From assembly GCF_014203545.1 (NCBI RefSeq), contig NZ_JACHJG010000002.1, positions 372,001 through 436,000 on the forward strand: a DNA stretch of 64,000 bases. Direction: 5' to 3'. Positions 1 to 64,000 of this stretch are shown here, piece by piece (position 1 is the stretch's first letter; every line of letters starts with the position of its first letter). The notes under the pieces were generated by a model. That model saw only the letters and a list, made by a program, of their open reading frames with translations, was not told the origin of the DNA and made no database searches. Both the position numbers and the translations under genes were made by a program. Source of the stretch: Streptomyces netropsis (GTDB taxonomy: Bacteria > Actinomycetota > Actinomycetes > Streptomycetales > Streptomycetaceae).

Positions 1-2
1 GT

Positions 3-239
3 GCCCGCATCCGCGTCCTCAAGCACGAACTCCAGCAGAGCCTCGCCCTGTTGGCGGCCCTCGAGTCGCTCCTGGCCGACATCCCGCACGGCCGTCCGGG
101 ACCGTTCTTCGACGGTGGGGGCGGCGGTGAGGCCGGCCATCAGGCGGCCTCCTGCGTCCGCTGCGGGCTGCTGGAGCTGATCCACCGGGGCCCGTCGGCC
201 GTGACGCGGGCTCCGCGGGGCGGGCTGACCGCCCTGTGA
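3..239 (+). CDS. C-terminal end of an unidentified protein (cut by window edge)
   Basis: Only the last 78 residues are inside the window; the reading frame is open from the first bases and ends at a TGA at 237-239. The visible part starts with a Leu/Gln-rich, probably helical stretch (RIRVLKHELQQSLALLAALE), followed by a Gly-rich linker and a short tail with two cysteines (SCVRC). The family is not recognised. The helix could be the end of a coiled coil, for example in a regulator, but nothing supports a specific function. The next gene lies on the opposite strand and converges on it. Confidence 0.5.
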   Translation, partial: ARIRVLKHELQQSLALLAALESLLADIPHGRPGPFFDGGGGGEAGHQAASCVRCGLLELIHRGPSAVTRAPRGGLTAL

Positions 240-274
240 GCCTCAGCGCCGGTTCTGTGAGCCTCCGCGCCGGT

Positions 275-865
275 TCAGGGGGCCGGCGCCGCAGGCTCCG
301 GGGTCAGCGGCCGGCCGCAGCGCAGATTCCAGCGCCCGGCGCGGCCGGTGAGTTCGGTCAGCGACAGCGGGGGCACGTCGAGCCGCCAGAAGAGCTGCGG
401 GGGCAGCCCCAGCGCGTGCACGACCGCCGCGCGGACCACCGCGGGCTCCACGACGGCGAGCAGCCGGCCCTCGTCGTCGGTCCGCCCGTCCAGCCAGGAG
501 CCGACCCGGCCGACGAGGTCCAGCAGGGACTCACCGCCGTGCGGCGCGGCGCCGGGGTCCGCCAACCATGCGGCCACCGCCTCGGGTTCGGCGGCGGACA
601 GCTCGGCCAGCCCCCGCCCGCGCCAGTCGCCCACCTCGAGGTCCCGCAGCTCGGGCACGGGGGTGGGGGACAGGCCGAGCGCGGCGGCCGTCCCGTGGCA
701 GCGCGGGGAGGGGGCGCAGAGGGCGGCCGACATCCGGGGCAGGCCGCCGGCGGCCGCGCGGGCCTGCCGGGCCCCGGTGTCGTCGAGCGGGGCCCCGTCG
801 TCGAAACGGGCCTCGCGTAGTGCCGCACTCATCGCGGGTGAGAGCAGCGTCACACGTAGGGTCAT
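275..865 (-). CDS. Histidine-phosphatase-superfamily protein, apparently lacking the catalytic histidines
   Basis: The 196-residue product has the layout of the phosphoglycerate-mutase-like/CobC superfamily: an N-terminal strand, a PLDDTGARQARAA helix, a CxPSPRCHGTAAALGL segment and a conserved RDLEVGDWRG stretch near residue 85. The usual RHG motif at the first strand is replaced by LLSPAMS, and the second catalytic His region (normally THGG/SHG) reads VVEPAVVRA. It may therefore be a pseudo-enzyme or use a different chemistry. The gene is divergent from the cobalamin riboswitch and cobalt transporter genes, so a link to cobalamin or cobalt metabolism is plausible by context only. The start is the ATG followed by TLRVTLLSP; upstream extension of the frame has no family similarity. 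Confidence 0.7.
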   Translation of the reverse strand: MTLRVTLLSPAMSAALREARFDDGAPLDDTGARQARAAAGGLPRMSAALCAPSPRCHGTAAALGLSPTPVPELRDLEVGDWRGRGLAELSAAEPEAVAAWLADPGAAPHGGESLLDLVGRVGSWLDGRTDDEGRLLAVVEPAVVRAAVVHALGLPPQLFWRLDVPPLSLTELTGRAGRWNLRCGRPLTPEPAAPAP

Positions 866-1010
866 GGTCCTCAACTCTCCTCCGGGGCGGGCCCGGTCGG
901 CCCCGGCCCCAGCAGACCACGAGGGGCGAGCGGGGCGCGCGCGGGGGTACGCAACCGCACGCCGTAGCGCCCCGGTCGCGTACACGGTACGGTCGCGTGT
1001 ACATGACGAC

Positions 1011-1135
1011 GGTGTGACGGAAGTCCGGTGAGAACCCGGCACGGTCGCGCCACTGTGTACCCGGCGAACGCCCCCGATCCACACGGGGCGCTGGCAGGGA
1101 AGTCAGACCCGGCACCGTCGTTGAAAGCACCACGA
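1011..1135 (+). promoter_or_regulatory. Cobalamin (AdoCbl) riboswitch controlling cbtB-cbtA
   Basis: The B12-box core is visible at 1023-1056: TCCGGTGAGAACCCGGC is followed by ACGGTCGCGCCACTGTG. The matching downstream segment GGCAGGGAAGTCAGACCC lies at 1093-1110. Both pieces fit the cobalamin riboswitch consensus in the right order and spacing. The RNA ends about 30-50 nt before the AGGAGG ribosome binding site (1154-1159) of cbtB. Known riboswitches of this class repress cobalt uptake or B12 synthesis genes when the coenzyme is plentiful, which fits the cobalt transporter genes downstream. The exact 5' boundary is uncertain. Confidence 0.93.
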
Positions 1136-1166
1136 TCGGGACGCGTGTTCCCCAGGAGGTTTTGCC

Positions 1167-1391
1167 ATGGCCCAGTCAGCCGCCCCCGCGACCGGTACCC
1201 CCGCCGTACCGGCGATCACCCCGATCTCCCTGAAGGAGATCGCCCCGTGGACGCTCTTCTTCGGGATCCTCGCGCTGATCCTGCTGTACTTCGTCGGCGC
1301 CGAGCAGGGCGCCACCGCGCTGATCTCCGGTGAGGGTGTGCACGAGTGGGTGCACGACGGCCGTCATCTGCTCGGCTTCCCCTGCCACTGA
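1167..1391 (+). CDS. cbtB: Cobalt transporter small subunit CbtB
   Basis: A 74-residue protein with one transmembrane helix (about residues 28-46, LFFGILALILLYFVGAEQGA) and the signature histidine-rich C-terminus HEWVHDGRHLLGFPCH, the expected CbtB metal-binding tail. CbtB works with CbtA in predicted cobalt uptake for cobalamin synthesis. The start is fixed by an AGGAGG site 7 nt upstream, right behind a cobalamin riboswitch. cbtA follows after 21 nt, so the two are an operon. Confidence 0.93.
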   Translation: MAQSAAPATGTPAVPAITPISLKEIAPWTLFFGILALILLYFVGAEQGATALISGEGVHEWVHDGRHLLGFPCH

Positions 1392-1412
1392 GAGACCAGG
1401 GGTCAAGAGCTC

Positions 1413-2183
1413 GTGAACTCCATTTCCGTACGGGCCCTGCTCGTACGCGGCATGCTCGCCGGTCTCGCATCCGGCGCGCTGGCGCTGCTCACGGCCTATC
1501 TGCTCGGGGAATCCCGGGTGGACGCGGCCATCGCCTTCGAAGAGGCGCACAGCCACGACCACGGCGGCGGTGAGGAGCTGGTCAGCCGCTCCCTGCAGTC
1601 GACGGCGGGTCTGGCCACCGGCATCCTCGTCTACGGGATCGCACTGGGCGGTATCGCCGCCCTGGTGTACTGCTACGCGCTGGGCCGCGTCGGCCGTTTC
1701 GGCCCGCGCGCGACGGCGGCACTGGTCTCGCTCGGCGCGTTCGTCGCGGTCTATCTGGTGCCGTTCCTGAAATATCCGGCGAACCCGCCCGCCGTGGGCG
1801 ACCCGGACACGCTGGACCAGCGCACCGCGCTGTTCTTCCTGATGATCGCGCTCAGCGTGCTGCTCGCCGTCGCCACGGTCATCCTGGGCAAGCGGCTGGC
1901 TCCCCGTCTGGGCAATTGGTACGCGAGCGTCGCGGCGGGCGCCGCTTTCCTGGTGGTGGTGGGGATCGCCTTCGCGTTCCTGCCCTCGGGCGAGAACGTG
2001 CCGGAGGGCTTCCCCGCCGTGCTGCTGTGGCAGTTCCGCCTTGCCACGCTGGCCGTTCAGTTCGTCCTGTGGGCCGGTTTCGGCCTGGTCTTCGGCCACC
2101 TCGCGGAGCGCCTGCTCGTCTCCAAGGCGGGGGACCGGCAGGGTGACGAGGCGGCGTCGCGGACGGCCACCGCGGCGCGCTGA
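1413..2183 (+). CDS. cbtA: Cobalt transporter subunit CbtA
   Basis: A 256-residue integral membrane protein with about five to six helices. It carries the CbtA hallmark of an acidic, histidine-rich loop (EEAHSHDHGGGEE, residues 43-55) after the first helix, a likely metal-binding site. It is the partner of CbtB in predicted cobalt import and lies in the same riboswitch-controlled operon. The start is GTG at 1413. The short charged C-terminal tail after the last helix is typical. A terminator-like inverted repeat follows at 2205-2251. Confidence 0.93.
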   Translation: MNSISVRALLVRGMLAGLASGALALLTAYLLGESRVDAAIAFEEAHSHDHGGGEELVSRSLQSTAGLATGILVYGIALGGIAALVYCYALGRVGRFGPRATAALVSLGAFVAVYLVPFLKYPANPPAVGDPDTLDQRTALFFLMIALSVLLAVATVILGKRLAPRLGNWYASVAAGAAFLVVVGIAFAFLPSGENVPEGFPAVLLWQFRLATLAVQFVLWAGFGLVFGHLAERLLVSKAGDRQGDEAASRTATAAR

Positions 2184-2204
2184 GCGCACCGGGAACACCT
2201 CACC

Positions 2205-2251
2205 TGTCCCGTGGGTCCGGAAGGGCGATCGCCCGACCGCCCCACGGGACA
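2205..2251. terminator. Bidirectional terminator-like inverted repeat between convergent cbtA and tetR
   Basis: The 11-bp arms TGTCCCGTGGG (2205-2215) and CCCACGGGACA (2241-2251) are perfect complements, and a second small palindrome (GGGCGATCGCCC) sits inside the loop. It lies between the ends of two convergent genes. No T-run follows, which is common in streptomycetes. Confidence 0.6.
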
Positions 2252-2300
2252 CGTGCGTTCAGGGGGTGTCGTCCGTATCGGGGGCGCGCCCGCTACGGCG

Positions 2301-2891
2301 TCAGTCCCGGCGCAGCAGCATGTCGATGATCGAGTCGAGGTGCTGGGCCCGCTCCTGGCCCGGCGGGAGCGCCTCCGGGACGGCATGGACCAACTGGCCG
2401 TGGCCGAGGAAGCTGGTGTAGCCCAGCGTGCCGCGCAGCCGGGCCTCTTCCGGCGTGAAGCCCAGCTCGGAGAAGAGCTGGGTGAGATAGCCGAGCCGGC
2501 GCTCGGTCACCCGCCTCACCACCGTGGCGACCAGCGGGTGTCCGACGGTGGCCAGCAGGGAGACCTCGAGGGGGTTCTCGGTGACCGCCTCGGTCGCCGC
2601 GACGAACAGTCTGCGCAGTCGCAGCTCGGGGTCCGGCTCGGCCGACAGCTCGGTGATGACCGCCTCGGTGCGGGTCTCCTCCCAGCGCAGCAGCGCGGCC
2701 TCGATCAGTGCGTCCCGGCTGGCGAAGTGCCAGTAGAAGCTGCCCTTGGTCGTCCCCAGCCGGACGGCGAGCGGTTCGACCGCGACGGCGGCCAACCCGC
2801 CTTCGCCCATGACGATCAGCGCCGCGTCCGCCCAATCCAGCGCGCTGAGCCGCTGTCGTCCGCCGGGTTCCCGCAATCGCCGTTGCACCAT
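2301..2891 (-). CDS. TetR/AcrR-family transcriptional regulator
   Basis: A 196-residue protein. The N-terminal helix-turn-helix domain is at about residues 15-62, ending in the typical LGTTKGSFYWHFASRDALI recognition segment. A helical ligand-binding domain follows. It is divergent from the SRPBCC/DUF2867 gene at 2941, and the 49 bp between them holds palindromes, so it most likely represses both itself and that gene. The start ATG is immediately next to the promoter region, suggesting a very short or absent leader. The ligand is unknown. Confidence 0.9.
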   Translation of the reverse strand: MVQRRLREPGGRQRLSALDWADAALIVMGEGGLAAVAVEPLAVRLGTTKGSFYWHFASRDALIEAALLRWEETRTEAVITELSAEPDPELRLRRLFVAATEAVTENPLEVSLLATVGHPLVATVVRRVTERRLGYLTQLFSELGFTPEEARLRGTLGYTSFLGHGQLVHAVPEALPPGQERAQHLDSIIDMLLRRD

Positions 2892-2892
2892 G

Positions 2893-2932
2893 ACCGTACG
2901 CTACCGTACGGTTGAACATACGCCAGCGTATG
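2893..2932. promoter_or_regulatory. Palindromic operator region between tetR and the DUF2867 gene
   Basis: Two palindromic sites are visible: ACCGTACGGT (2903-2912, preceded by a direct copy ACCGTACG at 2893) and CATACGCCAGCGTATG (2917-2932, 7-bp arms around CA). The second overlaps the ribosome binding region of the rightward gene. Such sites are expected for the adjacent TetR regulator; binding is inferred. Confidence 0.6.
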
Positions 2933-2940
2933 GAGGGGCA

Positions 2941-3861
2941 ATGCGCACGGTCCGAAACATCCACGAACGCGTCATCGAGGCTCCGGCGGAGACGGTCGGA
3001 GCCCTGCTCGACCGGCTGTCCTCCGACGACGACCCGGTCTTCCCCACCCCCGCCTGGCCCGCGATGCGCTTCGACCGCCCGCTCGGCGTCGGGGCCGAGG
3101 GCGGCCACGGCCCGGTGCGCTACCGCGTCGGCGCGTACGACCCCGGCAGCCGCCTCCGCTTCGACTTCGCCCCGCCGTCGAACGGCTTCCACGAGCTGAC
3201 CGTGGAACCGCTCGGCCCCGGCCGCTGCCGCGTGCGGCACACGCTGGAGCAGACCCAGCACGGCACCGAGGCGCTGGCGTGGGCCCTGGCGTTCCGCTTC
3301 GCCCACGACACCGTCGTCGAGGAGGTCTTCGACAACATCGAGCGCGTGGCGACCGGTTCGCTGCGGCGCGCGGTGCGCTGGTCCCCGTGGGTCCGGTTGC
3401 TGAACCGGCTGATGTGGGACAAGCCGGTCGAGGTGGACCTCCCCGCACGGGCCCGGCTCGCCCGTACCGCCTTCGAGCGCACCGACTTCACCGACGCCTG
3501 GCAGCTGGAGATCCTGCCGGGGATGCCCGAGGACCCACGGGCCTGGGAACGCGTCCTGGCCTTCCCGGTCGTGGCACGCGGGGACGGCGAGGTCCTGCTG
3601 GGCAAGGACGCCGGACACCTCGACTTCCGGGCCTCGATCCTCGTCGACCAAGGGCACGTCACCCTCAGTACGGTCGTGACGACCCACAACCCGGTGGGCC
3701 GGGCCTACTTCGCGGTCGTCAAGCGGGTGCACCCCGTCATGGCCCGCGCCATGCTGCGCCGCACCCACCGCCGACTGGCGCTGTCGACCCCGAGCGCGGG
3801 CTCGCGCGAGCGGTTCCACCGGGCAGCGGACACGGCCGCCGCCGAGGTGGCCGCGCCGTGA
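2941..3861 (+). CDS. SRPBCC-like plus DUF2867 domain protein
   Basis: The 306-residue product begins with a polyketide-cyclase/START-like half (residues 1-150, with the ligand-fold pattern RFDFAPPSNGFHELTVEPLGPGRCRVRHTLEQ). It continues into a DUF2867 domain (about 180-290) with the family pattern DFTDAW...HLDFRASILVD...STVVTTHNPVGRAYFAVVKRVHP. DUF2867 proteins are uncharacterised and often paired with TetR regulators, as here. The start is ATG with a GGAGGGG site 5 nt upstream. Expression is probably induced when the divergent TetR protein releases the palindromes. Confidence 0.75.
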   Translation: MRTVRNIHERVIEAPAETVGALLDRLSSDDDPVFPTPAWPAMRFDRPLGVGAEGGHGPVRYRVGAYDPGSRLRFDFAPPSNGFHELTVEPLGPGRCRVRHTLEQTQHGTEALAWALAFRFAHDTVVEEVFDNIERVATGSLRRAVRWSPWVRLLNRLMWDKPVEVDLPARARLARTAFERTDFTDAWQLEILPGMPEDPRAWERVLAFPVVARGDGEVLLGKDAGHLDFRASILVDQGHVTLSTVVTTHNPVGRAYFAVVKRVHPVMARAMLRRTHRRLALSTPSAGSRERFHRAADTAAAEVAAP

Positions 3862-3863
3862 CC

Positions 3864-3906
3864 GGGAGGCGGACCTGCTGAACAGGGGACAGCGGGTCCG
3901 CCTCCC
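3864..3906. terminator. Terminator hairpin between convergent genes
   Basis: GGGAGGCGGACC (3864-3875) pairs perfectly with GGTCCGCCTCCC (3895-3906) across a 19-nt loop, just after the stop codon of the DUF2867 gene and before the end of the leftward epimerase gene. Confidence 0.65.
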
Positions 3907-3933
3907 TTCCTCAGTCGCCGCGACGCCCGCCGG

Positions 3934-4917
3934 TCAGCCTCGCAGCAGCTTGGCCTCGACCTCCGGATCCAGGCCGAGCGGGGGACGGTCCGTCCGTTGC
4001 GGCGGCGGGCCGTCCAACTCCTGGAGCCAGGCCCACGTGTCGGCCACGGTCTCCTCGACGGGGCGGCAGCGCAGCCCGGCGGCCAGCGCCTTGGACACGT
4101 CGCCCTCGTGCATGGTGGCGTACGCCTCGCCCGGCGGCACCCAGATCGGCAGGTCCATCCACGGCTCGACGCCCGCGGCGAGGATCGGCTCCGGATCCGT
4201 CCAGCGCAGCTCGGCGTCGGAACCGGTGACGCGTACGCACGCCTCCAGCAGCCTGCCCATGGTGGTGTGCCCGGGGGGACTGATGAGGTTGTAGGGGCCG
4301 CTGAGGCCCCGCTCCGCGGCGTCCAGGGACCACCGGGCGAGATCGCGGGCGTCGATGTACTGCAACGCCAAGTCGCGTGGCCCGGGCGCCAGCACGGGGC
4401 CGCCACGGGCGATGCGCGACAGCCACCACGGCAGCCGCCCGATGTTCTCCCGGGGGCCGAGGATCAGCCCGGCCCGCACCAGCAGCGACCGGTCCCCGAA
4501 GGCCTCGGTCACGGCCAGCTCCCCGCCGCGCTTGGCCTGCGGATACTCCACGTCGCCGGCGTCGGGCGAGCCGTCCACCAAGGGGGCGTCCTCGTCGTGC
4601 CCGGGCGCGCACGGATAGGTGTACACCGATCCCGTGGACACGTACACATACCGCTTCACCCGTCCGGCGAGCGCCCGGGCCGCGTCCCGCACGACCGACG
4701 GCGCGTTCGTCCACGTGTCGACCACGACGTCCCACTCGCCCCGGTCCAGCGCCGCCAGACCGCCCGCCTCGGTACGGTCGCCCAGCAGTTCGACGACGCC
4801 CGGTGCGGGCTCGTGGCGGCCGCGGTGGAAGACGGTCACCTGCCAACCCCGGGCCAGCGCCTCATCGGTGACGGCGCGGCCCACGAACTCCGTTCCACCC
4901 AGCATCAGAAGTCTCAT
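3934..4917 (-). CDS. NAD(P)-dependent epimerase/reductase family protein (SDR, atypical)
   Basis: A 327-residue extended-SDR protein with an N-terminal Rossmann motif (MLGGTEFVGRAV, residues 5-16), a conserved STGSVY segment near residue 95 and a downstream C-terminal substrate domain. The YxxxK motif is altered to YPQAKRGGE. Proteins of this type act as sugar- or isoprenoid-like reductases, but the substrate cannot be told from the sequence. It appears monocistronic. The start is the ATG before RLLMLGG; the longer open frame upstream has no relation to the family. Confidence 0.8.
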   Translation of the reverse strand: MRLLMLGGTEFVGRAVTDEALARGWQVTVFHRGRHEPAPGVVELLGDRTEAGGLAALDRGEWDVVVDTWTNAPSVVRDAARALAGRVKRYVYVSTGSVYTYPCAPGHDEDAPLVDGSPDAGDVEYPQAKRGGELAVTEAFGDRSLLVRAGLILGPRENIGRLPWWLSRIARGGPVLAPGPRDLALQYIDARDLARWSLDAAERGLSGPYNLISPPGHTTMGRLLEACVRVTGSDAELRWTDPEPILAAGVEPWMDLPIWVPPGEAYATMHEGDVSKALAAGLRCRPVEETVADTWAWLQELDGPPPQRTDRPPLGLDPEVEAKLLRG

Positions 4918-5133
4918 GACCGTGACTGTGCACCCCGGACCGACGCCGTGGGAAGCACCCCATGCTCTCAGCGGAATCGCCCAGAGCTGAACGCCCCGGC
5001 CTCGTGGCGCGTGACCCCTGCCACAGCGTTTCCGCCCGCCGGGCAGCCCCACCTGGATCATTGCGCCGGGGACAACACGTCCTTGACCACAACGCACTGG
5101 AGTGACCCGCCCCGGCCGCCCAGGATGCGGGAC

Positions 5134-6183
5134 ATGAACCTCAAGCACACCGACGCCACCCGTGACCAGCTCGCCGTCGTCAGCCAGAGCGGCCCGACCG
5201 TCACCTTTTTCGACGCCCGCACCCACGAGCCCCTCCGGGTCCTGGAAGTCCCCTCCCAACCACATGAGTTGTGCTTCGACGCGGACCGGCGGCTGCTGTA
5301 CTGCGCCGGCACCTACGTCTCCGGTTACTACCACGCCCACCAGGGCCGGGCCCGGGACATCAGCGTCATCGACGTGGACACCCACGAGATCGTCGGCACC
5401 ATCGACACCGCACCGGACCACGCCCCGCACGGACTCGGCCTGGACCCCGGCCGCTCCCGGCTGTACGTCAGCGTCGAGGCCACCGAGGACGAGCCCGGCG
5501 GCGTGATCGTCTACGACACCCGGACCCATGAGCGGGTCGCCAGGATCCCGGTCATGGCCGACGGCCCGCACTGGTTCGCGATCACCCCGGACGGCAGGCG
5601 AGGCTACTCCACCAACAAGGAAGCAGGGTTCGTCTCCGTCGTGGACCTCGAACGCGACGAGTTCACCGGCCGGATCGCCGTACCCGGCAGCGAAGGTCTG
5701 GACGTCTCCCGCGACGGCCGGTACGTCTACGTGGCCGCCCCCAAGGGCGACTTCGGCACCCGGCCCGCCGCCGCACCGGGCATCCGCGTGATCGACACCG
5801 CCACCGACGAGATCGTCCGGACCCTGCCCACCGACGGTGTGGTGTTCCCCGTGCACACCGCTGCCACCGGCGCGGTGCTCGTGGGCGAGCTGCGGATGGC
5901 GGCACAGGTGCCGGGCGGCGGCGCCATGGGGACGCAGGACAACGGCGTACTGACCGTCTACGCCCCGGACACCCTGGAGGTGGCCGGACAGGTCGAGGTC
6001 GGCCGGTTCCCCCTCACCATCACCTCCTCACCGGACGGATCGGTGGGTTATGTCTCCAACGTCATGTCCAGCACGGTGACCGTCGTCGACCTGACCCTGA
6101 TGCGGGTGATCACCACCCTGGAGGTCGGTCGCGCGGGCGAAGCCGGCGCGCACGGTCTCGCGTACATCCCGGCCGCCCGCTGA
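5134..6183 (+). CDS. YncE-type beta-propeller protein
   Basis: The 349-residue protein is made of repeated blades of the kind IDVDTHEIVGTIDT...GLDPGRSRLYVSVE, TPDGRRGYSTNK, SVVDLERDEF, SRDGRYVYVA and SSPDGSVGYVSN. This is typical of YncE/40-residue YVTN-type seven-bladed propellers. No signal peptide is apparent, so it is probably cytoplasmic, unlike many relatives. The biochemical role is unknown. An alternative in-frame ATG lies 9 nt upstream (5125). It converges with the GlxA-type gene with only 5 nt between the stops. Confidence 0.8.
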   Translation: MNLKHTDATRDQLAVVSQSGPTVTFFDARTHEPLRVLEVPSQPHELCFDADRRLLYCAGTYVSGYYHAHQGRARDISVIDVDTHEIVGTIDTAPDHAPHGLGLDPGRSRLYVSVEATEDEPGGVIVYDTRTHERVARIPVMADGPHWFAITPDGRRGYSTNKEAGFVSVVDLERDEFTGRIAVPGSEGLDVSRDGRYVYVAAPKGDFGTRPAAAPGIRVIDTATDEIVRTLPTDGVVFPVHTAATGAVLVGELRMAAQVPGGGAMGTQDNGVLTVYAPDTLEVAGQVEVGRFPLTITSSPDGSVGYVSNVMSSTVTVVDLTLMRVITTLEVGRAGEAGAHGLAYIPAAR

Positions 6184-6188
6184 GCCGT

Positions 6189-7169
6189 TCAGCGCGTCGG
6201 CCGGGGAGCGGCCGTACCGAACCGCCGGCGGTAGGTCGTCGGGCTGAGCCCGGTGCGCCGGCGCAGCTGCGCCCGGAGGTTCGAGGCCGTCCCCAGGCCG
6301 CTGGCCTGGGCGACCACGTCGAGCCGTAGCTCGCCGCGCTCGATCAGCCGGCAGGCCAGCGCCACCCGTTCGCCGGTGAGCCAGGCCAGCGGCGTGGTGC
6401 CGAGCTCGGCCCGGAAGCGCCGGTGCAAGGTGGCCGGGCTGACCGCGGCGCGGGCCGCCAGGTCCGCCACGGACAGCGGCCGGTCCAGGCGCTCCCGGGC
6501 CCAGGCCAGCAGGGGAGCGAGCGACGCGTCCGGCACGGCGGGCACGGGCCGTTCGACGAACTGCCGCTGACCGCCGTCGCGGTGGGCCGCGAACACCAGC
6601 CGCCGGCTCACCGTGTTCGCGATCTCGGCGCCGTGGTCACGGCCGATCAGATAGAGGCCGAGGTCCAGCGCGGCGGCGCTCCCGGCGGCGGTCAGCACGT
6701 CACCGTCGTCCACGAACAGGACGTCCGGTTCGAGCCGGACGCCGGGATGGCGGGCCGAGAACTCCGCCACCCATTTCCAGTGCGTGGTGGCCCGGCGGCC
6801 GTCGAGCACCCCGGCCGCGGCGAGGGTGAACGCGCCCGTGCAGAAGCTCACCAGGCGCGCACCCCGCCCGGCCGCCCGCCGGATCGCGGCCGACACCGCC
6901 GGGTCCGGCGGGGTGAGCGGATCCGGTCGATTGGGCACGATCAGGGTGTCGGCCGCGTCGGCCGCCTCCAGCCCGGCGACGCCGGAGAGCGTGAACATCC
7001 CGTCGTTCATCCGCACGGCGGGCGAGGCGGAGCAGAGCGTGAAGTCGTACCACCGCCGGTCGATCTCGGGGCGGCGCAGCCCGAACAGCTCGGTGGCGAC
7101 GCCCAGTTCGAAGGGGTTGGAGCCCTCGTCGACGAGGACGGCCACCCGGTGCGAGGATCCATGCGACAT
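6189..7169 (-). CDS. GlxA-family AraC-type regulator (DJ-1/PfpI domain plus HTH)
   Basis: The 326-residue product has an N-terminal class-I glutamine-amidotransferase-like DJ-1/PfpI domain (residues 8-180, with a nucleophile-elbow-like SFCTGAFTLAAAGVLDGRRATTHW segment). A C-terminal AraC double helix-turn-helix follows (about 215-315, SVADLAARAAVSPATLHRRFRAELGTTPLAWL). GlxA-type regulators sense small metabolites. It is divergent from a cupin gene only 52 nt away, which is the obvious candidate target. Confidence 0.9.
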   Translation of the reverse strand: MSHGSSHRVAVLVDEGSNPFELGVATELFGLRRPEIDRRWYDFTLCSASPAVRMNDGMFTLSGVAGLEAADAADTLIVPNRPDPLTPPDPAVSAAIRRAAGRGARLVSFCTGAFTLAAAGVLDGRRATTHWKWVAEFSARHPGVRLEPDVLFVDDGDVLTAAGSAAALDLGLYLIGRDHGAEIANTVSRRLVFAAHRDGGQRQFVERPVPAVPDASLAPLLAWARERLDRPLSVADLAARAAVSPATLHRRFRAELGTTPLAWLTGERVALACRLIERGELRLDVVAQASGLGTASNLRAQLRRRTGLSPTTYRRRFGTAAPRPTR

Positions 7170-7221
7170 ATGCGATTCCTAGCACTCGCCCCGCCCGATC
7201 ACCAGCGGTCAGGATGACCAG

Positions 7222-7632
7222 GTGATCAACGAACCGATCGACCTGCCGACCGCACTGAAGAGTTTCGATCAACTGTGGAGCCCACGGATCGTCACCCAGG
7301 TGAACGACTACGACGTCCGTATCGCGAAGGTGGCGGGCGAACACATCTGGCACGCGCACGAGAACACGGACGAGTTCTTCCTCGTCCTCGACGGCGAACT
7401 GAGCATCGGCCTCCGCGACGGCGAGCCCGGGGGAGCCGACGGGGGCGAACGCGTCGTCGTGCTGCCCCAGGGCGCGGTGTTCGTCGTCCCGCGAGGGGTG
7501 GAACACCGTCCGTTCTCCACCGCCGGCGCCTCGATCCTCATGTTCGAACCGACCGGCACGTCCACCGTCGGCGACCGCCACGACGCGGTCCCCGGCCACG
7601 TCGACGCGACGACGGGGCACGCGCTCGGCTAG
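7222..7632 (+). CDS. Cupin-domain protein
   Basis: A 136-residue single-domain cupin. The first motif reads HIWHAHENTDEFFLVLDGEL (metal-ligand His/Glu pattern H-x-H-x4-E) and the second is VFVVPRGVEHRP. Small cupins of this kind act as isomerases, dioxygenases or ligand sensors; the substrate is unknown. The start is GTG at 7222. It is divergent from the GlxA-type regulator and followed by a strong terminator. Confidence 0.85.
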   Translation: MINEPIDLPTALKSFDQLWSPRIVTQVNDYDVRIAKVAGEHIWHAHENTDEFFLVLDGELSIGLRDGEPGGADGGERVVVLPQGAVFVVPRGVEHRPFSTAGASILMFEPTGTSTVGDRHDAVPGHVDATTGHALG

Positions 7633-7650
7633 GGCGTCCCGCTCCCCGGT

Positions 7651-7683
7651 CCCGCCCCCCACGCGACGGACGTGGGGGGCGGG
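7651..7683 (+). terminator. Strong terminator hairpin after the cupin gene
   Basis: CCCGCCCCCCACG (7651-7663) pairs perfectly with CGTGGGGGGCGGG (7671-7683) around a 7-nt loop, 18 nt after the cupin stop codon. Confidence 0.75.
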
Positions 7684-7712
7684 AAGTGCACACCTAAGGG
7701 GCAGCCAGTAGG

Positions 7713-8897
7713 GTGCGCCGGGTGAACAGCGCTTCTCCTCTCTCTCCCACCTTCCGCTTGATCGTCACGGGCGGAGGTACCGGGGGCCACACCTATCCCG
7801 CCTTGACCGCGATCCGCGCGTTGCAGCACCGGCTGGCCGCGGACGGCAGGGCGCTCGATGTCCTGTGGATCGGCACGGCGGACGGCCTGGAGGCCCGGGT
7901 GGCACCGGCCGAGGGCATCGCGTTCACGACCGTGGCCACGGGCAAGATCCGCCGCTCCGCCAACCCGCTCAAGATGGTGAGCCCGGCGAACGTCCGGGAC
8001 ATGGCCCGGGTACCGCTCGGCGTGGCCCAGGCCCGGAAGATCGTCGCCGACTTCCGGCCGGACGTCGTGCTCGCCACGGGCGGGTACGTGGCCGTTCCCG
8101 CCGGCCTGGCCGCCCGCCTGTGCCACCGTCCGCTGGTCCTCCACGAGCAGACCGTGCGCCTTGGCCTCGCCAACCGGAAGCTGGCGAGCTCGGCGACGAG
8201 GATCGCGGTGTCGTCGGAATCGTCGCTGCCGCTCCTGCCGGAGTCGGTGCGGGGTGCCGCGGTCGTCACCGGCAACCCGATCCGCCCCGAGGTACTGACC
8301 GGCCACCCGCAAAAAGCCGTCGATGCGCTGGGTCTGTACGGCTTCGACCATCGCCTGCCGACCGTGTACGTCACCGGCGGCGCGCAGGGCTCCCAGCAGA
8401 TCAACGAGGTCGTGCGGGACGCGCTGCCGTGGCTGCTGGGGCGGGCGAACGTGATCCACCAGTGCGGGCCGGCCAACGTCGATGGCCTGCGGCAGCACGC
8501 GGCGGCCCTGCCGCCGGAGCTGTCGGGCCGGTACTACCTCGCCGGGTTCGTCGGCCCGGAGCTCCCCGACGTGCTGGCGCTGGCCGACGTCGTGATCTCC
8601 CGGAGCGGCGCAGGGACGCTCGCCGAACTGACCGCGCTGGGCAAGCCGGCGGTCTTCATCCCGCTCGCCTCCTCGGCCGGCAACGAGCAGGCGCACAACG
8701 CGCGGCACCTGGAAGATGCCGGGGCCGCTGTCGCCCTGCTCGGCGAGGTCACCGCAGGGAGTCTGCGCGACGCGGTGGGCCCGCTCCTCGCGGACCCCGT
8801 GCGGCGCGGCGCGATGGCGGAGCGCTCCCGGGCGCACGGGCGGCCGGACGCGGCGAACAGGCTCGTGGACGTGATCCTGTCCGCCGCGTCCGGCTGA
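7713..8897 (+). CDS. MurG-like UDP-GlcNAc: undecaprenyl-pyrophosphoryl-muramoyl-peptide N-acetylglucosaminyltransferase (stand-alone paralogue)
   Basis: The 394-residue protein shows the MurG pattern throughout: the N-terminal VTGGGTGGHTYPA loop (about residues 18-30), DVVLATGGYVAVPAGLAA, LVLHEQTVRLGLANR, VTGNPIRPEV, VTGGAQGSQQIN, and the donor-site segments VISRSGAGTLAELTALGKPAVFIPL and NEQAHNARHLEDAGAA. MurG makes lipid II at the inner membrane face. The gene is not in a division/cell-wall cluster, so it is a second MurG-like enzyme, perhaps with an altered acceptor or for stress or specialised wall synthesis. GTG at 7713 is used; a second in-frame GTG follows at 7722. Confidence 0.88.
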   Translation: MRRVNSASPLSPTFRLIVTGGGTGGHTYPALTAIRALQHRLAADGRALDVLWIGTADGLEARVAPAEGIAFTTVATGKIRRSANPLKMVSPANVRDMARVPLGVAQARKIVADFRPDVVLATGGYVAVPAGLAARLCHRPLVLHEQTVRLGLANRKLASSATRIAVSSESSLPLLPESVRGAAVVTGNPIRPEVLTGHPQKAVDALGLYGFDHRLPTVYVTGGAQGSQQINEVVRDALPWLLGRANVIHQCGPANVDGLRQHAAALPPELSGRYYLAGFVGPELPDVLALADVVISRSGAGTLAELTALGKPAVFIPLASSAGNEQAHNARHLEDAGAAVALLGEVTAGSLRDAVGPLLADPVRRGAMAERSRAHGRPDAANRLVDVILSAASG

Positions 8898-8919
8898 CCG
8901 GCGCGGGTTCTACGAGAGT

Positions 8920-8954
8920 GCTGCACACGGCGCCGCCGCGGCGCCGTGTGCAGC
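8920..8954 (+). terminator. Terminator hairpin after the MurG-like gene
   Basis: GCTGCACACGGCGCC (8920-8934) and GGCGCCGTGTGCAGC (8940-8954) form a perfect 15-bp stem with a 5-nt loop, 23 nt after the stop codon. Confidence 0.75.
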
Positions 8955-9014
8955 AAGCGGCACCCCATCGGGGTTCCCAGCGTGTTCCCGAACACCGGGG
9001 CCGAGAACGACGGT

Positions 9015-9043
9015 GGGGCTGCCGCACCCAGTGCGACAGCCCC
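9015..9043 (-). terminator. Likely terminator of the leftward tRNA-Trp gene
   Basis: GGGGCTG (9015-9021) and CAGCCCC (9037-9043) frame a further CGCA/TGCG pairing. The hairpin lies about 50 nt beyond the 3' end of the tRNA in its direction of transcription. Confidence 0.5.
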
Positions 9044-9093
9044 AGCCCACGCGTTCATGCAGATCAGAGGCGACAGGCCTGCCTGACCTTCAG

Positions 9094-9167
9094 CAGGGGC
9101 GACAGGATTCGAACCTGCGACTAGCGGGTTTGGAGTCCGCTGCTCTGGCCAGCTGAGCTACGCCCCT
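9094..9167 (-). tRNA. tRNA-Trp (CCA anticodon), extra and somewhat divergent copy
   Basis: The reverse complement folds as a full cloverleaf. The acceptor is AGGGGCG/CGCCCCT with discriminator G. The D-stem is GCTC/GAGC. The anticodon loop is CTCCAAA with anticodon CCA. The variable loop is TAGTC. The T-arm is GCAGG-TTCGAAT-CCTGT. CCA is not encoded. Positions 31 and 39 in the anticodon stem are A and C, a mismatch. In actinobacteria the main tRNA-Trp gene usually precedes secE-nusG; no such genes are here, so this looks like a second copy. It stands between a MurG-like gene and an SRPBCC gene. Confidence 0.9.
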
Positions 9168-9232
9168 TCGGCGTGGTGATCACTCTGCCATGGTCAGGGC
9201 GTCCGCCGCCAGCCGATTTGCCGTGGCGATGG

Positions 9233-9778
9233 TCACCGTCGGCCTTCGGCGATGTCCTTCACCCCGTTCAGGGTGGCCTCGATGCCCGAGCGCAGGTCCT
9301 TGAGCCGGGCCGCGACGATCGCCTCCTCCGCCTCCGGCTTGCGCTCGATCGCGAGGCTCACCCCGGATCGGGCCGGGCCCAGTTCCGCGGACTGCCGCAA
9401 GAGGGTGCCGCCCGCCTCGGGGCTGAGCTCGAACCGCCAGGTGGCCAGCCGTCCGGCGGGGTCGGTCACGGGCTCCCCGAACCGGCCGTCGGCATCCGTG
9501 ACCGCCCAGGTGAACAGCCGCTCGTCGGTCAGCTCGACCACATGGGAGACGGTCCGCCACTCGCCGACCAGGGGGTGGCGGTTGTGGCCCGCGAAGCGCG
9601 CCCCCAACGTGGTTTCGGTGGCGCCGTCCAGCCACTCCACGCGCTGGAGTTCCGGGCTGAGCCGCGCTGGCAGATGGATGTCGGTCACCAGCGCCCAGAC
9701 CTCGGACGGGGGTGCGTCGATGTGGATGTCGCTGTGAACACTCGGGCCGTCTGCGTAGCGCACGTGGGTACCTCGCAA
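9233..9778 (-). CDS. SRPBCC-family (polyketide cyclase/dehydrase-like) protein
   Basis: A 181-residue single-domain protein. It has the START/Bet-v1-like opening SDIHIDAPPSEVWALVTDIHLPARLSPELQRVEWL and the later hydrophobic-pocket strands (LATWRFELSPEAGGTLLRQSAELG). It ends in a helix (EEAIVAARLKDLRSGIEATLNGVKDIAEG) that closes the ligand pocket. Such proteins bind lipidic or aromatic ligands, and the ligand here is unknown. No operon partner is visible. Confidence 0.85.
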   Translation of the reverse strand: MRGTHVRYADGPSVHSDIHIDAPPSEVWALVTDIHLPARLSPELQRVEWLDGATETTLGARFAGHNRHPLVGEWRTVSHVVELTDERLFTWAVTDADGRFGEPVTDPAGRLATWRFELSPEAGGTLLRQSAELGPARSGVSLAIERKPEAEEAIVAARLKDLRSGIEATLNGVKDIAEGRR

Positions 9779-9875
9779 GAAAGACGTGTCATGGGTGTCA
9801 GTGCGGCCGGCCGATCGGGCCGTACCGCCTCACCCGGTCAAGTCTGACCCCGCGACGGCGTGACGGGCCGAATTG

Positions 9876-9905
9876 GTGATACACGTAACACGCGTGGAAT
9901 CACCT
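9876..9905. promoter_or_regulatory. Nested inverted repeat in a divergent intergenic region (possible operator)
   Basis: GGTGAT (9876-9881) is mirrored by ATCACC (9900-9905), with a second inner pair CACG/CGTG, all in 30 bp. It lies between the divergent SRPBCC gene and the small gene at 10019. No regulator is encoded next to it. Confidence 0.35.
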
Positions 9906-10018
9906 GCCCATCAGCCAACGGGCCTTCACCCCTTGAGCGGTTGGCGAGCCTCCACTCGGCGGCGGCCCGGCCGGACCATACGTACGCGCGAGGGCCCCGG
10001 GTGGGGAAGACTGCACCG

Positions 10019-10285
10019 GTGAGCACAACGACACCTCAGCCCTCGCCCCGTACCGCCCTCGGACGTGGCGTCAGCACCCTGATCCCCGGCCCCACCGCGT
10101 CGTCGGGCGAGCAGGCCGCCGCCGCGCTCGCCGCCCTGAAGACCGCGACCGTGCACGTCGGGGTGCTCCAGGCCGCCGCCGTCCTGCTGGGCGAACTCGC
10201 CCGCACCGGCGAGGACGGGACCACGCGGGAGACGGCGGCCACCACCGCGGCCCTGATCGAGCAGGCGATGCGTACGGCGGAGTGA
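10019..10285 (+). CDS. Small hypothetical protein
   Basis: An 88-residue protein beginning at GTG (VSTTTPQPS). It has a Ser/Pro/Gly-rich start, then an Ala-rich helical half (EQAAAALAALKTATVHVGVLQAAAVLLGELARTGE). No membrane helix, signal peptide or known domain is recognised. Codon use is typical of the genome (G/C at third positions), which supports it being real. A longer open frame reaches back to 9860, but only the GTG sits close to a plausible start of the conserved-looking part. Confidence 0.5.
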   Translation: MSTTTPQPSPRTALGRGVSTLIPGPTASSGEQAAAALAALKTATVHVGVLQAAAVLLGELARTGEDGTTRETAATTAALIEQAMRTAE

Positions 10286-10316
10286 CCGCCGGGGCGGCGG
10301 CGAACGGCCGCCCGGG

Positions 10317-10338
10317 GTTCAAAGGGAGTTCACCGCTC
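10317..10338 (+). promoter_or_regulatory. PHO box (PhoP operator) upstream of phytase
   Basis: Two 11-nt direct repeat units of the streptomycete PhoP site stand next to each other: GTTCAAAGGGA (10317-10327) and GTTCACCGCTC (10328-10338). Each begins with the conserved GTTCA. They are 59-80 nt before the phytase start, which fits phosphate-starvation control. Confidence 0.7.
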
Positions 10339-10396
10339 CGTCCGGTGTCGAACGTACCTTCGCCGCGACGTTGTCGTCTCCGGAAGGCTCCTTCCC

Positions 10397-11446
10397 ATGA
10401 GGCCCCTGGCCACCTCCGTATGTCTGCGCGCCGCCTCGGCCGCCCTGGCCCTCGCGACCGGGGCGCTGCTCTGGCAGTCCACCGGCACCGCGCGGGCCGC
10501 CGCCCCCGGCCGCTTCCCGGTGACCGCCACCGTGGAGACCGCCCCGGTGTCGCACAGCGGTGACGCGGCCGACGACCCGGCGATCTGGGTCCACCCCACC
10601 GACCCGTCCCGGTCCGTGGTCGTCACCACCGACAAGAAGGGCGCGCTGGAGGTCCACGACCTCTCCGGCAACCGCATCCAGCGGATCAACGGCGACCACG
10701 GCAACAACGTCGACCTGCGGGGAGACATCGTCGTCTCCGCGGACGACGAGGCCGCGAACGGCGACGGCGCGATGCACATCTACCGCATCGACCCGGCCAC
10801 GCGGAAGCTGACGCACCTCAAGGACGTCGCCACCGAGGTCACCGCACACGGCATCTGCATGTACACCTCGCCCACCAGCGGCAAGCTGTACGCCTACCCC
10901 AACTCCACCTCCGGCCGGGTCGAGCAGTGGGAGCTCTCGGTGCGCGGTGACTCCGTGACCGCCACCTCCGTGCGCCTCTTCGACGCCGGCTCCGCCGTCG
11001 AGGGCTGCTACGCCGACGAGAAGACCGGCAGGCTCTACCTCGGCGAGGAGGACGTCGGCGTGTGGGTCTACGGCGCCGAGCCCACCGCCGGCACCACGCG
11101 CACCAAGCTCGACTCCACCGGCTCCGGCGGTCATCTCACCGCCGACGTCGAGGGCATCACCGCCGCCGGCCGCTACCTCATCGTCTCCTCGCAGGGCAGC
11201 AACGACTTCGCCGTCTACGACCGGACCGGCGGCGGCTACCTCGGCCGCTTCGTCGTCGCCAAGGGGACCGCCGCCGACGGCTGCGAGGACACCGACGGCA
11301 TCGACGCCACCGCCGCACCCCTCGGCTCGAAGTTCCCCGGCGGCGTCTTCGTCTGCCAGGACGGCACCAACTCCGCCCCCGGAACCAGCGGCAACCAGAA
11401 CTTCAAGCTCGTGCCGTTCGAACGGATCTCCTCCGTCCTCGGCTGA
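10397..11446 (+). CDS. Secreted beta-propeller 3-phytase
   Basis: The 349-residue protein has a signal peptide (about residues 1-33, ending TGTARAAA). The body is typical of beta-propeller phytases, with HSGDAADDPAIWVHPTDPSRSVVVTTDKKGAL, NNVDLRGDIVVSADDEAANGDGAMHIYRID, SAVEGCYADEKTGRLYLGEEDVGVWVYG and GCEDTDGIDAT. The acidic Ca2+-binding residues of the family appear to be present. It releases phosphate from phytate outside the cell. A PHO box upstream fits its role in phosphate scavenging. It is monocistronic with a strong terminator. Confidence 0.93.
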   Translation: MRPLATSVCLRAASAALALATGALLWQSTGTARAAAPGRFPVTATVETAPVSHSGDAADDPAIWVHPTDPSRSVVVTTDKKGALEVHDLSGNRIQRINGDHGNNVDLRGDIVVSADDEAANGDGAMHIYRIDPATRKLTHLKDVATEVTAHGICMYTSPTSGKLYAYPNSTSGRVEQWELSVRGDSVTATSVRLFDAGSAVEGCYADEKTGRLYLGEEDVGVWVYGAEPTAGTTRTKLDSTGSGGHLTADVEGITAAGRYLIVSSQGSNDFAVYDRTGGGYLGRFVVAKGTAADGCEDTDGIDATAAPLGSKFPGGVFVCQDGTNSAPGTSGNQNFKLVPFERISSVLG

Positions 11447-11462
11447 CGGACCGGTCGCAAGC

Positions 11463-11510
11463 CGCGGGTGCCCGGGCGACGTGTGTCGTCCGGGCACCCG
11501 CGCGTTTTGT
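11463..11510 (+). terminator. Strong terminator after the phytase gene
   Basis: A 16-bp stem (arms at 11465-11480 and 11485-11500, one G-T pair, GTGT loop) is followed by GCGCGTTTTGT, one of the few hairpins here with a real T-run. Confidence 0.8.
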
Positions 11511-11661
11511 CAACAGGCCTTTGTATGTGACTTTTTCGGCCGCTTCGGCCGATTCCCCGCGGTGACCGGGCTTGCTACGTTCGTTCAGCCCCCGTGACCC
11601 GGTGCCCCGCGCACGTCCGCACGAAGGCCCCTGACAGGGCCCGTACGAAGGCAAGGACAAC

Positions 11662-12420
11662 ATGACCACAGCGCCACTGCGGGCGCCGGACACGTCCGGC
11701 GCCGTGCCCGGGAACGCACCGGCACCGGGCCCCCTCGATCAGGTCGCCCCCTTCGTCCAGTTCGGCCCGGACCTCCTCGCGACCGCGCTGGCCGAGGTCC
11801 CCGAGGACGGGGTCACGGAGTTCACCGACTCCTGGCACGACCTGCCGGCCGACGCGCACCTGGGCACCGCCACGCCCTACCGGTTCCGCCGCTACGGCTC
11901 CTTCCGGCTGCTGCCCGACCGGCTCGAGAAGCTGCCGCACGCCGCCTTCTTCCAGGACCGGACCGTGAACAAGGTGAACGGCGGCGTGGACCGCATGTTC
12001 GCCCCCCTCGACGAATCGGTGGCGTCCGGCGCCGCGCTGCGCACGGTCGTCCGCACCCTCTTCGGCCGGCTCCCCGGCCCCCGCACCGGCATCGACACCT
12101 GCGGCGTCCACCAGATACGCGTCACCGCCACCACGGACGCCGAGGGCCACCCCGCCCCCGAGGGCGTCCACCAGGACGGCCACAGCTACGTCGCCCAGGT
12201 GCTGATCCGGCGCGAGGACGTCGAGGGCGCCGAGTCCACCCTCTACGACCTCGGCCGGCGCCGCATCCACCACGCGCTGCTCACCGCCCCCATGGAGACC
12301 ATCGTCCTCGACGACCGGCGCGTCCTGCACGGTGTCTCCCCGGTCCGCCCCGCGCCGGGCGCCCGCACCGGCGTGCGCGACATGCTGCTCGTCGACTTCT
12401 TCCCCGGCCCCACCGGCTGA
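11662..12420 (+). CDS. 2OG-Fe(II) dioxygenase family protein (PF10014-like amino-acid hydroxylase family)
   Basis: The 252-residue protein shows the family core: GVHQIRVTATTDAEGHPAPEGVHQDGHSYVAQVLIRRED, where the H-x-D ligands lie in VHQDG. A distal HGVSPV histidine follows, with RD(M)LLVDFF as the last strand. Members include isoleucine dioxygenases and related free amino-acid hydroxylases that need Fe(II), O2 and 2-oxoglutarate. The substrate is unknown. It is monocistronic, behind the phytase terminator. Confidence 0.82.
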   Translation: MTTAPLRAPDTSGAVPGNAPAPGPLDQVAPFVQFGPDLLATALAEVPEDGVTEFTDSWHDLPADAHLGTATPYRFRRYGSFRLLPDRLEKLPHAAFFQDRTVNKVNGGVDRMFAPLDESVASGAALRTVVRTLFGRLPGPRTGIDTCGVHQIRVTATTDAEGHPAPEGVHQDGHSYVAQVLIRREDVEGAESTLYDLGRRRIHHALLTAPMETIVLDDRRVLHGVSPVRPAPGARTGVRDMLLVDFFPGPTG

Positions 12421-12673
12421 CCCACCGCGAGGACGCCACGGTGGGGAGCGGCCGTCCCGCAGGGGTCCGCCGCCGCTCCGACCGACCGGCACGCCGAGGC
12501 CGCTCGCGCCCCTCCCCTCCGCCGGTCGCCCCGAGGGGACACGGGGGAGGGGCGCGCGAGCGGACGGTGGCTACGGTGACGAGGGCATTCACGAGGTCGA
12601 ACGCGCCCGGGCGCGGCTGGGTCCTGCAGGCCGGAGATGGCAGACTGTCCGCCGACCTGGAGGAGGACCCCGT

Positions 12674-13768
12674 ATGTCGATGACCGGCCAGCTGCGCAAA
12701 GCGGTGCGGCTGAGGCAACGCCGCAACGCGGTGGACCTCAGCCATCCGGCACGCTCACCGCTCGGATCCGCCGTCGTCAACTGCGCGGTCTACATCGGCG
12801 GCGTCCGGCAGGAGGACGACTGCCCCGCCGAGGAGGCGATCCGGCACGTGCGCAAGGCGGGCGACGGCTTCGTCTGGATCGGCCTGCACGAGCCCACCGT
12901 GGAGGAGTTCGCCGACGTCGCCACGCTGTTCGGCCTGCACCCGCTGGCGGTCGAGGACGCCGTCCACGCCCATCAGCGGCCCAAGCTCGAGAGCTACAAC
13001 GACACGCTCTTCACCGTCCTCAAGACGGTCTGCTACGTCGACCACGACAAGCTGACCGCGACGAGCGAGGTGGTCGGCACCGGGGAGATCATGGTCTTCA
13101 CCGGTCATGACTTCGTCGTCACCGTCCGGCACGGCGGGCACGGCTCCCTCGGCCCGCTGCGCGAGCAGCTGGAGGCCGCCCCCGAGCTGCTCGCGAAGGG
13201 GCCCGCCGCCGTACTGCACGCCATCGCGGACCACACGGTCGACGACTACCTCGCCGTCGTCGACTCCGTGCAGAGCGACATCGACGACGTCGAGGCCGAG
13301 GTCTTCGCCAGCGACAGCGGCCGCCCCGCCGACGCGGGCCGGATCTACCAGCTCAAGCGCGAACTCCTTGAGTTCCGGCGTGCCGTGATACCGCTGGACC
13401 GACCGGTGCGGGAGCTGTCCACCCGGCCCTACCCCGTGGTCGACCAGGAACTGCGGACGTACTTCCGCGACGTCGCCGACCACCTGGCCCGGGTCGCGGA
13501 GCAGATCATCGCGCTCGACGAGCTGATCAACTCCATCCTGCAGGCCCATCTCGCGCAGGTGACCGTGGCGCAGAACGAGGACATGCGCCGGATCAGCGCC
13601 TGGGTCGCGATCGTGGCCGTGCCCACGATGGTCTGCGGGATCTACGGCATGAACTTCGACCACATGCCCGAGCTGCACTGGACGTACGGATACCCGCTCG
13701 TCCTCGTCGTCATCGCCGTCGCCTGCTTCGCCATCCACCGCGGCTTCCGCCGCAACGGCTGGCTGTGA
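12674..13768 (+). CDS. corA: CorA-family magnesium/cobalt transporter
   Basis: The 364-residue protein has the large cytoplasmic N-terminal funnel domain with long helices (about residues 60-300). The two C-terminal membrane helices follow, with the pore signature YGMNF at the end of the first and the positively charged tail FRRNGWL. Known CorA proteins import Mg2+ and, in some cases, Co2+ or Ni2+. The start is ATG 12674, with GGAGGA 6 nt upstream and a second in-frame ATG two codons later. It appears monocistronic. Confidence 0.93.
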   Translation: MSMTGQLRKAVRLRQRRNAVDLSHPARSPLGSAVVNCAVYIGGVRQEDDCPAEEAIRHVRKAGDGFVWIGLHEPTVEEFADVATLFGLHPLAVEDAVHAHQRPKLESYNDTLFTVLKTVCYVDHDKLTATSEVVGTGEIMVFTGHDFVVTVRHGGHGSLGPLREQLEAAPELLAKGPAAVLHAIADHTVDDYLAVVDSVQSDIDDVEAEVFASDSGRPADAGRIYQLKRELLEFRRAVIPLDRPVRELSTRPYPVVDQELRTYFRDVADHLARVAEQIIALDELINSILQAHLAQVTVAQNEDMRRISAWVAIVAVPTMVCGIYGMNFDHMPELHWTYGYPLVLVVIAVACFAIHRGFRRNGWL

Positions 13769-13834
13769 CGCCGACGGCGTCCGTCCTGTAAAACCACTGG
13801 TCAACGCATATCGGCGTACCTCATTGTGGTCGTC

Positions 13835-14428
13835 ATGCACGAACCGAACCACCGAATCCGCGCGCTCCACACGGACTCCACGGTCACCGTCTACCAGGCC
13901 TACACTCCCGCGATCGGCGTTCCCGCGGCGCGCGACGGGCGCTTCCCCGCCGCCTGGAAGCGGGACCGGATGACATGGATCAAGCCCAGCTTCCTGTGGA
14001 TGATGTACCGCTGCGGCTGGGGCACGAAGGAGGGGCAGGAGACGGTCCTCGCCGTCGAGATCACCCGCGAGGGGTTCGAGTGGGCGCTGCGTCACGCCGC
14101 CCTGTCGCATTACGAGCGCGGAGTGCACCCCGACCGGGACACCTGGCGGCGCGAGCTGCGCCGGGCACCGACGCGGGTGCAGTGGGACCCCGAGCGCGAT
14201 CTGCGCCTGGCCGCGCTGCCGTACCGGTCCCTCCAGCTCGGGCTCTCGGGTGAGGCCGCGCGCCGCTACGCGGACGAGTGGACGGTCGCCGTCACCGATG
14301 TGACCCCGCTCGCGCACGAGGTGCACGCCCTCGTGCGCGACGGCGACCCGGAGGCGGCGTCCCGGCTGCTGCCCGAGGAGCGCCCGTACCCGGCCGCGGA
14401 CGAACTGCTGGCCCATCTGCGGCCCTAG
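13835..14428 (+). CDS. DUF4291 domain protein
   Basis: The 197-residue protein matches the DUF4291 pattern: RIRALHTDSTVTVYQAYTPAIG, MTWIKPSFLWMMYRCGWG, and VQWDPERDLRLAALPYRSLQLGLSGEAARRY near the C-terminus. The family function is unknown; it is found as a compact cytoplasmic protein in many bacteria. An in-frame GTG at 13826 would add three residues. Its stop codon overlaps the convergent oxygenase gene's stop in a CTAG tetranucleotide (14425-14428). Confidence 0.8.
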   Translation: MHEPNHRIRALHTDSTVTVYQAYTPAIGVPAARDGRFPAAWKRDRMTWIKPSFLWMMYRCGWGTKEGQETVLAVEITREGFEWALRHAALSHYERGVHPDRDTWRRELRRAPTRVQWDPERDLRLAALPYRSLQLGLSGEAARRYADEWTVAVTDVTPLAHEVHALVRDGDPEAASRLLPEERPYPAADELLAHLRP

Positions 14429-15390
14429 GCGCCCTCGACGTCCTCCCAGGTGATGACCGGGCTGCCCGCCCGCAGGCTGTAGTCCATGGCCGGGTCGCGC
14501 ACCGGCCACTTGAGGCGCAGCCAGCTCGGGATCGTGGCGGGAATGCCGTCGTCGCCCGCCAGATGCCAGAACGTGTTCGAGTCCTGCCGGGCGAAGTAGG
14601 GGCAGAAGAAAGAGATCACCAAGGTCACCCGGCGGCCCTCCGTCACGGGGGTGACCGCGTGGAAGATCCGGCTGCCGTGCAGGAACAGCGTCGCCCCGCG
14701 CTCCCCGCACGGCGCCTCGCGGATGCGTGGGTCGGCCTCGGTCACCCCGGTGAATTCATCCGTGCGCCCCTGGAAATAGGTGAAGCGTCCGCCCTCGTAA
14801 TCGTCTTCACCACTGAGCTGGATGGTGAAGACGTAGTCCATGCCGTCGCGATGCCAACGCACGATCTCCGGCCGGCCCCGGCCCTCGAAGTAATTGATCT
14901 GCGCGGTGGGAATGCGCAGCGGATGCGGGATCAAGGGAACTCCCGCCAGTCGGGAGCAGGTGAGCAGGAAAGTCCGGTCGCGCATCATGTTATTGATGAA
15001 CGTCGACACGAGATCGGCGCTGCGCAATCGCCGCGTCGCGATGAAACGGCTGCTGCCTGCCGCTCCCTCCAGCTTGTCGCACACCTCGGCCAGCCGGTCG
15101 AGGCCCTCCGGGGTGAGGATCTGTACGGGTCCGACGGTGGCGGTTTCGTCGACTCCGCCGTGCGCGTGGTGGAGCTCCTCCCGGCGGTAGCCGAATTCCC
15201 CGAGGGTCATGCGCGGTCCTCTGACGTCCCGCGCCACGTATTCGCTGCGCCAGCGCGGCTCGGCGGGCAGATCCACGATCCGCCGTGGCTTCCGGGCCCG
15301 TACCGCGTGAAAGACCTGGTCGATCCCGGTCGGTGTCCTCGGCAGGTCGAGCGCGCTTCTCCTGCCGCTTCTCGCGGAGTTCATGGGCAT
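14425..15390 (-). CDS. 2OG-Fe(II) oxygenase superfamily protein
   Basis: The 321-residue protein has the facial-triad pattern: VRWHRDGMDYVFTIQLS (H-x-D, about residues 193-195) and a distal HGSRIFHAVTPV histidine. TLVISFF supplies the last strand and nearby Arg residues are candidates for 2-oxoglutarate binding. The N-terminal 60 residues are Arg-rich and not part of the core. It probably hydroxylates a small molecule; the substrate is unknown. Start ATG 15390 has a GGAG site 7 nt upstream. Confidence 0.78.
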   Translation of the reverse strand: MPMNSARSGRRSALDLPRTPTGIDQVFHAVRARKPRRIVDLPAEPRWRSEYVARDVRGPRMTLGEFGYRREELHHAHGGVDETATVGPVQILTPEGLDRLAEVCDKLEGAAGSSRFIATRRLRSADLVSTFINNMMRDRTFLLTCSRLAGVPLIPHPLRIPTAQINYFEGRGRPEIVRWHRDGMDYVFTIQLSGEDDYEGGRFTYFQGRTDEFTGVTEADPRIREAPCGERGATLFLHGSRIFHAVTPVTEGRRVTLVISFFCPYFARQDSNTFWHLAGDDGIPATIPSWLRLKWPVRDPAMDYSLRAGSPVITWEDVEGA

Positions 15391-15559
15391 GAGTGGATCT
15401 CCTTCGATGGGAGAACACCGGGACCACTTCACCGGAATGGCGGCATCGAATCACCGGGCCCAGACCCCCACAAGCCCGGATCCCGCCACGTGCCGCCGGG
15501 GGAAAAAGACGGGCGCTCGGTCGTGCAACCGCCGGGCCGGGTGAGGGGTCATACCCCGT

Positions 15560-16270
15560 ATGGGAACGAGAGCGAGAAACAGGACTGGATCCGCCGCCGC
15601 ACGCCGAACGGCCGTGCTGCTGGGGGTCGTCGGACTCACGGCGCCACTGACGGTGGTCATGGGCGGGACCGCGCAGGCGGCCACCACGTGTACGACAGAG
15701 ACCGGGCCGCACCAGAAGGACGCGGAGAAGTTCCTGGGCCGGCCGGTCGACGGACGGCAGTCGCCGGAGGACTGCCGGGCGATCCAGGCCTTCCAGAACA
15801 AGCACGGCATCCGCCCCAACATCGGCTACGCGGGTCCGGTGACCTGGCGGGCGATGGAGGCGGAGATCACCAAGCGCAACCCGAACGCCGCCGGAAAGTG
15901 CCCGGTGAACAAGGGCCGCATAGCCTGCGTGGACCTCACGCGCCAGATCAGCTGGATCCAGGACGGCAAGACCCTCAAGTTCGGCCCGGTGCCGGTGCGC
16001 ACGGGGCGGGACGGGTACGAGACGCGTACCGGTGCGAAGAAGATCTACTGGCGGTCGATCGACCACTGGTCGAGCATCTACAAGGTCCGCATGCCGTACA
16101 GCCAGTTCTTCGACGGCGGACAGGCCTTCCACGCCATCAGCGGCAGCGTCTGGTCGCCGCCCGGTTCGCACGGCTGCGTCAACATGCGCACGGCGGACGC
16201 GAAGAAGTACTGGTCCATGCTCCGCAACGGCGACGACGTCCAGGTCTACGGCCGCAAGCCCGGCACGTGA
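15560..16270 (+). CDS. Secreted L,D-transpeptidase (YkuD) with peptidoglycan-binding domain
   Basis: The 236-residue protein has a signal peptide (about residues 1-41, ending GTAQAA). A PGB-1-like region at 50-100 reads FLGRPVDGRQSPEDCRAIQAFQNKHGI. The YkuD catalytic domain ends with HAISGSVWSPPGSHGCVNMR, in which the H...S-H-G-C signature gives the catalytic Cys. These enzymes make 3-3 cross-links in peptidoglycan outside the cell, important at hyphal sites in streptomycetes. It is followed by a small basic protein after 80 nt, possibly co-transcribed. Confidence 0.92.
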   Translation: MGTRARNRTGSAAARRTAVLLGVVGLTAPLTVVMGGTAQAATTCTTETGPHQKDAEKFLGRPVDGRQSPEDCRAIQAFQNKHGIRPNIGYAGPVTWRAMEAEITKRNPNAAGKCPVNKGRIACVDLTRQISWIQDGKTLKFGPVPVRTGRDGYETRTGAKKIYWRSIDHWSSIYKVRMPYSQFFDGGQAFHAISGSVWSPPGSHGCVNMRTADAKKYWSMLRNGDDVQVYGRKPGT

Positions 16271-16349
16271 GACCCCCGGTCCGTGGGTAGACACACAGTC
16301 TCGAACCACGTGGGCCGCGCCGGGCCGTGAGCGACCGGAGGAATGGGTC

Positions 16350-16496
16350 ATGGCAGGGTTGATCGACCGGATCAGGAATTTCGCCCGGAGCCCCCAGGGC
16401 CGCCGGGTCATCAGCGAGGGCAAGCGGGCCGCTCGGGACCCACGCAAGCGGGCCCAGCTGAAGGCACTCCTCGGCAAGGTGCGCGGCAAGCGCTGA
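16350..16496 (+). CDS. Small basic hypothetical protein (48 aa)
   Basis: The start ATG has a GGAGGA site (about 16337-16342) at good spacing. The product is strongly basic (IRNFARSPQGRRVI, GKRAARDPRKRAQLKALLGKVRGKR), predicted helical and without a membrane segment. Small proteins of this composition are common and conserved in streptomycetes but uncharacterised. Nucleic-acid or membrane-surface binding is possible but unproven. Confidence 0.6.
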   Translation: MAGLIDRIRNFARSPQGRRVISEGKRAARDPRKRAQLKALLGKVRGKR

Positions 16497-17049
16497 CCGC
16501 CGGGGGCCGAGACCATGGCCCGCACGGGCCGAGAAGACCATGGCGCAGCGCCCGGCCGTCCGGCCGGGGCTGCGCGTGGGGCTCGCCGCGGCGGTCCCCG
16601 CCCGGTCCCCGTCTCCCGGCCCCGGAGCCGCCCCGTCGCCCCGGTGCCGCGCCCGGAAAGATCGCGGAACAAACTCGGCACAATATCGGACCGGTCGCGC
16701 GGTTTCCGGAACTTCGCCGCCCGACTCGCCGGTAGCGGACGGAAGTTGGGGGTGATCGCGGCCGAGCACATCCGTCGAATTGACGCCGCAACCGGCAATT
16801 CCGACAGCCGTCATCAGGCCGATCTTGTCGCCGTTCGATGCCCGGGCTGCCCCCCTGCCCGGCGGTCGTACGGCGGGCATACGAGCGGGGCATAGACCAA
16901 TGTCGCCACAGGTCACCCCGACGATGGCCGATGAGTGAGAGCTGATCCGTCCGTATCCGGCCGCTGTCCGGGGCGAGTTGAATTCCGGACAACACGCCGT
17001 GACGAGCGCCGGGCTCCTCCTCAGTGCGCCCCGCGCGGCCTTCGGGCAT

Positions 17050-17119
17050 GGCGCACTATATGGCTGGGCGGTCGAGAGGCTGAGTGCGCCTCTCGGGGGG
17101 TGTGGCACCGCTGTGCCAC
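17050..17119 (+). promoter_or_regulatory. Probable promoter and structured leader of the exopolysaccharide operon, in an 858-nt gene-free stretch
   Basis: Between 16497 and 17354 I see no convincing gene. The useful signals are a TATA-like -10 (TATATGG, about 17058-17064) and then two clean hairpins. These are CGAGAGGC/GCCTCTCG (17073-17095) and GTGGCAC/GTGCCAC with a CGCT loop (17102-17119). They would lie at the start of a leader of about 280 nt before the first gene. I could not match it to a known riboswitch. The A+T-richer patch at 16660-16830 is otherwise unexplained. Confidence 0.4.
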
Positions 17120-17354
17120 CCGCCCGGGTCACTGTCGCGCGGCCTCGGCTCCGGCCGCGCGGCACGGGTACGGGCATCGGCGCGCGTACCGCGGCAGGGG
17201 AGGAGCGGACGCGGCCGGGATGGGGTCCCAGGCCGCAGTGGAGCCGGACTTGGGGATTATTCGGGGTGCGCTCAGTGGCGGCATCGACGCCACGCGCACG
17301 TGATGAACCGTACGGACGACGCTCTCGCGGGCCGTTCCGTTATGGGGGGAGATC

Positions 17355-19532
17355 ATGATGGGTCGTACGACCCGGCTGGCCGCGGCATGCGCCTCGGCGG
17401 CCCTACTGGCTGTGACACTACCGGCGGGCGGCGCCGTGGCCGCCGCGGCGGAGCCCAGGATCGACCTACGGGTGCTGGTCGTCGACGACGGCGGACCGGC
17501 CACCGAGGCGATCCGCGCCGAGCTCGACGAGGCCGGCACGCCGTACACGAAGATCGCCCTGGCGGACTCCGGCCGTCCGCGGATCGACGAGGCGTTCCTC
17601 AGCGACACCGTGGACGGCAGACCGCGTGCCAGATTCCAGGGCGTGGTGCTGCCCAACGACAATCCCTTCGGGGTCAATTCGGCGGAGATGGCGGCCCTGG
17701 CCGGGTACGAGAAGCGCTTCGGCATCCGCCAGGTGGACGCCTACACCTACGCCCGTCCGGCCGTGGGGCTCAACACTCCCCAGGGATCCGGCTACAGCGG
17801 CTCGATGGACGGCAAGTCCGCCCAGGTGACCGGGGACGGCGCCGGAGGGCCGTTCGGCTATCTGAAGAGAAACGTTCCCTTTGAGGACAACGACACCGCC
17901 GTCAACGAGAGCTGGGGCTATCTCGCGACCCCGCTGGAGAAGCAGGCGAACGGCGCGACGTACACCAGCTACCTCGACGCCCCCATCCCCGGCAGCTCCG
18001 CGCGCGGCTCGCTGATCGGGCAGTACAACCACGACGGCCGCAGCGAGTTGGTCGTCACGTTCGTCTACAACCGGTACCAGTCCCAGTTCCGGCTGGTCTC
18101 CCGGGGCATCGTGGAGTGGCTGACCCAGGGCGTCCACCTGGGAGCCGCCCGCAACTACTTCGGCGTGCACGTCGACGACGTCTTCGCCTCCGACGACCGC
18201 TGGGACACCAAGCTCAAGTGCACCCCCGGTGACGTCGACTGCCCGGGGAACCCCGATGCCCAGAGGCCGCCGATCCGGATGACGGCCGCCGACGCGACCT
18301 ACGCCAAGCAGTGGTCCGACAGCCACGGCCTTCCCCTGGACCTCGCCTACAACGGCGTCGGCAGCGAGGAGTACAGGGCGGAGCGCGGCGGCGCGGAGGA
18401 CCCGCTGCTGAACCAGCTGGTCGCCGATCAGAAGTCCTACCGCTGGATCAACCACACCTACACCCACGCCTTCCTGGGCTGTGAGCAGAACACCTCCGTC
18501 GTGCCCTGGAAGTGCGCCACCGATCTCTTCGGCAGGACGCGCTGGGTCAGCCGCCAGACCATCAACGGCCAGATCAACGACAACCTCACCTGGGCGGCCC
18601 GCCAGGGGCTGAACCTCGACCGGGACGAGCTGGTGACCGGCGAGCACTCCGGGCTCAAGACGCTTCCCCAGCAGAACGTCGACAACCCCGAACTCGCCCC
18701 CGTGCTCACCGCGAGCGGCGTCGGCTCGATCGCCAGCGACAACTCGCGCGAACCGCGCCAGCGCCAGGTCGGATCCGCGCTGACCGTGCCCCGCTACCCC
18801 ATGAACGTCTACTACAACGTCGGCACGGCCGCCGAGCAGACCGACGAGTACAACTGGCTCTACACCAAGAAGTCCGACGGCGGCAGCGGCTTCTGCGAGA
18901 ACTCCACGACGACCACCTGCCTGAAGGCCCCGCTGGACGTCAAGACCGGATTCGCGTCCTACATCGCGCCCCTCGAATCCCGGATCGCCCTCGGCCACGT
19001 CCTGGCCAACGACCCGCGGCCGCACTTCATGCACCAGTCCAACCTCTCCGAGGAGCGCCTGGGTTACACGGTCATGGAGAAGGTCCTCGCGGACTACTCC
19101 GCCCTCTTCGCCGACAACACGCCCCTGGTCAACCTCCGGATGCGGGACGTCGCCACGGAGCTGCGCAAGCGGGCCGCCTGGGACGCGGCCCTCGCCGCCG
19201 GCAAGGTCACGGCCTACCGGATCGGCTCCACGGTGACCGTCGAGGGCCCCGCCGGGGTCGAGGCCACCGCGACGCTCCCGAACGGCACCACGCAGGCCAA
19301 GGGCACCGGAAGCACACCGTTCGGCGCCGCCTACGCCGGAGCCCGCTCCGGCTGGGCCGCACCCGCCGACGGACAGCCCCAGCTCACCTTCACCCTGCCC
19401 ACCGAGACCCCGGCCGCCCGCACCGCGCCCGGGACCGCCGCCCGGGTACAGCCCCCGGCCGCCGCGCTCACGGTCCCCAAGGGCGTCAGCCACCCCGTGC
19501 GCCCCGGGACCGGAGTCCCCGCCCGGCGCTGA
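17355..19532 (+). CDS. Large secreted protein with deacetylase-like (CE4/PelA-type) signature; first gene of the Pel-like operon
   Basis: The 725-residue product has a signal peptide (about residues 1-32). The N-terminal half (35-250) resembles a flavodoxin/ThuA-like fold (RVLVVDDGGPATEAIRAELDEAG). The middle has metal-binding motifs of polysaccharide deacetylases: HVDDVF at 272-277 for the Asp pair, and HTYTH at 367-371 for the two histidines. EHSGL follows later. The last 100 residues are low-complexity and may be a wall anchor or spacer. In Pel systems PelA carries hydrolase and deacetylase domains; here they appear split between this gene and the GH114 gene at 26118. Deacetylase function is inferred from motifs and context. 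Confidence 0.75.
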   Translation: MMGRTTRLAAACASAALLAVTLPAGGAVAAAAEPRIDLRVLVVDDGGPATEAIRAELDEAGTPYTKIALADSGRPRIDEAFLSDTVDGRPRARFQGVVLPNDNPFGVNSAEMAALAGYEKRFGIRQVDAYTYARPAVGLNTPQGSGYSGSMDGKSAQVTGDGAGGPFGYLKRNVPFEDNDTAVNESWGYLATPLEKQANGATYTSYLDAPIPGSSARGSLIGQYNHDGRSELVVTFVYNRYQSQFRLVSRGIVEWLTQGVHLGAARNYFGVHVDDVFASDDRWDTKLKCTPGDVDCPGNPDAQRPPIRMTAADATYAKQWSDSHGLPLDLAYNGVGSEEYRAERGGAEDPLLNQLVADQKSYRWINHTYTHAFLGCEQNTSVVPWKCATDLFGRTRWVSRQTINGQINDNLTWAARQGLNLDRDELVTGEHSGLKTLPQQNVDNPELAPVLTASGVGSIASDNSREPRQRQVGSALTVPRYPMNVYYNVGTAAEQTDEYNWLYTKKSDGGSGFCENSTTTTCLKAPLDVKTGFASYIAPLESRIALGHVLANDPRPHFMHQSNLSEERLGYTVMEKVLADYSALFADNTPLVNLRMRDVATELRKRAAWDAALAAGKVTAYRIGSTVTVEGPAGVEATATLPNGTTQAKGTGSTPFGAAYAGARSGWAAPADGQPQLTFTLPTETPAARTAPGTAARVQPPAAALTVPKGVSHPVRPGTGVPARR

Positions 19533-19597
19533 TCCGACCCGTGTCCTCCGTGCCGAACCGCCCCATGCCCCACCGTCTCCCGGAGAGAACAGAATTC

Positions 19598-21115
19598 ATG
19601 CACGGACCGTTCGCCGAACCGGCGTTGGACACCCCCTCGGTGACGCTGCTCACCGAGGGGACCTACCCGCACAGCCACGGCGGGGTGAGCGTGTGGTGCG
19701 ACCAGCTGGTCCAGGGCATGCCCGACATCGACTTCCGGGTCATCGCCGTCACCGGCACCGGCCGGGAGCCGCTCGCCTGGGAACTGCCCGGCCACGTCCG
19801 GAGCGTGGACACCCTCCCGCTGTGGGGGCCGCCCCCGGCCGGCCGCGCTCCCCGCGGCCGGGCGCTGCGCCGCTTCCTCACCGCCTACGAACGGTTCCTG
19901 CTCGCTCTCCTCGACCCCGCCGAGGAACACCACTTCCCGCGCACCTTCTACCGGCTCGCCGAGTACGCCGCGGCGGGCACCCTGCCGGCGGCGCTGCGCG
20001 GCGAAGCCGCCGCACGCGCCCTGGTCCGGGTGTGGAACCGCCCGGAGCTGGCCACCGCCGCCGCCCGCCCCACCCTGCACGACGCGCTGACCGCGACCGA
20101 TCTGCTGGAACACGCGCTGCGTCCGCTCGCCGCCGACCCGCCGGCCGAGGGCGTCACCCACGCGGTGAGCGGGGGCCTCGCGGCGGTGCCCGGGCTGCTC
20201 GCCCATCACCGCCACGGCACGCCGTTCCTCCTCACCGAGCACGGCATCTACCTGCGCGAACGCTACCTCGGCTTCCGCGCCGAGCCCTACCGCTGGCCGG
20301 TCAAGGCCCTGATGCTGGGGCTGTTCCGGCTGCTGGCCGAGGAGAGCTACCGCTGCGCCGCCCTGGTGACCCCGGGCAACCGCTACAACCGGCGCTGGGA
20401 GGAACACGGCGGCACCCCGCCCGACCGCATCCGCACCGTCTACAACGGTGTCGACCCCGCCGCCTTCCCGCCCGCCGGCCCGGAGCCGGAGGCCCCCACC
20501 CTGAGCTGGGCCGGGCGTGTCGACCCCATCAAGGGCCTGGAGACCCTGATCCGCGCCTTCGCGATCGTACGGGCGGAGATCCCGGCCGCACGGTTGCGGC
20601 TCTTCGGCGGCACCCCGCGCGGCGGGGAGGGCTACCGCACCGCCTGCGAGAGCCTCGCGGCCGAGCTCGGCGTCGCCGAAGGCGTCACCTTCGAGGGCCG
20701 GGTCGAGGACATCCGCGACGCCTACGCCGCGGGCAACGTGGTGATGCTCTCCAGCATCAGCGAAGGCTTCCCCTTCACGCTGATCGAAGCCATGTCGTGC
20801 GGGCGCGCCACCGTCTCCACGGACGTGGGGGGCGTCTGCGAGGCGGTGGGCGACAGCGGGCTGGTCGTGCCTCCGCGCGACCCCGAGAGCATGGCGAAGG
20901 CCGCGCTGCGGCTGCTGAAGGACCCCGAACTGCGGGCGAGGATGGGCGAGTCGGCCCGGCTCCGGGTGATCGAGCAGTTCACCCTCCGCCAGACCATCGA
21001 CTCCTTCCGCGACATCTACCACGACCTGGCCCGGAGCAGGCAGCCGGAGTCCGAGCGGATCTTCCGGCCGGAGCCCGTGCCCGTCATGGCCCTGGCGGCG
21101 GGCGGTGCCGGATGA
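19598..21115 (+). CDS. pelF: PelF-like GT4 glycosyltransferase
   Basis: The 505-residue protein has the PelF-type opening (SVTLLTEGTYPHSHGGVSVW) followed by a DUF3492-like region. The C-terminal GT4 half has SWAGRVDPIKGLETLIRAFAIV, FEGRVEDI and the catalytic-site block LSSISEGFPFTLIEAMSCGRATVSTDVGG with the E-x7-E arrangement. PelF uses UDP-GlcNAc/GalNAc to polymerise the Pel polysaccharide at the inner membrane face. The start is ATG 19598 with a GGAGAG site upstream. It overlaps the next gene by 4 nt (ATGA), so the two are translationally coupled. The symbol is by homology and assumes the Pel pathway. Confidence 0.88.
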   Translation: MHGPFAEPALDTPSVTLLTEGTYPHSHGGVSVWCDQLVQGMPDIDFRVIAVTGTGREPLAWELPGHVRSVDTLPLWGPPPAGRAPRGRALRRFLTAYERFLLALLDPAEEHHFPRTFYRLAEYAAAGTLPAALRGEAAARALVRVWNRPELATAAARPTLHDALTATDLLEHALRPLAADPPAEGVTHAVSGGLAAVPGLLAHHRHGTPFLLTEHGIYLRERYLGFRAEPYRWPVKALMLGLFRLLAEESYRCAALVTPGNRYNRRWEEHGGTPPDRIRTVYNGVDPAAFPPAGPEPEAPTLSWAGRVDPIKGLETLIRAFAIVRAEIPAARLRLFGGTPRGGEGYRTACESLAAELGVAEGVTFEGRVEDIRDAYAAGNVVMLSSISEGFPFTLIEAMSCGRATVSTDVGGVCEAVGDSGLVVPPRDPESMAKAALRLLKDPELRARMGESARLRVIEQFTLRQTIDSFRDIYHDLARSRQPESERIFRPEPVPVMALAAGGAG

Positions 21116-22572
21116 GCGGCTTGCTGCGGCTCGTCCCCGACGAGCCCGAACCCGTGCACGACCTCGCCTCCGCGCACCCGCGCCCCCATCCGCGGCCCCG
21201 GCCGCGGTGGGCCGCCGATCCGCTCGACGAACTCGCCGAGGAGCTCGCCGAGGTCTGCGCGGCGGCCGTCCACCCCGACGAGATCGCGGCGGTCCTGGAG
21301 GCCGACGGGCTGACCGGCGAGCAGATCACCGAGCGCTACGGCCGCCGCGACGCCTTCGAACTCGCGGCGGAACTGTACGCACGGGTGCCGCGCGGCCACC
21401 CCGAACCCGGCCCGCGCCCCGACCCGTGGCAGGTGAAGCCCGGCCAATTCGTGCTGCGCGCCATGGTGTTCACCCTGCCCGGCTTCGGCTACGCGCTCGG
21501 CGCCCCCTTGATGGCCGGCGCCCGGGACGGCTACGGACTGCCCGCCGGCACCGGTGCGCTCGTCGCCTCCGCGCTCGCGGCCTGGGCCTGGAACCAGGGC
21601 TTCGCCCACCGCGCGTACCTGCGGCTGGGAACCGGCGGGCGTGCCGCCGCCGGGCGGACCCTGATGTGGGGCGCCCCGCTCGGCGCCCTGCTCGCCATCG
21701 CCGTCGCGGCGGCGTTCCCGGCCCCGGTCGGGGCCACCGCCTACGCGGCGGGCCAGGCGCTGTACCTCGCGGCGGCCACCGTTCTACTGGTGCTGGGCCG
21801 GGAGCGGCTCCTGCTGCTCGCCCTCCTGCCCACCGCCACCGGGGGAGCGGCGCTCCTCGTCACCGACCCGCCGGCCTCCGTACGCGTCGCCCTGCTGCTG
21901 GCCACCGCCGGGGGCGTGCTCTTCGCGGCGGCGTACGAGATCGCGCGCACCCGCAAGGGTGACGCCCCGCCGGCCGGGCCCGCCCCGCTGTCCCTGGCCG
22001 CCTCCGTCCCGTACGGGCTGTTCGGTCTGGGCTGCGGCGTGCTGACGACCCTCGCCGCGCTCGGTGACGTCCTGCGGCACGGGGCGGGCGCCACCACGGC
22101 GGGCTCCGCCGTCATCGCGCTCACCCTCAGCATGGGCGCCGCGGAGTGGCTGCTCTACCGCTGCCGGAGCCTCGCCCTCACCGCGCTGGCCCGGAGCGTC
22201 ACCACCGGGGGGCTGCTGCTGCGGGTCGCCCGGGTGCTCGCCCGGTGCGTGGCGGTCTACCTCGCCGCCCTGACCGTCCTCGCCCTGGCCGCCGGGGCCC
22301 TGTGGCCGGACGGCCCGTCGCCCACCGTCCTGCGGACCGCCGCGCTGCTGGCGCTGGGCGCGGTCCTGTGGACCGGACTGCTGCTCCAGGCCTTCGGCGT
22401 CGCCTGGATCCCGGCGCTGCTGTGTCTGGCGGCCGCCGGGGCCGAGACGGCCGCGCAGCTCCTGCGGATCGCCACACCGGCCACCGCCCAACTCCTCGTC
22501 TGCAGCGGCACGGCGGCCGGACTCCTGGCCGTCGCCACCGCGCTGCTCGGACGACTCACGACGCACCGCTGA
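21112..22572 (+). CDS. Polytopic membrane protein in the PelG position
   Basis: The 486-residue protein has a cytoplasmic N-terminal segment of about 100 residues (acidic helix DELAEELAEVCAAA). About 11-12 transmembrane helices rich in Ala and Leu follow. It sits directly after the PelF-like gene, overlapping it by 4 nt. In Pel operons PelG is a 12-helix MATE-like membrane partner of PelF, so this is the natural analogue. I could not recognise PelG sequence motifs; the assignment rests on topology and position. Export or assembly of the polymer is the likely role. Confidence 0.7.
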   Translation: MSGLLRLVPDEPEPVHDLASAHPRPHPRPRPRWAADPLDELAEELAEVCAAAVHPDEIAAVLEADGLTGEQITERYGRRDAFELAAELYARVPRGHPEPGPRPDPWQVKPGQFVLRAMVFTLPGFGYALGAPLMAGARDGYGLPAGTGALVASALAAWAWNQGFAHRAYLRLGTGGRAAAGRTLMWGAPLGALLAIAVAAAFPAPVGATAYAAGQALYLAAATVLLVLGRERLLLLALLPTATGGAALLVTDPPASVRVALLLATAGGVLFAAAYEIARTRKGDAPPAGPAPLSLAASVPYGLFGLGCGVLTTLAALGDVLRHGAGATTAGSAVIALTLSMGAAEWLLYRCRSLALTALARSVTTGGLLLRVARVLARCVAVYLAALTVLALAAGALWPDGPSPTVLRTAALLALGAVLWTGLLLQAFGVAWIPALLCLAAAGAETAAQLLRIATPATAQLLVCSGTAAGLLAVATALLGRLTTHR

Positions 22573-22716
22573 AGCACCACCACGTCCCCGCACCACCGTC
22601 CCCGCACGACGCGCATCACGCACATCGCACATCACGCACCGCCGCACGGCACCCGTCATGAACGTCCTTCATGAGTACGCGTGGTGAACGACCATCACAC
22701 ACAAGGGAGACCCCGC

Positions 22717-23718
22717 ATGTCCGCACCCGCATTCGTCGCCGTCACCGGCGCCGAGGGATTCATCGGCTCGCACCTGGTGGAGGAACTCGTCACCACCGGG
22801 CACCGGGTACGCGCCATGGTGCAGTACAACTCCTTCTCCTCCTTCGGCTGGCTGGAGACGCTCCCCGAAGAGGTGATGTCCCACGTCGAGGTGGTCCTCG
22901 GCGACGTACGCGACCCCGGGTCGGTGAACGGGCTGGTGGCGGGTGCGGAGGCCGTCTACCACCTGGCCGCGCTGATCGCGATCCCGTACTCCTACCGCGC
23001 CCCGCACAGCTATGTGGAGACCAACGTCACCGGCACCCTCAACGTGCTGGAGGCCGTCCGCCACCTGGGCGTCCCCCGTCTGGTGCACACCTCCACCAGC
23101 GAGACGTACGGCACCGCGCAGACCGTGCCGATCAACGAGGACCACCCCATCAACACCCAGTCCCCGTACGCCGCGTCGAAGGCCGGCGGCGACCGTCTCG
23201 CCGACAGCTACCACGCGAGCTTCGACCTGCCGGTGGTCACCCTGCGGCCGTTCAACACCTTCGGCCCCCGCCAGTCCATGCGCGCCGTCATCCCGACCGT
23301 GATCGCCCAGGTGGCCGCCGGGGAGCGGGCCATCACCCTCGGCGATCTGCGCCCCACCCGGGACTTCACCTATGTGAAGGACACCGTGGCCGCCTTCCTC
23401 GCCGTCGGCACCGCCCCCGCCGCCGACGTCGTCGGCCGCACCTTCAACGCCGGCACCGGGGAGGAGATCTCGATCGGCGACCTGGTGCTGCTGATCGGCA
23501 AGCTCATGGACTCCGACCTGGCCGTCACCGAGGACCCCGCGCGCATCAGGCCCGCGGCCTCCGAGGTGATGCGGCTGGTCTGCGACGCCACCCGGCTGCG
23601 CGCCGCCACCGGCTGGGCCCCCGCCCACACCCTCGAAGCGGGGCTCGTGCGGGCCATCGAGTTCTTCCGCGACCCGGCGAACCTCAGCCGGTACAAGGTC
23701 GGCATCTACAACGTCTGA
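22717..23718 (+). CDS. Nucleotide-sugar 4,6-dehydratase/epimerase (extended SDR)
   Basis: The 333-residue extended SDR has the Rossmann motif VTGAEGFIGSHL near residue 10, then YHLAALIAIPYSY, the TSTSETYG stretch with catalytic Thr/Ser, and the YAASK catalytic Tyr-Lys pair. Residues after this (RPFNTFGPRQS, RDFTYVKDTV) resemble LegB/GDP- or UDP-sugar 4,6-dehydratases. It likely makes an activated sugar for the exopolysaccharide. It is 144 nt downstream of the membrane protein gene, with ribosome site GGGAG (22706-22710) before ATG 22717. Confidence 0.85.
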   Translation: MSAPAFVAVTGAEGFIGSHLVEELVTTGHRVRAMVQYNSFSSFGWLETLPEEVMSHVEVVLGDVRDPGSVNGLVAGAEAVYHLAALIAIPYSYRAPHSYVETNVTGTLNVLEAVRHLGVPRLVHTSTSETYGTAQTVPINEDHPINTQSPYAASKAGGDRLADSYHASFDLPVVTLRPFNTFGPRQSMRAVIPTVIAQVAAGERAITLGDLRPTRDFTYVKDTVAAFLAVGTAPAADVVGRTFNAGTGEEISIGDLVLLIGKLMDSDLAVTEDPARIRPAASEVMRLVCDATRLRAATGWAPAHTLEAGLVRAIEFFRDPANLSRYKVGIYNV

Positions 23719-23770
23719 CGCAACGTCACCAACCGTCACGACGCCACCCACCGCAGAGAGGAATGCCACC

Positions 23771-24484
23771 ATGCATGTCGTCATACTGGCCGGAGGCAAG
23801 GGTGTCCGGCTGCGTCCCTACACCACCGCGCTGCCCAAGCCCCTGGTGCCCATCGGCGAGGAACACGCGATCCTCGAGATCGTGATGCGTCAGCTGGCCG
23901 ACGCGGGATTCACCACCTGCACCCTCGCCATCGGCCACCTCGGGCACATCATCCGCGCCTACGTCGGCGACGGCTCCCAATGGGGCATGAAGGTCGACTA
24001 CACGACCGAGGAGAGCCCGCTGGGGACCATGGGCCCCCTGCTCACCATGCTCGACCGGCTGCCCGAGAACTTCCTGGCGATGAACGGCGACATCCTCACC
24101 GACCTCGACTTCGGCGCGATGTACCGCACCCACGTGGCCGCCGGGGCACCGCTGACCATCGCCACCTACGCCCGGAAGGTGAACATCGACTTCGGTGTGC
24201 TGACCACCGACTGCGGGCGCGTCGTCGGTTTCGCCGAGAAGCCGAGCATGGACTACCGGGTCTCCATGGGTGTGTACGGCGTCTCCCGCGAGGCCCTGTC
24301 CCGCTACACCCCCGGCCTGCCGCTCGGTTTCGACGAGCTCGTCCTGGACATGCTGGCCGCGGACACTCCTCCGCACGCGTACGAGTTCGACGGTTACTGG
24401 CTCGACATCGGCCGGCCCGACGACTACGACCGGGCCAACCGGGAGTTCTCCCTGCACCGCGACATGCTGATCAAGGGAGCGTGA
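23771..24484 (+). CDS. Sugar-phosphate nucleotidylyltransferase
   Basis: The 237-residue protein opens with the signature LAGGKGVRLRPYTTALPKPLVPIG of NTP-transferase enzymes. It has NGDILTDLDF for the metal/nucleotide site and FAEKPSMDYRVSMGVYGVS for the sugar site. It activates a hexose-1-phosphate (GDP-mannose or dTDP-glucose pyrophosphorylase-like). It lies in the middle of the exopolysaccharide operon between two SDR genes, 53 nt after the first and 10 nt before the second, and presumably feeds them. Confidence 0.88.
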   Translation: MHVVILAGGKGVRLRPYTTALPKPLVPIGEEHAILEIVMRQLADAGFTTCTLAIGHLGHIIRAYVGDGSQWGMKVDYTTEESPLGTMGPLLTMLDRLPENFLAMNGDILTDLDFGAMYRTHVAAGAPLTIATYARKVNIDFGVLTTDCGRVVGFAEKPSMDYRVSMGVYGVSREALSRYTPGLPLGFDELVLDMLAADTPPHAYEFDGYWLDIGRPDDYDRANREFSLHRDMLIKGA

Positions 24485-24493
24485 ACGGCCCGC

Positions 24494-25396
24494 ATGCGCA
24501 TTCTCGTTCTGGGTGCCACCGGCTTCCTGGGCCGGCACGCCGTCGGGCAACTGCGCGCCCTCCCGGGCGCGCGGGTGCTCGACGGCGGCCGGGCACCCGG
24601 CGCCGATCTCCACCTCGACCTGTCCACCGCGGACCCCGCCCGCCTGGCCGCCGCACTGCGCGAGGTCGCCCCCGACGCCGTCGTCAACTGCGCGGGCGCG
24701 GTCGACGGCAGCGCGGTGAACCTCGCCGCGGTCAACGCCCGAGGCCCGGCCGTGCTGTGCGAAGCACTGCGCGAAGCCGCCCCGGCGGCCCGCCTGGTCC
24801 ACCTCGGCTCCGCCGCCGAGTACGGGCCCACGGACGGGAACCGGCCCGTCGCCGAGACCGCCCCGGCCCGGCCCGTCGGCCTCTACGGCGCCACCAAACT
24901 CGCCGGCACCCTCGCAGTGACCGCCTCCGGCCTCGACGCCGTCGTCCTGCGGCTCTTCAACCTCGTCGGCCCCGGTTCCCCCGCTTCCTCACTGCCCGGC
25001 CGGCTCGCCGCCGAGCTGCACCGGGCCGGCCCCGACGGCAGCGTGCGGACCGGGGACCTCTCCGCCCACCGCGACTACATCGACGCGCGGGACGTGGCAC
25101 ACGCCGTCACCCTCGCCGTCACCGCGCCCGCGCCGCTGCCCCCTCTCCTCAACATCGCCGGCGGCCGGGCCCGCCAGGTCAGGGAGATCGCCGACGGGCT
25201 GGTACGGGCCGCCGGCTTCCGCGGGCGCATCGAGGAGGACGGCGGCGGCTCCACCCGCTCCGCCGCCGTCTCGTGGCAACAGGCGGACATCACCGCCGCC
25301 GCGCACGCCCTGCGCTGGGCCCCCCGGCACACCCTCGCCGACTCCCTCGCCGACCTGTGGGCCGAGACCCGCACCCGGGCGGAGTCCCTCCGGTGA
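24494..25396 (+). CDS. NAD(P)-dependent sugar epimerase/reductase (SDR)
   Basis: A 300-residue extended SDR with ILVLGATGFLGRHAV at the N-terminus, HLGSAAEYG for the catalytic Ser, YGATKLAG for the Tyr-Lys pair, and RDYIDARDVAHAVTLA in the C-terminal domain. It probably acts on the product of the two preceding enzymes. The GTG of the next gene overlaps its stop by 4 nt, showing tight coupling. Exact stereochemistry cannot be told. Confidence 0.83.
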   Translation: MRILVLGATGFLGRHAVGQLRALPGARVLDGGRAPGADLHLDLSTADPARLAAALREVAPDAVVNCAGAVDGSAVNLAAVNARGPAVLCEALREAAPAARLVHLGSAAEYGPTDGNRPVAETAPARPVGLYGATKLAGTLAVTASGLDAVVLRLFNLVGPGSPASSLPGRLAAELHRAGPDGSVRTGDLSAHRDYIDARDVAHAVTLAVTAPAPLPPLLNIAGGRARQVREIADGLVRAAGFRGRIEEDGGGSTRSAAVSWQQADITAAAHALRWAPRHTLADSLADLWAETRTRAESLR

Positions 25397-26121
25397 CCGG
25401 CCGGACGAACCCCGGCACGGGCGGCGGCCCGCCCCCCGACGGCGGGCGACGGCTGCTCGTCCCGCTGTACGTCCACCCGGCGGTGAGCCCGCAGGCGTGG
25501 ACGTCGCTGACGGGCACCGCCGCCGGGCTGTACGCCGTGGTGCTCAACGTGGCGGACGGGCCCGGGCACCGACCCGACCCGGACTTCCGGGCGGCCGCCG
25601 ACCGGCTCCGGGACGCGGGCGTCCGGCTGCTCGGCTACACCGACACCGGTTACGGCCACCGGCCACCACGCGAGATCATTGCCGACATCCGTAAACACCG
25701 CAGGTGGTACGACGTGGACGGGATCTTCTTCGACCAGGCGGCGGCTCATGCCGCGCTGCTGCCCCGCTACCGCAGGCTCGCCGTCCTCGCCAGGGCGCTG
25801 GGCGCCCGGACGGCCGTACTCAACCCGGGCACCCACCCCGACCCCGGCTACGCCCTGATCGCCGACCTCCTGGTCACCTTCGAGGGGAGCTGGGAGGCCT
25901 ACCGGCGGGCGACGGTGCCGAACTGGACGGCCGACCACCCGCCCGAGCGGTTCTGCCACCTCGTCTACGGGGTCCCGCCCGAGCGGGCGGAGCAGGTGGC
26001 GCGGACCGCCGACGGGCGGGGCGCCGCCGTGCACTGCGCGGTGCCGGGGGAGGGCGCCAACCCCTGGCAGACCGCGCCGCTGACGGGCGCGGGCACCGGG
26101 CTCGCGGGGGACGTCCGGTGA
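25393..26121 (+). CDS. Spherulin-4 family (GH114-like fold) protein
   Basis: The 242-residue protein shows the Spherulin-4 pattern: LLVPLYVHPAVSPQAW, AVVLNVADGPGHRPDPDF, LLGYTDTGYGHRPPREIIADIRKHRRWYDVDGIFFDQAAA, and TAVLNPGTHPDPGY. The family is related to the GH114/polygalactosaminidase TIM barrel. No signal peptide is seen after the GTG start, so it may act inside or be an orphan domain. It overlaps genes on both sides by 4 nt. It likely trims or modifies the polymer made by the cluster. Confidence 0.82.
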   Translation: MTGRTNPGTGGGPPPDGGRRLLVPLYVHPAVSPQAWTSLTGTAAGLYAVVLNVADGPGHRPDPDFRAAADRLRDAGVRLLGYTDTGYGHRPPREIIADIRKHRRWYDVDGIFFDQAAAHAALLPRYRRLAVLARALGARTAVLNPGTHPDPGYALIADLLVTFEGSWEAYRRATVPNWTADHPPERFCHLVYGVPPERAEQVARTADGRGAAVHCAVPGEGANPWQTAPLTGAGTGLAGDVR

Positions 26122-27068
26122 CCGCGCGACGCATCGGCGCCGGGCTGCTCGCCCTCGCCCTGCTCGGCCTCGCGGGCTGCTCCAGTGGCGGCGACGGATC
26201 CGATACCGAGGAATCGGAGGCGACTTCCTCCGCCGGTCCCAGGAGGACCGGCAACCCGGACCCCGACGAGGACAAGGAAGACCCCACGGACCCCTCGGGT
26301 CCCTCCGAATCCTCCGGCCCCTCCGGCTCCGCCGATTCCCCCGACCCCGGCACCACGCGCCCGGCCTCCCGGCGCTGGCGGCCCCGCCCCGGGACCCGCT
26401 GGCAATGGCAGCTCGACGGGCGGGTCGACATGAGCGTGGACGTCCCCGTCTACGACATCGACGGCTTCGAGAACTCCGCGAAGACCGTCGCGGGACTGCA
26501 CGCCCGCGGCCGCAAGGTGATCTGCTACATCAACGCGGGCGCCTGGGAGAAGTTCCGGCCCGACCAGGCGGCCTTCCCCAAGGAACTGCTCGGCGAGAAC
26601 AACGGCTGGGCGGGCGAGCGGTGGCTCGACATCCGCCGCCTCGACGTCCTCCGGCCGCTGATGGCCACCCGTATCGACATGTGCCGGAAGAAGGGCTTCG
26701 ACGCCGTCGAACCGGACCTGACCGAGGGATACCGCAACACCACCGGATTCCCGCTCACCGCCGCCCATCAACTGGCCTTCAACCGCATGCTCGCGGAACT
26801 GGCCCACGACCGGGGGCTCGCGGTGGGCCTGAAGAACGACCTGGACCAAATCCCGGAGCTCGTGGGGGACTTCGACTTCGCGGTGAACGAGGAGTGCGCG
26901 CAGTTCGGCGAATGCGACCGGCTGACGCCGTTCGTGAAGCGGGACAAGGCGGTCTTCCACGTGGAGTACGCCTTGACGCCGGACGCGTTCTGCCGTGATG
27001 CCAAGCGGCTCGGGCTCAGCTCCATGCGCAAGCGGCTCGACCTGGACTCCTGGCGGAAACCCTGCTGA
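26118..27068 (+). CDS. GH114 endo-alpha-1,4-polygalactosaminidase lipoprotein
   Basis: The 316-residue lipoprotein has a lipobox (LLGLAGC, Cys about residue 20), a Ser/Pro/Gly/Asp-rich linker to about residue 75, and then the GH114 domain. Key pieces are WQWQLDGRVDMSVDVPVYDIDGF, VICYINAGAWEKFRPD, WLDIRRLDVLRPLMATRIDMCRKKGFDAVEPDLTEGY and FNRMLAELAHDRGLAVGLKNDLDQIPELVGDFDFAVNEECAQF. The enzymes cut alpha-1,4-GalN polymers such as Pel, which supports a GalNAc/GalN polymer as the operon's product. It is surface-anchored and ends the operon. Confidence 0.92.
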   Translation: MTARRIGAGLLALALLGLAGCSSGGDGSDTEESEATSSAGPRRTGNPDPDEDKEDPTDPSGPSESSGPSGSADSPDPGTTRPASRRWRPRPGTRWQWQLDGRVDMSVDVPVYDIDGFENSAKTVAGLHARGRKVICYINAGAWEKFRPDQAAFPKELLGENNGWAGERWLDIRRLDVLRPLMATRIDMCRKKGFDAVEPDLTEGYRNTTGFPLTAAHQLAFNRMLAELAHDRGLAVGLKNDLDQIPELVGDFDFAVNEECAQFGECDRLTPFVKRDKAVFHVEYALTPDAFCRDAKRLGLSSMRKRLDLDSWRKPC

Positions 27069-27127
27069 CCGCCTGCCGAGCACCGCAGAAGAGATGCGCC
27101 TCAGGAAAGAGGGATGAATACCCCGGG

Positions 27128-27155
27128 TTGCCGGATATCTGCTGAAAGGTAGCAT
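27128..27155 (+). promoter_or_regulatory. Promoter directly upstream of the tRNA-like element
   Basis: TTGCCG (27128-27133) and TAGCAT (27150-27155) lie 16 nt apart, a good match to a vegetative sigma (HrdB-type) promoter. Transcription would begin at about 27161-27163, exactly where the outer stem of the tRNA-like element begins. The site lies 60 nt after the GH114 stop codon. Confidence 0.65.
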
Positions 27156-27160
27156 TTTCC

Positions 27161-27240
27161 GTGAACGGGTAGATGGTGCGTTCAAGTCCACCCGGCTCCA
27201 CCACGTGGGGCCGTAGCTCAAGGCAGAGCGACCCGTTCGC
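27161..27240 (+). ncRNA. Circularly permuted tRNA-Ala-like RNA element at the head of the esterase/aminoacyl-lipid synthase operon
   Basis: The parts of a tRNA appear in rotated order. An outer stem GAACGGGT/ACCCGTTC (27163-27170, 27231-27238; 8 bp, extendable to 10) stands for the anticodon stem. A T-arm follows: stem GGTG/CACC with one bulged C and canonical loop GTTCAAGTC, 27175-27192. Next is the 3' acceptor strand CGGCTCC with discriminator A and encoded CCA (27193-27203). A three-base linker CGT precedes the 5' acceptor strand GGGGCCG (27207-27213). TA and a D-arm GCTC-AAGGCA-GAGC (27216-27229) complete it. The acceptor has G3-U70 and A73, the alanine identity set. No anticodon loop exists. 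YrlA-type Y RNAs share this topology, but no Ro60 gene is nearby. Confidence 0.85.
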
Positions 27241-27271
27241 CCACACCCCCCACACGGACGTGGTGCGACGC

Positions 27272-28588
27272 ATGCGGATCGCGGCAGGCCCGCTGGACTG
27301 GTCATTGGTGAGCGGATGGATTCCGCTCACCCTTCTCGTCGTGGGGCTGTGCGCGCTGGCGGCCCTGCTCTACTCCCGGCAGCGCCGGTGGTGGATCCGC
27401 TGGGGACCGGTCGCCGTCGTGCTCGCCGTGCTGCTCACCTGGCTGCTGCGGGTGGCCGTGGACGACTGGCTCCAGCTCTTCCCCGACCCGCTGCCGACCG
27501 ATGTGGTGCTCTGGGTCGGCGTCGCCGTCCTCGGCGTCGTTCTCGCGGCCTTCCGCCTTCCACTGCTCAGACCCCGCCTGTGGGTGCCCGTCCTGCTCGC
27601 CGGGCTGCTCGTCGTCCTGCTGGGGGCCTCGCAGATCAACCGGCACTTCGACCAGTACCCGACGGCGCGCACCGCCCTCAACACCTGGCTGCAGAAGACC
27701 ACCAGCCTGGCCGACGCGACCGGGCGCAAGGAGCCCGCCCTGCGGGTTCCGGCGGGCAAGGCGATCTCCGACGTGTGGCGGCCTCCGGCGGGGCTGCCCG
27801 AGAAGGGCACGCTCTCCAAGTCGTCGATCCCCGGCACCAAATCCGGCTTCGTCGCCCGGAGCGCGTACGTCTTCCTGCCCCCCGCCTACCGCTCCACCCC
27901 CCGCCCCCTGCTGCCGGTGATCGTGCTGATGGCCGGCCAGCCGGGATCGCCGGACGACTGGATCAACTCGGGCCGGCTGGTCGGCATGATGAACACCTTC
28001 GCCGCCGCGCACCGGGGCCTCGCCCCGGTGGTCGTCGTCGTGGACCCGCTCGGCAGGCAGTTCGCCAACACCCTCTGTGTGGACTCCAAGCTCGGCAACG
28101 TCCAGTCCTACCTCTCCTTGGACGTCCCCGACTGGATCCGCTCCCATCTCCAGGTCGCGACGGCCCGTACCTCCTGGATCGTCTCGGGCATCTCCTTCGG
28201 CGGTACCTGCTCCATCCAGCTCGGCGTCAACGCCCCCGACGTCTACGGCGTCGTCAACGACATCTCCGGTCAGGACGCGCCGACCCTCGGCAGCACCAAG
28301 AAGACCGTCGACACGGCGTTCGGCGGCGACCCGGCCGCCTACGCCGCCGTCAACCCGCTCGATGTGATGGCGCGCAAGCGGTTCCCCGACACCACGGCCG
28401 CGTTCATCGCCGGCAGCGACGACAAGACCTACCGGCCGCAACAGCGCAAGGTCTACGAGGCCGCGGTCAAGGCCGGCATGCGGGCCGAGTGGGTGGAGCT
28501 CCCCGGGGGCCACAGCTGGCAGGTATGGCGGCCCGGCCTGGAGCGTCAACTGCCCTGGCTGTCCCGGGAGACGGGACTGATCCGATGA
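27272..28588 (+). CDS. Membrane-anchored alpha/beta-hydrolase (esterase), likely partner of the aminoacyl-lipid synthase
   Basis: The 438-residue protein has about four N-terminal membrane helices (to residue 115) and then an esterase-D/antigen-85-like hydrolase domain. The nucleophile elbow is SGISFGGTCS. An Asp lies in FIAGSDDKTY and the catalytic His in ELPGGHSW. In other bacteria, hydrolases coupled to MprF-type genes remove amino acids from aminoacyl-lipids (for example AcvB in Agrobacterium); a related job is inferred. ATG 27272 was taken because the helices start soon after it; a GTG at 27263 is possible. No strong ribosome site is seen, and the tRNA-like element ends 31 nt upstream. 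It overlaps the next gene by 4 nt. Confidence 0.82.
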   Translation: MRIAAGPLDWSLVSGWIPLTLLVVGLCALAALLYSRQRRWWIRWGPVAVVLAVLLTWLLRVAVDDWLQLFPDPLPTDVVLWVGVAVLGVVLAAFRLPLLRPRLWVPVLLAGLLVVLLGASQINRHFDQYPTARTALNTWLQKTTSLADATGRKEPALRVPAGKAISDVWRPPAGLPEKGTLSKSSIPGTKSGFVARSAYVFLPPAYRSTPRPLLPVIVLMAGQPGSPDDWINSGRLVGMMNTFAAAHRGLAPVVVVVDPLGRQFANTLCVDSKLGNVQSYLSLDVPDWIRSHLQVATARTSWIVSGISFGGTCSIQLGVNAPDVYGVVNDISGQDAPTLGSTKKTVDTAFGGDPAAYAAVNPLDVMARKRFPDTTAAFIAGSDDKTYRPQQRKVYEAAVKAGMRAEWVELPGGHSWQVWRPGLERQLPWLSRETGLIR

Positions 28589-31131
28589 CCTCGGCACCTT
28601 CCCCCGCCCCGCTCGACGACCCCGCCGAGGCGCCCGTCGTCGGCGACAGCCGGCACCCGTGGCGCACCACCCTCGACCGGCTCCTCGCCCCCGTTCGGCA
28701 CGCCCCGTTCACCCTCGCCTTCCTCGCGGTCCTGTGGATCGTCGGTGCCGTCACCGGCAGCCTCGGCAGCGGCCCGAGCCGGCACCGCATGGAACGCTTC
28801 GGGGCCGGGCTGCCCTCCCTCGCCGAGGGCCGGTGGTGGACCCCGGCCACCTCGCTGCTGTGGTGCCCCGGCCTCGCCGGCTACATCGGCGCGACCGTCC
28901 TCGTCCTGGTGCTCCTGACACCCGCCGAACGCCGCCTCGGCGTCGCCCGCACCGCCGCGGTCCTGCTCGGCGGCCAGATCACGGGCACCCTGCTCGCCAT
29001 CGGCATCGTCAAACTCGGTTCCCTCGCGGGCGAGCAGTGGCTGGACAGCCTCTCCGAGGACCTCGCCGTCACCCCGACCGTCGGCGCGCTCGCCGTGGGC
29101 GGGGTCCTCAGCTACCGGCTCACCGCGCTGTGGCGCCGCCGGGTCCGGCTCGGCATCGGCGCGTTCGCGCTGGTGATGGCCCTGTACGTGGGGCATCTGC
29201 AAGGCGTCATGCGGTTCGGCGGGGTCGTGGTGGGCCTCGCCGCCGGTGCCGCGCTCTACCACCGCTCCGGCCGGGTGCGGCTGCGGCGCGCCTCGCACAC
29301 CGAGGCCCGGGTGCTGGTCGCCCTCGTCGTGGCCGCCTCCGCGATCGGACCGATGATCGCCATTCTCTACCGCGACGCGTACGGCCCCTTCAACTCCTTC
29401 GACAACCTCTACGTCTCCATCCAGCCCACCGCCGAGGAGATCGCGGACGCCTGCGCCTCCTCCGCCCGCGACTGTCACTCCGAGCACGCGATCCAGGACT
29501 TCTACCACTCGCCATCCGTGATCATGGCCGCGCTGGTGCCCATCCTGCTGCTCGTCCTCGCCGAGGGGCTGCGCCGCGGCCTGCGCCTCGCCTGGGGCCT
29601 CGCCGTGCTGGTGCACCTCGCCTGGATCGCGCTGCTCGGCTATCTGCTGAACGACTTCCTCGCCGACCCCCAGGCGTACGGCGCGGTACCCGCCGAACAC
29701 GCGGGGTACGTCCAGTCCTTCGTCGAGCAGATGCTGCTGCCGGTCCTGGTCCTCCTCCTGCTCGTCCTCACCCGCGACCGGTTCGACCTGCGGCTGCCGC
29801 GCACCGCGATGTACAAGCTGGCGGCGGTCGTCGGGGCCGCGTTCCTGCTGGTGTGCGCCGCCTACGTGGGCATCGGATACGCCGTGCGCGACCAGTACGA
29901 CCCGGACGCCACCCCCGGGCTGCTCTTCGGCGGGCTGGTGTCGGTGTTCCTGCCACCCGCCTTCCTCGACGAGTTCACCGACTCGCCGATCCCGGTCGGC
30001 GGCACGGCGAAGGCCCTCTACCAGTACTGCGGGCTCGTCTTCTGGGCGGTCGCCCTGGTCGCGCTGTTCTTCACCTTCCGCCGCCCCCGGCTGCACACCG
30101 ACGCGGACGCGGCCGTACGGGCCCGGGAACTCCTCACCACGCACGGCGGCTCGAACCTCTCCTACCTCACCACGTGGGACGGCAACTACTACTGGTTCGA
30201 CGAGAGCGGCCGGGCCGCCGTCGCCTACCGGGTGATCTCCACGGTGGCGCTGACGACCGGCGACCCGTTCGGCGACCCGCAGGCCCGCGCGGCCGCCGTC
30301 GCCGGCTTCTCCCGGCACTGCGACGAGCGCGGCTGGACACCCTGCTTCTACAGCGTGGGGTCACCGACCCTGGAGGCCGCCGAGCAGCTGGGCTGGCGGT
30401 CGGTGCAGGTGGCCGAGGACACCGTGGTGCCGCTGCCCGACCTGGCCTTCACCGGAAAGAAGTGGCAGGACGTCCGTACCGCCCTGAACAAGGCCAAGAA
30501 GGAGGGCATCACCGCGGAATGGTGGTCCTACCCCGAGGCCCCGGTCGCCCTCACCGACCAGGTGCGGTCGATCTCCGAGGAGTGGGTCGCCGACAAGGGG
30601 CTGCCGGAGATGGGCTTCACCCTGGGCGGCCTCGACGAACTCGACGACCCGGCGGTGCGCTGTCTGCTCGCCGTGGACGCCGACCGCACGGTGCACGGCA
30701 TCACCAGCTGGATGCCGGTCTACGGCAGTGGTAGCCCGGTGGGCTGGACGCTGGACTTCATGCGCCGCAGGGCCGGCGGATTCCGTGGCTCGATGGAGTT
30801 CCTGATCGCGTCGGCGGCCCTCGGCTTCAAGGAGGAGGGCGCCGCGTTCCTCAGCCTCTCCGGCGCCCCCCTGGCCCGCACGGCCAGCGCCCAGCCGCCC
30901 GCGGCGCTGCAACGCGTCCTCGACTACGGGGGAAAGGTCCTCGAACCGGTCTACGGCTTCCGGTCCTTGCTGAACTTCAAGGCCAAATTCCAGCCCCGGT
31001 ACCGGCCCCTGTACATGGCCTATCCCGATCCGGCCTTCCTGCCCGCCATCACCCGGGCGATCTCCAAGGCGTATCTGCCGCACATGACACCGGCCCAGGG
31101 CATGCGGCTGATGAGACAGTTCTCCGCCTAG
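28585..31131 (+). CDS. MprF/LysX-like aminoacyl-lipid (phosphatidylglycerol or diacylglycerol) synthase with rhomboid-like N-terminus
   Basis: The 848-residue protein begins with a membrane half (about residues 30-520, roughly 12 helices). Its first part has a rhomboid-like look (RFGAGLPSLAEGRWWTPATSLLWCPGLAGY). The C-terminal 330 residues are the DUF2156/phosphatidylglycerol lysyltransferase GNAT-like domain, with NLSYLTTWDGNYYWFDESGRAAVAYRVISTVALTTGDPFGD, WRSVQVAEDTVV, TALNKAKKEG and AFLSLSGAPLA. Family members move an amino acid from aminoacyl-tRNA to a membrane lipid and flip it, changing surface charge. Which amino acid is used cannot be read from sequence. The TAG stop shares its G with the first base of an inverted repeat. 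Confidence 0.88.
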   Translation: MTSAPSPAPLDDPAEAPVVGDSRHPWRTTLDRLLAPVRHAPFTLAFLAVLWIVGAVTGSLGSGPSRHRMERFGAGLPSLAEGRWWTPATSLLWCPGLAGYIGATVLVLVLLTPAERRLGVARTAAVLLGGQITGTLLAIGIVKLGSLAGEQWLDSLSEDLAVTPTVGALAVGGVLSYRLTALWRRRVRLGIGAFALVMALYVGHLQGVMRFGGVVVGLAAGAALYHRSGRVRLRRASHTEARVLVALVVAASAIGPMIAILYRDAYGPFNSFDNLYVSIQPTAEEIADACASSARDCHSEHAIQDFYHSPSVIMAALVPILLLVLAEGLRRGLRLAWGLAVLVHLAWIALLGYLLNDFLADPQAYGAVPAEHAGYVQSFVEQMLLPVLVLLLLVLTRDRFDLRLPRTAMYKLAAVVGAAFLLVCAAYVGIGYAVRDQYDPDATPGLLFGGLVSVFLPPAFLDEFTDSPIPVGGTAKALYQYCGLVFWAVALVALFFTFRRPRLHTDADAAVRARELLTTHGGSNLSYLTTWDGNYYWFDESGRAAVAYRVISTVALTTGDPFGDPQARAAAVAGFSRHCDERGWTPCFYSVGSPTLEAAEQLGWRSVQVAEDTVVPLPDLAFTGKKWQDVRTALNKAKKEGITAEWWSYPEAPVALTDQVRSISEEWVADKGLPEMGFTLGGLDELDDPAVRCLLAVDADRTVHGITSWMPVYGSGSPVGWTLDFMRRRAGGFRGSMEFLIASAALGFKEEGAAFLSLSGAPLARTASAQPPAALQRVLDYGGKVLEPVYGFRSLLNFKAKFQPRYRPLYMAYPDPAFLPAITRAISKAYLPHMTPAQGMRLMRQFSA

Positions 31132-31227
31132 GGCCTGTCCGGCGGATCTTCGTGGAATCGGCGAGCGGCATTGGGGGCACCCTGGTGTCAGGCGTCGGGA
31201 GCCCACGAAGATCCGCCGGACAGGCCC
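31131..31227. repeat. MITE-like 97-bp element with 25-bp perfect terminal inverted repeats
   Basis: The left arm (31131-31155, beginning GGGCCTGTCCGGCGGATC) is perfectly complementary to the right arm (31203-31227, ending GATCCGCCGGACAGGCCC), separated by 47 nt. No open frame lies inside. The arm motif GGCCTGTCCGGCGGAT looks like a repeat seen widely in streptomycete intergenic DNA, from memory only. No clear target duplication is visible. It may also act as a terminator for the upstream operon. Confidence 0.75.
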
Positions 31228-31314
31228 TGGTTCCGAAGCCGTGATCGCCCAGGTTGCCCGGATGCGAATTCGTAGAAGACTGGTAGGTGACGACCCGAGC
31301 CGCAGGGGGTCGGC

Positions 31315-33987
31315 ATGTCCTCACGCGCACATCGGCACTCCACAACGGATCTTTCCCTGCTCCCCGTACCGCACGTCCTCGGAGCGGCGGTGCTGGCCGG
31401 TGCCGCGTTCTCCCTCCTGCTCGGCGCACTGCGCGCGATCGGGGGGAAGCAGCCCGCCTGGCATGCGTCGTGGCCGGAGCCCATGGCCTCGGTCGCCGAG
31501 TGGGTGATGCAATGCCTCAACGGCGTGGCGCGCGTGGTGGCCGGTGGGCAGAACGGGGCTTCGCTGTCCCAGCGCCTCGGCTGCCTGCTGCTGCTCATCG
31601 CCTTCTTCGTCCTGCTGCGTCGCGCGATGCTCTCCCGAAACGCCTACAAGCCCGGACCGGTGGACGTGAAGCGGCTCGTCGCCTCGTCCCCGGACGTGGA
31701 GACGCAAGTGGAGGGCCTGACCGCGCAACTGCGCAAGTACCTTTCGGAAACCAATCTGTATCCCCCGACCGCCCTGCCGGCGGAGGCCCCCGCGGACAAC
31801 TTCCTGGATCTGCTGGGTGACGTCGACCTCGAACCGAAGAAGCTGGGGACGAGCCTGCTGCGGCTCTTCAGCCGACTGCGGCCCACGATCGCCTACACGG
31901 TCCGCGGGGTGCTGCGCGCGCGGGCCCAGGAGCCGCATCTCGGGGTGACGATCACCGTCACCTCCTACGCGATCAGGGGCAGTCGCACCGAGACACTCTG
32001 GGAGACGACGTGGGAGGACGTGGTGCGGGAGGCCGGGAACTGGGTGATGGCCACGCTCGTGCCGGTGACCCGGGCCAGCAGGCGCCCGCCCTGGCAGGAC
32101 TGGCACGGCAGGGACCTGTGCCCTGACTTGTTCGCCGCCTACCAGGAGGCGAGAAGACTCACGGAGGAGCGGAAGTTCGACGACGCCCTGGAGCACTACT
32201 ACGCGGCGCTGCGGCTCGACCCCATGAACCTGTATCTGCGGACCCAGATCGCCGGTACGCAGGAAAAACTCGGGCTGCATCTGGACGCCCTGGAGACCTA
32301 CTACGGAGCCATGCTCCTGGACGGGTGCACCAACAGGCAGCGCAAGGCCCGACTCGCCAGGAAGGCCTGGAACCCGCGCCGTTTCCTGCGCCACAGATAC
32401 CGGTGGTGGCGTGACGGGCTCCTGGAGGCCCGCTATCGGTACGCGGTCGTGCTCGGTGTCACGGAGCGCACCGCCGCGCAGTGGTGCCGCAGCCCGTTCG
32501 AGGACACCTTCGAACCGAGGCGGGCACAGGCCCGGGAGGAGATCCGCAGGTCACTGACGCCGGCATTCGTCGATCGGTACTGGCCGACACTGATCGGACT
32601 CACCCCACCCGGCCGTTCGCGGTTCGAGGCCGAGGACGAGGTACTGATCAAGGACTGGCTCGCGCGGCAACTCGGCGACCATTCCCGGCGGGAGATCGTC
32701 CGGATGATATTCCAGTGCGCGGCCCAGGAGGAGATGCGGCAGCTGGCCCGGGACTATCCCCTCGTCAGCCTGCATCCCTTCGCCGCCGCCCGCCGGCGTG
32801 GAACAGTCACCTGGCCCTCTCTCCGGCTCAACCGTGATGTCTGGGCACCGCTGAGGCTGGCCTGGGCCGACGGTGTGTGCGAGTCGGGGTGTGCGTCCGG
32901 GACCGAGTGCGTGCGACACCGCATCGACGGGTTGCCGAAGGCCCCGGACTGGCTCGCGCAGCCGGAGACCCTCGAGGAGCAGGTGCGGAAGGTGATGGCC
33001 TGGCCGCTGCCGGACCGGCTCAAGCAGTGGGCCAGGGACTGGAGCCTGTGGCCCCGTCGCCCGTGGCAGGACAGTTACAGCGCGGCATGCGTCTACGCCG
33101 TGGCGATGCACGTCAAGGCGCGGAAGATGAACGCGGACGACCTCGCGGAGATGGCCGTGAACGAGCTGGAGGACGCTGCGAGAACCGACCGGAGCGGCTT
33201 TCACCCCCTGATGAGGGAGTGGCTGCTCATCGAGGACCCCGATCTGGAGGAACTGCGGCGCAAGGACCGCTTCATCCGCTTCGAGCGTGAGACCTATCCG
33301 CATGCCGTCCCCGACCGCCACCGGCCGAGGCGGCCGTTGTGGGCCGAGGTGATGGCCTACGACCAGCGGCTCCTGCGCGGCACCGCCCGGGTCATGGAGG
33401 AGACCTGGTGCCTCAGAAAGGAGCGGCTGCCCGCCGAGACCCACGTCCTCGCCCAATGGTTCAGCGGAGAAGGGGAACTGTGGGAGTGCGTCCACCGTGT
33501 CGCCCGGAACCAGGGGTGCGATTGGCGCGACCGTGAAAAGCTGCTGCAGACCGTGCGCGCGATCGCCGACCCCGTCCTGCTGACCCGGTGCGGCCTGCCG
33601 TCCACGTTGCCCGAGCTGGACGAGCTGCTGGACGAGGCGGCGTGGATCGAACCCGGCGAGGCCGAGGGGCGGGTCGAGGTGTTCGACAAACTGATCGTGC
33701 GGCGCCTGCAGATCCTGAGCTGCGCCTTGCAGCAGCGGTCGGTGGACTCGGCCGCCGCGTCGCCCGTCTCGCGCAGTGTCCAGTGGCTCGCCGCGGTGCG
33801 GCAGGACTTCGCATCGGTCGGCTCCGTGTCCCCGGGCGCCGTCCGCCAGGCGTGCTGGGACTACGAGGCCACGTGGCGGGCGCTGAGCGAGCAGCTCGAT
33901 CCCGACGGGGACAAGCTCGCCCTGCCCAGGGCGCTGCGCCGCCTCCGGGAGCCGCGCGGCGCCCGGGGCGGTCCGGCCCTGGTCTGA
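31315..33987 (+). CDS. Large unknown protein with two membrane helices and a TPR-like region
   Basis: The 890-residue product has two N-terminal hydrophobic segments (about residues 21-42 and 84-103). A region at about 270-330 (YQEARRLTEERKFDDALEHYYAALRLDPMNLYLRTQIAGTQEKLGLHLDALETYYGAMLLD) reads as two TPR repeats. The rest is rich in Arg, Trp and Glu with several RW/WP motifs and a short Cys cluster (CESGCASGTEC, about 523-533). No catalytic motif is recognised. Codon use is as in the neighbours. It stands alone, with the inverted-repeat element upstream and a convergent terminator downstream. It may be a membrane-tethered scaffold; the function is unknown. Confidence 0.7.
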   Translation: MSSRAHRHSTTDLSLLPVPHVLGAAVLAGAAFSLLLGALRAIGGKQPAWHASWPEPMASVAEWVMQCLNGVARVVAGGQNGASLSQRLGCLLLLIAFFVLLRRAMLSRNAYKPGPVDVKRLVASSPDVETQVEGLTAQLRKYLSETNLYPPTALPAEAPADNFLDLLGDVDLEPKKLGTSLLRLFSRLRPTIAYTVRGVLRARAQEPHLGVTITVTSYAIRGSRTETLWETTWEDVVREAGNWVMATLVPVTRASRRPPWQDWHGRDLCPDLFAAYQEARRLTEERKFDDALEHYYAALRLDPMNLYLRTQIAGTQEKLGLHLDALETYYGAMLLDGCTNRQRKARLARKAWNPRRFLRHRYRWWRDGLLEARYRYAVVLGVTERTAAQWCRSPFEDTFEPRRAQAREEIRRSLTPAFVDRYWPTLIGLTPPGRSRFEAEDEVLIKDWLARQLGDHSRREIVRMIFQCAAQEEMRQLARDYPLVSLHPFAAARRRGTVTWPSLRLNRDVWAPLRLAWADGVCESGCASGTECVRHRIDGLPKAPDWLAQPETLEEQVRKVMAWPLPDRLKQWARDWSLWPRRPWQDSYSAACVYAVAMHVKARKMNADDLAEMAVNELEDAARTDRSGFHPLMREWLLIEDPDLEELRRKDRFIRFERETYPHAVPDRHRPRRPLWAEVMAYDQRLLRGTARVMEETWCLRKERLPAETHVLAQWFSGEGELWECVHRVARNQGCDWRDREKLLQTVRAIADPVLLTRCGLPSTLPELDELLDEAAWIEPGEAEGRVEVFDKLIVRRLQILSCALQQRSVDSAAASPVSRSVQWLAAVRQDFASVGSVSPGAVRQACWDYEATWRALSEQLDPDGDKLALPRALRRLREPRGARGGPALV

Positions 33988-33991
33988 TCGG

Positions 33992-34025
33992 GTGCGACGG
34001 TCACCTGCCCCGGTGACCGTCGCAC
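33992..34025. terminator. Terminator hairpin shared by convergent genes
   Basis: GTGCGACGGTCACC (33992-34005) and GGTGACCGTCGCAC (34012-34025) form a perfect 14-bp stem with a 6-nt loop. It starts 5 nt after the rightward stop and covers the last codons of the leftward gene. Confidence 0.75.
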
Positions 34026-34732
34026 GACGCCAGGAAGCGGCCCTCGTACGCCGCCGCCAGATCGGTCAGCGCCTGTTCGCAGTCGCCCGCGTAGGACGGG
34101 CCGTGCATCAGCCCCAGCGTGGTCGGCCGCAGCTCGGCCAGGCGGCGCATGGTCGGTGCCGTGGTGGCCGTCAGGCACGTCGCCCCGAAGACGTCCTCGG
34201 CGGCCAGGGCGGGGCCGACGATCTCGCTCTCTGTCAAGGGCGGGGCGTTGCCGACCCTGGTGAAGAGGTCACCGCACAGGAGCGTGCCCGTCGTCTCCTC
34301 GTACAGCAGTCCGGCGTCCCAGCCGTGCGGCACGTGCGGGGTCTCCAGGCGGCGCACCCGCTTTCCGCCGAGGTCGAGCACCTCTCCGTCCTCCAGCGGG
34401 CGCGGCTGACGGTCGGCCATGTCGTTCACCGACACCAGGCACCCCATCGCGCCGTGCGCGACCTGGGCCCGCGGGGCCGCCTCCAGCCAGGAGTTCAGCG
34501 AACCGCACTCGTCGGCCTCGACATGACCGAAGGTGATCCAGCGGAGGTTCTCCACCGGGGTCACCCGGGCCACGGCCTCCGACACCAGGGGGAACAGCGC
34601 CCGCAGCCCGCAGTGGAACAGCAGCGGCTCCTCGGCGTCGACGAGGAACTGGTTGAACATGAAGTCCGCGTCGCTGATGTAGGTGGACAGCCGGTAGATG
34701 TCCGGCGCGATCTCCGTGACCTGCGTTTCCAT
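34001..34732 (-). CDS. MBL-fold metallo-hydrolase of the ODP (oxygen-binding diiron) type
   Basis: The 243-residue protein has the ODP-like iron-ligand motif GHVEADECGSL (H-x-E-x-D, about residues 89-95), in place of the hydrolytic H-x-H-x-D-H of ordinary metallo-beta-lactamases. LLCGDLFTRVG supplies a later Asp and GLMHGPSY a later His. ODP proteins are relatives of the flavodiiron core and have roles in oxygen or redox sensing. No flavodoxin domain is fused. No co-transcribed partner is visible; the SDR gene upstream is 114 nt away. Confidence 0.8.
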   Translation of the reverse strand: METQVTEIAPDIYRLSTYISDADFMFNQFLVDAEEPLLFHCGLRALFPLVSEAVARVTPVENLRWITFGHVEADECGSLNSWLEAAPRAQVAHGAMGCLVSVNDMADRQPRPLEDGEVLDLGGKRVRRLETPHVPHGWDAGLLYEETTGTLLCGDLFTRVGNAPPLTESEIVGPALAAEDVFGATCLTATTAPTMRRLAELRPTTLGLMHGPSYAGDCEQALTDLAAAYEGRFLASCDGHRGR

Positions 34733-34846
34733 CGGCCCAGTCTGGCCGCGGCCGTCGGCCGGCGGGGGCGGCCCGCCGTCGGCCGCACCGGAGTCTGTGG
34801 GCCGATTCCCCCGAACGGGCCAGCTCGCCGGGGACCGGCCGCCCGG

Positions 34847-35596
34847 TCAGGCCAGGTAGCCGCCGTCGATGTCGAGGACCGCGCCGGTGACGAAGGAGGC
34901 GCCGGGGCCGGCGAGGAAGACGATGCCCGCCGCGATCTCCTCCGGCCTGCCGTGGCGCCCCATCGCGTTCGCCGCGTGCTGCGCGTCCGCGAACGCACCC
35001 GTCGACGGGTTCATGTCGGTCGCCACCGCGCCGGGCTGTACGACGTTGACGGTGATCTGCCGGGCGGCCAGGTCCCGGGCCGCGCCCTTGCTGTATCCGA
35101 CGACGGCGGCCTTGGAGGCCGCGTAGTCGGCGACGCCCGGGAAGCCGGGGCGGGTGGCCAGCGTGGAGCCGACGGTGACGATCCGCCCGCCCGCGGTCAT
35201 CACCCTGCTCGCGGCCCGGACGGCGGCCACGACCCCGCCGACGTTGACGGCGAGCTGCCGGTCGAACGCGGCGTGGTCGCCGTCGGGGGAGCCGACCGGG
35301 CCGTTGACCGACACGCCCGCGTTGTTCACGAGGACGTCCAGCCGCCCGAAGTCGGCCACGACGGTGTCGACCAGGGCGGTGACCTGACCGGCGTCGCCCT
35401 GGTCGGCCCGGTACGCCGCGCCGCGCACACCGAGGGCCTCGATGTCGCGCACGACCTTCTGGGCCTTGTCGGCCGCCGCGGCGTAGCCGATCACCACATC
35501 CGCCCCCGCCTCCGCCAGCGCGCGTGCGGTCGCCGCACCGATGCCGCGCGACCCGCCGGTCACCAGCGCCACCTTGCCTTCGAGCGTCTTCGTCAT
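34847..35596 (-). CDS. SDR-family oxidoreductase (FabG-like)
   Basis: A 249-residue classical SDR: ALVTGGSRGIGAATARALA for the cofactor site, LVNNAGVS, GRIVTVGSTLA for the catalytic Ser, YAASKAAVVG for the Tyr-Lys pair, and the C-terminal FVTGAVLDIDGGYLA. Such proteins reduce ketones with NADPH. The gene is divergent from a TetR regulator, and the intergenic region carries its likely operators, so it is probably induced by the regulator's ligand. ATG 35596 was chosen over the one 9 nt upstream because it starts the usual length. Confidence 0.92.
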   Translation of the reverse strand: MTKTLEGKVALVTGGSRGIGAATARALAEAGADVVIGYAAAADKAQKVVRDIEALGVRGAAYRADQGDAGQVTALVDTVVADFGRLDVLVNNAGVSVNGPVGSPDGDHAAFDRQLAVNVGGVVAAVRAASRVMTAGGRIVTVGSTLATRPGFPGVADYAASKAAVVGYSKGAARDLAARQITVNVVQPGAVATDMNPSTGAFADAQHAANAMGRHGRPEEIAAGIVFLAGPGASFVTGAVLDIDGGYLA

Positions 35597-35625
35597 GAGT
35601 CCCAAGCCCCTTGGTCAAGAATTGT

Positions 35626-35670
35626 GTACCGATCGGTACTGAAGCGGAAGAGTACTATATCGATCGGTAC
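35626..35670. promoter_or_regulatory. TetR operator pair between SDR and tetR
   Basis: GTACCGATCGGTAC (35626-35639) is a perfect 14-bp palindrome. A second copy of its right half, CGATCGGTAC, ends at 35670 in ATATCGATCGGTAC. Both sit between the two divergent starts, which fits autoregulation and repression of the SDR gene. Confidence 0.7.
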
Positions 35671-35693
35671 GAAATGACTGGAGGCCGCCGCCC

Positions 35694-36284
35694 GTGACCG
35701 CTGGACGCCCGCGTGAGTTCGACATCGACGAACGCCTGGACCGCGCCCTGCGCGTGTTCTGGCGGCAGGGGTACGAAGGCGCTGCCCTGTCCGACCTGAC
35801 CCGGGCCATGGGCATCAGCAGGCCGAGCCTCTACGCCGCCTACGGCAACAAGGAAGCGCTGTTCGACAAGGCGATCGACCGCTACCTGGACGCCTATGCC
35901 CGCCATGTCCGCGAGGCCCTCGACGAACCCACGGCCCGCGCCGCCGCCGAGCGGTTGCTGCGCGGCGCCGTCGAGGTCACCACCTCGCGGGACAACCCCG
36001 GCCGCGGCTGCCTCGTCGTCCAGGGCGCCCTCGCCACCGGCGAACAGGCCGGTGTCGTCCGCGACAAGCTCGCCGCCCGCCGCCGCGCCGGTGAAGCGGA
36101 CCTGTGCGCGCGCTTCGAACGGGCCCGGGCCGAGGGCGACCTGCCGGCCGACACCGACGCCGCCGGTCTGGCCCGCTACGTCGCCATGGTCTCCTACGGC
36201 GTCTCCGTCCAGGCGTCGGGCGGCGCCACCACCGACGACCTGCACCGGGTCGTCGACGTCGCCCTGAGCTCCTGGCCGAAGTGA
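35694..36284 (+). CDS. TetR/AcrR-family regulator
   Basis: The 196-residue protein begins GRPREFDIDERLDRALRVFWRQGYEGAALSDLTRAMGISRPSLYAAYGNKEALFDKAI, a textbook TetR DNA-binding domain. A ligand domain with GCLVVQGALA follows, as in regulators of the YcdC/AefR-like subgroup. The start is GTG 35694. It is divergent from the SDR gene it likely controls. Confidence 0.92.
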   Translation: MTAGRPREFDIDERLDRALRVFWRQGYEGAALSDLTRAMGISRPSLYAAYGNKEALFDKAIDRYLDAYARHVREALDEPTARAAAERLLRGAVEVTTSRDNPGRGCLVVQGALATGEQAGVVRDKLAARRRAGEADLCARFERARAEGDLPADTDAAGLARYVAMVSYGVSVQASGGATTDDLHRVVDVALSSWPK

Positions 36285-36411
36285 TCATCGGGGTATTCAC
36301 CCGAACGGGGGCGACGATGGGCGCGCCCCGCGGTCCGCGGCCCCGCCGGAGGTAGCCTGACGCGCAACCGGCCTGACGGTGGGTCAGGTGGCCATCGAGG
36401 TGGAGGCGACT

Positions 36412-37614
36412 GTGACGATCGGTGAAACCCCGCAAATGTACGAGGTCCCCGACCTGCCGGCGCTGGACTTCGACCCGTTCCTCAAGCAGTCGCTGCAGGC
36501 CGCGCCGGTCCGGATCCGGCTGCCGCACGGCAAAGGCGACTGCTGGCTGATGACCCGGTACGCCGACGTCAAGTTCGTCGCTTCGGACGCGCGGTTCAGC
36601 CGGGACGTCCTCAACAGGTCCGTCCCCAAGATGACCAAGCACTTCATCCCGCTCGACCGGGCGGTCAGCTTCGTGGACCCGCCCGACCACGCCCGTGTGC
36701 GCGCGGTGGTCGCTCCCGCGTTCACCCAGCGCAGCATGGAGCGGCTGCGGCCCCGGGCCCAGGCCGTGCTCGACGGACTGATCGACGAGCTGCTGGCGGC
36801 CGGACAGCCCGCCGACCTCATCCAGTACGTCACCTCGCCGTTCCCCCTGGAGGTGGTCAGCGAGCTGATGGGCGTCCCCGCCGAGGACCGGCTGCAGGTC
36901 CGCGACTGGGCGCAGACCATCCTGACGAGGGCGTCCGACGAGGCGGCGTTCGAGCGGGCCAAGGCGGTGAAGAAGGCCGCCCACGACTACTTCCAGGGGC
37001 TGTCCGAGGAGCGCCGCGCCGCACCGCGGGACGACCTGATGAGCACGATGGTGGCCGCCGTCGACGCGGGCCAGATCGACCAGGAGGAGCTGCTGGCCCT
37101 CGCCACCCTCATGGGGCTCAACGGCTGGCACGCGGTGCGCAACAACACCTCGAACATGGTCTACGCCCTGCTCACCCAGGACGGGCTGATGGACCGCCTG
37201 CGGTCCGAGCCCGCGGTGGTGCCGAAGGCCGTCGACGAGCTGCTGCGCTGGATCCCGCACAAGCACGGCATCGGACAGCCGCGCATCGCCACGGTGGACG
37301 TCGAAGTGGGCGGTTCCCAGATCGCCGCCGGTGACATCGTCTACGTCTCCTACGTCGCCGCCAACTGGGACGAGGAGGTCTACCCCGACCCCGACCGGAT
37401 CGACTTCGACCGCCAGGGCCCGCCGCACGTCGCCTTCGGGCACGGCCCGCACTTCTGTGTGGGCCCCCTGCTGGCCCGCATGGAATCGGAGGTCCTGCTG
37501 TCCACCCTGGCCCGCCGGCTCCCCGAGCTGCGGCTCGCGATTCCGGCGGACCAGGTGCGGTGGCAGACCGAGGTGCTGATCCGGGGCCCGATCGATCTGC
37601 CGGTCGCGTGGTGA
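36412..37614 (+). CDS. Cytochrome P450 with non-canonical I-helix
   Basis: The 400-residue P450 has the heme-binding loop FGHGPHFCVGPLLAR near the C-terminus, an intact ExxR (DELLRW) and the usual SFVDPPDHARVRAVVAPAFT region. The I-helix segment reads GLNGWHAVRNNTSNM. The acid-alcohol pair that normally activates O2 (AGxE/DTT) is replaced by Asn residues. GTG 36412 is preferred because a GGAGG site (36402-36406) lies 5 nt upstream; a longer frame starts at 36379. No ferredoxin or reductase gene is adjacent. The substrate is unknown. Confidence 0.9.
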   Translation: MTIGETPQMYEVPDLPALDFDPFLKQSLQAAPVRIRLPHGKGDCWLMTRYADVKFVASDARFSRDVLNRSVPKMTKHFIPLDRAVSFVDPPDHARVRAVVAPAFTQRSMERLRPRAQAVLDGLIDELLAAGQPADLIQYVTSPFPLEVVSELMGVPAEDRLQVRDWAQTILTRASDEAAFERAKAVKKAAHDYFQGLSEERRAAPRDDLMSTMVAAVDAGQIDQEELLALATLMGLNGWHAVRNNTSNMVYALLTQDGLMDRLRSEPAVVPKAVDELLRWIPHKHGIGQPRIATVDVEVGGSQIAAGDIVYVSYVAANWDEEVYPDPDRIDFDRQGPPHVAFGHGPHFCVGPLLARMESEVLLSTLARRLPELRLAIPADQVRWQTEVLIRGPIDLPVAW

Positions 37615-37635
37615 GCACCTGATCGACGCGATGCC

Positions 37636-37667
37636 GCTCCCCGCGGGGCATTCACCCCGCGGGGAGC
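37636..37667 (+). terminator. Terminator hairpin after the P450 gene
   Basis: GCTCCCCGCGGGG (37636-37648) and CCCCGCGGGGAGC (37655-37667) pair perfectly around CATTCA. Confidence 0.75.
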
Positions 37668-37687
37668 GCTTGCATAAGGTGGGGGGC

Positions 37688-38062
37688 ATGGCTTCCGACG
37701 AGCAGTCCGTACGGATCGACAGCTGGATCTGGTCCGTGCGGCTCACGAAGACCCGTTCGCTGGCGGGCACCGCCTGCCGCGCCGGTCACGTGCGCGTCAA
37801 CGGCGAGCGGGTCAAGCCCGCCTACGCGGTGCGGTCCGGCGACGAGGTCCGGCTGCGCGTGGGCGGACGGGACCGGATCGTCGTGGTCTCGCGTGTCGTG
37901 AAAAAGCGGGTCGGTGCCGCGGTCGCCGCCGAATGCTTCGTCGACAACAGCCCGCCGCCCCCGCCGCGCGAGGAGATCGCCCAGGTCGCGCACCGCGACC
38001 GCGGCGCGGGCCGCCCGACGAAGCGCGACCGGCGCGACCTGGAGCGTCTGCGCAACGGCTGA
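37688..38062 (+). CDS. S4-domain RNA-binding protein (Hsp15-like)
   Basis: The 124-residue protein starts with an S4 domain (RIDSWIWSVRLTKTRSLAGTACRAGHVRVNGERVKPAYAVRSGDEVRLRV, residues 8-58). A basic tail follows (GRPTKRDRRDLERLRNG). In Escherichia coli Hsp15 binds stalled 50S-tRNA complexes; this homologue is likely cytoplasmic and ribosome-linked. Start ATG 37688 begins just after the P450 terminator. Confidence 0.88.
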   Translation: MASDEQSVRIDSWIWSVRLTKTRSLAGTACRAGHVRVNGERVKPAYAVRSGDEVRLRVGGRDRIVVVSRVVKKRVGAAVAAECFVDNSPPPPPREEIAQVAHRDRGAGRPTKRDRRDLERLRNG

Positions 38063-38152
38063 GCGCTCCGGCGGAGCACGGACGGCAGGTCCTGATCCGC
38101 CCCGGACCGGGCTCGAAAAACAGTTCGGCGCCCGGTCGTATACCCTGGTCGT

Positions 38153-38227
38153 GTGATTCCGCTCGTCAAGCGCCGCCACGTGGACCTCGTCCGCGTTACG
38201 AGCATGTCCTGTCGCCACTACGGCTGA
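38153..38227 (+). CDS. Leader peptide (24 aa) of the RRHVDL type
   Basis: This GTG-started frame contains the streptomycete leader-peptide core RRHVDLVRV and ends SMSCRHYG with a Cys near the end. A -10-like TATACC (38139-38144) lies 8 nt upstream of the GTG, suggesting a leaderless transcript. Similar short peptides precede sulfur-related genes in actinobacteria, where cysteine codons are thought to be read as a signal. A terminator-like hairpin starts 10 nt after the stop codon. This arrangement is typical of attenuation. Confidence 0.75.
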   Translation: MIPLVKRRHVDLVRVTSMSCRHYG

Positions 38228-38236
38228 CCATCACCT

Positions 38237-38278
38237 GACCGTGCCCCGCTCTCCGGGCAGTGGTCCCCTTTTCTTTCT
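38237..38278 (+). terminator. Attenuator-like intrinsic terminator after the leader peptide
   Basis: GACCGTGCCC (38237-38246) pairs with GGGCAGTGGTC (38255-38265; one bulged G and one G-U pair). CCCCTTTTCTTTC follows at 38266-38278, an unusually T-rich tract for this genome. It is 112 nt before the IPNS-like gene, so read-through would be needed to express it. Confidence 0.65.
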
Positions 38279-38389
38279 CCTGCCTTTCCTAGCCGTTTCC
38301 CGGCCCCGCTCCCGCATACCCTGCGGCGCTTCGCGGGTCGCCCGGCCACCGCCGGGCGTGACCGGGCCCTCACGCTGTGGATAAATTTC

Positions 38390-39406
38390 ATGATCAACGA
38401 GCTTCCCGTCATCGACCTCTCCGCCGCCTCGGCCGGCCCCGACGCACGGGCCCGCTTCCATGACGCGCTGCACACCGCCGCCCGCGACGTGGGGTTCTTC
38501 CATCTGACCGGCCACGGCATCACCGCGGCCGAGACCGATGAGCTGATGCGCACCCTGCGCGCCTTCTTCGCCCTGCCCGAGGAGGAGCGGCTCTCCATCA
38601 GCAACCTCAACTCGCCCCATTTCCGTGGTTACACCCGCATAGGCGACGAGCGGACCGGCGGCAGCCGTGACTGGCGGGACCAGATAGACATCGGCGCCGA
38701 GCGCGCGCCGCGCGTGCCCGGCCCGGACGAGCCCGGCTACTGGTGGCTGGAGGGCCCCAACCAGTGGCCCGCCGCCCTTCCTGAGCTCCGCACCGCCGCC
38801 CTGAACTGGGTCGACCGGCTGAGCTCGGTCGCCGAGCGGCTGCTGCACGAACTGCTCGCCGCGATCGGCGCCCCGCCGGACTTCTACGACGAGGCCTTCG
38901 CCGACCGCCCCCACCTGCACCTCAAGCTCGTCCGCTACCCCGGCAGCGCCCCCGACGGTGCCGCGCAGGGGGTCGGCGCGCACAAGGACTACGGCTTCCT
39001 GACACTGCTGCTCCAGGACACGGTCGGCGGACTGCAGGTGGAGGGTCCCGACGGTGCGTTCATCGACGTGCCGCCGATGCCCGGCGCCTTCGTGATCAAC
39101 CTCGGCGAGCTGCTGGAAGTGGCCACCAACGGCTACCTCAAGGCCACCAACCACCGGGTCGTCTCCCCGCCCGGGAACCGGGAGCGCTACTCCGTCCCGT
39201 TCTTCTACAACCCGCGGCTGGACGCCCGTATCGAGCCCGTCCCCTTCCCGCACGCCCACCGGGCCCCCGGTGTCACCCAGGACTCGGCCAACCCGCTGTT
39301 CGCCGAGTACGGCCGTAACGAGATCAAGGGCTGGCTCCGGGCGCACCCCGCCGTCGCCCGCCGCCACCACGCCGAGCTGCTGGACGCCCCCGTACCGGTG
39401 AGCTGA
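38390..39406 (+). CDS. Isopenicillin-N-synthase-like 2OG-Fe(II) oxygenase
   Basis: The 338-residue protein shows the non-haem oxygenase family pattern. The N-terminus is LPVIDLSAA...ARDVGFFHLTGHGI. AHKDYGFLTLLLQD holds the H-x-D. ATNHRVVSPPGNRERYSVPFFYNP holds the distal His and the R-x-S motif. It resembles the IPNS/ACC-oxidase/gibberellin-oxidase family; nothing shows it makes isopenicillin N, and no ACV synthetase is present. The leader peptide upstream and metQNI downstream suggest a link to sulfur amino acids. Confidence 0.88.
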   Translation: MINELPVIDLSAASAGPDARARFHDALHTAARDVGFFHLTGHGITAAETDELMRTLRAFFALPEEERLSISNLNSPHFRGYTRIGDERTGGSRDWRDQIDIGAERAPRVPGPDEPGYWWLEGPNQWPAALPELRTAALNWVDRLSSVAERLLHELLAAIGAPPDFYDEAFADRPHLHLKLVRYPGSAPDGAAQGVGAHKDYGFLTLLLQDTVGGLQVEGPDGAFIDVPPMPGAFVINLGELLEVATNGYLKATNHRVVSPPGNRERYSVPFFYNPRLDARIEPVPFPHAHRAPGVTQDSANPLFAEYGRNEIKGWLRAHPAVARRHHAELLDAPVPVS

Positions 39407-39417
39407 TCCCGGGCGCC

Positions 39418-39461
39418 CCGTGCCGCCGTTCGCCGCGCCGTGGTCGCGAACGGCGGCACGG
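39418..39461 (+). terminator. Terminator hairpin after the IPNS-like gene
   Basis: CCGTGCCGCCGTTCGC (39418-39433) and GCGAACGGCGGCACGG (39446-39461) form a perfect 16-bp stem with a 12-nt loop. Confidence 0.75.
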
Positions 39462-39553
39462 GCGCGCGGCGGCCGTCGGCCGATCACGAATCGCGCCCTG
39501 CACCGGCATCGCCCGTCATGCGAGGGGAAGCCGGCGAAAGGGCGCGATGTGCC

Positions 39554-40620
39554 ATGGAGCGAGCCTCTCCGGCCGATGTCCCCGAAGGTCCGGCGGCCGT
39601 CCGCCGTCCGGTCCCCGACCCCGGCCGCTGGGCGGTGCTCGCGGTGCTCTGTTCCAGCCTTCTGCTGGTCGCCATGGACGCCACCATCCTCAACGTGGCG
39701 CTGCCCTCGCTCATCAACGATCTCGAGCCGGGCGCGCTCGAACAGTTGTGGATCATCGACATCTACGGTCTCGTGCTCGGTGGCCTGCTGGTCACCAGCG
39801 GTGCGGTGAGCGACTGGTACGGCCGCAAGCGGCTCTTCCTGAGCGGCTTCGTCCTCTTCGGCCTGGCGTCCGTCGTCGCGGCCACCGCGGGCAGCTCCGC
39901 GCAGCTGATCGGCGGCCGGGTGCTGCTCGGGCTCGGCGGCGCCATGGTGATGCCGTCGACGCTCTCCCTGATCCGCAACATCTTCACCGACGCCCACGAA
40001 CGGGCGCTCGCCATCGGCATCTGGGCCGCGGTCGCCGGTGCCGGGGCGTGCGTGGGACCGGTCGTCGGCGGGGTGCTCGTCGAGCACTTCGGCTGGTCGG
40101 CCGCGTTCTGGGTGAACGTCACGGTCGTCGTGGTCACGGTCGTCGCCGGACTCCGGCTGCTGCCGGAGTACCGCACCCCGCAGCCCGGCGGGCTCGGCAG
40201 GGTGGCCAGCGCGGCGGCCAGGAACGGACCGCGCTTGAAGAGGCGGTGCTGGTCTCGTCCGTACCGGCCGAACGCGCCGGGCAGGCGGGCGCGGTCTCGG
40301 AGACCGCCTACGAACTCGGCGTCGGCCTCGGTGTGGCCCTGCTCGGCAGCATCCACGGCGCCGTCTTCTACCGGCACATGACCGGGCTGCCCCTGGGCGG
40401 CGCCGATGTGGAGCGGGCGCGGGAGTCGGTCGGCGGTGCCGCGGAGGTCGCCGAGCAGGTCGGTGGCACGGCGGGGCGGCAGGTGCTCGAAGCCGCCCGC
40501 GACGCCTTCGACGACGCGCTCACCACGACGGCGTACGTGTCGGCGGCGATCGTCGTCGCCGTGGCCCTGCTCACCGTCCGGCTGGTGCCCCGCGGGTTCA
40601 GAACGACGGGCAGCCGCTGA
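39554..40620 (+). pseudogene. MFS drug transporter (DHA2-type), broken by internal deletion and frameshift
   Basis: From ATG 39554 the frame encodes the first six helices of a 14-helix EmrB/QacA-like transporter, including GLVLGGLLVTSGAVSDWYGRKRLFLSG and GRVLLGLGGAMVMPSTLSLIRNIF. It then loses homology after LRLLPEYRTPQPG (about 40180). The C-terminal part resumes in another frame from about 40215: ALEEAVLVSSVPAERAGQAGAVSETAYELGVGLGVALLGS to RLVPRGFRTTGSR. Roughly 190 residues (helices 7-12) are missing, and the left frame ends at 40381. The gene cannot make a normal transporter. Confidence 0.8.
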
Positions 40621-40794
40621 GCGGTCCGAAGGAGTAACCCCCCTTGCCCTTCGCTTTATTGCAAAGCCATGAAGCGTTCCTTTCATTTCCAGGCGAAGCC
40701 CCCGTTCGCTCATACGATCTCCAGCACGCCGCCGGTCATCGACCCGGTCGGCGCTCTCGCGCTTCGTACCGCCTGCTTCCTGGAATGAGCACCG

Positions 40795-41679
40795 ATGAAT
40801 CTCACCCTCTCCCGTCGCCGCGTCGCGGCGGCGTCCGTGGCCGCCGCCCTCACGCTCGCCCTCTCCTCCTGCGACCTGTCCGAGGCGGCCGACGGCAACC
40901 AGGTGCGGATCGGGGTCAACGGCGCGGACCCGGAGTGGGACGTCCTCGCCGAGGAGGCCGAGAAGGAGGGCCTCAAGGTGAAGATCGTCAACTTCGACGA
41001 CTACCAACTGCCCAACAAGGCCCTGGCCGACGGTGACATCGAGCTCAACGCCTTCCAGCACCTGGCGTTCCTGAGCCAGTTCAACGCGCGCAACGGCACC
41101 GACATCGTGCCGGTCACCTCCACCTCCGTGGCGCCCATGGGCCTGTACTCGCTCAAGCACAAGAAGGTCGAGGAGATCCCCGACGGGGCACGGGTCGCGA
41201 TACCCAACGACCCCTCCAACCAGGGCCGCGCGCTGCTCGTCCTGGAGCAGGCGAAGCTGATCGACCTCAAGGACGACGCCGGCATCTACGGCACCCCCGA
41301 GGACATCAGCGCCAACCCCAAGCACCTGAAGATCACACCGGTCGACGCCCAGCAGACCCCGCGCAGCCTGAAGGACACCGCCGCCTCGGTCATCAACGCC
41401 GGCGTCGCCGAACAGGCCGGCTACAAGCTGAAGCAGGCCGTCTTCCACGACGACCCCGAGAGCGCCGCCGCCCGCCCGTACGTCAACGTGCTCGCGGCGC
41501 GGGCCGAGGACAAGGACACCGAGAACATCCGGAAGATCGTGAAGCTCTACCGCTCGCCCAAGGTGCAGGAAGCCGTGGCGAAATCGGCGGGCGGCGCCCG
41601 GTACGTCCTCGACATCCCCGAGGCCGAGCTGGGCAAGGAACTCGACCGGCTCGAGAAGCAGGGGCGGGCCGACCGGTGA
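40795..41679 (+). CDS. metQ: Methionine ABC transporter substrate-binding lipoprotein MetQ
   Basis: The 294-residue NlpA-family lipoprotein has lipobox LALSSC (Cys about residue 24). The typical MetQ body reads IVNFDDYQLPNKALADGDIELNAFQHLAFL, YSLKHKKVEEIPDGARVAIPNDPSNQGRALLVLEQAKLI, and a C-terminal VQEAVAKSAGG. It captures methionine outside the membrane for MetNI. The stop overlaps the metN start by 4 nt. No SAM riboswitch is recognised upstream. Confidence 0.95.
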   Translation: MNLTLSRRRVAAASVAAALTLALSSCDLSEAADGNQVRIGVNGADPEWDVLAEEAEKEGLKVKIVNFDDYQLPNKALADGDIELNAFQHLAFLSQFNARNGTDIVPVTSTSVAPMGLYSLKHKKVEEIPDGARVAIPNDPSNQGRALLVLEQAKLIDLKDDAGIYGTPEDISANPKHLKITPVDAQQTPRSLKDTAASVINAGVAEQAGYKLKQAVFHDDPESAAARPYVNVLAARAEDKDTENIRKIVKLYRSPKVQEAVAKSAGGARYVLDIPEAELGKELDRLEKQGRADR

Positions 41680-42746
41680 TCGAACTCCGTGACGTCACCA
41701 AGACTTTTCCCTCGGGTCCCTCAGGTCCCTCGAGTGCTTCGAAGGGCTCCGGCCGGGACGGCAAGAAGCGGGCGGAAGGCGGGTTCACGGCGGTGGACGG
41801 GGTCTCCCTGACCATCGACCGCGGCAGCGTCTTCGGCATCGTCGGCCACAGCGGGGCGGGCAAGAGCACCCTGCTGCGGCTCGTCAACTACCTGGAGGAG
41901 CCCACCTCCGGCAGCGTCCTGGTCGACGGCCAGGACCTCGGCGCGCTCAGCGAGCGACGCCGGCGCGCGGTCCGGCGGTCCATCGGCATGGTCTTCCAGC
42001 AGTTCAACCTCTTCCGCTCGCGCACGGTCCTCGGCAACGTCGCCTACCCCCTGAAACTGGCGGGGCTGGGGCGCGCCGAGGCCCGCGAGCGGGCCGAGGA
42101 GGTCCTGCGCTTCGTCGGCCTGGAGGAGTACGCGCGCCGCTACCCCGAGCAGCTCTCCGGCGGCCAGCGCCAGCGCGTCGGGATCGCCCGCGCTCTCGCC
42201 ACCTCGCCCGGCGTGCTGCTGTGCGACGAGGCGACCTCCGCCCTCGACCCGCAGACGACCCAGGAGGTGCTGGCCCTGCTCAAGCGGGTGGGCGGCGAAC
42301 TGGGCGTCACCATCGTCCTGATCACCCACGAGATGGAGGTGGTCCGCGGCATCTGCGACAAGGTGGCCGTGATGGAGGCCGGCAAGGTCGTGGAGACCGG
42401 CGGCGTCTACGACGTCTTCGCCCGGCCCCGGCACCCCACCACCGAGGCGTTCGTCCGCTCGGCGCTCCAGGACCTTCCCGAGGCCGCGACCTGGGACAGG
42501 CTGCGGGCCCGGCACGGCGGTCGGCTCGTCACCGTACCGGTCACCGAGAACGGCGCGGCGGGGACGCGTGAGCTCTCGCGGCTGCTGCGCGAGCACGCGG
42601 TGGACTTCACGGTCGCCCACGCCGGAGTGGCCGAGGTGCAGGACCGCCCCCTGGGCAGCGTGACCCTCGAACTGCGCGGCGCGGACGAGGACATCGACGC
42701 CGTCCTGCTCCACCTGGCTTCCCGGACGACGGTGGGTGCCCGATGA
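41676..42746 (+). CDS. metN: Methionine ABC transporter ATPase MetN
   Basis: The 356-residue ATPase has Walker A GHSGAGKST, the Q-loop FQQFNLF, the signature LSGGQRQRVGIARAL, Walker B LLCDEATSALD, and the H-loop LITHEME. The C-terminal NIL regulatory domain (about 275-350) binds methionine in relatives. An insert of about 20 Ser/Gly/Lys residues near residue 15-35 (SGPSGPSSASKGSGRDGKK) lengthens the first loop. The gene overlaps metQ and metI by 4 nt each. Confidence 0.95.
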   Translation: MIELRDVTKTFPSGPSGPSSASKGSGRDGKKRAEGGFTAVDGVSLTIDRGSVFGIVGHSGAGKSTLLRLVNYLEEPTSGSVLVDGQDLGALSERRRRAVRRSIGMVFQQFNLFRSRTVLGNVAYPLKLAGLGRAEARERAEEVLRFVGLEEYARRYPEQLSGGQRQRVGIARALATSPGVLLCDEATSALDPQTTQEVLALLKRVGGELGVTIVLITHEMEVVRGICDKVAVMEAGKVVETGGVYDVFARPRHPTTEAFVRSALQDLPEAATWDRLRARHGGRLVTVPVTENGAAGTRELSRLLREHAVDFTVAHAGVAEVQDRPLGSVTLELRGADEDIDAVLLHLASRTTVGAR

Positions 42747-43405
42747 AGGTCGACTGGAACGAGTTCTGGGTCAAGGTCGTGGACGCCACCGGCGAGACCG
42801 TCTACATGGTCCTGGTCACCCTCGCCCTGTCCGGCGTTCTGGGCACGGTCGTGGGGCTCGCCCTCTTCGCCACCCGCAAGGGCGGAATCCTGCGCAACCG
42901 CGTGGTCTTCGCCGTGCTGAACGCGCTGATCAACGTCATCCGGCCGATCCCCTTCATCATCGCCATCGTCGCGCTCTCCCCGGTGACCCGGAGCGTGGTC
43001 GGCACGATGATCGGCACCGAGGCGGCGATCTTCCCCATGGTCGTCGTGGCCACCTTCGGTGTCGCCAGGATCGTCGAGGGCAATCTGCTCTCCGTCGAGC
43101 CCGGGGTGATCGAGGCCGCGCGCTCCATGGGCGCGAGCCCCGTCCGGATCATCGTGACGGTGCTCGTCCCGGAGGCCCTCGGGCCCTTGGTCCTGGGCTT
43201 CACCTTCATGCTCGTCGCGCTGATCGACTTCTCGGCGGTGGCGGGGACCGTGGGCGGCGGGGGAGTGGGCAACCTCGCCATGACGTACGGGTATCTGCGC
43301 TTCGACACCTCGGTGATGGTGGTCGCGGTGGCGGTGCTCGTCGTCCTGGTGCAACTCGCCCAGCTCCTCGGCAACTTCCTGGCCCGCAAGGTGCTCCGCA
43401 GGTGA
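42743..43405 (+). CDS. metI: Methionine ABC transporter permease MetI
   Basis: A 220-residue permease with five helices. The binding-protein-dependent transport EAA-type loop is EAARSMGASPVRIIVTVLVPEALGPLVLG. The C-terminal part IDFSAVAGTVGGGGVGNLAMTYGY is typical of MetI. It forms the membrane channel for MetQN and is the last gene of the operon. The next gene converges with only 12 nt between. Confidence 0.95.
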   Translation: MKVDWNEFWVKVVDATGETVYMVLVTLALSGVLGTVVGLALFATRKGGILRNRVVFAVLNALINVIRPIPFIIAIVALSPVTRSVVGTMIGTEAAIFPMVVVATFGVARIVEGNLLSVEPGVIEAARSMGASPVRIIVTVLVPEALGPLVLGFTFMLVALIDFSAVAGTVGGGGVGNLAMTYGYLRFDTSVMVVAVAVLVVLVQLAQLLGNFLARKVLRR

Positions 43406-43417
43406 CCCGGGGCCCGC

Positions 43418-45004
43418 TCAACCGCCGGACGGCACGGCCGAGATCTCGTCCGCGACCTGGCGGGCCTGCCGGACCACGTTGCGCAGATGGTTGGAGAACG
43501 GGATCCGCAGATGGGTGCCCACCCCGACCACCCAGATGTGCTCGGGCTCGGTCCCGGGCCGCAGGCGCAGCCGCAGATCGGCCTCCAGCCCGTCGACGGC
43601 CACGGCGGGCCCCGGCACCCCGCCCAGGTGGACGGCCTTGCCATCGGTGTCCCAACACAGCTCGGGGGGACGGAAACCGGTGGCGTTGACGACGTAGTCG
43701 AAGCTCGCCCGGGATCCCCCGGGCGAGCGCTGCGGCCAGTGCACCCGCCACGCGCCGTCGTCGAAGGACACCGCGCGGGGATAGGCGGGAGCCATCCGCA
43801 GCGCACCGGTCTCGAAGTGGGCGAGCAGCCGACGGGCGTTGACGACGGTCAGCGCCGTCGCGTAGCGGTCGACGAACCACGCGAAATGCGTGATCAGCGC
43901 GCGGCGCCGAGCGGCGGGAAGGCCGGCGCTCAGGGCGATCACCCCTTCCAGCAGCGGTACGACGACGCCGGGCCACGCGCAGGCACCGGCCTCCACCAAC
44001 GCGGTCTCCTCCCGCAGGCGCCGGACGGGATCGGCGGCGGTGGAGGTCTGCGCGCGCAGCGGGCGGCGGTCGAGCAGCCGGACCGCCTCCACCGCGCACC
44101 GCGTCACCTTCGCTTCGAGGTGGGGGTCGGCGGGGTCGAGACGGGCGATCCCTTCCAACGGTGGGAAGTCGCGCACGGGCGCGGCCAGCGACCGCCGTAC
44201 GGCGGGCAGCAGCCCCGACGGCGAGGCCATGGTCGTCCGGTGGCCGTCCCGGCACAGCAACAGGGCGGCATCGACGGCCGACTGGTGGGTGCCGAGCACC
44301 AGCACCCGGCTGCCCGGGGGAAGCCCGCCCCGGATCCGGCCGGCGGGGTAGGGGCTGTCCAGATAGCGGGGGTGACCGGGGAAGTCCGCGAAGCCGTCCG
44401 GGACGCGGGGGTGGTGGACGCCCGTACAGACGACGACCTCGTCGCCCGTGATCTCCTGTCCGCCGCGGAGCCGCACCCGGTGCCCGCCGGCCCCGGCGCT
44501 GACGGACACCGCCGTGTCCCGCACGTGCCGGACCTCGATGCCGTGGGCGATCGCCAGGGCGCGGGCGTCCGTGTGCCGGTCGTGGCAGTACTCGGCCATC
44601 CGGGCGCGCGGTACGCAGTCCTGCGGCTCCGGCGGCGCGCCGCGCTCCCGGAGGTAGTCGATGAAGTCGGTGGGCCGGTCCGCCAGCAGGGAGTTGACGT
44701 CGGCCGCGCTGTTGCACACCAACAGCGGGTCGCTGTCACCGAAGGCCAGCCCCCAGCCGGTGGGGTTGGGGTCCACCACCTGGACCGACCGTACCGGGCG
44801 GGCGGCGGGGCCGGTCCGTGTCCGTATGCCCGGGCGCAGCAGCGCGCGCACCAGGTGCAGGAAGACGCTGGTGCCGGCGAATCCGGCGCCCACGATCACG
44901 ACGTCCCGCCCCGGGCCGCGGCCCTGCCCGTCGCCGTGGCCCTCCTCGTTCCCGTCGGCGTGCCCGGCCTCCCGGTCGCCACCGGGCGCGGCAGCATGTC
45001 CCAT
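43418..45004 (-). CDS. FAD/NAD(P)-binding protein (FAD-NAD(P)-binding/lysine-ornithine monooxygenase-like)
   Basis: The 528-residue protein has an N-terminal FAD site DVVIVGAGFAGTSVF (about 34-48) after a Gly/Asp/His-rich start, and a distinctive VVDPNPTGWGLAFGDSDPLLVCNSAADVN block. RVLVLGTHQSAVDAALLL is the second nucleotide site, and NATGF with WVVGVGTHLRIPFSNHL lie at the end. This fits the FAD-NAD(P)-binding protein family used in specialised metabolism. ATG 45004 is preceded by GGGAGG with 5-nt spacing; a longer frame starts at 45028. The substrate is unknown. Confidence 0.82.
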   Translation of the reverse strand: MGHAAAPGGDREAGHADGNEEGHGDGQGRGPGRDVVIVGAGFAGTSVFLHLVRALLRPGIRTRTGPAARPVRSVQVVDPNPTGWGLAFGDSDPLLVCNSAADVNSLLADRPTDFIDYLRERGAPPEPQDCVPRARMAEYCHDRHTDARALAIAHGIEVRHVRDTAVSVSAGAGGHRVRLRGGQEITGDEVVVCTGVHHPRVPDGFADFPGHPRYLDSPYPAGRIRGGLPPGSRVLVLGTHQSAVDAALLLCRDGHRTTMASPSGLLPAVRRSLAAPVRDFPPLEGIARLDPADPHLEAKVTRCAVEAVRLLDRRPLRAQTSTAADPVRRLREETALVEAGACAWPGVVVPLLEGVIALSAGLPAARRRALITHFAWFVDRYATALTVVNARRLLAHFETGALRMAPAYPRAVSFDDGAWRVHWPQRSPGGSRASFDYVVNATGFRPPELCWDTDGKAVHLGGVPGPAVAVDGLEADLRLRLRPGTEPEHIWVVGVGTHLRIPFSNHLRNVVRQARQVADEISAVPSGG

Positions 45005-45166
45005 GGTCACCTCCCTTTCGTAGGTCACCCTGCCCCGCGCCGGTCCCGGGGAACCCGCACGGCCGTGTCATCCCGATGGCCCATCCCGGCTGCGGCCCGA
45101 CCCCGTGGCGGATGGACTGGGGATCGTCCCCGAGGCCGCCCGCCGGGGGCATCGCCAGGAGAGGAC

Positions 45167-46780
45167 GTGACGGGGATGCGTACCCGGCCCGGCAGGATAG
45201 CGGTGGTGGTGATCACCGCGGCCTTCATGGCCGGCGGCTGCGTGGCGGACGGAGGGGGCAGCGGCGGGAGGACGAGGCCGCCGACCCCGTCGGGCGGCCC
45301 GGACGGGCCGCAGCGGGCCGCCCCGCCCGGGCCCGCCGTGCCGGGGGTGCCCCCGGAGATCGCCCGGCAGCGCCTCGACTGGGCCCCTTGCGAGCCCGAG
45401 GACGCCGGGGAGGGTGTGCAGCAGCCGCTGCCGGACGCCGAGTGCTCCTGGCTGACGGTCCCGCTCGACTACGCGGTGCCCCACAAGAGCACCATCAAGG
45501 TGCGGGTGGCGCGGGTGAGCGCCCCGGGCGGGTCCCGGAGGCTCGGCTCGCTGGTGTTCAACCCCGGCGGGCCCGGTGAGCCGGGAGCCGCCCTGGTCGC
45601 CGACGGCACGTTCACGGCGACCCCCGAGGTGAGCGACGCCTACGACCTGGTCGGTTTCGATCCACGCGGCGTCCGCCGCTCGGCCCCGCTGATATGCCCC
45701 GCGAGCCACGGCGGCAGCGATCTCATCCCGCGCACCCGGCAGCGGATGGACGCCGAGTTCAAGGTCGCCGCCGAGCGGGCGGCCGACTGCCGGAAGGCCA
45801 CCGGCGCGCTGATGGCGCACATGGACACCGTGAGCGTCGCCCGTGACCTGGACCTGCTGAGGGCGGCCCTGGGCGAGGACAGACTCGACTACCTCGGCGT
45901 CTCCTACGGCACCTACATCGGTCAGCACTACGCCCGGCTCTTCCCGGACCGGGTCGGGCGTTTCGTCCTCGACGGGGTCGTGGACCCGGGCGCCGACCAG
46001 GCGCAGACCGCGCGGGAGGACGTCAAGGCCATCAGCGAGAGCTTCGCGAGCTACGCGCGGACCTGCGCGGCGAACGACTGCTCCCTCGGCGCCACACCGG
46101 GGGAAGTCACCACCACGACCACCGACTTCGTGCGGGGCCTCGACGCCCACCCCGTCCCCGGCCCCGAGGGCGGCCGGCTCACCACCGCCATGGCGGCCCA
46201 GGCCATCCGTGACTCCCTCTACCAGGACGCGAGGTGGCCGGAGCTGACCCAGGCCCTGGTCGACGCCATGAACGGCGACCCGGAGCCGCTCATGCGGCTC
46301 GGCCCCTACGAGGGCCGGCTCACCGCGGCGGGGTCGGCCGGGGAGACCGGGGAGGCCGCTGCCGACCCGTCCATGGCCAGGAGCGCCATCGACTGCCTGG
46401 ACCGGCCGGGGCCGAGGAGCCCCGACGACATCCTGAGATACCTCGGGGAGTTCGAGAAGGCGTCGCCGCTGTTCGGCTCCACCGTGGCCACGGCCATGGT
46501 CCACTGCGCCGCCTGGCCCATCACCCCGACGGGGAAGGCCGAACCCCTCAGCGCGCCCGGCGCCCCCGCCATGGTCCTGGTCTCCTACGCCGTCGATCCG
46601 GCGACACCGCTGGTCAACGCCCGGGCCGTACGGACGAACCTGGGCGCGGGCTCCCTGGTCGTCCGGGCCGGCACGGGTCACTCCGCCTACGCGAACGGCT
46701 CGGAGTGCACCGACCGCGCGGTGGGCACCTTCCTCCTCTCCGGCAAGCTGCCCCCGGCGGAACTGGACTGCGGGGCCTGA
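45167..46780 (+). CDS. Secreted tripeptidyl-aminopeptidase-type alpha/beta hydrolase lipoprotein
   Basis: The 537-residue protein starts with a lipoprotein signal (VVVITAAFMAGGCVAD, Cys about residue 25) and a Pro/Gly linker. The SlpD/E-like hydrolase follows. LGSLVFNPGGPGEPG forms the oxyanion region, YLGVSYGTYIG contains the nucleophile Ser, and the C-terminal VSYAVDPATPLVNARAV and VVRAGTGHSAYANGSECTDRAV carry Asp and His. It removes N-terminal tripeptides in relatives. GTG 45167 has AGGAG 5 nt upstream; ATG 45176 is an alternative. Confidence 0.88.
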   Translation: MTGMRTRPGRIAVVVITAAFMAGGCVADGGGSGGRTRPPTPSGGPDGPQRAAPPGPAVPGVPPEIARQRLDWAPCEPEDAGEGVQQPLPDAECSWLTVPLDYAVPHKSTIKVRVARVSAPGGSRRLGSLVFNPGGPGEPGAALVADGTFTATPEVSDAYDLVGFDPRGVRRSAPLICPASHGGSDLIPRTRQRMDAEFKVAAERAADCRKATGALMAHMDTVSVARDLDLLRAALGEDRLDYLGVSYGTYIGQHYARLFPDRVGRFVLDGVVDPGADQAQTAREDVKAISESFASYARTCAANDCSLGATPGEVTTTTTDFVRGLDAHPVPGPEGGRLTTAMAAQAIRDSLYQDARWPELTQALVDAMNGDPEPLMRLGPYEGRLTAAGSAGETGEAAADPSMARSAIDCLDRPGPRSPDDILRYLGEFEKASPLFGSTVATAMVHCAAWPITPTGKAEPLSAPGAPAMVLVSYAVDPATPLVNARAVRTNLGAGSLVVRAGTGHSAYANGSECTDRAVGTFLLSGKLPPAELDCGA

Positions 46781-46975
46781 CCGCCTGCGGCGGGCGGGGC
46801 TCCGACAGACGCACACCGTCGCCGAGGGCGACTGGAACGCTCGGTGCCGACCGCACCACCGGGTACGTGCCGCGGGGACAGCGAGCCCACCCGGTGTCCG
46901 GCCGCGGGCGAAGCTCTCGGCAGGACGGGGGCGGACGGGACGGCGGGTACGGGTCCCTGCGGGATCCCGCAGGTG

Positions 46976-48067
46976 TCACTGCTCGCGCCGGACGACCAGC
47001 AGGGCGGCGTCGTCGGAGAGTTCGCCGCCCGCGTAGGAGAGCAGATCGGCCACGAGGCGGTCCGCCATCGCGTCCGGGGCCAGCTCCGGCAGTCGGGCGA
47101 GCCGCTCGGTCAGGGGGTAGAAGACGCCGGACGCGTCGCGCGCCTCGGTCACGCCGTCGGTGTACAGCACCAGCAGATCGCCCCGCTCGAAGACGAACCC
47201 CCGCCCGTCGTACGGGCCCCCGATCAGGTTGAGCAGGCCCAGCGGCGGCTGTGGAACGGGCGTCTCCACCTCGGTCACCGTGCCCGCGCGCCGCAACAAC
47301 GGCGGCAGGTGGCCGCAGTTCACCAGCTCGGCCGGGCCGCCGTTGTCCGGCACACCGACCAGCGCGGCGGTCACGAACTCCTCGCTGGGCGGGCGCCGCC
47401 CCAGGGCGGCGTCGAGCCGGCGCGCCACCGTGGCGAGATCCGCCTCGACCTGGGCGACCTCACGGAAGGTGCCGAGCACGTCGGCCGCGGCGTCCACGGC
47501 GGACAGCCCCTTGCCCCGGACGTCGCCGATGATCAGCCGGGTCCCGAAGGGCGTGGCCAGCGCCGCGTACAGATCGCCGCCCACCCGGGCCTCGGCCGCG
47601 GCCGCCAGATACCGCACCGCCACCCGCAGTGTGCCGATCCGCTCCGGCAGGGGCCGCAGCAGCGTGCGCTGCGCCGCCTCCGCCACGGAACGGGACTGGA
47701 GCAGCTCGCGCTCCCGCGTCGCCACGAGCACGACGTTCGCGGTGCTGACACAGGTGATCGCCAGGACGGTGAAGCCCGCCGTCAGGTGTACGGCGAGCGA
47801 CACATCGGGGTCGGCCCGCGCGAGCAGGGGGACGAGCGCCAGGGCGAACAGCCCGGCCGCCAGGGGGACCCGGGCGCGCCGGGTGCCGATGCTGGCGAGC
47901 ACGGGCGCCGTGGCGAGCACGGGGGAGAGCGTCCACTGCGGATTCGTGGCCAGGTCCGTCGCGACGGACGCGGCGAGGAGCACGTAGGCGGCCACGACGA
48001 GGCGGTGTGCGCGGCGGGGGAGCCGCGAAGCCTCGGGCGGCCTGTCCCGGCCTGGGGCGAGCATCAT
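46976..48067 (-). CDS. Membrane SpoIIE/PP2C-type phosphatase
   Basis: The 363-residue protein has about four N-terminal membrane helices (to residue 115). A short coiled linker and the SpoIIE catalytic domain follow. Metal-binding motifs are VGGDLYAALATPFGTRLIIGDVRGKG and LLVLYTDGVTEARD, with SDDAALLVV at the end. Such phosphatases act on anti-anti-sigma or similar proteins; no partner gene is adjacent. ATG 48067 and the next codon ATG 48064 are both possible starts. Confidence 0.9.
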   Translation of the reverse strand: MMLAPGRDRPPEASRLPRRAHRLVVAAYVLLAASVATDLATNPQWTLSPVLATAPVLASIGTRRARVPLAAGLFALALVPLLARADPDVSLAVHLTAGFTVLAITCVSTANVVLVATRERELLQSRSVAEAAQRTLLRPLPERIGTLRVAVRYLAAAAEARVGGDLYAALATPFGTRLIIGDVRGKGLSAVDAAADVLGTFREVAQVEADLATVARRLDAALGRRPPSEEFVTAALVGVPDNGGPAELVNCGHLPPLLRRAGTVTEVETPVPQPPLGLLNLIGGPYDGRGFVFERGDLLVLYTDGVTEARDASGVFYPLTERLARLPELAPDAMADRLVADLLSYAGGELSDDAALLVVRREQ

Positions 48068-48298
48068 GATTGTTCTCCACCCTAGGCACTTCGCCCCCGC
48101 TCGCAACCCGACCGCCGCCGGATGCCGGGCGCACGGGGCCCGTCCGGCCCGCACTTGGTAAGTAAGGTTCCGTTTCCGGTCCCGTCGCTTACCGCCCCGG
48201 CCCCGTACCGTTGATCACGAACTCGCCATACTGGCGTTCGGGTCCGCCCTCGCGCACCGGCGGGCCGACGGCGACGAGAACAGGAACCCACCGCTCTG

Positions 48299-49060
48299 AT
48301 GACCGACAACAAGCTCGACAACATCATCCGCCCCCGCCCCGTCCAGGACCCCGAGCTGCGCCTCTTCGTCCTGCACCACGCCGGCGGCTCGCACGTGCCG
48401 TTCCGGAGCTGGGCCCGGCTGCTGCCGGCCGAGTGGGAACTGTGCCTGGTCGACGCGCCCGGCCGCATCACCCGTCCCGGCCAGGCCTGCCGCAGCGCGG
48501 CCGAGCTGGCCGAGCGGTTCCTCGACGACTTCCGGCCCCTGATGGACCGTCCGTACGCCCTCTTCGGGCACAGCATGGGCGCCATCGCCGCGTACGAGAG
48601 CGCCCTCGCCGTGCACGAGCGCGGGCTTCCCCTGCCGCAGTGGCTGGGGCTCTCGGCCATCAGCGCCCCCGAACACCACCCCAGGGGCTCCCGGCGTTTC
48701 GCCCTGCCCGACGACGGGCTGCGCGAAGCGGTGATGCGGTTGGGCGGCACGCCTCGCGAGGTGCTGGAGGACCCCGAGCTCTGGGCGTTCCTCTCGCCGA
48801 TCCTGCGGGCCGACTTCGAACTCGCGGAGACCTGGCGTCCGCGCCGCGACGCCCCCGCCCTGCCGATCCCCCTGTCGGTGTTCGCCGCGGACGCCGACGC
48901 GGGCGTCCCGCTGTCGCGCACGGAGGGCTGGGCGGCCACCAGCACGCGCTTCCTCGGCACCCGGGTGTTCAGCGGGGACCACTTCTACTTCCAGCCCGAT
49001 CCGTCCGCGCTCATCGACGCCGTCGTGGCGGGCATCCGGGCCGCGGCGCCCGTCCACTGA
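48299..49060 (+). CDS. Type II thioesterase
   Basis: The 253-residue alpha/beta hydrolase is typical of editing thioesterases: LFVLHHAGGSHVPFRSWARLLP, LVDAPGRITR, FGHSMGAIAAYE (catalytic Ser), HHPRGSRRFALPDDG, and GDHFYF (catalytic His). They remove wrong acyl groups from PKS or NRPS carrier proteins. The nearest megasynthase gene is the PKS 13 kb to the right, but genes between are unrelated, so the partner is uncertain. ATG 48299 was taken, with only weak ribosome-site evidence. Confidence 0.88.
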   Translation: MTDNKLDNIIRPRPVQDPELRLFVLHHAGGSHVPFRSWARLLPAEWELCLVDAPGRITRPGQACRSAAELAERFLDDFRPLMDRPYALFGHSMGAIAAYESALAVHERGLPLPQWLGLSAISAPEHHPRGSRRFALPDDGLREAVMRLGGTPREVLEDPELWAFLSPILRADFELAETWRPRRDAPALPIPLSVFAADADAGVPLSRTEGWAATSTRFLGTRVFSGDHFYFQPDPSALIDAVVAGIRAAAPVH

Positions 49061-49094
49061 CCCGTCGGTCCGGCTCCCCTTCCGACGCGTCCCG

Positions 49095-49877
49095 TCAGGG
49101 CGACTGCGGGGGTTTCGGCTCGATCACGGCGAAGGGGGCGCCGAACGGGTCGGCGAGCCAGGCCATCCGCCCGATGTCGGGGGTGTCCATGGCGGGCATG
49201 AGGACCGTGCCACCGTGGTCCACCGTCCTCGCGACGGCCGCGTCCGCGTCCTCGACGGCGAAGTAGGGCAGCCAGCGCGGTTCGTTGCCGTCCTCGAGCG
49301 GAGCGACACCGCCGAACGTCGCGTCCTGCTGGTCGCCCTCGGCCGACGAGAGCACGGTGTAGGTCATGCCGGGGACCGCCATCCGCTCGCTCCGCCACCC
49401 GAACAGGGAGCGGTAGAAGGCCTGGGCCGCCTCAGGATCCGGGCTGTGCAGCTCCGTCCAACACAGCGTGTCGGGCTCCGAGGCCGCTTCCAGCCCCTTG
49501 ACGGAGCCGGGTTGCCAGACGGCGAACTCGGCACCGCCCGGGTCCGTCAGACAGGCCATCCGCCCGGCGTCCATCACGTCGAACGGCTCGACGCGAACGG
49601 TGCCGCCGCCCTGCTCGGTGGCCTTCGCGGTGGCATCGGCGTCCGGGGTCCGGAAATACACCGTCCAGGCGGCGTTCGCGCCCTCCTCGGTGAGCGGTCC
49701 GAGAGCCGCGACCGTCCGGCCGTCCTTCTGGAAGAAGCCGTAACCGCCTGCTTCGGGCCCGGCCGACCGGAAGTCCCAGCCGAATACCGAGCCGTAGAAC
49801 GCGGCCGTCGCCTCGGTGTCGGGGCTGCCGAGGTCCAGCCAATTGGGTGCGCCGGTCACGAAGTCAGTGGTGAGCAT
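49095..49877 (-). CDS. Two-domain VOC-family protein (glyoxalase/bleomycin-resistance-like)
   Basis: The 260-residue protein has two VOC modules (about residues 8-123 and 137-255). The first has GAPNWLDLGSPDTEATAAFYGSVFGWDF and TDPGGAEFAVWQP; the second has LCWTELHSPDPEAAQAFYRSLFGW and ADPFGAPFAVIEP. Such proteins bind hydrophobic compounds or act as dioxygenases or lyases. The start is ATG 49877. It shares a G-rich intergenic region with the divergent CBS gene. Confidence 0.9.
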   Translation of the reverse strand: MLTTDFVTGAPNWLDLGSPDTEATAAFYGSVFGWDFRSAGPEAGGYGFFQKDGRTVAALGPLTEEGANAAWTVYFRTPDADATAKATEQGGGTVRVEPFDVMDAGRMACLTDPGGAEFAVWQPGSVKGLEAASEPDTLCWTELHSPDPEAAQAFYRSLFGWRSERMAVPGMTYTVLSSAEGDQQDATFGGVAPLEDGNEPRWLPYFAVEDADAAVARTVDHGGTVLMPAMDTPDIGRMAWLADPFGAPFAVIEPKPPQSP

Positions 49878-49987
49878 GGTGGTGCGCTCCTTCGACGGAT
49901 CCGCGCCGGGGGCCGTCTCCCGCGGGCGCGGTGATTCGGTGTCTCCCCGACGTTTTTCAGTCTGGCACCGGCCACCGACGGCCGCGC

Positions 49988-50037
49988 GGGCTCGGGGGGG
50001 CTCGGGGGGGCTCGAGGGGGACTCAGGGGGGGAGGGG
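49988..50037 (+). repeat. Degenerate 10-bp tandem repeat forming a G-quadruplex-like tract
   Basis: Four near-copies stand in line at 49991-50030: CTCGGGGGGG twice, then CTCGAGGGGG and ACTCAGGGGG, followed by GGAGGGG. The tract has at least five runs of five or more G on the + strand with short spacers, a strong G-quadruplex pattern. It lies 112-161 nt before the VOC start on one side and about 160 nt before the CBS start on the other. Confidence 0.7.
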
Positions 50038-50194
50038 CCCGGCCGCCCGGGTGCCGCCCCTGAACGGAGGGCGCCGCCGTTCGCGGCGGAGGGCAGAGGC
50101 GGCGACGATGGAAGGGCCGTGTGCGTCAGCCGCGGCGACGTCCGATCGAACCCCCGGCGCGCACCCGCGCCGCCGGTGGGAACAGGAGGCAACC

Positions 50195-50614
50195 ATGACC
50201 ACTGCCAAGGACATCATGCACGAGGGCGCGCAGTGGATTCCCCGTACGGAGACGCTGGACCGCGCCGCCCAGCTGATGCGTCGGCTGGATGTGGGCGCCC
50301 TGCCGGTGAGCGACCAGAACGACCGGCTGTGCGGGATCGTCACCGACCGTGACATCGTCGTGAAGTGCGTCGCTGCCGGTCACGATCCGTCCCACATCAC
50401 CGCCGGCGACCTGGTCGAGGGCACCCCGCGCTGGATAGACGCGAACGCCGACGTCTCCGAGGTGCTGGAGGAGATGGAGAGCCACCGCATCCGCCGGCTG
50501 CCGGTCATCGAGAACAAGCGCCTCGTCGGCATGATCAGCGAGGCGGACCTGGCCCGGCACCTCTCCGACGACCAGATCGCCGCGTTCGCCGAGAAGGTCT
50601 ACGCGGTGCGGTAG
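50195..50614 (+). CDS. CBS-domain protein
   Basis: The 139-residue protein consists of two CBS motifs: MTTAKDIMHEGAQWIPRTETLDRAAQLMRRLDVGALPVSDQNDRLCGIVTDRDIV, and DANADVSEVLEEMESHRIRRLPVIENKRLVGMISEADLARHL. Paired CBS domains bind adenine nucleotides and are common as stress or energy sensors in streptomycetes. Start ATG 50195 has an AGGAGG site (50184-50189). It is a single-gene unit with a convergent terminator. Confidence 0.92.
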   Translation: MTTAKDIMHEGAQWIPRTETLDRAAQLMRRLDVGALPVSDQNDRLCGIVTDRDIVVKCVAAGHDPSHITAGDLVEGTPRWIDANADVSEVLEEMESHRIRRLPVIENKRLVGMISEADLARHLSDDQIAAFAEKVYAVR

Positions 50615-50621
50615 CCGCGCG

Positions 50622-50658
50622 CCGGGGGCGACCGCCGGGATCCCGTGGCCGCCCCCGG
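50622..50658. terminator. Terminator-like hairpin between convergent CBS and GNAT genes
   Basis: CCGGGGGCGACC (50622-50633) pairs with GGCCGCCCCCGG (50647-50658) with one mismatch. Confidence 0.55.
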
Positions 50659-50664
50659 CCGCGA

Positions 50665-51225
50665 TCAGGCTCCCGAGGAGGCGGCGCGGCCCTCGCCGCC
50701 GGGCCGGGTGTCGTCGGTCAGTTCCTCGGCGAGGAGATCCATCAGCAGCGCGTCGTGCCACGTGCCGTCCGGCCCCCGCTCGTAGCGGCGCATGATGCCG
50801 ACCGGACGGAAGCCCACCTTGCCGTAGCAGCGGATGGCCGCCGCGTTGTCGGCCGCAGGGTCGATCACCACCCGGTGGTGGCCGTGATCGGTGATCAGAT
50901 GCCGGGTGAGGGTGCGCACGGCGTCGCTCCCCACGCCCCGACCGTGCACCGCCGGGTCCACATAGATGTCGATGTTCGCGTGGCGGTAGTCCGGATCGGT
51001 CTCGGCGGACCACTGGATCGCACCGGCCACCTCGCCGTCGTACTCGATCACCAGCGTGTGGTCGCCGGGGTAGGCGAGGTCCTCGGCCACCGCGGCGGCC
51101 AGGTCCTCGCCCCCGCGCCACCGCTCGTACACCTCGGGCTTGGCACGGATGGCGGCCAGCGCGGGAACGTCGGCCGACGTCGCCGGGCGTAACACGACAG
51201 CGGTTCCGTACAGACTCTTCTGCAT
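50665..51225 (-). CDS. GNAT-family N-acetyltransferase (AAC(6')-like)
   Basis: The 186-residue protein has the GNAT acetyl-CoA signature VDPAVHGRGVGSDAVRTLTRHLI (R/Q-x-x-G-x-G). IDPAADNAAAIRCYGKVGFRPVGIMRRYE reads like the AAC(6')-Ib-type region. Aminoglycoside acetylation is a possibility, but many relatives modify other amines. No resistance gene neighbours are visible. Confidence 0.85.
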   Translation of the reverse strand: MQKSLYGTAVVLRPATSADVPALAAIRAKPEVYERWRGGEDLAAAVAEDLAYPGDHTLVIEYDGEVAGAIQWSAETDPDYRHANIDIYVDPAVHGRGVGSDAVRTLTRHLITDHGHHRVVIDPAADNAAAIRCYGKVGFRPVGIMRRYERGPDGTWHDALLMDLLAEELTDDTRPGGEGRAASSGA

Positions 51226-51324
51226 GTCCGAGAACGCTAGTCCAACCTGCGCCCGGACCTGCTGATGCCAACATCACACCGACGTTTCCGCGCCTCGCCG
51301 AACAGGCATTCATATGATGCGACA

Positions 51325-51376
51325 GGGGGCATTTTTCCCCCGGATCGTTTCCCCCGCGCGAGCGGTAGCGCGCGGG
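51325..51376. promoter_or_regulatory. Two hairpins in the region upstream of the DUF692 gene
   Basis: GGGGG/CCCCC with a 7-nt T-rich loop (51325-51341) and CCCGCGCG/CGCGCGGG with an 8-nt loop (51353-51376) lie between the GNAT start and the DUF692 start. They may act as a block against read-through or in 5'-UTR control. Confidence 0.4.
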
Positions 51377-51396
51377 AGCACGGGGGCGGGGGACCC

Positions 51397-52230
51397 ATGG
51401 GGCATTTGGGCACGGGCATCGGCTGGCGCCCGGAGATCGCCGACGACATCGCGCGGCTGCCGGACGTCGACTGGGTCGAAGTCGTGGCGGAGAACCTCTG
51501 CCCGGGCCGTCTCCCCGATCCCCTGGAACGGCTGCTCGCACGCGGCACGACCGTCGTCCCGCACGGCGTCTCGCTCGGCCTCGGCGGCGCCGAACGACCC
51601 GACCCGGCCGGGCTGGTCGCCCTCGCCGAACTCGCCGAGGAGCTCGACGCCCCGCTGGTCAGCGAGCACATCGCGTTCGTCCGGGCCGGCGGCCCGCTGA
51701 CCGCCTCGCCGCGGCTCGAAGCCGGGCACCTGCTGCCCGTGCCACGCACCCGCGACGCCCTGGACGTGCTGTGCGCGAACGTGCGGATCGCACAGCAGGT
51801 CCTGCCCGTACCGCTCGCGCTGGAGAACATCGCGGCGTATCTGACCTGGCCGGGCGAGGAGTTGACCGAAGGACGGTTCCTCGCCGAACTGGTCGAGCGG
51901 ACCGGTGTGCGGCTGCTCGTCGACGTCGCCAACCTCCACACCAATCACGTCAACCGGGGCGAGGACCCGGCCGCGTTCCTGGACGAGGTGCCGGCCTGGG
52001 CCATTGCCTACGTCCACGTGGCGGGCGGCTTCGAGAAGGACGGTCTGTGGCACGACAGCCACGCCCATCCGGTGACCCGGCCCGTGCTGGACGTCCTCGC
52101 CGAGCTGTGCTCCCGCGTCACCCCGCCCGGTGTGCTGCTGGAGCGCGACGACGACTTCCCCGAAGCGGGCGGGCTCGCCGCCGAACTCACCGCGATACGC
52201 GGCGTGCTCCACGAGGCCCACCGTGTCTGA
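51397..52230 (+). CDS. DUF692 (MNIO, multinuclear non-haem iron oxidase) protein
   Basis: The 277-residue TIM-barrel protein has the family motifs: [70 protein letters not shown], and [24 protein letters not shown] follows and supplies iron-ligand Glu/Asp/His residues. Related MNIOs (MbnB, TglH) modify peptide precursors using O2. No Cys-rich or otherwise clear precursor gene is present upstream. A longer frame exists from 51265, but the conserved part begins at ATG 51397. The partner gene overlaps its end by 8 nt. Confidence 0.9.
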
Positions 52231-52696
52231 ACCCCCGCGTCGTGTCCCCCACGGGGAAGAGCCCGACATCGACGCCGCCCGCCGTCGGCTCGCCCACGCG
52301 CAGACCGAGCTGCTGTCCGCGCTCGTCGCGGGCGGCCCGACGCCGGACGGTTTCGACCCGGGGCGGCTGCTGGTGCAGCGGCGGGCGCTGGTCGCCAAGC
52401 GCGCGGACGTCGTCAGCAAGGTGGCACCCGAGCCGGCGGACATCCTGGCCGGGGACTTCCGGGACCTGTTCTTCGACTACGCCCGGACCCGCCCCATGAC
52501 CGACAGCTACCGCCGGGACGCGACGGACTTCGTCCGGCACCTCCTGGACGCCGGCCGACCGCGGGACGCCGAGCGGCGAGAGCTGCTGACCGCCTGGTGG
52601 GAGGAGCGGACGACACCGCGACCCGCCCCCGGCCGTACGCCCGTTCGCCTCGGCCGCCTGGTGTCGGCCCTGCGCACCTCACGCGCCGCGCGCTGA
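52223..52696 (+). CDS. Probable MNIO partner protein (HvfC/DUF2063-like position)
   Basis: A 157-residue protein, GTG-started, overlapping DUF692 by 8 nt. It is Arg-rich and mostly helical ([63 protein letters not shown]). In MNIO systems a small helical partner that binds the precursor is encoded beside the oxidase; this gene has the right position and size. I could not identify its domain directly, so the name is by context. Confidence 0.6.
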
Positions 52697-52851
52697 GACG
52701 CACCGAGACGAGCGCCGGCCCGAAGGGAGCCTGCTCCGCCTCGAGTTCGGGCTGCGGCGGAAGCGGCTGTTCCTGACCCGAGCGTCCATGTATCACCCGC
52801 TCGGCCGAGTGTTCATTTGCGCGGGGGTGCGGCCACTGCCAGCCTGAGGCG

Positions 52852-53592
52852 GTGATCACCGGCAGTCCGCCCCGTCCCTGTCGTCACCCCCGGCCCGTGA
52901 CGGCCGCGATCGCCGTGATGGCGGCGCTGTCGGCCGTCCTCGCGGTCTGCGCGGCCCCCGCCAGCGCGGCGGCGGGCTACGACGTCGAGCGGTGCGGCAA
53001 TACCTCCGGCCGGGTGCTGCTGACGCTGGACGACTGGTCCGTCGAGGACCCGGACCGGATCGTGCGGGCCGGGGACTTCCTGCAAGGGCGCGGTGTCCGC
53101 GCCGCGTTCTTCCTCGTCAACAACTACGCCGAGCGCTACCCGCGGATCACCGCCGCCCTGCGGCGCCAGGGCCACTGGGTCGGCAACCACTCCTACTCCC
53201 ACCCGCATCTGCCCGCCCTGACCGAGAATGCGGCCCGCGAGGAGATCCGCAACGGGCTGCGGAGCACCTTGCTGCGACCGCCGTTCGGTGACTACGGGCC
53301 GCGTGAGACGGCACTCGCGGCGGAGCTCGGGTACCGGATCTGCACCTGGACCCTGGACACCCGGGACTGGGTGAAGACCGGTGAGCAGTTCCCGGGCCCG
53401 GATGTCCTACGGGCCCGGGTGCGGGAGGCCCCGGCGGCGGTCAAACGCAGCGGAGTCGTCCTGGGGCATCTCTTCACCCGCTTCCCCGACGCCCTGCCCG
53501 GCATCGTCGACGACCTTCACGGCCAGGGCTACCGGCTGTGCCGGAACAGCGGACCCACCACGGAGAACATCCGCAACCCCCTGGACTGCTGA
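52852..53592 (+). CDS. Secreted CE4-type polysaccharide deacetylase
   Basis: The 246-residue protein has a signal peptide (about residues 1-40, ending APASAAA). NodB-like motifs follow: LTLDDWS (Asp pair, replacing the usual TFDDG), HSYSHPHL (two metal His), and RPPFGDYGPRE. TWTLDTRDW and a later GHLF supply the distal part. It removes acetyl groups from chitin- or wall-type amino-sugar polymers. GTG 52852 is used. It ends against the convergent geosmin synthase gene. Confidence 0.88.
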   Translation: MITGSPPRPCRHPRPVTAAIAVMAALSAVLAVCAAPASAAAGYDVERCGNTSGRVLLTLDDWSVEDPDRIVRAGDFLQGRGVRAAFFLVNNYAERYPRITAALRRQGHWVGNHSYSHPHLPALTENAAREEIRNGLRSTLLRPPFGDYGPRETALAAELGYRICTWTLDTRDWVKTGEQFPGPDVLRARVREAPAAVKRSGVVLGHLFTRFPDALPGIVDDLHGQGYRLCRNSGPTTENIRNPLDC

Positions 53593-53603
53593 GCCCCCGG
53601 CCC

Positions 53604-55929
<2,326 letters not shown>

Positions 55930-55954
55930 TCACGCTAGGCGGCCGGGCCGCGAA

Positions 55955-55978
55955 GAAAGATGGGGTAAGTCATCTTTC
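55955..55978. promoter_or_regulatory. Inverted repeat (candidate operator) upstream of geosmin synthase
   Basis: GAAAGATG (55955-55962) and CATCTTTC (55971-55978) form a perfect 8-bp inverted repeat with an 8-nt spacer, 65-88 nt upstream of the geosmin synthase start. It lies in a relatively A+T-rich patch likely to be the promoter. Confidence 0.5.
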
Positions 55979-56113
55979 CCCTCAATAAGGTGAATGCGGC
56001 GATCGCCTCGCTTAACGATCTTGTGAGTGGGGTGTGCGTGGTCCCGTGGCCGGAACCCCACCCCGTGGCTACCGTTCGAGGCATCCGCCCGGCACGACCG
56101 AGGAGCAGCCCCG

Positions 56114-56437
56114 ATGACCATCCCTCCCCAGAACCTCAGCGACCCCCTGGTGAGATCCCTGGCCCTCGCGATCAACGCCGGTGACCGGGAGGGCTTCCTG
56201 TCGCTGCTGACCGACGACGCGACCCTGTCCGACGACGGCTCCGACCGTGACCTCCAGCAGTGGATCGACAAGGAGATCTTCACCTCCGGGGGCCACATCG
56301 ACGTGCAGTCCGAGTCGGACGGCGGCCGCTCGCTGATCGCCGACTTCCGCAACGACACCTGGGGTCAGATGCGCACCGCGTGGAGGTTCGACATGGCGGA
56401 CGGCAGGATCAGCCGCATCGAGACCGGTCAGGCCTGA
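56114..56437 (+). CDS. NTF2-like (nuclear transport factor 2 family) protein
   Basis: The 107-residue protein has a SnoaL/NTF2-like pattern: VRSLALAINAGDREGFLSLLTDDATLSDDG, IDKEIF and a final strand DMADGRISRIETGQA. Such proteins bind small ligands or act as cyclases or isomerases; the role is unknown. The stop overlaps the convergent ABC transporter gene by 10 nt. Start ATG 56114 was chosen by family length. Confidence 0.8.
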   Translation: MTIPPQNLSDPLVRSLALAINAGDREGFLSLLTDDATLSDDGSDRDLQQWIDKEIFTSGGHIDVQSESDGGRSLIADFRNDTWGQMRTAWRFDMADGRISRIETGQA

Positions 56438-58443
56438 CTGGCCGGCTCACCCGCCTCACCCGACTCCTGCCCGGGCGCCAGGGTGCGCGAGGCGTACATC
56501 CGCGCGTAGGTGCCCGCGTTCCCGATCAGCTCCTCGTGCGTGCCCCGCTCGATGATCCGCCCGGCCTCCATGACGACGATGACGTCGGCGTCCCGGATGG
56601 TCGAGAGCCGGTGCGCGATGACGAAGCTGGTGCGGCCCGCGCGCAGCGAGTTCAGCGCCCGCTGGATGAGGACCTCCGTGCGGGTGTCGACCGAACTCGT
56701 CGCCTCGTCCAGCACCAGGATCGCCGGCCCGGTCAGGAACGCCCGCGCCACCGTGATCAGTTGCTTCTCGCCGGCGCTGACGCTCGACGTCTCGTCGTCG
56801 AGCACGGTGTCGTACGCGTCGGGCAGGGTCCGCACGAAGCGGTCCACACAGGTGGCGCGCGCAGCGGCCACGATCTCCTCGCGGGTGGCGTCGGGGCGCC
56901 CGTACGCGATGTTCTCGGCGATCGTGCCGCCGAACAGCCAGGCGTCCTGGAGGACGAGACCGATGTTCGCGCGCAGCTCCTCGCGGGTCATCGCGGCGAT
57001 GTCCGTGCCGTCCAGCAGGATGTGGCCGCCGTCGACCTCGTAGAAGCGCATGAGGAGATTGCCCAGCGTGGTCTTGCCCGCCCCGGTCGGACCGACGATC
57101 GCCACGGTCTGGCCGGGCCGCACGGTGAGCGACAGGTCCTCGATCAGCGGGGTGTCCGGGGTGTAGGCGAACGACACCCGCTCGAACTCCACGTGCCCCT
57201 CGACCCGTTCGGGCCGCGCGGGCCGCTTCGGGTCGGGGCCCTGCTCGTCCGCGTCGAGCAGCGCGAAGACCCGCTCGGCGGACGCTGCGCCCGACTGCAG
57301 CCGGCCCGCGACGCTCGCCGCCTCGACGATCGGCCGGCTGAACCCGCCGGAGTACAGGATGAACGCCTGCACCTCGCCGATCGACAGCGATCCGCTCACG
57401 ACCCGCAGCGCACCGACGACGGCCACGACGATGTAGCTGAGGTTGGCGACGAACATCATCGACGGTTCGATGGTGCCCGACACGGACTGCGCCTTCGCGC
57501 CCGCCCGGTACATGGCCTCGTTGTGCTCGTCGAAGGCCCGCTCCGCCAACTCCCGCCTGCCGAAGCCCTTCACGAGCGAGTGCCCGCTGTACATCTCCTC
57601 GACATGGGCGTTGAGCGTCCCGGTGGCCGCCCACTGCGCGGCGAACTGCGGCTGTGCCCGCTTGACGATCAACGTGGCCAGCAGCGCCGACACGGGCACG
57701 CCGATCAGCATGATCAGGGCCAGCAGCGGCGAGATCACGAACATCAGGACCAGCATGCTCAGCGTGGAGAACACCGCGGTGATCAGCTGGCTCAGTGACT
57801 GCTGGAGGGTCTGCTGGAGGTTGTCGACGTCGTTGGTGACCCGGCTCAGCACCTCGCCCGGCGGATTGCGGTCGAAGTAGCTGAGCGGCAGGCGCGCGAG
57901 CTTCTCCTCCACCCTCTCGCGCAGATCGAACACGACCTGCTGGACGACGGCCGTGGCCAACCACCCCTGCAGGAGCGTGAACAGTGACGCCGCGGCGTAC
58001 AGCGCGAGGACGACCAACAGCAGCCGTCCGACCCCGTCGAAGTCGATGCCCTGACCGGGCACCACGTCCACCGTGCTGAAGACATTGGCGAGCGAGTCGT
58101 GGCCCTCGGCGCGCAGCCGCTCGACGACGGCGGCCTTCGACTCCCCGGTGGACACCTGCTTGCCGACGACACCGGCGAAGACCAGGTCCGTGGCATCACC
58201 GAGGAGCTTCGGGCCGAGGGCGTTCAGGGTGACGCCGACGATCCCGAGGCCGAGCAGCACGGCGATCCGCCCGCGCTGCGGGCGGAGCAGTCCCAGCACC
58301 CGGCGGACCGTACCGCGCGGGTCGCGTGCCTTCTCCGACGCCTCGGTGCCCTCCGGCGGGGTGTCCTGCCCCCCGTCCGGGACGGCTTCGGGCTCCCGCG
58401 GTGGTGTGCCCGGTGCCGCGCCGACCTTGACCGGGGGAGTCAT
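56428..58443 (-). CDS. ABC exporter half-transporter, second subunit (NysG/AmphG-like)
   Basis: The 671-residue fused permease-ATPase has six helices at about 60-370. The nucleotide-binding domain reads AIVGPTGAGKTTLGNLL (Walker A), LQDAWLFGGTIAENIAYGRPDATREE, SSVSAGEKQLITVARAFL (signature), ILVLDEATSSVDTRTE (Walker B), and VIAHRLSTI (H-loop). The signature SAGEKQ is the variant usual in heterodimeric exporters. The N-terminal 50 residues are Pro/Glu-rich. It pairs with the next gene upstream, 78 nt apart. Nystatin and amphotericin clusters carry two such transporters beside the GDP-mannose dehydratase gene, likely for polyene export. Confidence 0.9.
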   Translation of the reverse strand: MTPPVKVGAAPGTPPREPEAVPDGGQDTPPEGTEASEKARDPRGTVRRVLGLLRPQRGRIAVLLGLGIVGVTLNALGPKLLGDATDLVFAGVVGKQVSTGESKAAVVERLRAEGHDSLANVFSTVDVVPGQGIDFDGVGRLLLVVLALYAAASLFTLLQGWLATAVVQQVVFDLRERVEEKLARLPLSYFDRNPPGEVLSRVTNDVDNLQQTLQQSLSQLITAVFSTLSMLVLMFVISPLLALIMLIGVPVSALLATLIVKRAQPQFAAQWAATGTLNAHVEEMYSGHSLVKGFGRRELAERAFDEHNEAMYRAGAKAQSVSGTIEPSMMFVANLSYIVVAVVGALRVVSGSLSIGEVQAFILYSGGFSRPIVEAASVAGRLQSGAASAERVFALLDADEQGPDPKRPARPERVEGHVEFERVSFAYTPDTPLIEDLSLTVRPGQTVAIVGPTGAGKTTLGNLLMRFYEVDGGHILLDGTDIAAMTREELRANIGLVLQDAWLFGGTIAENIAYGRPDATREEIVAAARATCVDRFVRTLPDAYDTVLDDETSSVSAGEKQLITVARAFLTGPAILVLDEATSSVDTRTEVLIQRALNSLRAGRTSFVIAHRLSTIRDADVIVVMEAGRIIERGTHEELIGNAGTYARMYASRTLAPGQESGEAGEPASQA

Positions 58444-58521
58444 GCCGCCCCGCCTTTCCTCTGGGTTCCGGGGGGTTGGGGTGACCCCTGGCCTACGAGC
58501 GCGACGGCGCTCCCGCCGCTG

Positions 58522-60273
58522 TCACGGCTGTGTCGCCGCACCGGCGGCCTCCTCGCTGGTGAGCTGGGAGAGCGCGATCTCGCGGTACGTGGTGCTGTGG
58601 CGCATCAGCTCCTCGTGGGTGCCGGTGCCCACGACGCGCCCGGCGTCGAGGACCACGATGCGGTCGGCGTGCCGGACGGTGCTGACCCGCTGGGCGACGA
58701 CGACCACCGTCGCCCCGGAGATCTCGGGGGTGAGAGCCGCCCGCAGCGCGGCGTCCGTGGCGTAGTCGAGTGCCGAGAAACAGTCGTCGAAGAGATAGAC
58801 GTCGGGCCGGCGCACCAGCGTGCGCGCGATGGACAGCCGCTGTCGCTGCCCGCCCGAGAGATTGGTGCCGCCCTGGGCGATCCGCGCGTCCAGGCCGCCG
58901 GGCATGCGCTCGACGAATTCCCGGGCCTGGACGATCTCCAGTGCGCGCCACAGTTCCTCGTCGGTCGCCCCCGGGCTGCCGAACCGCAGATTGCTCGCCA
59001 CGGTGCCGGAGAAGAGATAGGGCTTCTGCGGTACGAAGCCGATGGTGCGGGAGAGGGCGTCGGCGTCGTACGCGCGCACGTCGACGCCGCCCACCAGGAC
59101 CGAACCGCCCGTGCGGTCGAACAGCCGCAGCAGCACGTTCAGCAGGGTCGTCTTGCCGCTGCCCGTACTGCCGAGGATCGCCACCGTCTCCCCGGGCCCG
59201 GCCGTGAGGTCGATGTCCCGCAGCACCGGCTCCTCCGCCCCCGGATAGCGGAACTCCACGGCACGCAACTCCAGGCGGCCGACGTCCGAGCCGGAGTGGA
59301 CCGGTGTCGCGGGAGCGATGACGCTCGGTTCGGTGTCGAGCACTTCCTGGATGCGTTCGGCGGACACCCGCGCGCGCGGTGCGGCCAGGAAGACGAACGT
59401 CACCATCACGACCGACATGAGGATCAGACCGAGATAGCTCAGGAAGGCGCTGAGCGAGCCGAGCTGCATCGACCCGGCCTCGATCCGGCGGGCGCCGAAC
59501 CAGATCAGCCCCACCATGAAGGTGTTCATCACCATCATGACGAGGGGGAGCATCATCGCTATCAGCCGGGCGACGCGCAGCGACAGCGCGGTCATCTCGG
59601 CGTTCGTCCGGGTGAACCGTTCGCGTTCGTGGGTGTCCCGCACGAAGGCCCGCACCACCCGGACCCCGGTGATCTGCTCGCGCAGCATCCGGTTGACCTG
59701 GTCCACGCGCTGTTGCATCAGGGCGTACCACGGGCTCATCCGGGTCAGGACGAGCGTGAAGACACCGGCGATCACCACGACGATCGCCACCAGGAACATC
59801 GACAGCGGCACGTCCTGACGCAACGCCAGCAGCACACTGCCGACGCACATGATGGGTGCCGACACCGCGATGCCGAAGGCCGACTGGGCCAGCGCCTGGA
59901 CCTGCTGGACGTCGTTGACCGTTCTGGTGATCAGCGAGGGGGTGCCGAACCGGCCCACCTCGCGGGCGGAGAAGTCCAGCACGCGGCGGAAGACCGCGGA
60001 GCGCAGATCCCGCCCGAGGGCCATCGAGGTGCGGGAGCCGAGGTTCACCGCGCCGATCGCGCAGGCGATCTGCGCGACCGCCACGACGAGCATGACGCCG
60101 CCGATCCGCCAGATGTAATCGGTATCGGCCTTGACCACGCCGTTGTCGATGACCGCGGCACCGAACATGGGCAGCAGCAACGTGGCCAGGACCTGCACCA
60201 GTTGAAGCAGCACGAGGAGGGTGACGGAGCGGCCGTAGGGGCGCAGGCGGGCACGCAGGAGTCTGATCAGCAC
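58522..60273 (-). CDS. ABC exporter half-transporter, first subunit (NysH/AmphH-like)
   Basis: The 583-residue fused permease-ATPase has six helices and then ILGSTGSGKTTLLNVLL (Walker A), FVPQKPYLFSGTVASNLRFG, and LSGGQRQRLSIARTLVRRPDVYLFDDCFSALDYATDAAL. The last segment holds the signature and a Walker B ending in DD, a degenerate site seen in one half of heterodimeric exporters. The GTG start at 60273 is supported by a GGAG site upstream and the VLIRLLRARLRPYG membrane-border sequence; a longer frame reaches 60333. It is divergent from the GDP-mannose dehydratase gene across a region with PimM-like boxes. Confidence 0.9.
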   Translation of the reverse strand: MLIRLLRARLRPYGRSVTLLVLLQLVQVLATLLLPMFGAAVIDNGVVKADTDYIWRIGGVMLVVAVAQIACAIGAVNLGSRTSMALGRDLRSAVFRRVLDFSAREVGRFGTPSLITRTVNDVQQVQALAQSAFGIAVSAPIMCVGSVLLALRQDVPLSMFLVAIVVVIAGVFTLVLTRMSPWYALMQQRVDQVNRMLREQITGVRVVRAFVRDTHERERFTRTNAEMTALSLRVARLIAMMLPLVMMVMNTFMVGLIWFGARRIEAGSMQLGSLSAFLSYLGLILMSVVMVTFVFLAAPRARVSAERIQEVLDTEPSVIAPATPVHSGSDVGRLELRAVEFRYPGAEEPVLRDIDLTAGPGETVAILGSTGSGKTTLLNVLLRLFDRTGGSVLVGGVDVRAYDADALSRTIGFVPQKPYLFSGTVASNLRFGSPGATDEELWRALEIVQAREFVERMPGGLDARIAQGGTNLSGGQRQRLSIARTLVRRPDVYLFDDCFSALDYATDAALRAALTPEISGATVVVVAQRVSTVRHADRIVVLDAGRVVGTGTHEELMRHSTTYREIALSQLTSEEAAGAATQP

Positions 60274-60333
60274 CGAACTCTCCGGACGGCAGGGCCGGCG
60301 GACCGCCGACCCGCCCAGTCCATCGCACAACAC

Positions 60334-60349
60334 ACAGGAGAATCCCTAG
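60334..60349. promoter_or_regulatory. Weaker PAS-LuxR (PimM-type) box near the ABC exporter start
   Basis: The site ends in TCCCTAG (60343-60349) and matches about 12 of 16 positions of the PimM consensus CTVGGGAWWTCCCBAG. It is 61-76 nt upstream of the exporter GTG start. Confidence 0.45.
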
Positions 60350-60408
60350 TGTTCACCCCACGGGCCGCTCCCGGGCGTCGGCCGATGGTGTGCCCGCGGG
60401 GTCCGAGT

Positions 60409-60424
60409 CTCGCAAATTCCCTAG
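60409..60424. promoter_or_regulatory. Strong PAS-LuxR (PimM-type) box between exporter and GDP-mannose dehydratase genes
   Basis: CTCGCAAATTCCCTAG matches 14 of 16 positions of CTVGGGAWWTCCCBAG, the binding site known for PimM and its orthologues in polyene clusters. It is 16 nt before a TTGACA (60440-60445) in the region shared by the divergent genes. The regulator itself is not in this window. Confidence 0.7.
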
Positions 60425-60627
60425 TGTGTCGGCATTTTCTTGACACTGCCGTCGGGCGACTGCGAGCGTGCGGTCGCATATATCGGCCGGACAGAAGCGC
60501 ATTCGGTGCCAGTTCATCGACCGGTCATTCTTCCGGTGCGTTCACCGTCGGACTTTCGCATGTTCCGCTCCCGTGGTGGGACAGCTCTGCGTGGGGGCGG
60601 TCTGTCCGGGGGAGAGAAGGGGATGAC

Positions 60628-61659
60628 ATGTCCAGGCGCGCGTTGATCACTGGGATCACCGGACAGGACGGTTCTTACCTGGCGGAACACCTGCTCTCGC
60701 AGGGTTACCAGGTATGGGGATTGATCAGGGGACAGGCCAATCCGCGGAAATCGCGGGTGAGCCGTCTGGTCTCCGATTTGTCGTTCGTGGACGGCGATCT
60801 CATGGATCAGGCAAGTCTCGTATCGGCCGTGGACACGGTGCAGCCGGACGAGGTGTACAACCTCGGCGCGATTTCCTTTGTGCCGATGTCGTGGCAGCAG
60901 GCCGAACTGGTCACCGAGATCAACGGCATGGGTGTCCTGCGGATGCTCGAAGCCATCCGCATGGTGAGCGGGCTGAACGGCTCCCGCCACGCGGGCGGTG
61001 GCCAGATCCGTTTCTACCAGGCGTCCTCCTCGGAGATGTTCGGCAAGGCCGCCGAGACTCCGCAGAGCGAGACCACCAGGTTCCACCCCCGCAGCCCGTA
61101 CGGCGTCGCGAAGACGTACGGGCACTTCATCACGAAGAACTACCGTGAGTCCTTCGGGATGTACGCGGTGTCCGGGATGCTCTTCAACCACGAGTCCCCG
61201 CGCCGTGGCGCGGAGTTCGTCACCCGGAAGATCTCGCTGGCGGCCGCCCGCATCAAGCTGGGCCACCAGAAGAAGCTGGACCTCGGGAACCTCGACGCCG
61301 TGCGTGACTGGGGCTTCGCCGGCGACTACGTCCGCGCGATGCACCTCATGCTCCAGCAGGAGGAACCGACCGACTACGTGGTGGGAACCGGCCAGATGCA
61401 CACGGTCCGGGACGCGGTGCGCTATGCCTTCGAGCACGTGGACCTCGACTGGAAGGACTACGTCTGCGTCGACCCCGCCCTGGTGCGTCCGGCCGAGGTC
61501 GAGGTGCTGTGCGCGGACACCCAGCGGGTCCGCACCGAGTTGGGCTGGGAGCCGACCGTCGACTTCCCGCAGCTGATGCACATGATGGTCGAGTCCGACC
61601 TCCAGCAGGTGTCCCGTGAGCACGAGTACGGGGACCTTCTGCTGGCCGGCAGCTGGTAG
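60628..61659 (+). CDS. nysDIII: GDP-mannose 4,6-dehydratase of polyene (mycosamine) biosynthesis
   Basis: The 343-residue protein shows the GMD pattern from the start: ALITGITGQDGSYLAEHLLSQGYQVWGLIRG (Rossmann motif), YNLGAISFVPMSWQQ, RFYQASSSEMFGKAAETPQSETTRFHPRSPYGVAKTYGHF (catalytic Ser/Glu and Tyr-Lys), and FNHESPRRGAEFVTRKI. It makes GDP-4-keto-6-deoxymannose, the first step to mycosamine. The symbol follows the nystatin cluster, where this gene stands between the exporter genes and a PKS as here. Start ATG 60628 has a GAGAAGGGGATG site upstream. Confidence 0.9.
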   Translation: MSRRALITGITGQDGSYLAEHLLSQGYQVWGLIRGQANPRKSRVSRLVSDLSFVDGDLMDQASLVSAVDTVQPDEVYNLGAISFVPMSWQQAELVTEINGMGVLRMLEAIRMVSGLNGSRHAGGGQIRFYQASSSEMFGKAAETPQSETTRFHPRSPYGVAKTYGHFITKNYRESFGMYAVSGMLFNHESPRRGAEFVTRKISLAAARIKLGHQKKLDLGNLDAVRDWGFAGDYVRAMHLMLQQEEPTDYVVGTGQMHTVRDAVRYAFEHVDLDWKDYVCVDPALVRPAEVEVLCADTQRVRTELGWEPTVDFPQLMHMMVESDLQQVSREHEYGDLLLAGSW

Positions 61660-61830
61660 CGGCCGCACAGCGGCACACCACGCCGGTGCGGCACCGGCCA
61701 TCAGGACCAGCAACAGACAAACAAACAGACAAGCAACAGGCAAGCAGCAGACAAAGAGGCGTCAAGAAGACCGACGCGGCGTGACGCGTACCCGCGTCCC
61801 GCCGCGTCGTCGCGACGAAGCGCCGCAGAA

Positions 61831-61846
61831 CTAGGGATTTCTTGCC
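61831..61846. promoter_or_regulatory. Third PAS-LuxR-like box, upstream of the PKS gene
   Basis: CTAGGGATTTCTTGCC carries a perfect left half (CTAGGGATTT) of the PimM consensus and matches about 12 of 16 positions. It lies 149-164 nt upstream of the PKS start. Confidence 0.5.
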
Positions 61847-61853
61847 GACGTCC

Positions 61854-61907
61854 CGACGAGACTCGCCTCATGGCATTCCGCGGACGCGGATGCCGCGAGT
61901 CTCGTCG
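61854..61907. repeat. Nested inverted repeat in the PKS 5' region
   Basis: CGACGAGACTCGC (61854-61866) pairs perfectly with GCGAGTCTCGTCG (61895-61907). Inside, GGCATTCCGC and GCGGATGCC pair with one extra base. The gap 61660-61994 holds no gene. Its left part (61705-61765) is a low-complexity CAAACA/CAGCAA tract of unusual A content. Confidence 0.65.
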
Positions 61908-61994
61908 CCCCGGGCCAAGGACGTGCCTGCCGGGTGACGTTCGGGCGGCGCGATTCAGGTTCGGCCACTGGCTGTCGAGATTGGTTGAGTTGAG

Positions 61995-64000
61995 ATGGAC
62001 AACGAACAGAAGCTCCGGGACTACCTCAAGCGAGCGACAGCCGATCTCCGACGGACGCGGCAGCGGGTGCAGGAGCTCGAGTCGGCCTCCCAGGAGCCCA
62101 TCGCCATCATCGGCATGACCTGCCGCTACCCGGGTGGTGTGGCCGGCCCGGAGGACCTGTGGCGGATGGTCGAGGCCGGCGGGAACGGCATCACCGACTT
62201 CCCCACGGACCGTGGCTGGGACCCCGAGGCCCTCGCCGCCTCCCAGACGAACTCCGGTGGCTTCCTGCACGACGCGGCCGAGTTCGACACCGGCTTCTTC
62301 GGGATCTCCCCGCGCGAGGCGGTGGCCATGGACCCGCAGCAGCGGGTGCTGCTGGAGTCGTCCTGGGAGGCCTTCGAACGCGCCGGCATCGACCCCACCT
62401 CCATCCGGGGCACCCAGACCGGTGTGTTCATGGGCGCGATGGCCCAGGACTACCGCGTCGGCCCCGCCGACGGCGTCGAGGGCTTCCAGCTCACCGGCAA
62501 CACCGGCAGTGTGCTGTCCGGCCGCATCTCCTACGTCTTCGGTGCCGTCGGTCCCGCCGTGACCGTCGACACCGCCTGCTCCTCCTCGCTCGTGGCCCTC
62601 CACCTCGCCACCCAGGCGCTGCGCGCGGGCGAGTGCTCGCTCGCTCTCGCCGGTGGTGTCACGGTCATGGCGAGCCCCACGACGTTCGTCGAGTTCAGCC
62701 GCCAGGGCGGGCTGTCCGCCGACGGCCGCTGCCGTTCCTTCGCCGACTCCGCCGACGGCACCGGCTGGGCGGAGGGCGTCGGTGTGCTGGTGCTGGAGCG
62801 GCTCTCCGACGCCCAGCGCAACGGGCACGAGATCCTCGCCGTGGTGCGCGGCAGCGCCGTCAACCAGGACGGCGCGTCCAACGGCCTGACCGCCCCGAAC
62901 GGCCCCTCCCAGCAGGCGGTGATCCAGCAGGCACTGGTCAACGCCCGGCTGTCGGCCGACGAGGTCGACGTCGTCGAGGCACACGGCACGGGCACCACGC
63001 TGGGCGACCCCGTCGAGGCCCAGGCACTGCTCGCCACGTACGGCCGCAACCGCGACGAGAGCCGGCCGCTGCTCCTCGGCTCGGTGAAGTCGAACATCAG
63101 CCACACCCAGGCCGCCGCCGGCGTCGCCGGTGTCATCAAGATGGTCATGGCCATGCGCCACGGCGTCCTGCCCAAGACCTTGATGGTCGACGCCCCCTCG
63201 TCCCACGTGGACTGGTCACAGGGCGCCGTCCGCCTCCTCACCGAGAACACCGCCTGGCCCGAGACCGGGCGGCCGATGCGTGCGGCCGTCTCCTCCTTCG
63301 GCATCAGCGGCACCAACGCCCACACCATCGTCGAGCAGGCCCCCGAGCCCGAGAACGACCCCGAGGGCTCGGCGGACGTCACCGTCGCCCCGGGCGTCGT
63401 GCCCGTGCCGGTCTCCGGCCGGACCCGCGAGGCCCTGCGGGCCCAGGCCGGACGACTGCTGTCCGCCCTGACCGCCGACCCTCGGCCCGGCGTCCTCGAC
63501 ACCGCGTACTCCCTGGCCACGTCGCGCGCCGGCTTCGAGCACCGCGCCGTGCTCGTCGCCGCCGGACACGACGACGTCGTCGCCGGTCTGACCGCCCTGG
63601 CCGAGGACCGCCCGGCGCCCGGCTGCGTCCAGGGCACCACCCAGGGCGAGGGCAAACTCGCGTTCCTCTTCTCCGGCCAGGGCAGCCAACGCCTCGGCAT
63701 GGGCCGGGAGCTGTACGAGCGGTTCCCCGTCTTCGCCGAGGCCCTCGACGAGGTCCTCGCCGCATTGGACAGCCACCTGGACGGGTCGCTGCGCGACGTC
63801 ATGTGGGGCGAGCAGGAGGAGGAGCTGGAGCGCACCGGCTACGCCCAGCCCGCCCTGTTCGCCGTCGAGGTCGCTCTCTTCCGGCTGACGCAGTCGTGGG
63901 GCGTCAAGCCCGACTTCCTGGCGGGCCACTCCATCGGCGAGGTCGTCGCCGCCCACGTCGCCGGGGTGCTGTCGCTGAGCGACGCGGCCGCCCTGGTCGC
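61995..64000 (+). CDS. Modular type I polyketide synthase, N-terminal part (runs off the window)
   Basis: 668 residues are visible. Residues 1-33 ([20 protein letters not shown] and a coiled coil) form a docking domain, so this PKS receives a chain from another subunit. A full ketosynthase follows (about 34-460) with Cys195 in DTACSSSL, His330 in EAHGTGT and His370 in KSNISH. The acyltransferase begins at about 555 with [14 protein letters not shown] and its GHSIGE nucleophile at 644-649; substrate motifs lie beyond the window. The position after the exporter and GDP-mannose dehydratase genes matches nysI/amphI of nystatin-type clusters. The ATG start has only a weak ribosome site. Confidence 0.95.

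Follow-up and report, generated by a model that had tools for sequence, protein, structure and literature searches.

In the permuted tRNA genes of algae and archaea, as in two-piece tmRNA, the 3′ half comes first and the linker is removed. tmRNA has no canonical D arm, the E. coli thrS operator mimics tRNA, and the non-proteinogenic tRNA-Gly of Staphylococcus aureus, which serve cell-wall synthesis, are normally ordered tRNAs with anticodons. The pesT gene of Corynebacterium glutamicum encodes a putative esterase. According to excerpts of the cited papers, tmRNA is charged with alanine (PMC3985003), the S. aureus tRNA-Gly escape EF-Tu through changed T-arm pairs (PMC9976931), and AlaDAGS of C. 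glutamicum is an MprF-family alanyl-diacylglycerol synthase, a ΔpesT ΔalaDAGS mutant having been used as the Ala-lipid-free strain (PMC10580965). PMC9976931 (excerpt) presents it as an open question how MprF enzymes divert aminoacyl-tRNA, for which EF-Tu seems to have an equal affinity. Superposed on tRNAs, the bacterial Y RNA YrlA (PDB 6CU1) matches in circularly permuted order (PMC11472068, excerpt), and its tRNA-like domain binds PNPase (PMC8394870, excerpt).

The DNA analysed here, referred to as the window, is a 64,000-nucleotide stretch of Streptomyces netropsis contig NZ_JACHJG010000002.1. It carries an element that we compared in alignment A6, composed of ten canonical sequences with the window included; two diverged carriers, S. 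olivoreticuli and S. orinoci, stand outside it. The features of the locus are as follows.

27128..27133, + strand: predicted −35 hexamer TTGCCG (by-eye comparison)
27150..27155, + strand: predicted −10 hexamer TAGCAT (by-eye comparison)
27163..27238, + strand: permuted tRNA-Ala-like element, core (fold, alignment, covariance models R1 and R2)
27163..27170, + strand: outer (anticodon) stem, 5′ strand, G36 A37 A38 plus 39-43, pairing with 27231-27238
27171..27174, + strand: variable loop AGAT (A44, G45, A46, U48; alignment A6)
27175..27192, + strand: T arm GGTG(C)G-TTCAAGT-CCACC with a bulged pyrimidine at 27179 (alignment)
27193..27200, + strand: 3′ acceptor strand CGGCTCC (66-72) plus A73, with U70 at 27197
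27201..27206, + strand: linker CCACGT from A73 to G1, encoding CCA here, not conserved
27207..27213, + strand: 5′ acceptor strand GGGGCCG (1-7), with G3 at 27209
27214..27230, + strand: U8 A9, D arm GCTC-AAGGCA-GAGC and G26 (alignment A6)
27231..27238, + strand: outer (anticodon) stem, 3′ strand, 27-31 plus U32 U33 C34 (alignment A6)
27260..28588, + strand: PesT-like esterase (PF00756, 53.9 bits), predicted GTG start
28585..31131, + strand: MprF-type aminoacyl-lipid synthase, rhomboid-like membrane part plus LPG_synthase_C (PF09924, 286 bits; PF20401, 33 bits)

A tRNA-Ala layout opened in the anticodon loop

The window element is laid out like a tRNA-Ala that has been circularly permuted, with its opening in the anticodon loop. 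The rotated order described in the sequence-only reading (T arm, 3′ acceptor strand, linker, 5′ acceptor strand, D arm) is confirmed, and can be read directly at 27163-27238. The T stem pairs 27175-27178 and 27180 with 27188-27192, leaving C bulged at 27179, and encloses the T loop TTCAAGT at 27181-27187. The 3′ acceptor strand occupies 27193-27199 with A73 at 27200, G3·U70 corresponds to 27209·27197, and the D arm lies at 27216-27229 just behind U8 and A9. The bases fit A73, G3·U70, U8-A14, A15-U48, G19-C56 and T54-A58. The T-stem bulge is absent from the earlier description. That description also had the outer stem replacing the anticodon arm; it is instead the anticodon stem itself (27-31/39-43) extended by loop bases 32-34/36-38, which places the permutation point at about 35. 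Both termini meet in the anticodon loop and the element has no anticodon, as would be needed for a decoding tRNA; ARAGORN called no tRNA at the element. For 27161-27240 the predicted fold has −40.3 kcal/mol (z −4.19), which none of 200 shuffles equalled.

The acceptor domain resembles that of tRNA-Ala and tmRNA (G3·U70, A73, acceptor GGGGCYG/CRGCUCC), from which the element differs in being permuted and in having no anticodon loop and, unless processed, no 3′ end; unlike tmRNA, it has a canonical D arm. Whereas the permuted tRNAs of algae and archaea and two-piece tmRNA restore an anticodon or a tag module, the element is broken at the anticodon and cannot decode. It departs from the S. aureus tRNA-Gly both in order and in lacking an anticodon. 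The class is not described in Rfam 15 or in the literature searched, of which the coverage was partial.

Conservation and covariation

All 70 non-linker bases of the window element are identical in S. eurocidicus and S. albireticuli, where fourfold sites of the adjacent esterase match at 67-69%, which argues that the element is not a relic. Comparison with three species gives 69-70 of 70 non-linker bases the same against 65-69% of fourfold sites, and every pair among four species keeps 69-70/70 while esterase fourfold identity ranges from 65 to 90%. Across the ten canonical sequences 239 of 240 cells are paired, as opposed to at most 52.4% in slid controls. Double changes occur at 5 pairs of alignment A6 spread over the outer (three pairs), T and acceptor helices, including UA to AU at 51-63 of the T stem and GC to AU at 6-67 of the acceptor, the latter while 3·70 stays fixed. 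The covariation score of 0.196 exceeds a shuffle mean of 0.083 and was reached in 0/500 shuffles; two other measures were unfavourable, the number of double-change pairs being matched in 75/500 shuffles and that of further pair types in 465/500. The sequence-only reading suggested looking for compensatory changes in the outer, T and acceptor stems, and all three show them; the D stem is invariant (10/10) and offers no covariation evidence.

The alanine identity elements noted in that reading, G3·U70 and A73, are kept in 10/10 canonical sequences; G3·U70 is found in 0/63 other model-hit rows, and two tandem tRNA-Ala rows do have it. The T-stem bulge is a pyrimidine in 10/10, against a gap in 62 of the 63 other rows. 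U8, A14, A15, G19, C56 and A58 are invariant in A6, U48 and U54 are kept in 9/10, and the core tertiary contacts 8-14, 15-48, 19-56 and 54-58 are all represented, as judged by sequence only; position 18-55 varies (G-U, A-G, U-U). The AGAT variable loop is identical in 9/10 rows, Kitasatospora G515 having AGAC. The encoded ACCA, correctly noted for the window, is not a conserved trait: it is present in 3/10 sequences, and the linker varies in length and sequence. In the window, an ATG at 27173 starts a reading frame that runs on into the esterase, yet linkers of 6 (window), 5 (ISL-11), 5 (S. eurocidicus) and 8 nt (S. albireticuli) break this frame, so it is not conserved coding and the coding-sequence reading was rejected.

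Taken as a real and selected permuted tRNA-Ala-like RNA, the element is described with high confidence. The rival reading, which had been named earlier as a chance tRNA relic, is that of a functionless remnant of tandem tRNA genes (the 3′ half of one and the 5′ half of the next). Tandem genes can yield the same topology by chance, as a tRNA-Asn pair does, the element has decayed in S. olivoreticuli and S. orinoci, and many relatives do without it. This reading is nevertheless very improbable, being contradicted by the near-complete identity to species with 65-69% fourfold identity and by compensatory stem changes across genera.

The two diverged carriers have G3-C70 with an altered T loop (S. 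olivoreticuli) or have lost the T loop (S. orinoci). An alternative T-stem register, GATGG/CCACC, fits both better (GGACGG/CCGTCC and GGATGG/CCATCC, respectively); it was rejected for the ten canonical sequences, where the tRNA register pairs 100% of T-stem cells. Drift may have left these two species with an RNA that simply folds into four helices.

Relation to YrlA and Ro

YrlA (RF02553) was proposed in the sequence-only reading as the closest in topology, and this is borne out: both have the order outer stem, T arm, acceptor hairpin and D arm around a tRNA-like core, and the YrlA model aligns over 27161-27240 as a permuted tRNA-like module whose outer, T and acceptor helices covary. Only model positions 14-95 of 114 are matched, and the basal Ro-binding stem is missing; if the predicted start is right, the −10-like hexamer 7 nt before the outer stem leaves no room for its 5′ strand. 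The element scores 16 bits against an Rfam gathering cut-off of 69, a comparison that is weak alone since Ro-linked RNAs of the same genera also fall below the cut-off (25.6-47.2 bits). A Ro gene was seen beside the element at one of 12 loci, in Streptacidiphilus jiangxiensis, the surroundings in genomes G449, G450 and G515 being judged solely by eye from reading-frame lists. The window's genome does contain a Ro gene, but the TROVE search gave no Ro match in the draft genomes of S. eurocidicus and S. olivoreticuli, and the element is intact in the former. The element further differs from YrlA in its invariant alanine identity elements and its T-stem bulge. Membership of ordinary, Ro60-bound YrlA, an alternative raised earlier, was rejected, and the shared topology retained. 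The best YrlA match in the window's genome (44.6 bits) is spurious, arising from a tandem pair of tRNA-Asn genes.

A Ro-independent, Y-RNA-like scaffold binding PNPase or tRNA-modifying enzymes, with no alanine chemistry, would keep this topology. PNPase binding by the YrlA tRNA-like domain (PMC8394870, excerpt), the Ro gene beside the S. jiangxiensis copy and the Ro-linked YrlA-type RNAs held by several of the same genomes all speak for it. We regard it as unlikely: besides the absent Ro-binding stem and the intact copy in S. eurocidicus, G3·U70 with A73 is invariant in the class and absent from the 63 other rows, and the element co-occurs with the esterase.

Promoter, flanks and distribution

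The predicted promoter hexamers are 16 nt apart in the window, and by eye TTGCCG with this spacing recurs in ISL-11, S. eurocidicus, S. albireticuli, S. olivoreticuli and S. orinoci. The −10-like hexamer ends 7 nt 5′ of the element in 10/12 loci (6 in S. silaceus and 8 in S. orinoci, by eye), and is weak in S. jiangxiensis (GAGGCT) and S. pinicola (GACAAT). The element is accordingly predicted to begin at +1 before the esterase in Streptomyces, in agreement with the start at its first base put forward in the sequence-only reading; a strict sigma-70 scan of 26900-27400 found no promoter. Eleven element-free relatives have, by eye, a similar promoter placed at the start codon.

Esterase is present in 12/12 known carriers, two of them diverged, and the synthase adjoins it in 10/12. 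Both the window's clade and the pair S. silaceus and S. atriruber have the element before the esterase; since in this pair the esterase alone follows it, with the synthase on a different contig, the tie is to the esterase. The association with an operon of the aminoacyl-lipid type that the sequence-only reading proposed is otherwise supported. Neither does the element always head the operon: it lies apart from it in three genomes of Streptacidiphilus and one of Kitasatospora, four in all, where it is apparently an RNA gene of its own, and within the esterase clade to which the window belongs 11 members have the operon with no element upstream. Of 14 Streptacidiphilus genomes, three have the element and the same three have the esterase (Fisher p 0.0027), a co-occurrence that may be one event because the three esterases form one clade. 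Seven of ten tested Kitasatospora have the esterase without a canonical element, and a match of canonical strength is lacking in 46 of the 47 genomes that have a synthase homologue, two of those 46 having matches at about 46 bits. Model matches below 51 bits were inspected in part; the weak ones (about 17-50 bits) are a mixture of other permuted tRNA-like classes, tandem tRNAs (L096, L115) and, by eye, protein-coding-looking stretches (L099, L101), and were left out of membership counts. An exact-pattern search for permuted tRNAs in 295 genomes, with a pattern that proved too strict, returned the window and one other place, and BLAST of 181 bases against 61 genomes recovered the window plus two weak, short matches that fall in the 3′ flank. 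An origin from a mobile element or phage was rejected: at E ≤ 1e-5 the element had no match in plasmids or phages, and its Streptacidiphilus copy had none in plasmids.

This distribution bears on a cis-acting leader, modelled on the thrS operator, in which the uncut mimic in the mRNA would bind alanyl-tRNA synthetase (AlaRS), the synthase or another tRNA-binding protein and control the operon. Such control would suit an element that begins at the predicted +1 (window's clade) or precedes the esterase (S. silaceus, S. atriruber), and a sequence under strong constraint. It would also fit two features of the flanks: no strong simple hairpin separates element from gene in S. atriruber or the window's clade, and by eye no clear ribosome-binding site stands before the window's GTG, with which an ATG at 27272 is in frame. 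The copies apart from the operon, the 11 same-clade relatives that manage without the element and a strong hairpin directly behind it in 3/10 canonical loci (S. silaceus, S. jiangxiensis, G515) weigh the other way, and a leader role seems improbable to us.

The flanks also invite comparison with a trans-acting small RNA, whose tail, rich in C and U and following the outer stem (ACCTACCTCCC and similar), would pair with target ribosome-binding sites, the tRNA-like part serving as a stabilising cap. Pyrimidine-rich tails are found in S. silaceus and Kitasatospora G515, in both of which a terminator-like hairpin follows the element, and also in S. atriruber and the window's clade. In Streptacidiphilus, however, the tail is not conserved whereas the tRNA core and the alanine identity elements are, and we give this reading little credence.

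Possible function

Close copies were found only in esterase-holding genomes, which points to alanine-lipid chemistry rather than protein synthesis, and a function tied to alanine-lipid metabolism is probable. The label PesT is given by analogy, as is, by analogy only, the specificity of the synthase for alanine; the C. glutamicum pesT/alaDAGS genes, to which the window genes are likened in this way, come with no mention of a tRNA-like RNA in the excerpted PMC10580965. Our tentative proposal, preferred among the readings considered, is that the element is a non-ribosomal tRNA-Ala mimic that supplies or gates alanine for the predicted PesT-like esterase/MprF-type synthase pathway. The RNA would be transcribed as a small RNA, which within the window's clade would double as the 5′ end of the mRNA for esterase and synthase. 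AlaRS is predicted to recognise it through G3·U70 and A73, and the missing anticodon and the bulged T stem would likely bar it from translation.

Two versions of this proposal can be pictured. RNase P or RNase Z may cut the linker to give a tRNA in two pieces, the acceptor end of which could then receive CCA. This tRNA would be charged with alanine and used by the synthase; such a charged-donor mechanism is possible but doubtful. Were the linker to stay uncut, the RNA would be an unchargeable mimic titrating or sensing AlaRS or the synthase. Two features speak against charging: a closed hairpin encloses the required 3′ end, and only 3/10 sequences encode CCA. A bolder version is speculative and rather unlikely: Streptomycetaceae would have a dedicated non-ribosomal alanine carrier, a permuted, anticodon-less two-piece tRNA-Ala that its T-stem bulge keeps off EF-Tu, that AlaRS charges and that serves lipid alanylation alone, which in some Streptomyces heads the mRNA of the very enzymes it feeds. 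If true, an alanine-type RNA without an anticodon that co-occurs with an MprF-type pathway would make the question of aminoacyl-tRNA diversion directly testable, and the Y-RNA-like, tRNA-mimicking layout would gain a Ro-independent use.

Finally, the acceptor pair C5-G68 is invariant in alignment A6; this is the pair that the Ala-PG synthase of Pseudomonas aeruginosa is said to read.

Architecture of the element

The operon head in the window comprises the following features:

27163–27238, plus strand: core of the permuted tRNA-Ala-like element
27260–28588, plus strand: PesT-like esterase gene (PF00756 by Pfam)
28585–31131, plus strand: MprF-type aminoacyl-lipid synthase gene (PF09924 and PF20401 by Pfam)

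Read base by base, the element has these parts in order.

Parts of the element in tRNA numbering (all plus strand, from the sequence reading)
5′ end: G36 A37 A38, then the anticodon-stem 3′ strand, 39–43
Variable loop: A44 G45 A46 U48
T arm: stem 49–52, bulged C, G53, loop U54 U55 C56 A57 A58 G59 U60, 61–65
3′ acceptor strand: 66–72, then A73
Linker: six bases between A73 and acceptor 1–7
5′ acceptor strand: 1–7, then U8 A9
D arm: 10–25 with A14 A15 G18 G19; then G26
3′ end: anticodon-stem 5′ strand, 27–31, then U32 U33 C34

Because its parts follow in this order, the layout is that of a tRNA opened at position 35 whose normal 5′ and 3′ termini are bridged by a short linker, which bears out the permuted order of T arm, acceptor, linker and D arm proposed in the sequence-only reading. 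The outer stem has 8 bp (10 in the window), being lengthened by pairing of loop bases 32–34 with 36–38, and the fold of 27161–27240 beats all 200 shuffles. The element was called neither by ARAGORN nor at the Rfam gathering thresholds; the only relevant sub-threshold Rfam match, exactly over this stretch, was YrlA (16 bits), a Ro-binding bacterial Y RNA.

Distribution and conservation

Eighty loci of the synthase encoded downstream were retrieved from named genomes. Streptomyces sp. ISL-11, S. eurocidicus and S. albireticuli have the element 5′ of the esterase, and S. olivoreticuli has a diverged form of it. Outside the linker, all 70 bases are shared by the window, S. eurocidicus and S. albireticuli, and ISL-11 departs from them at a single site; esterase fourfold sites agree at 65–74% among these four species (90% for the eurocidicus-albireticuli pair).

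The covariance-model search of actinobacteria that had been suggested returned canonical copies in Streptomyces, Streptacidiphilus and Kitasatospora. A first model (R1) was built from the sequences of the window, ISL-11, S. eurocidicus and S. albireticuli. In a search of 26 genomes it matched three species outside its training set: S. silaceus (98.1 bits), S. atriruber (97.9) and Streptacidiphilus jiangxiensis (90.0). At E ≤ 0.01 it matched 63 of 392 Streptomyces genomes. Three of these matches score at least 97 bits, namely the window and two that by their coordinates repeat the eurocidicus and atriruber loci; the other 60 stay at or below 50.5 bits. A second model (R2) found two further copies in 14 Streptacidiphilus genomes (G450, 101.9 bits; G449, 89.3), ten of the 14 reaching 36.7–40.1 bits only and one having no match, and one copy in 70 Kitasatospora genomes (G515, 91.3 bits; eleven others at 44.6–48.9). 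In 394 genomes from 137 genera of the class the window was its sole match at E ≤ 1e-6, and over 47 genomes with a synthase homologue, a set partly overlapping the 70 Kitasatospora genomes, only G449 was of canonical strength, with two others near 46 bits. The tally is ten canonical and two diverged sequences (S. olivoreticuli, 57.5 bits; S. orinoci, 33.6 bits).

Among the ten canonical sequences 239 of 240 cells are paired, against at most 52.4% in slid-alignment controls. Compensatory changes, looked for in the outer, T and acceptor stems, were upheld by one measure and not by two others. Both partners change in five pairs, spread over three helices: 6-67 alternates between C-G and U-A, 51-63 between U-A and A-U, and the outer stem varies at three pairs. 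None of 500 shuffles reaches the covariation score. Speaking against covariation, 75 of the 500 equal the number of doubly changed pairs and 465 of them the number of further pair types, and the D stem is invariant. We are highly confident that this is a real, selected RNA.

The alanine signature seen in the window, G3·U70 with A73, recurs in every canonical sequence despite pair changes elsewhere; G3-U70 is described as the major AlaRS determinant (PMC6451123). The alignment of R1 hits holds 78 rows (9 canonical, 7 of them distinct; 2 diverged; 2 tandem tRNA-Ala(ggc) junctions; 2 coding-like; 63 others), and G3·U70 occurs in none of the 63 others (41 C-G, 21 G-C, 1 U-G); both tandem tRNA-Ala rows and both coding-like rows have it. 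G19 and C56 are invariant in the canonical sequences. In all ten of these a pyrimidine is bulged out of the T stem between 52 and 53; the bulge is missing in 62 of the 63 others. Such a bulge may weaken EF-Tu binding. The EF-Tu elements lost from a non-proteinogenic S. aureus tRNA-Gly include T-arm pairs 49-65 and 51-63 (PMC9976931).

Promoter and genomic position

Carriers in the window's clade, which we take to be the verticillate Streptomyces, have the element as the whole interval from a −10-like hexamer to the start codon. In eleven relatives (L006–L008, L012–L016, L020, L022, L083) a similar promoter, by eye, abuts the esterase start in the manner of leaderless mRNAs, and their genomes gave no R1 match above 36.7 bits; presence before homologous operons holds for part of the window's clade and, before the esterase, for S. 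silaceus and S. atriruber, but not for these relatives. In all 12 loci a −10-like hexamer ends 6–8 nt 5′ of the element (7 nt in ten; by eye, some weak), which agrees with the proposed transcription start at the first base; a strict promoter scan of the window reported none there. S. silaceus, S. jiangxiensis and Kitasatospora G515 have a strong hairpin starting 10–14 nt 3′ of the element. No such hairpin follows it in S. atriruber, G449 or the window's clade, and G450 has a terminator-like sequence farther downstream (by eye). From the hexamer positions and these hairpins, the element is probably an RNA gene in its own right, which would double as the 5′ end of the operon mRNA in the window's clade.

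Link to the esterase and synthase

The esterase-synthase pair is, by analogy, likened to pesT and alaDAGS of C. glutamicum, of which pesT is a putative esterase gene. A C. glutamicum mutant lacking both genes serves as an Ala-lipid-free strain (PMC10580965). All 12 carriers have the esterase, and the synthase adjoins it in ten; S. silaceus and S. atriruber have a synthase homologue on another contig. The element is 5′ of the esterase in these two species and in the window's clade, and is not adjacent to it in Streptacidiphilus and G515.

Among the 14 Streptacidiphilus genomes, the three element carriers are exactly the three esterase holders (Fisher p 0.0027), a co-occurrence that may be a single event since the three esterases form one clade in the esterase tree. 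No esterase match at 1e-40 was found in 19 sampled Streptomyces without the canonical element. Against the link, in a Kitasatospora sample (n = 10) seven have an esterase match below 1e-100 yet no canonical element, the other three having a more distant match only. In the esterase trees, carriers and non-carriers are intermingled within the window's clade, where several forks are weakly supported; S. silaceus plus S. atriruber is sister of that clade in the first tree (97/94), with the order open in the second. An old element-esterase linkage, lost several times, is the simplest reading, but independent gains may account for the pattern instead. We consider it fairly probable that the function is tied to alanine lipids.

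Relation to Y RNAs and Ro

An ordinary YrlA RNA bound by Ro was the alternative to be weighed. A TROVE/Ro gene was found in 15 of 24 genomes tested, the window's included, but not in S. eurocidicus or S. olivoreticuli. The element shares YrlA's topology; it lacks the Ro-binding stem and was seen next to a Ro gene in one genome only, S. jiangxiensis, and we do not class it as a YrlA member. Thirteen of the 15 Ro loci (L153, L159–L165, L167–L171) carry, upstream of Ro, one or two YrlA-type RNAs distinct from the element (25.6–47.2 bits), some matching the full model and some the core only; none was seen at L166 and L172. None attains the 69 bits that Rfam requires; its model seems overly stringent for these bacteria. 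The Ro gene of the window's genome has one weak YrlA-like core upstream (L153:4949–5007, G000:C11; 27 bits, E 0.15).

Proposed function

What stays invariant in the element, namely the AlaRS determinants, the elbow and the acceptor, is what an anticodon-less alanine tRNA body should keep, and for this reason we favour a non-ribosomal alanine carrier or mimic that would be devoted to the esterase-synthase pathway. A review describes an alanine minihelix as efficiently recognised by an MprF (PMC4052509), and therefore the anticodon would not be needed. Charging would require a putative step of linker removal, and a charged donor is a tentative proposal that we judge somewhat improbable; were the linker retained, a sensor or decoy role would be the next best reading.

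Other RNAs and nearby features

A second permuted tRNA-like class occurs in many Streptomyces and Kitasatospora (L121–L147, L095, L114; L203, L204), frequently as a pair of non-identical copies spaced about 147 nt (e.g. L121:1501–1576 and 1648–1723, minus strand). It has no G3·U70, almost never a T-stem bulge, and scores 28–41 bits against the YrlA model in the copies scanned. In five loci with listed surroundings (L151, L152, L154, L203, L204) it lies 3′ of a 243-residue gene, DUF7873 (PF25283) by Pfam in L151 and alike by eye in the others; no mention of DUF7873 was found in the literature searched. S. jiangxiensis has a similar tandem pair (L116:1501–1583 and 1651–1726), with no DUF7873-like frame among the listed reading frames around it (L155). 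Two tandem tRNA-Asn genes (L087:1477–1628) match YrlA at 44.6 bits; tandem tRNA junctions mimic the permuted topology, being a source of false hits and possibly a route to permuted RNAs.

In the window, a tRNA-Ser(cga) called by ARAGORN (57322–57419, minus strand) is probably false, having no Rfam support and looking protein-coding by eye. Neither Pfam nor NCBIfam has a family that matches the 890-residue frame after the operon (31315–33987) at E ≤ 0.001, and 63015–63089 (minus strand) matches Rfam ASpks at 55.2 bits (cut-off 52). At L150:2737–2977 (minus strand) a T-box-like leader (43.9 bits, cut-off 93) lies at the 5′ side of a 465-residue frame (1371–2768, minus strand) that by eye is aminoacyl-tRNA synthetase-like.
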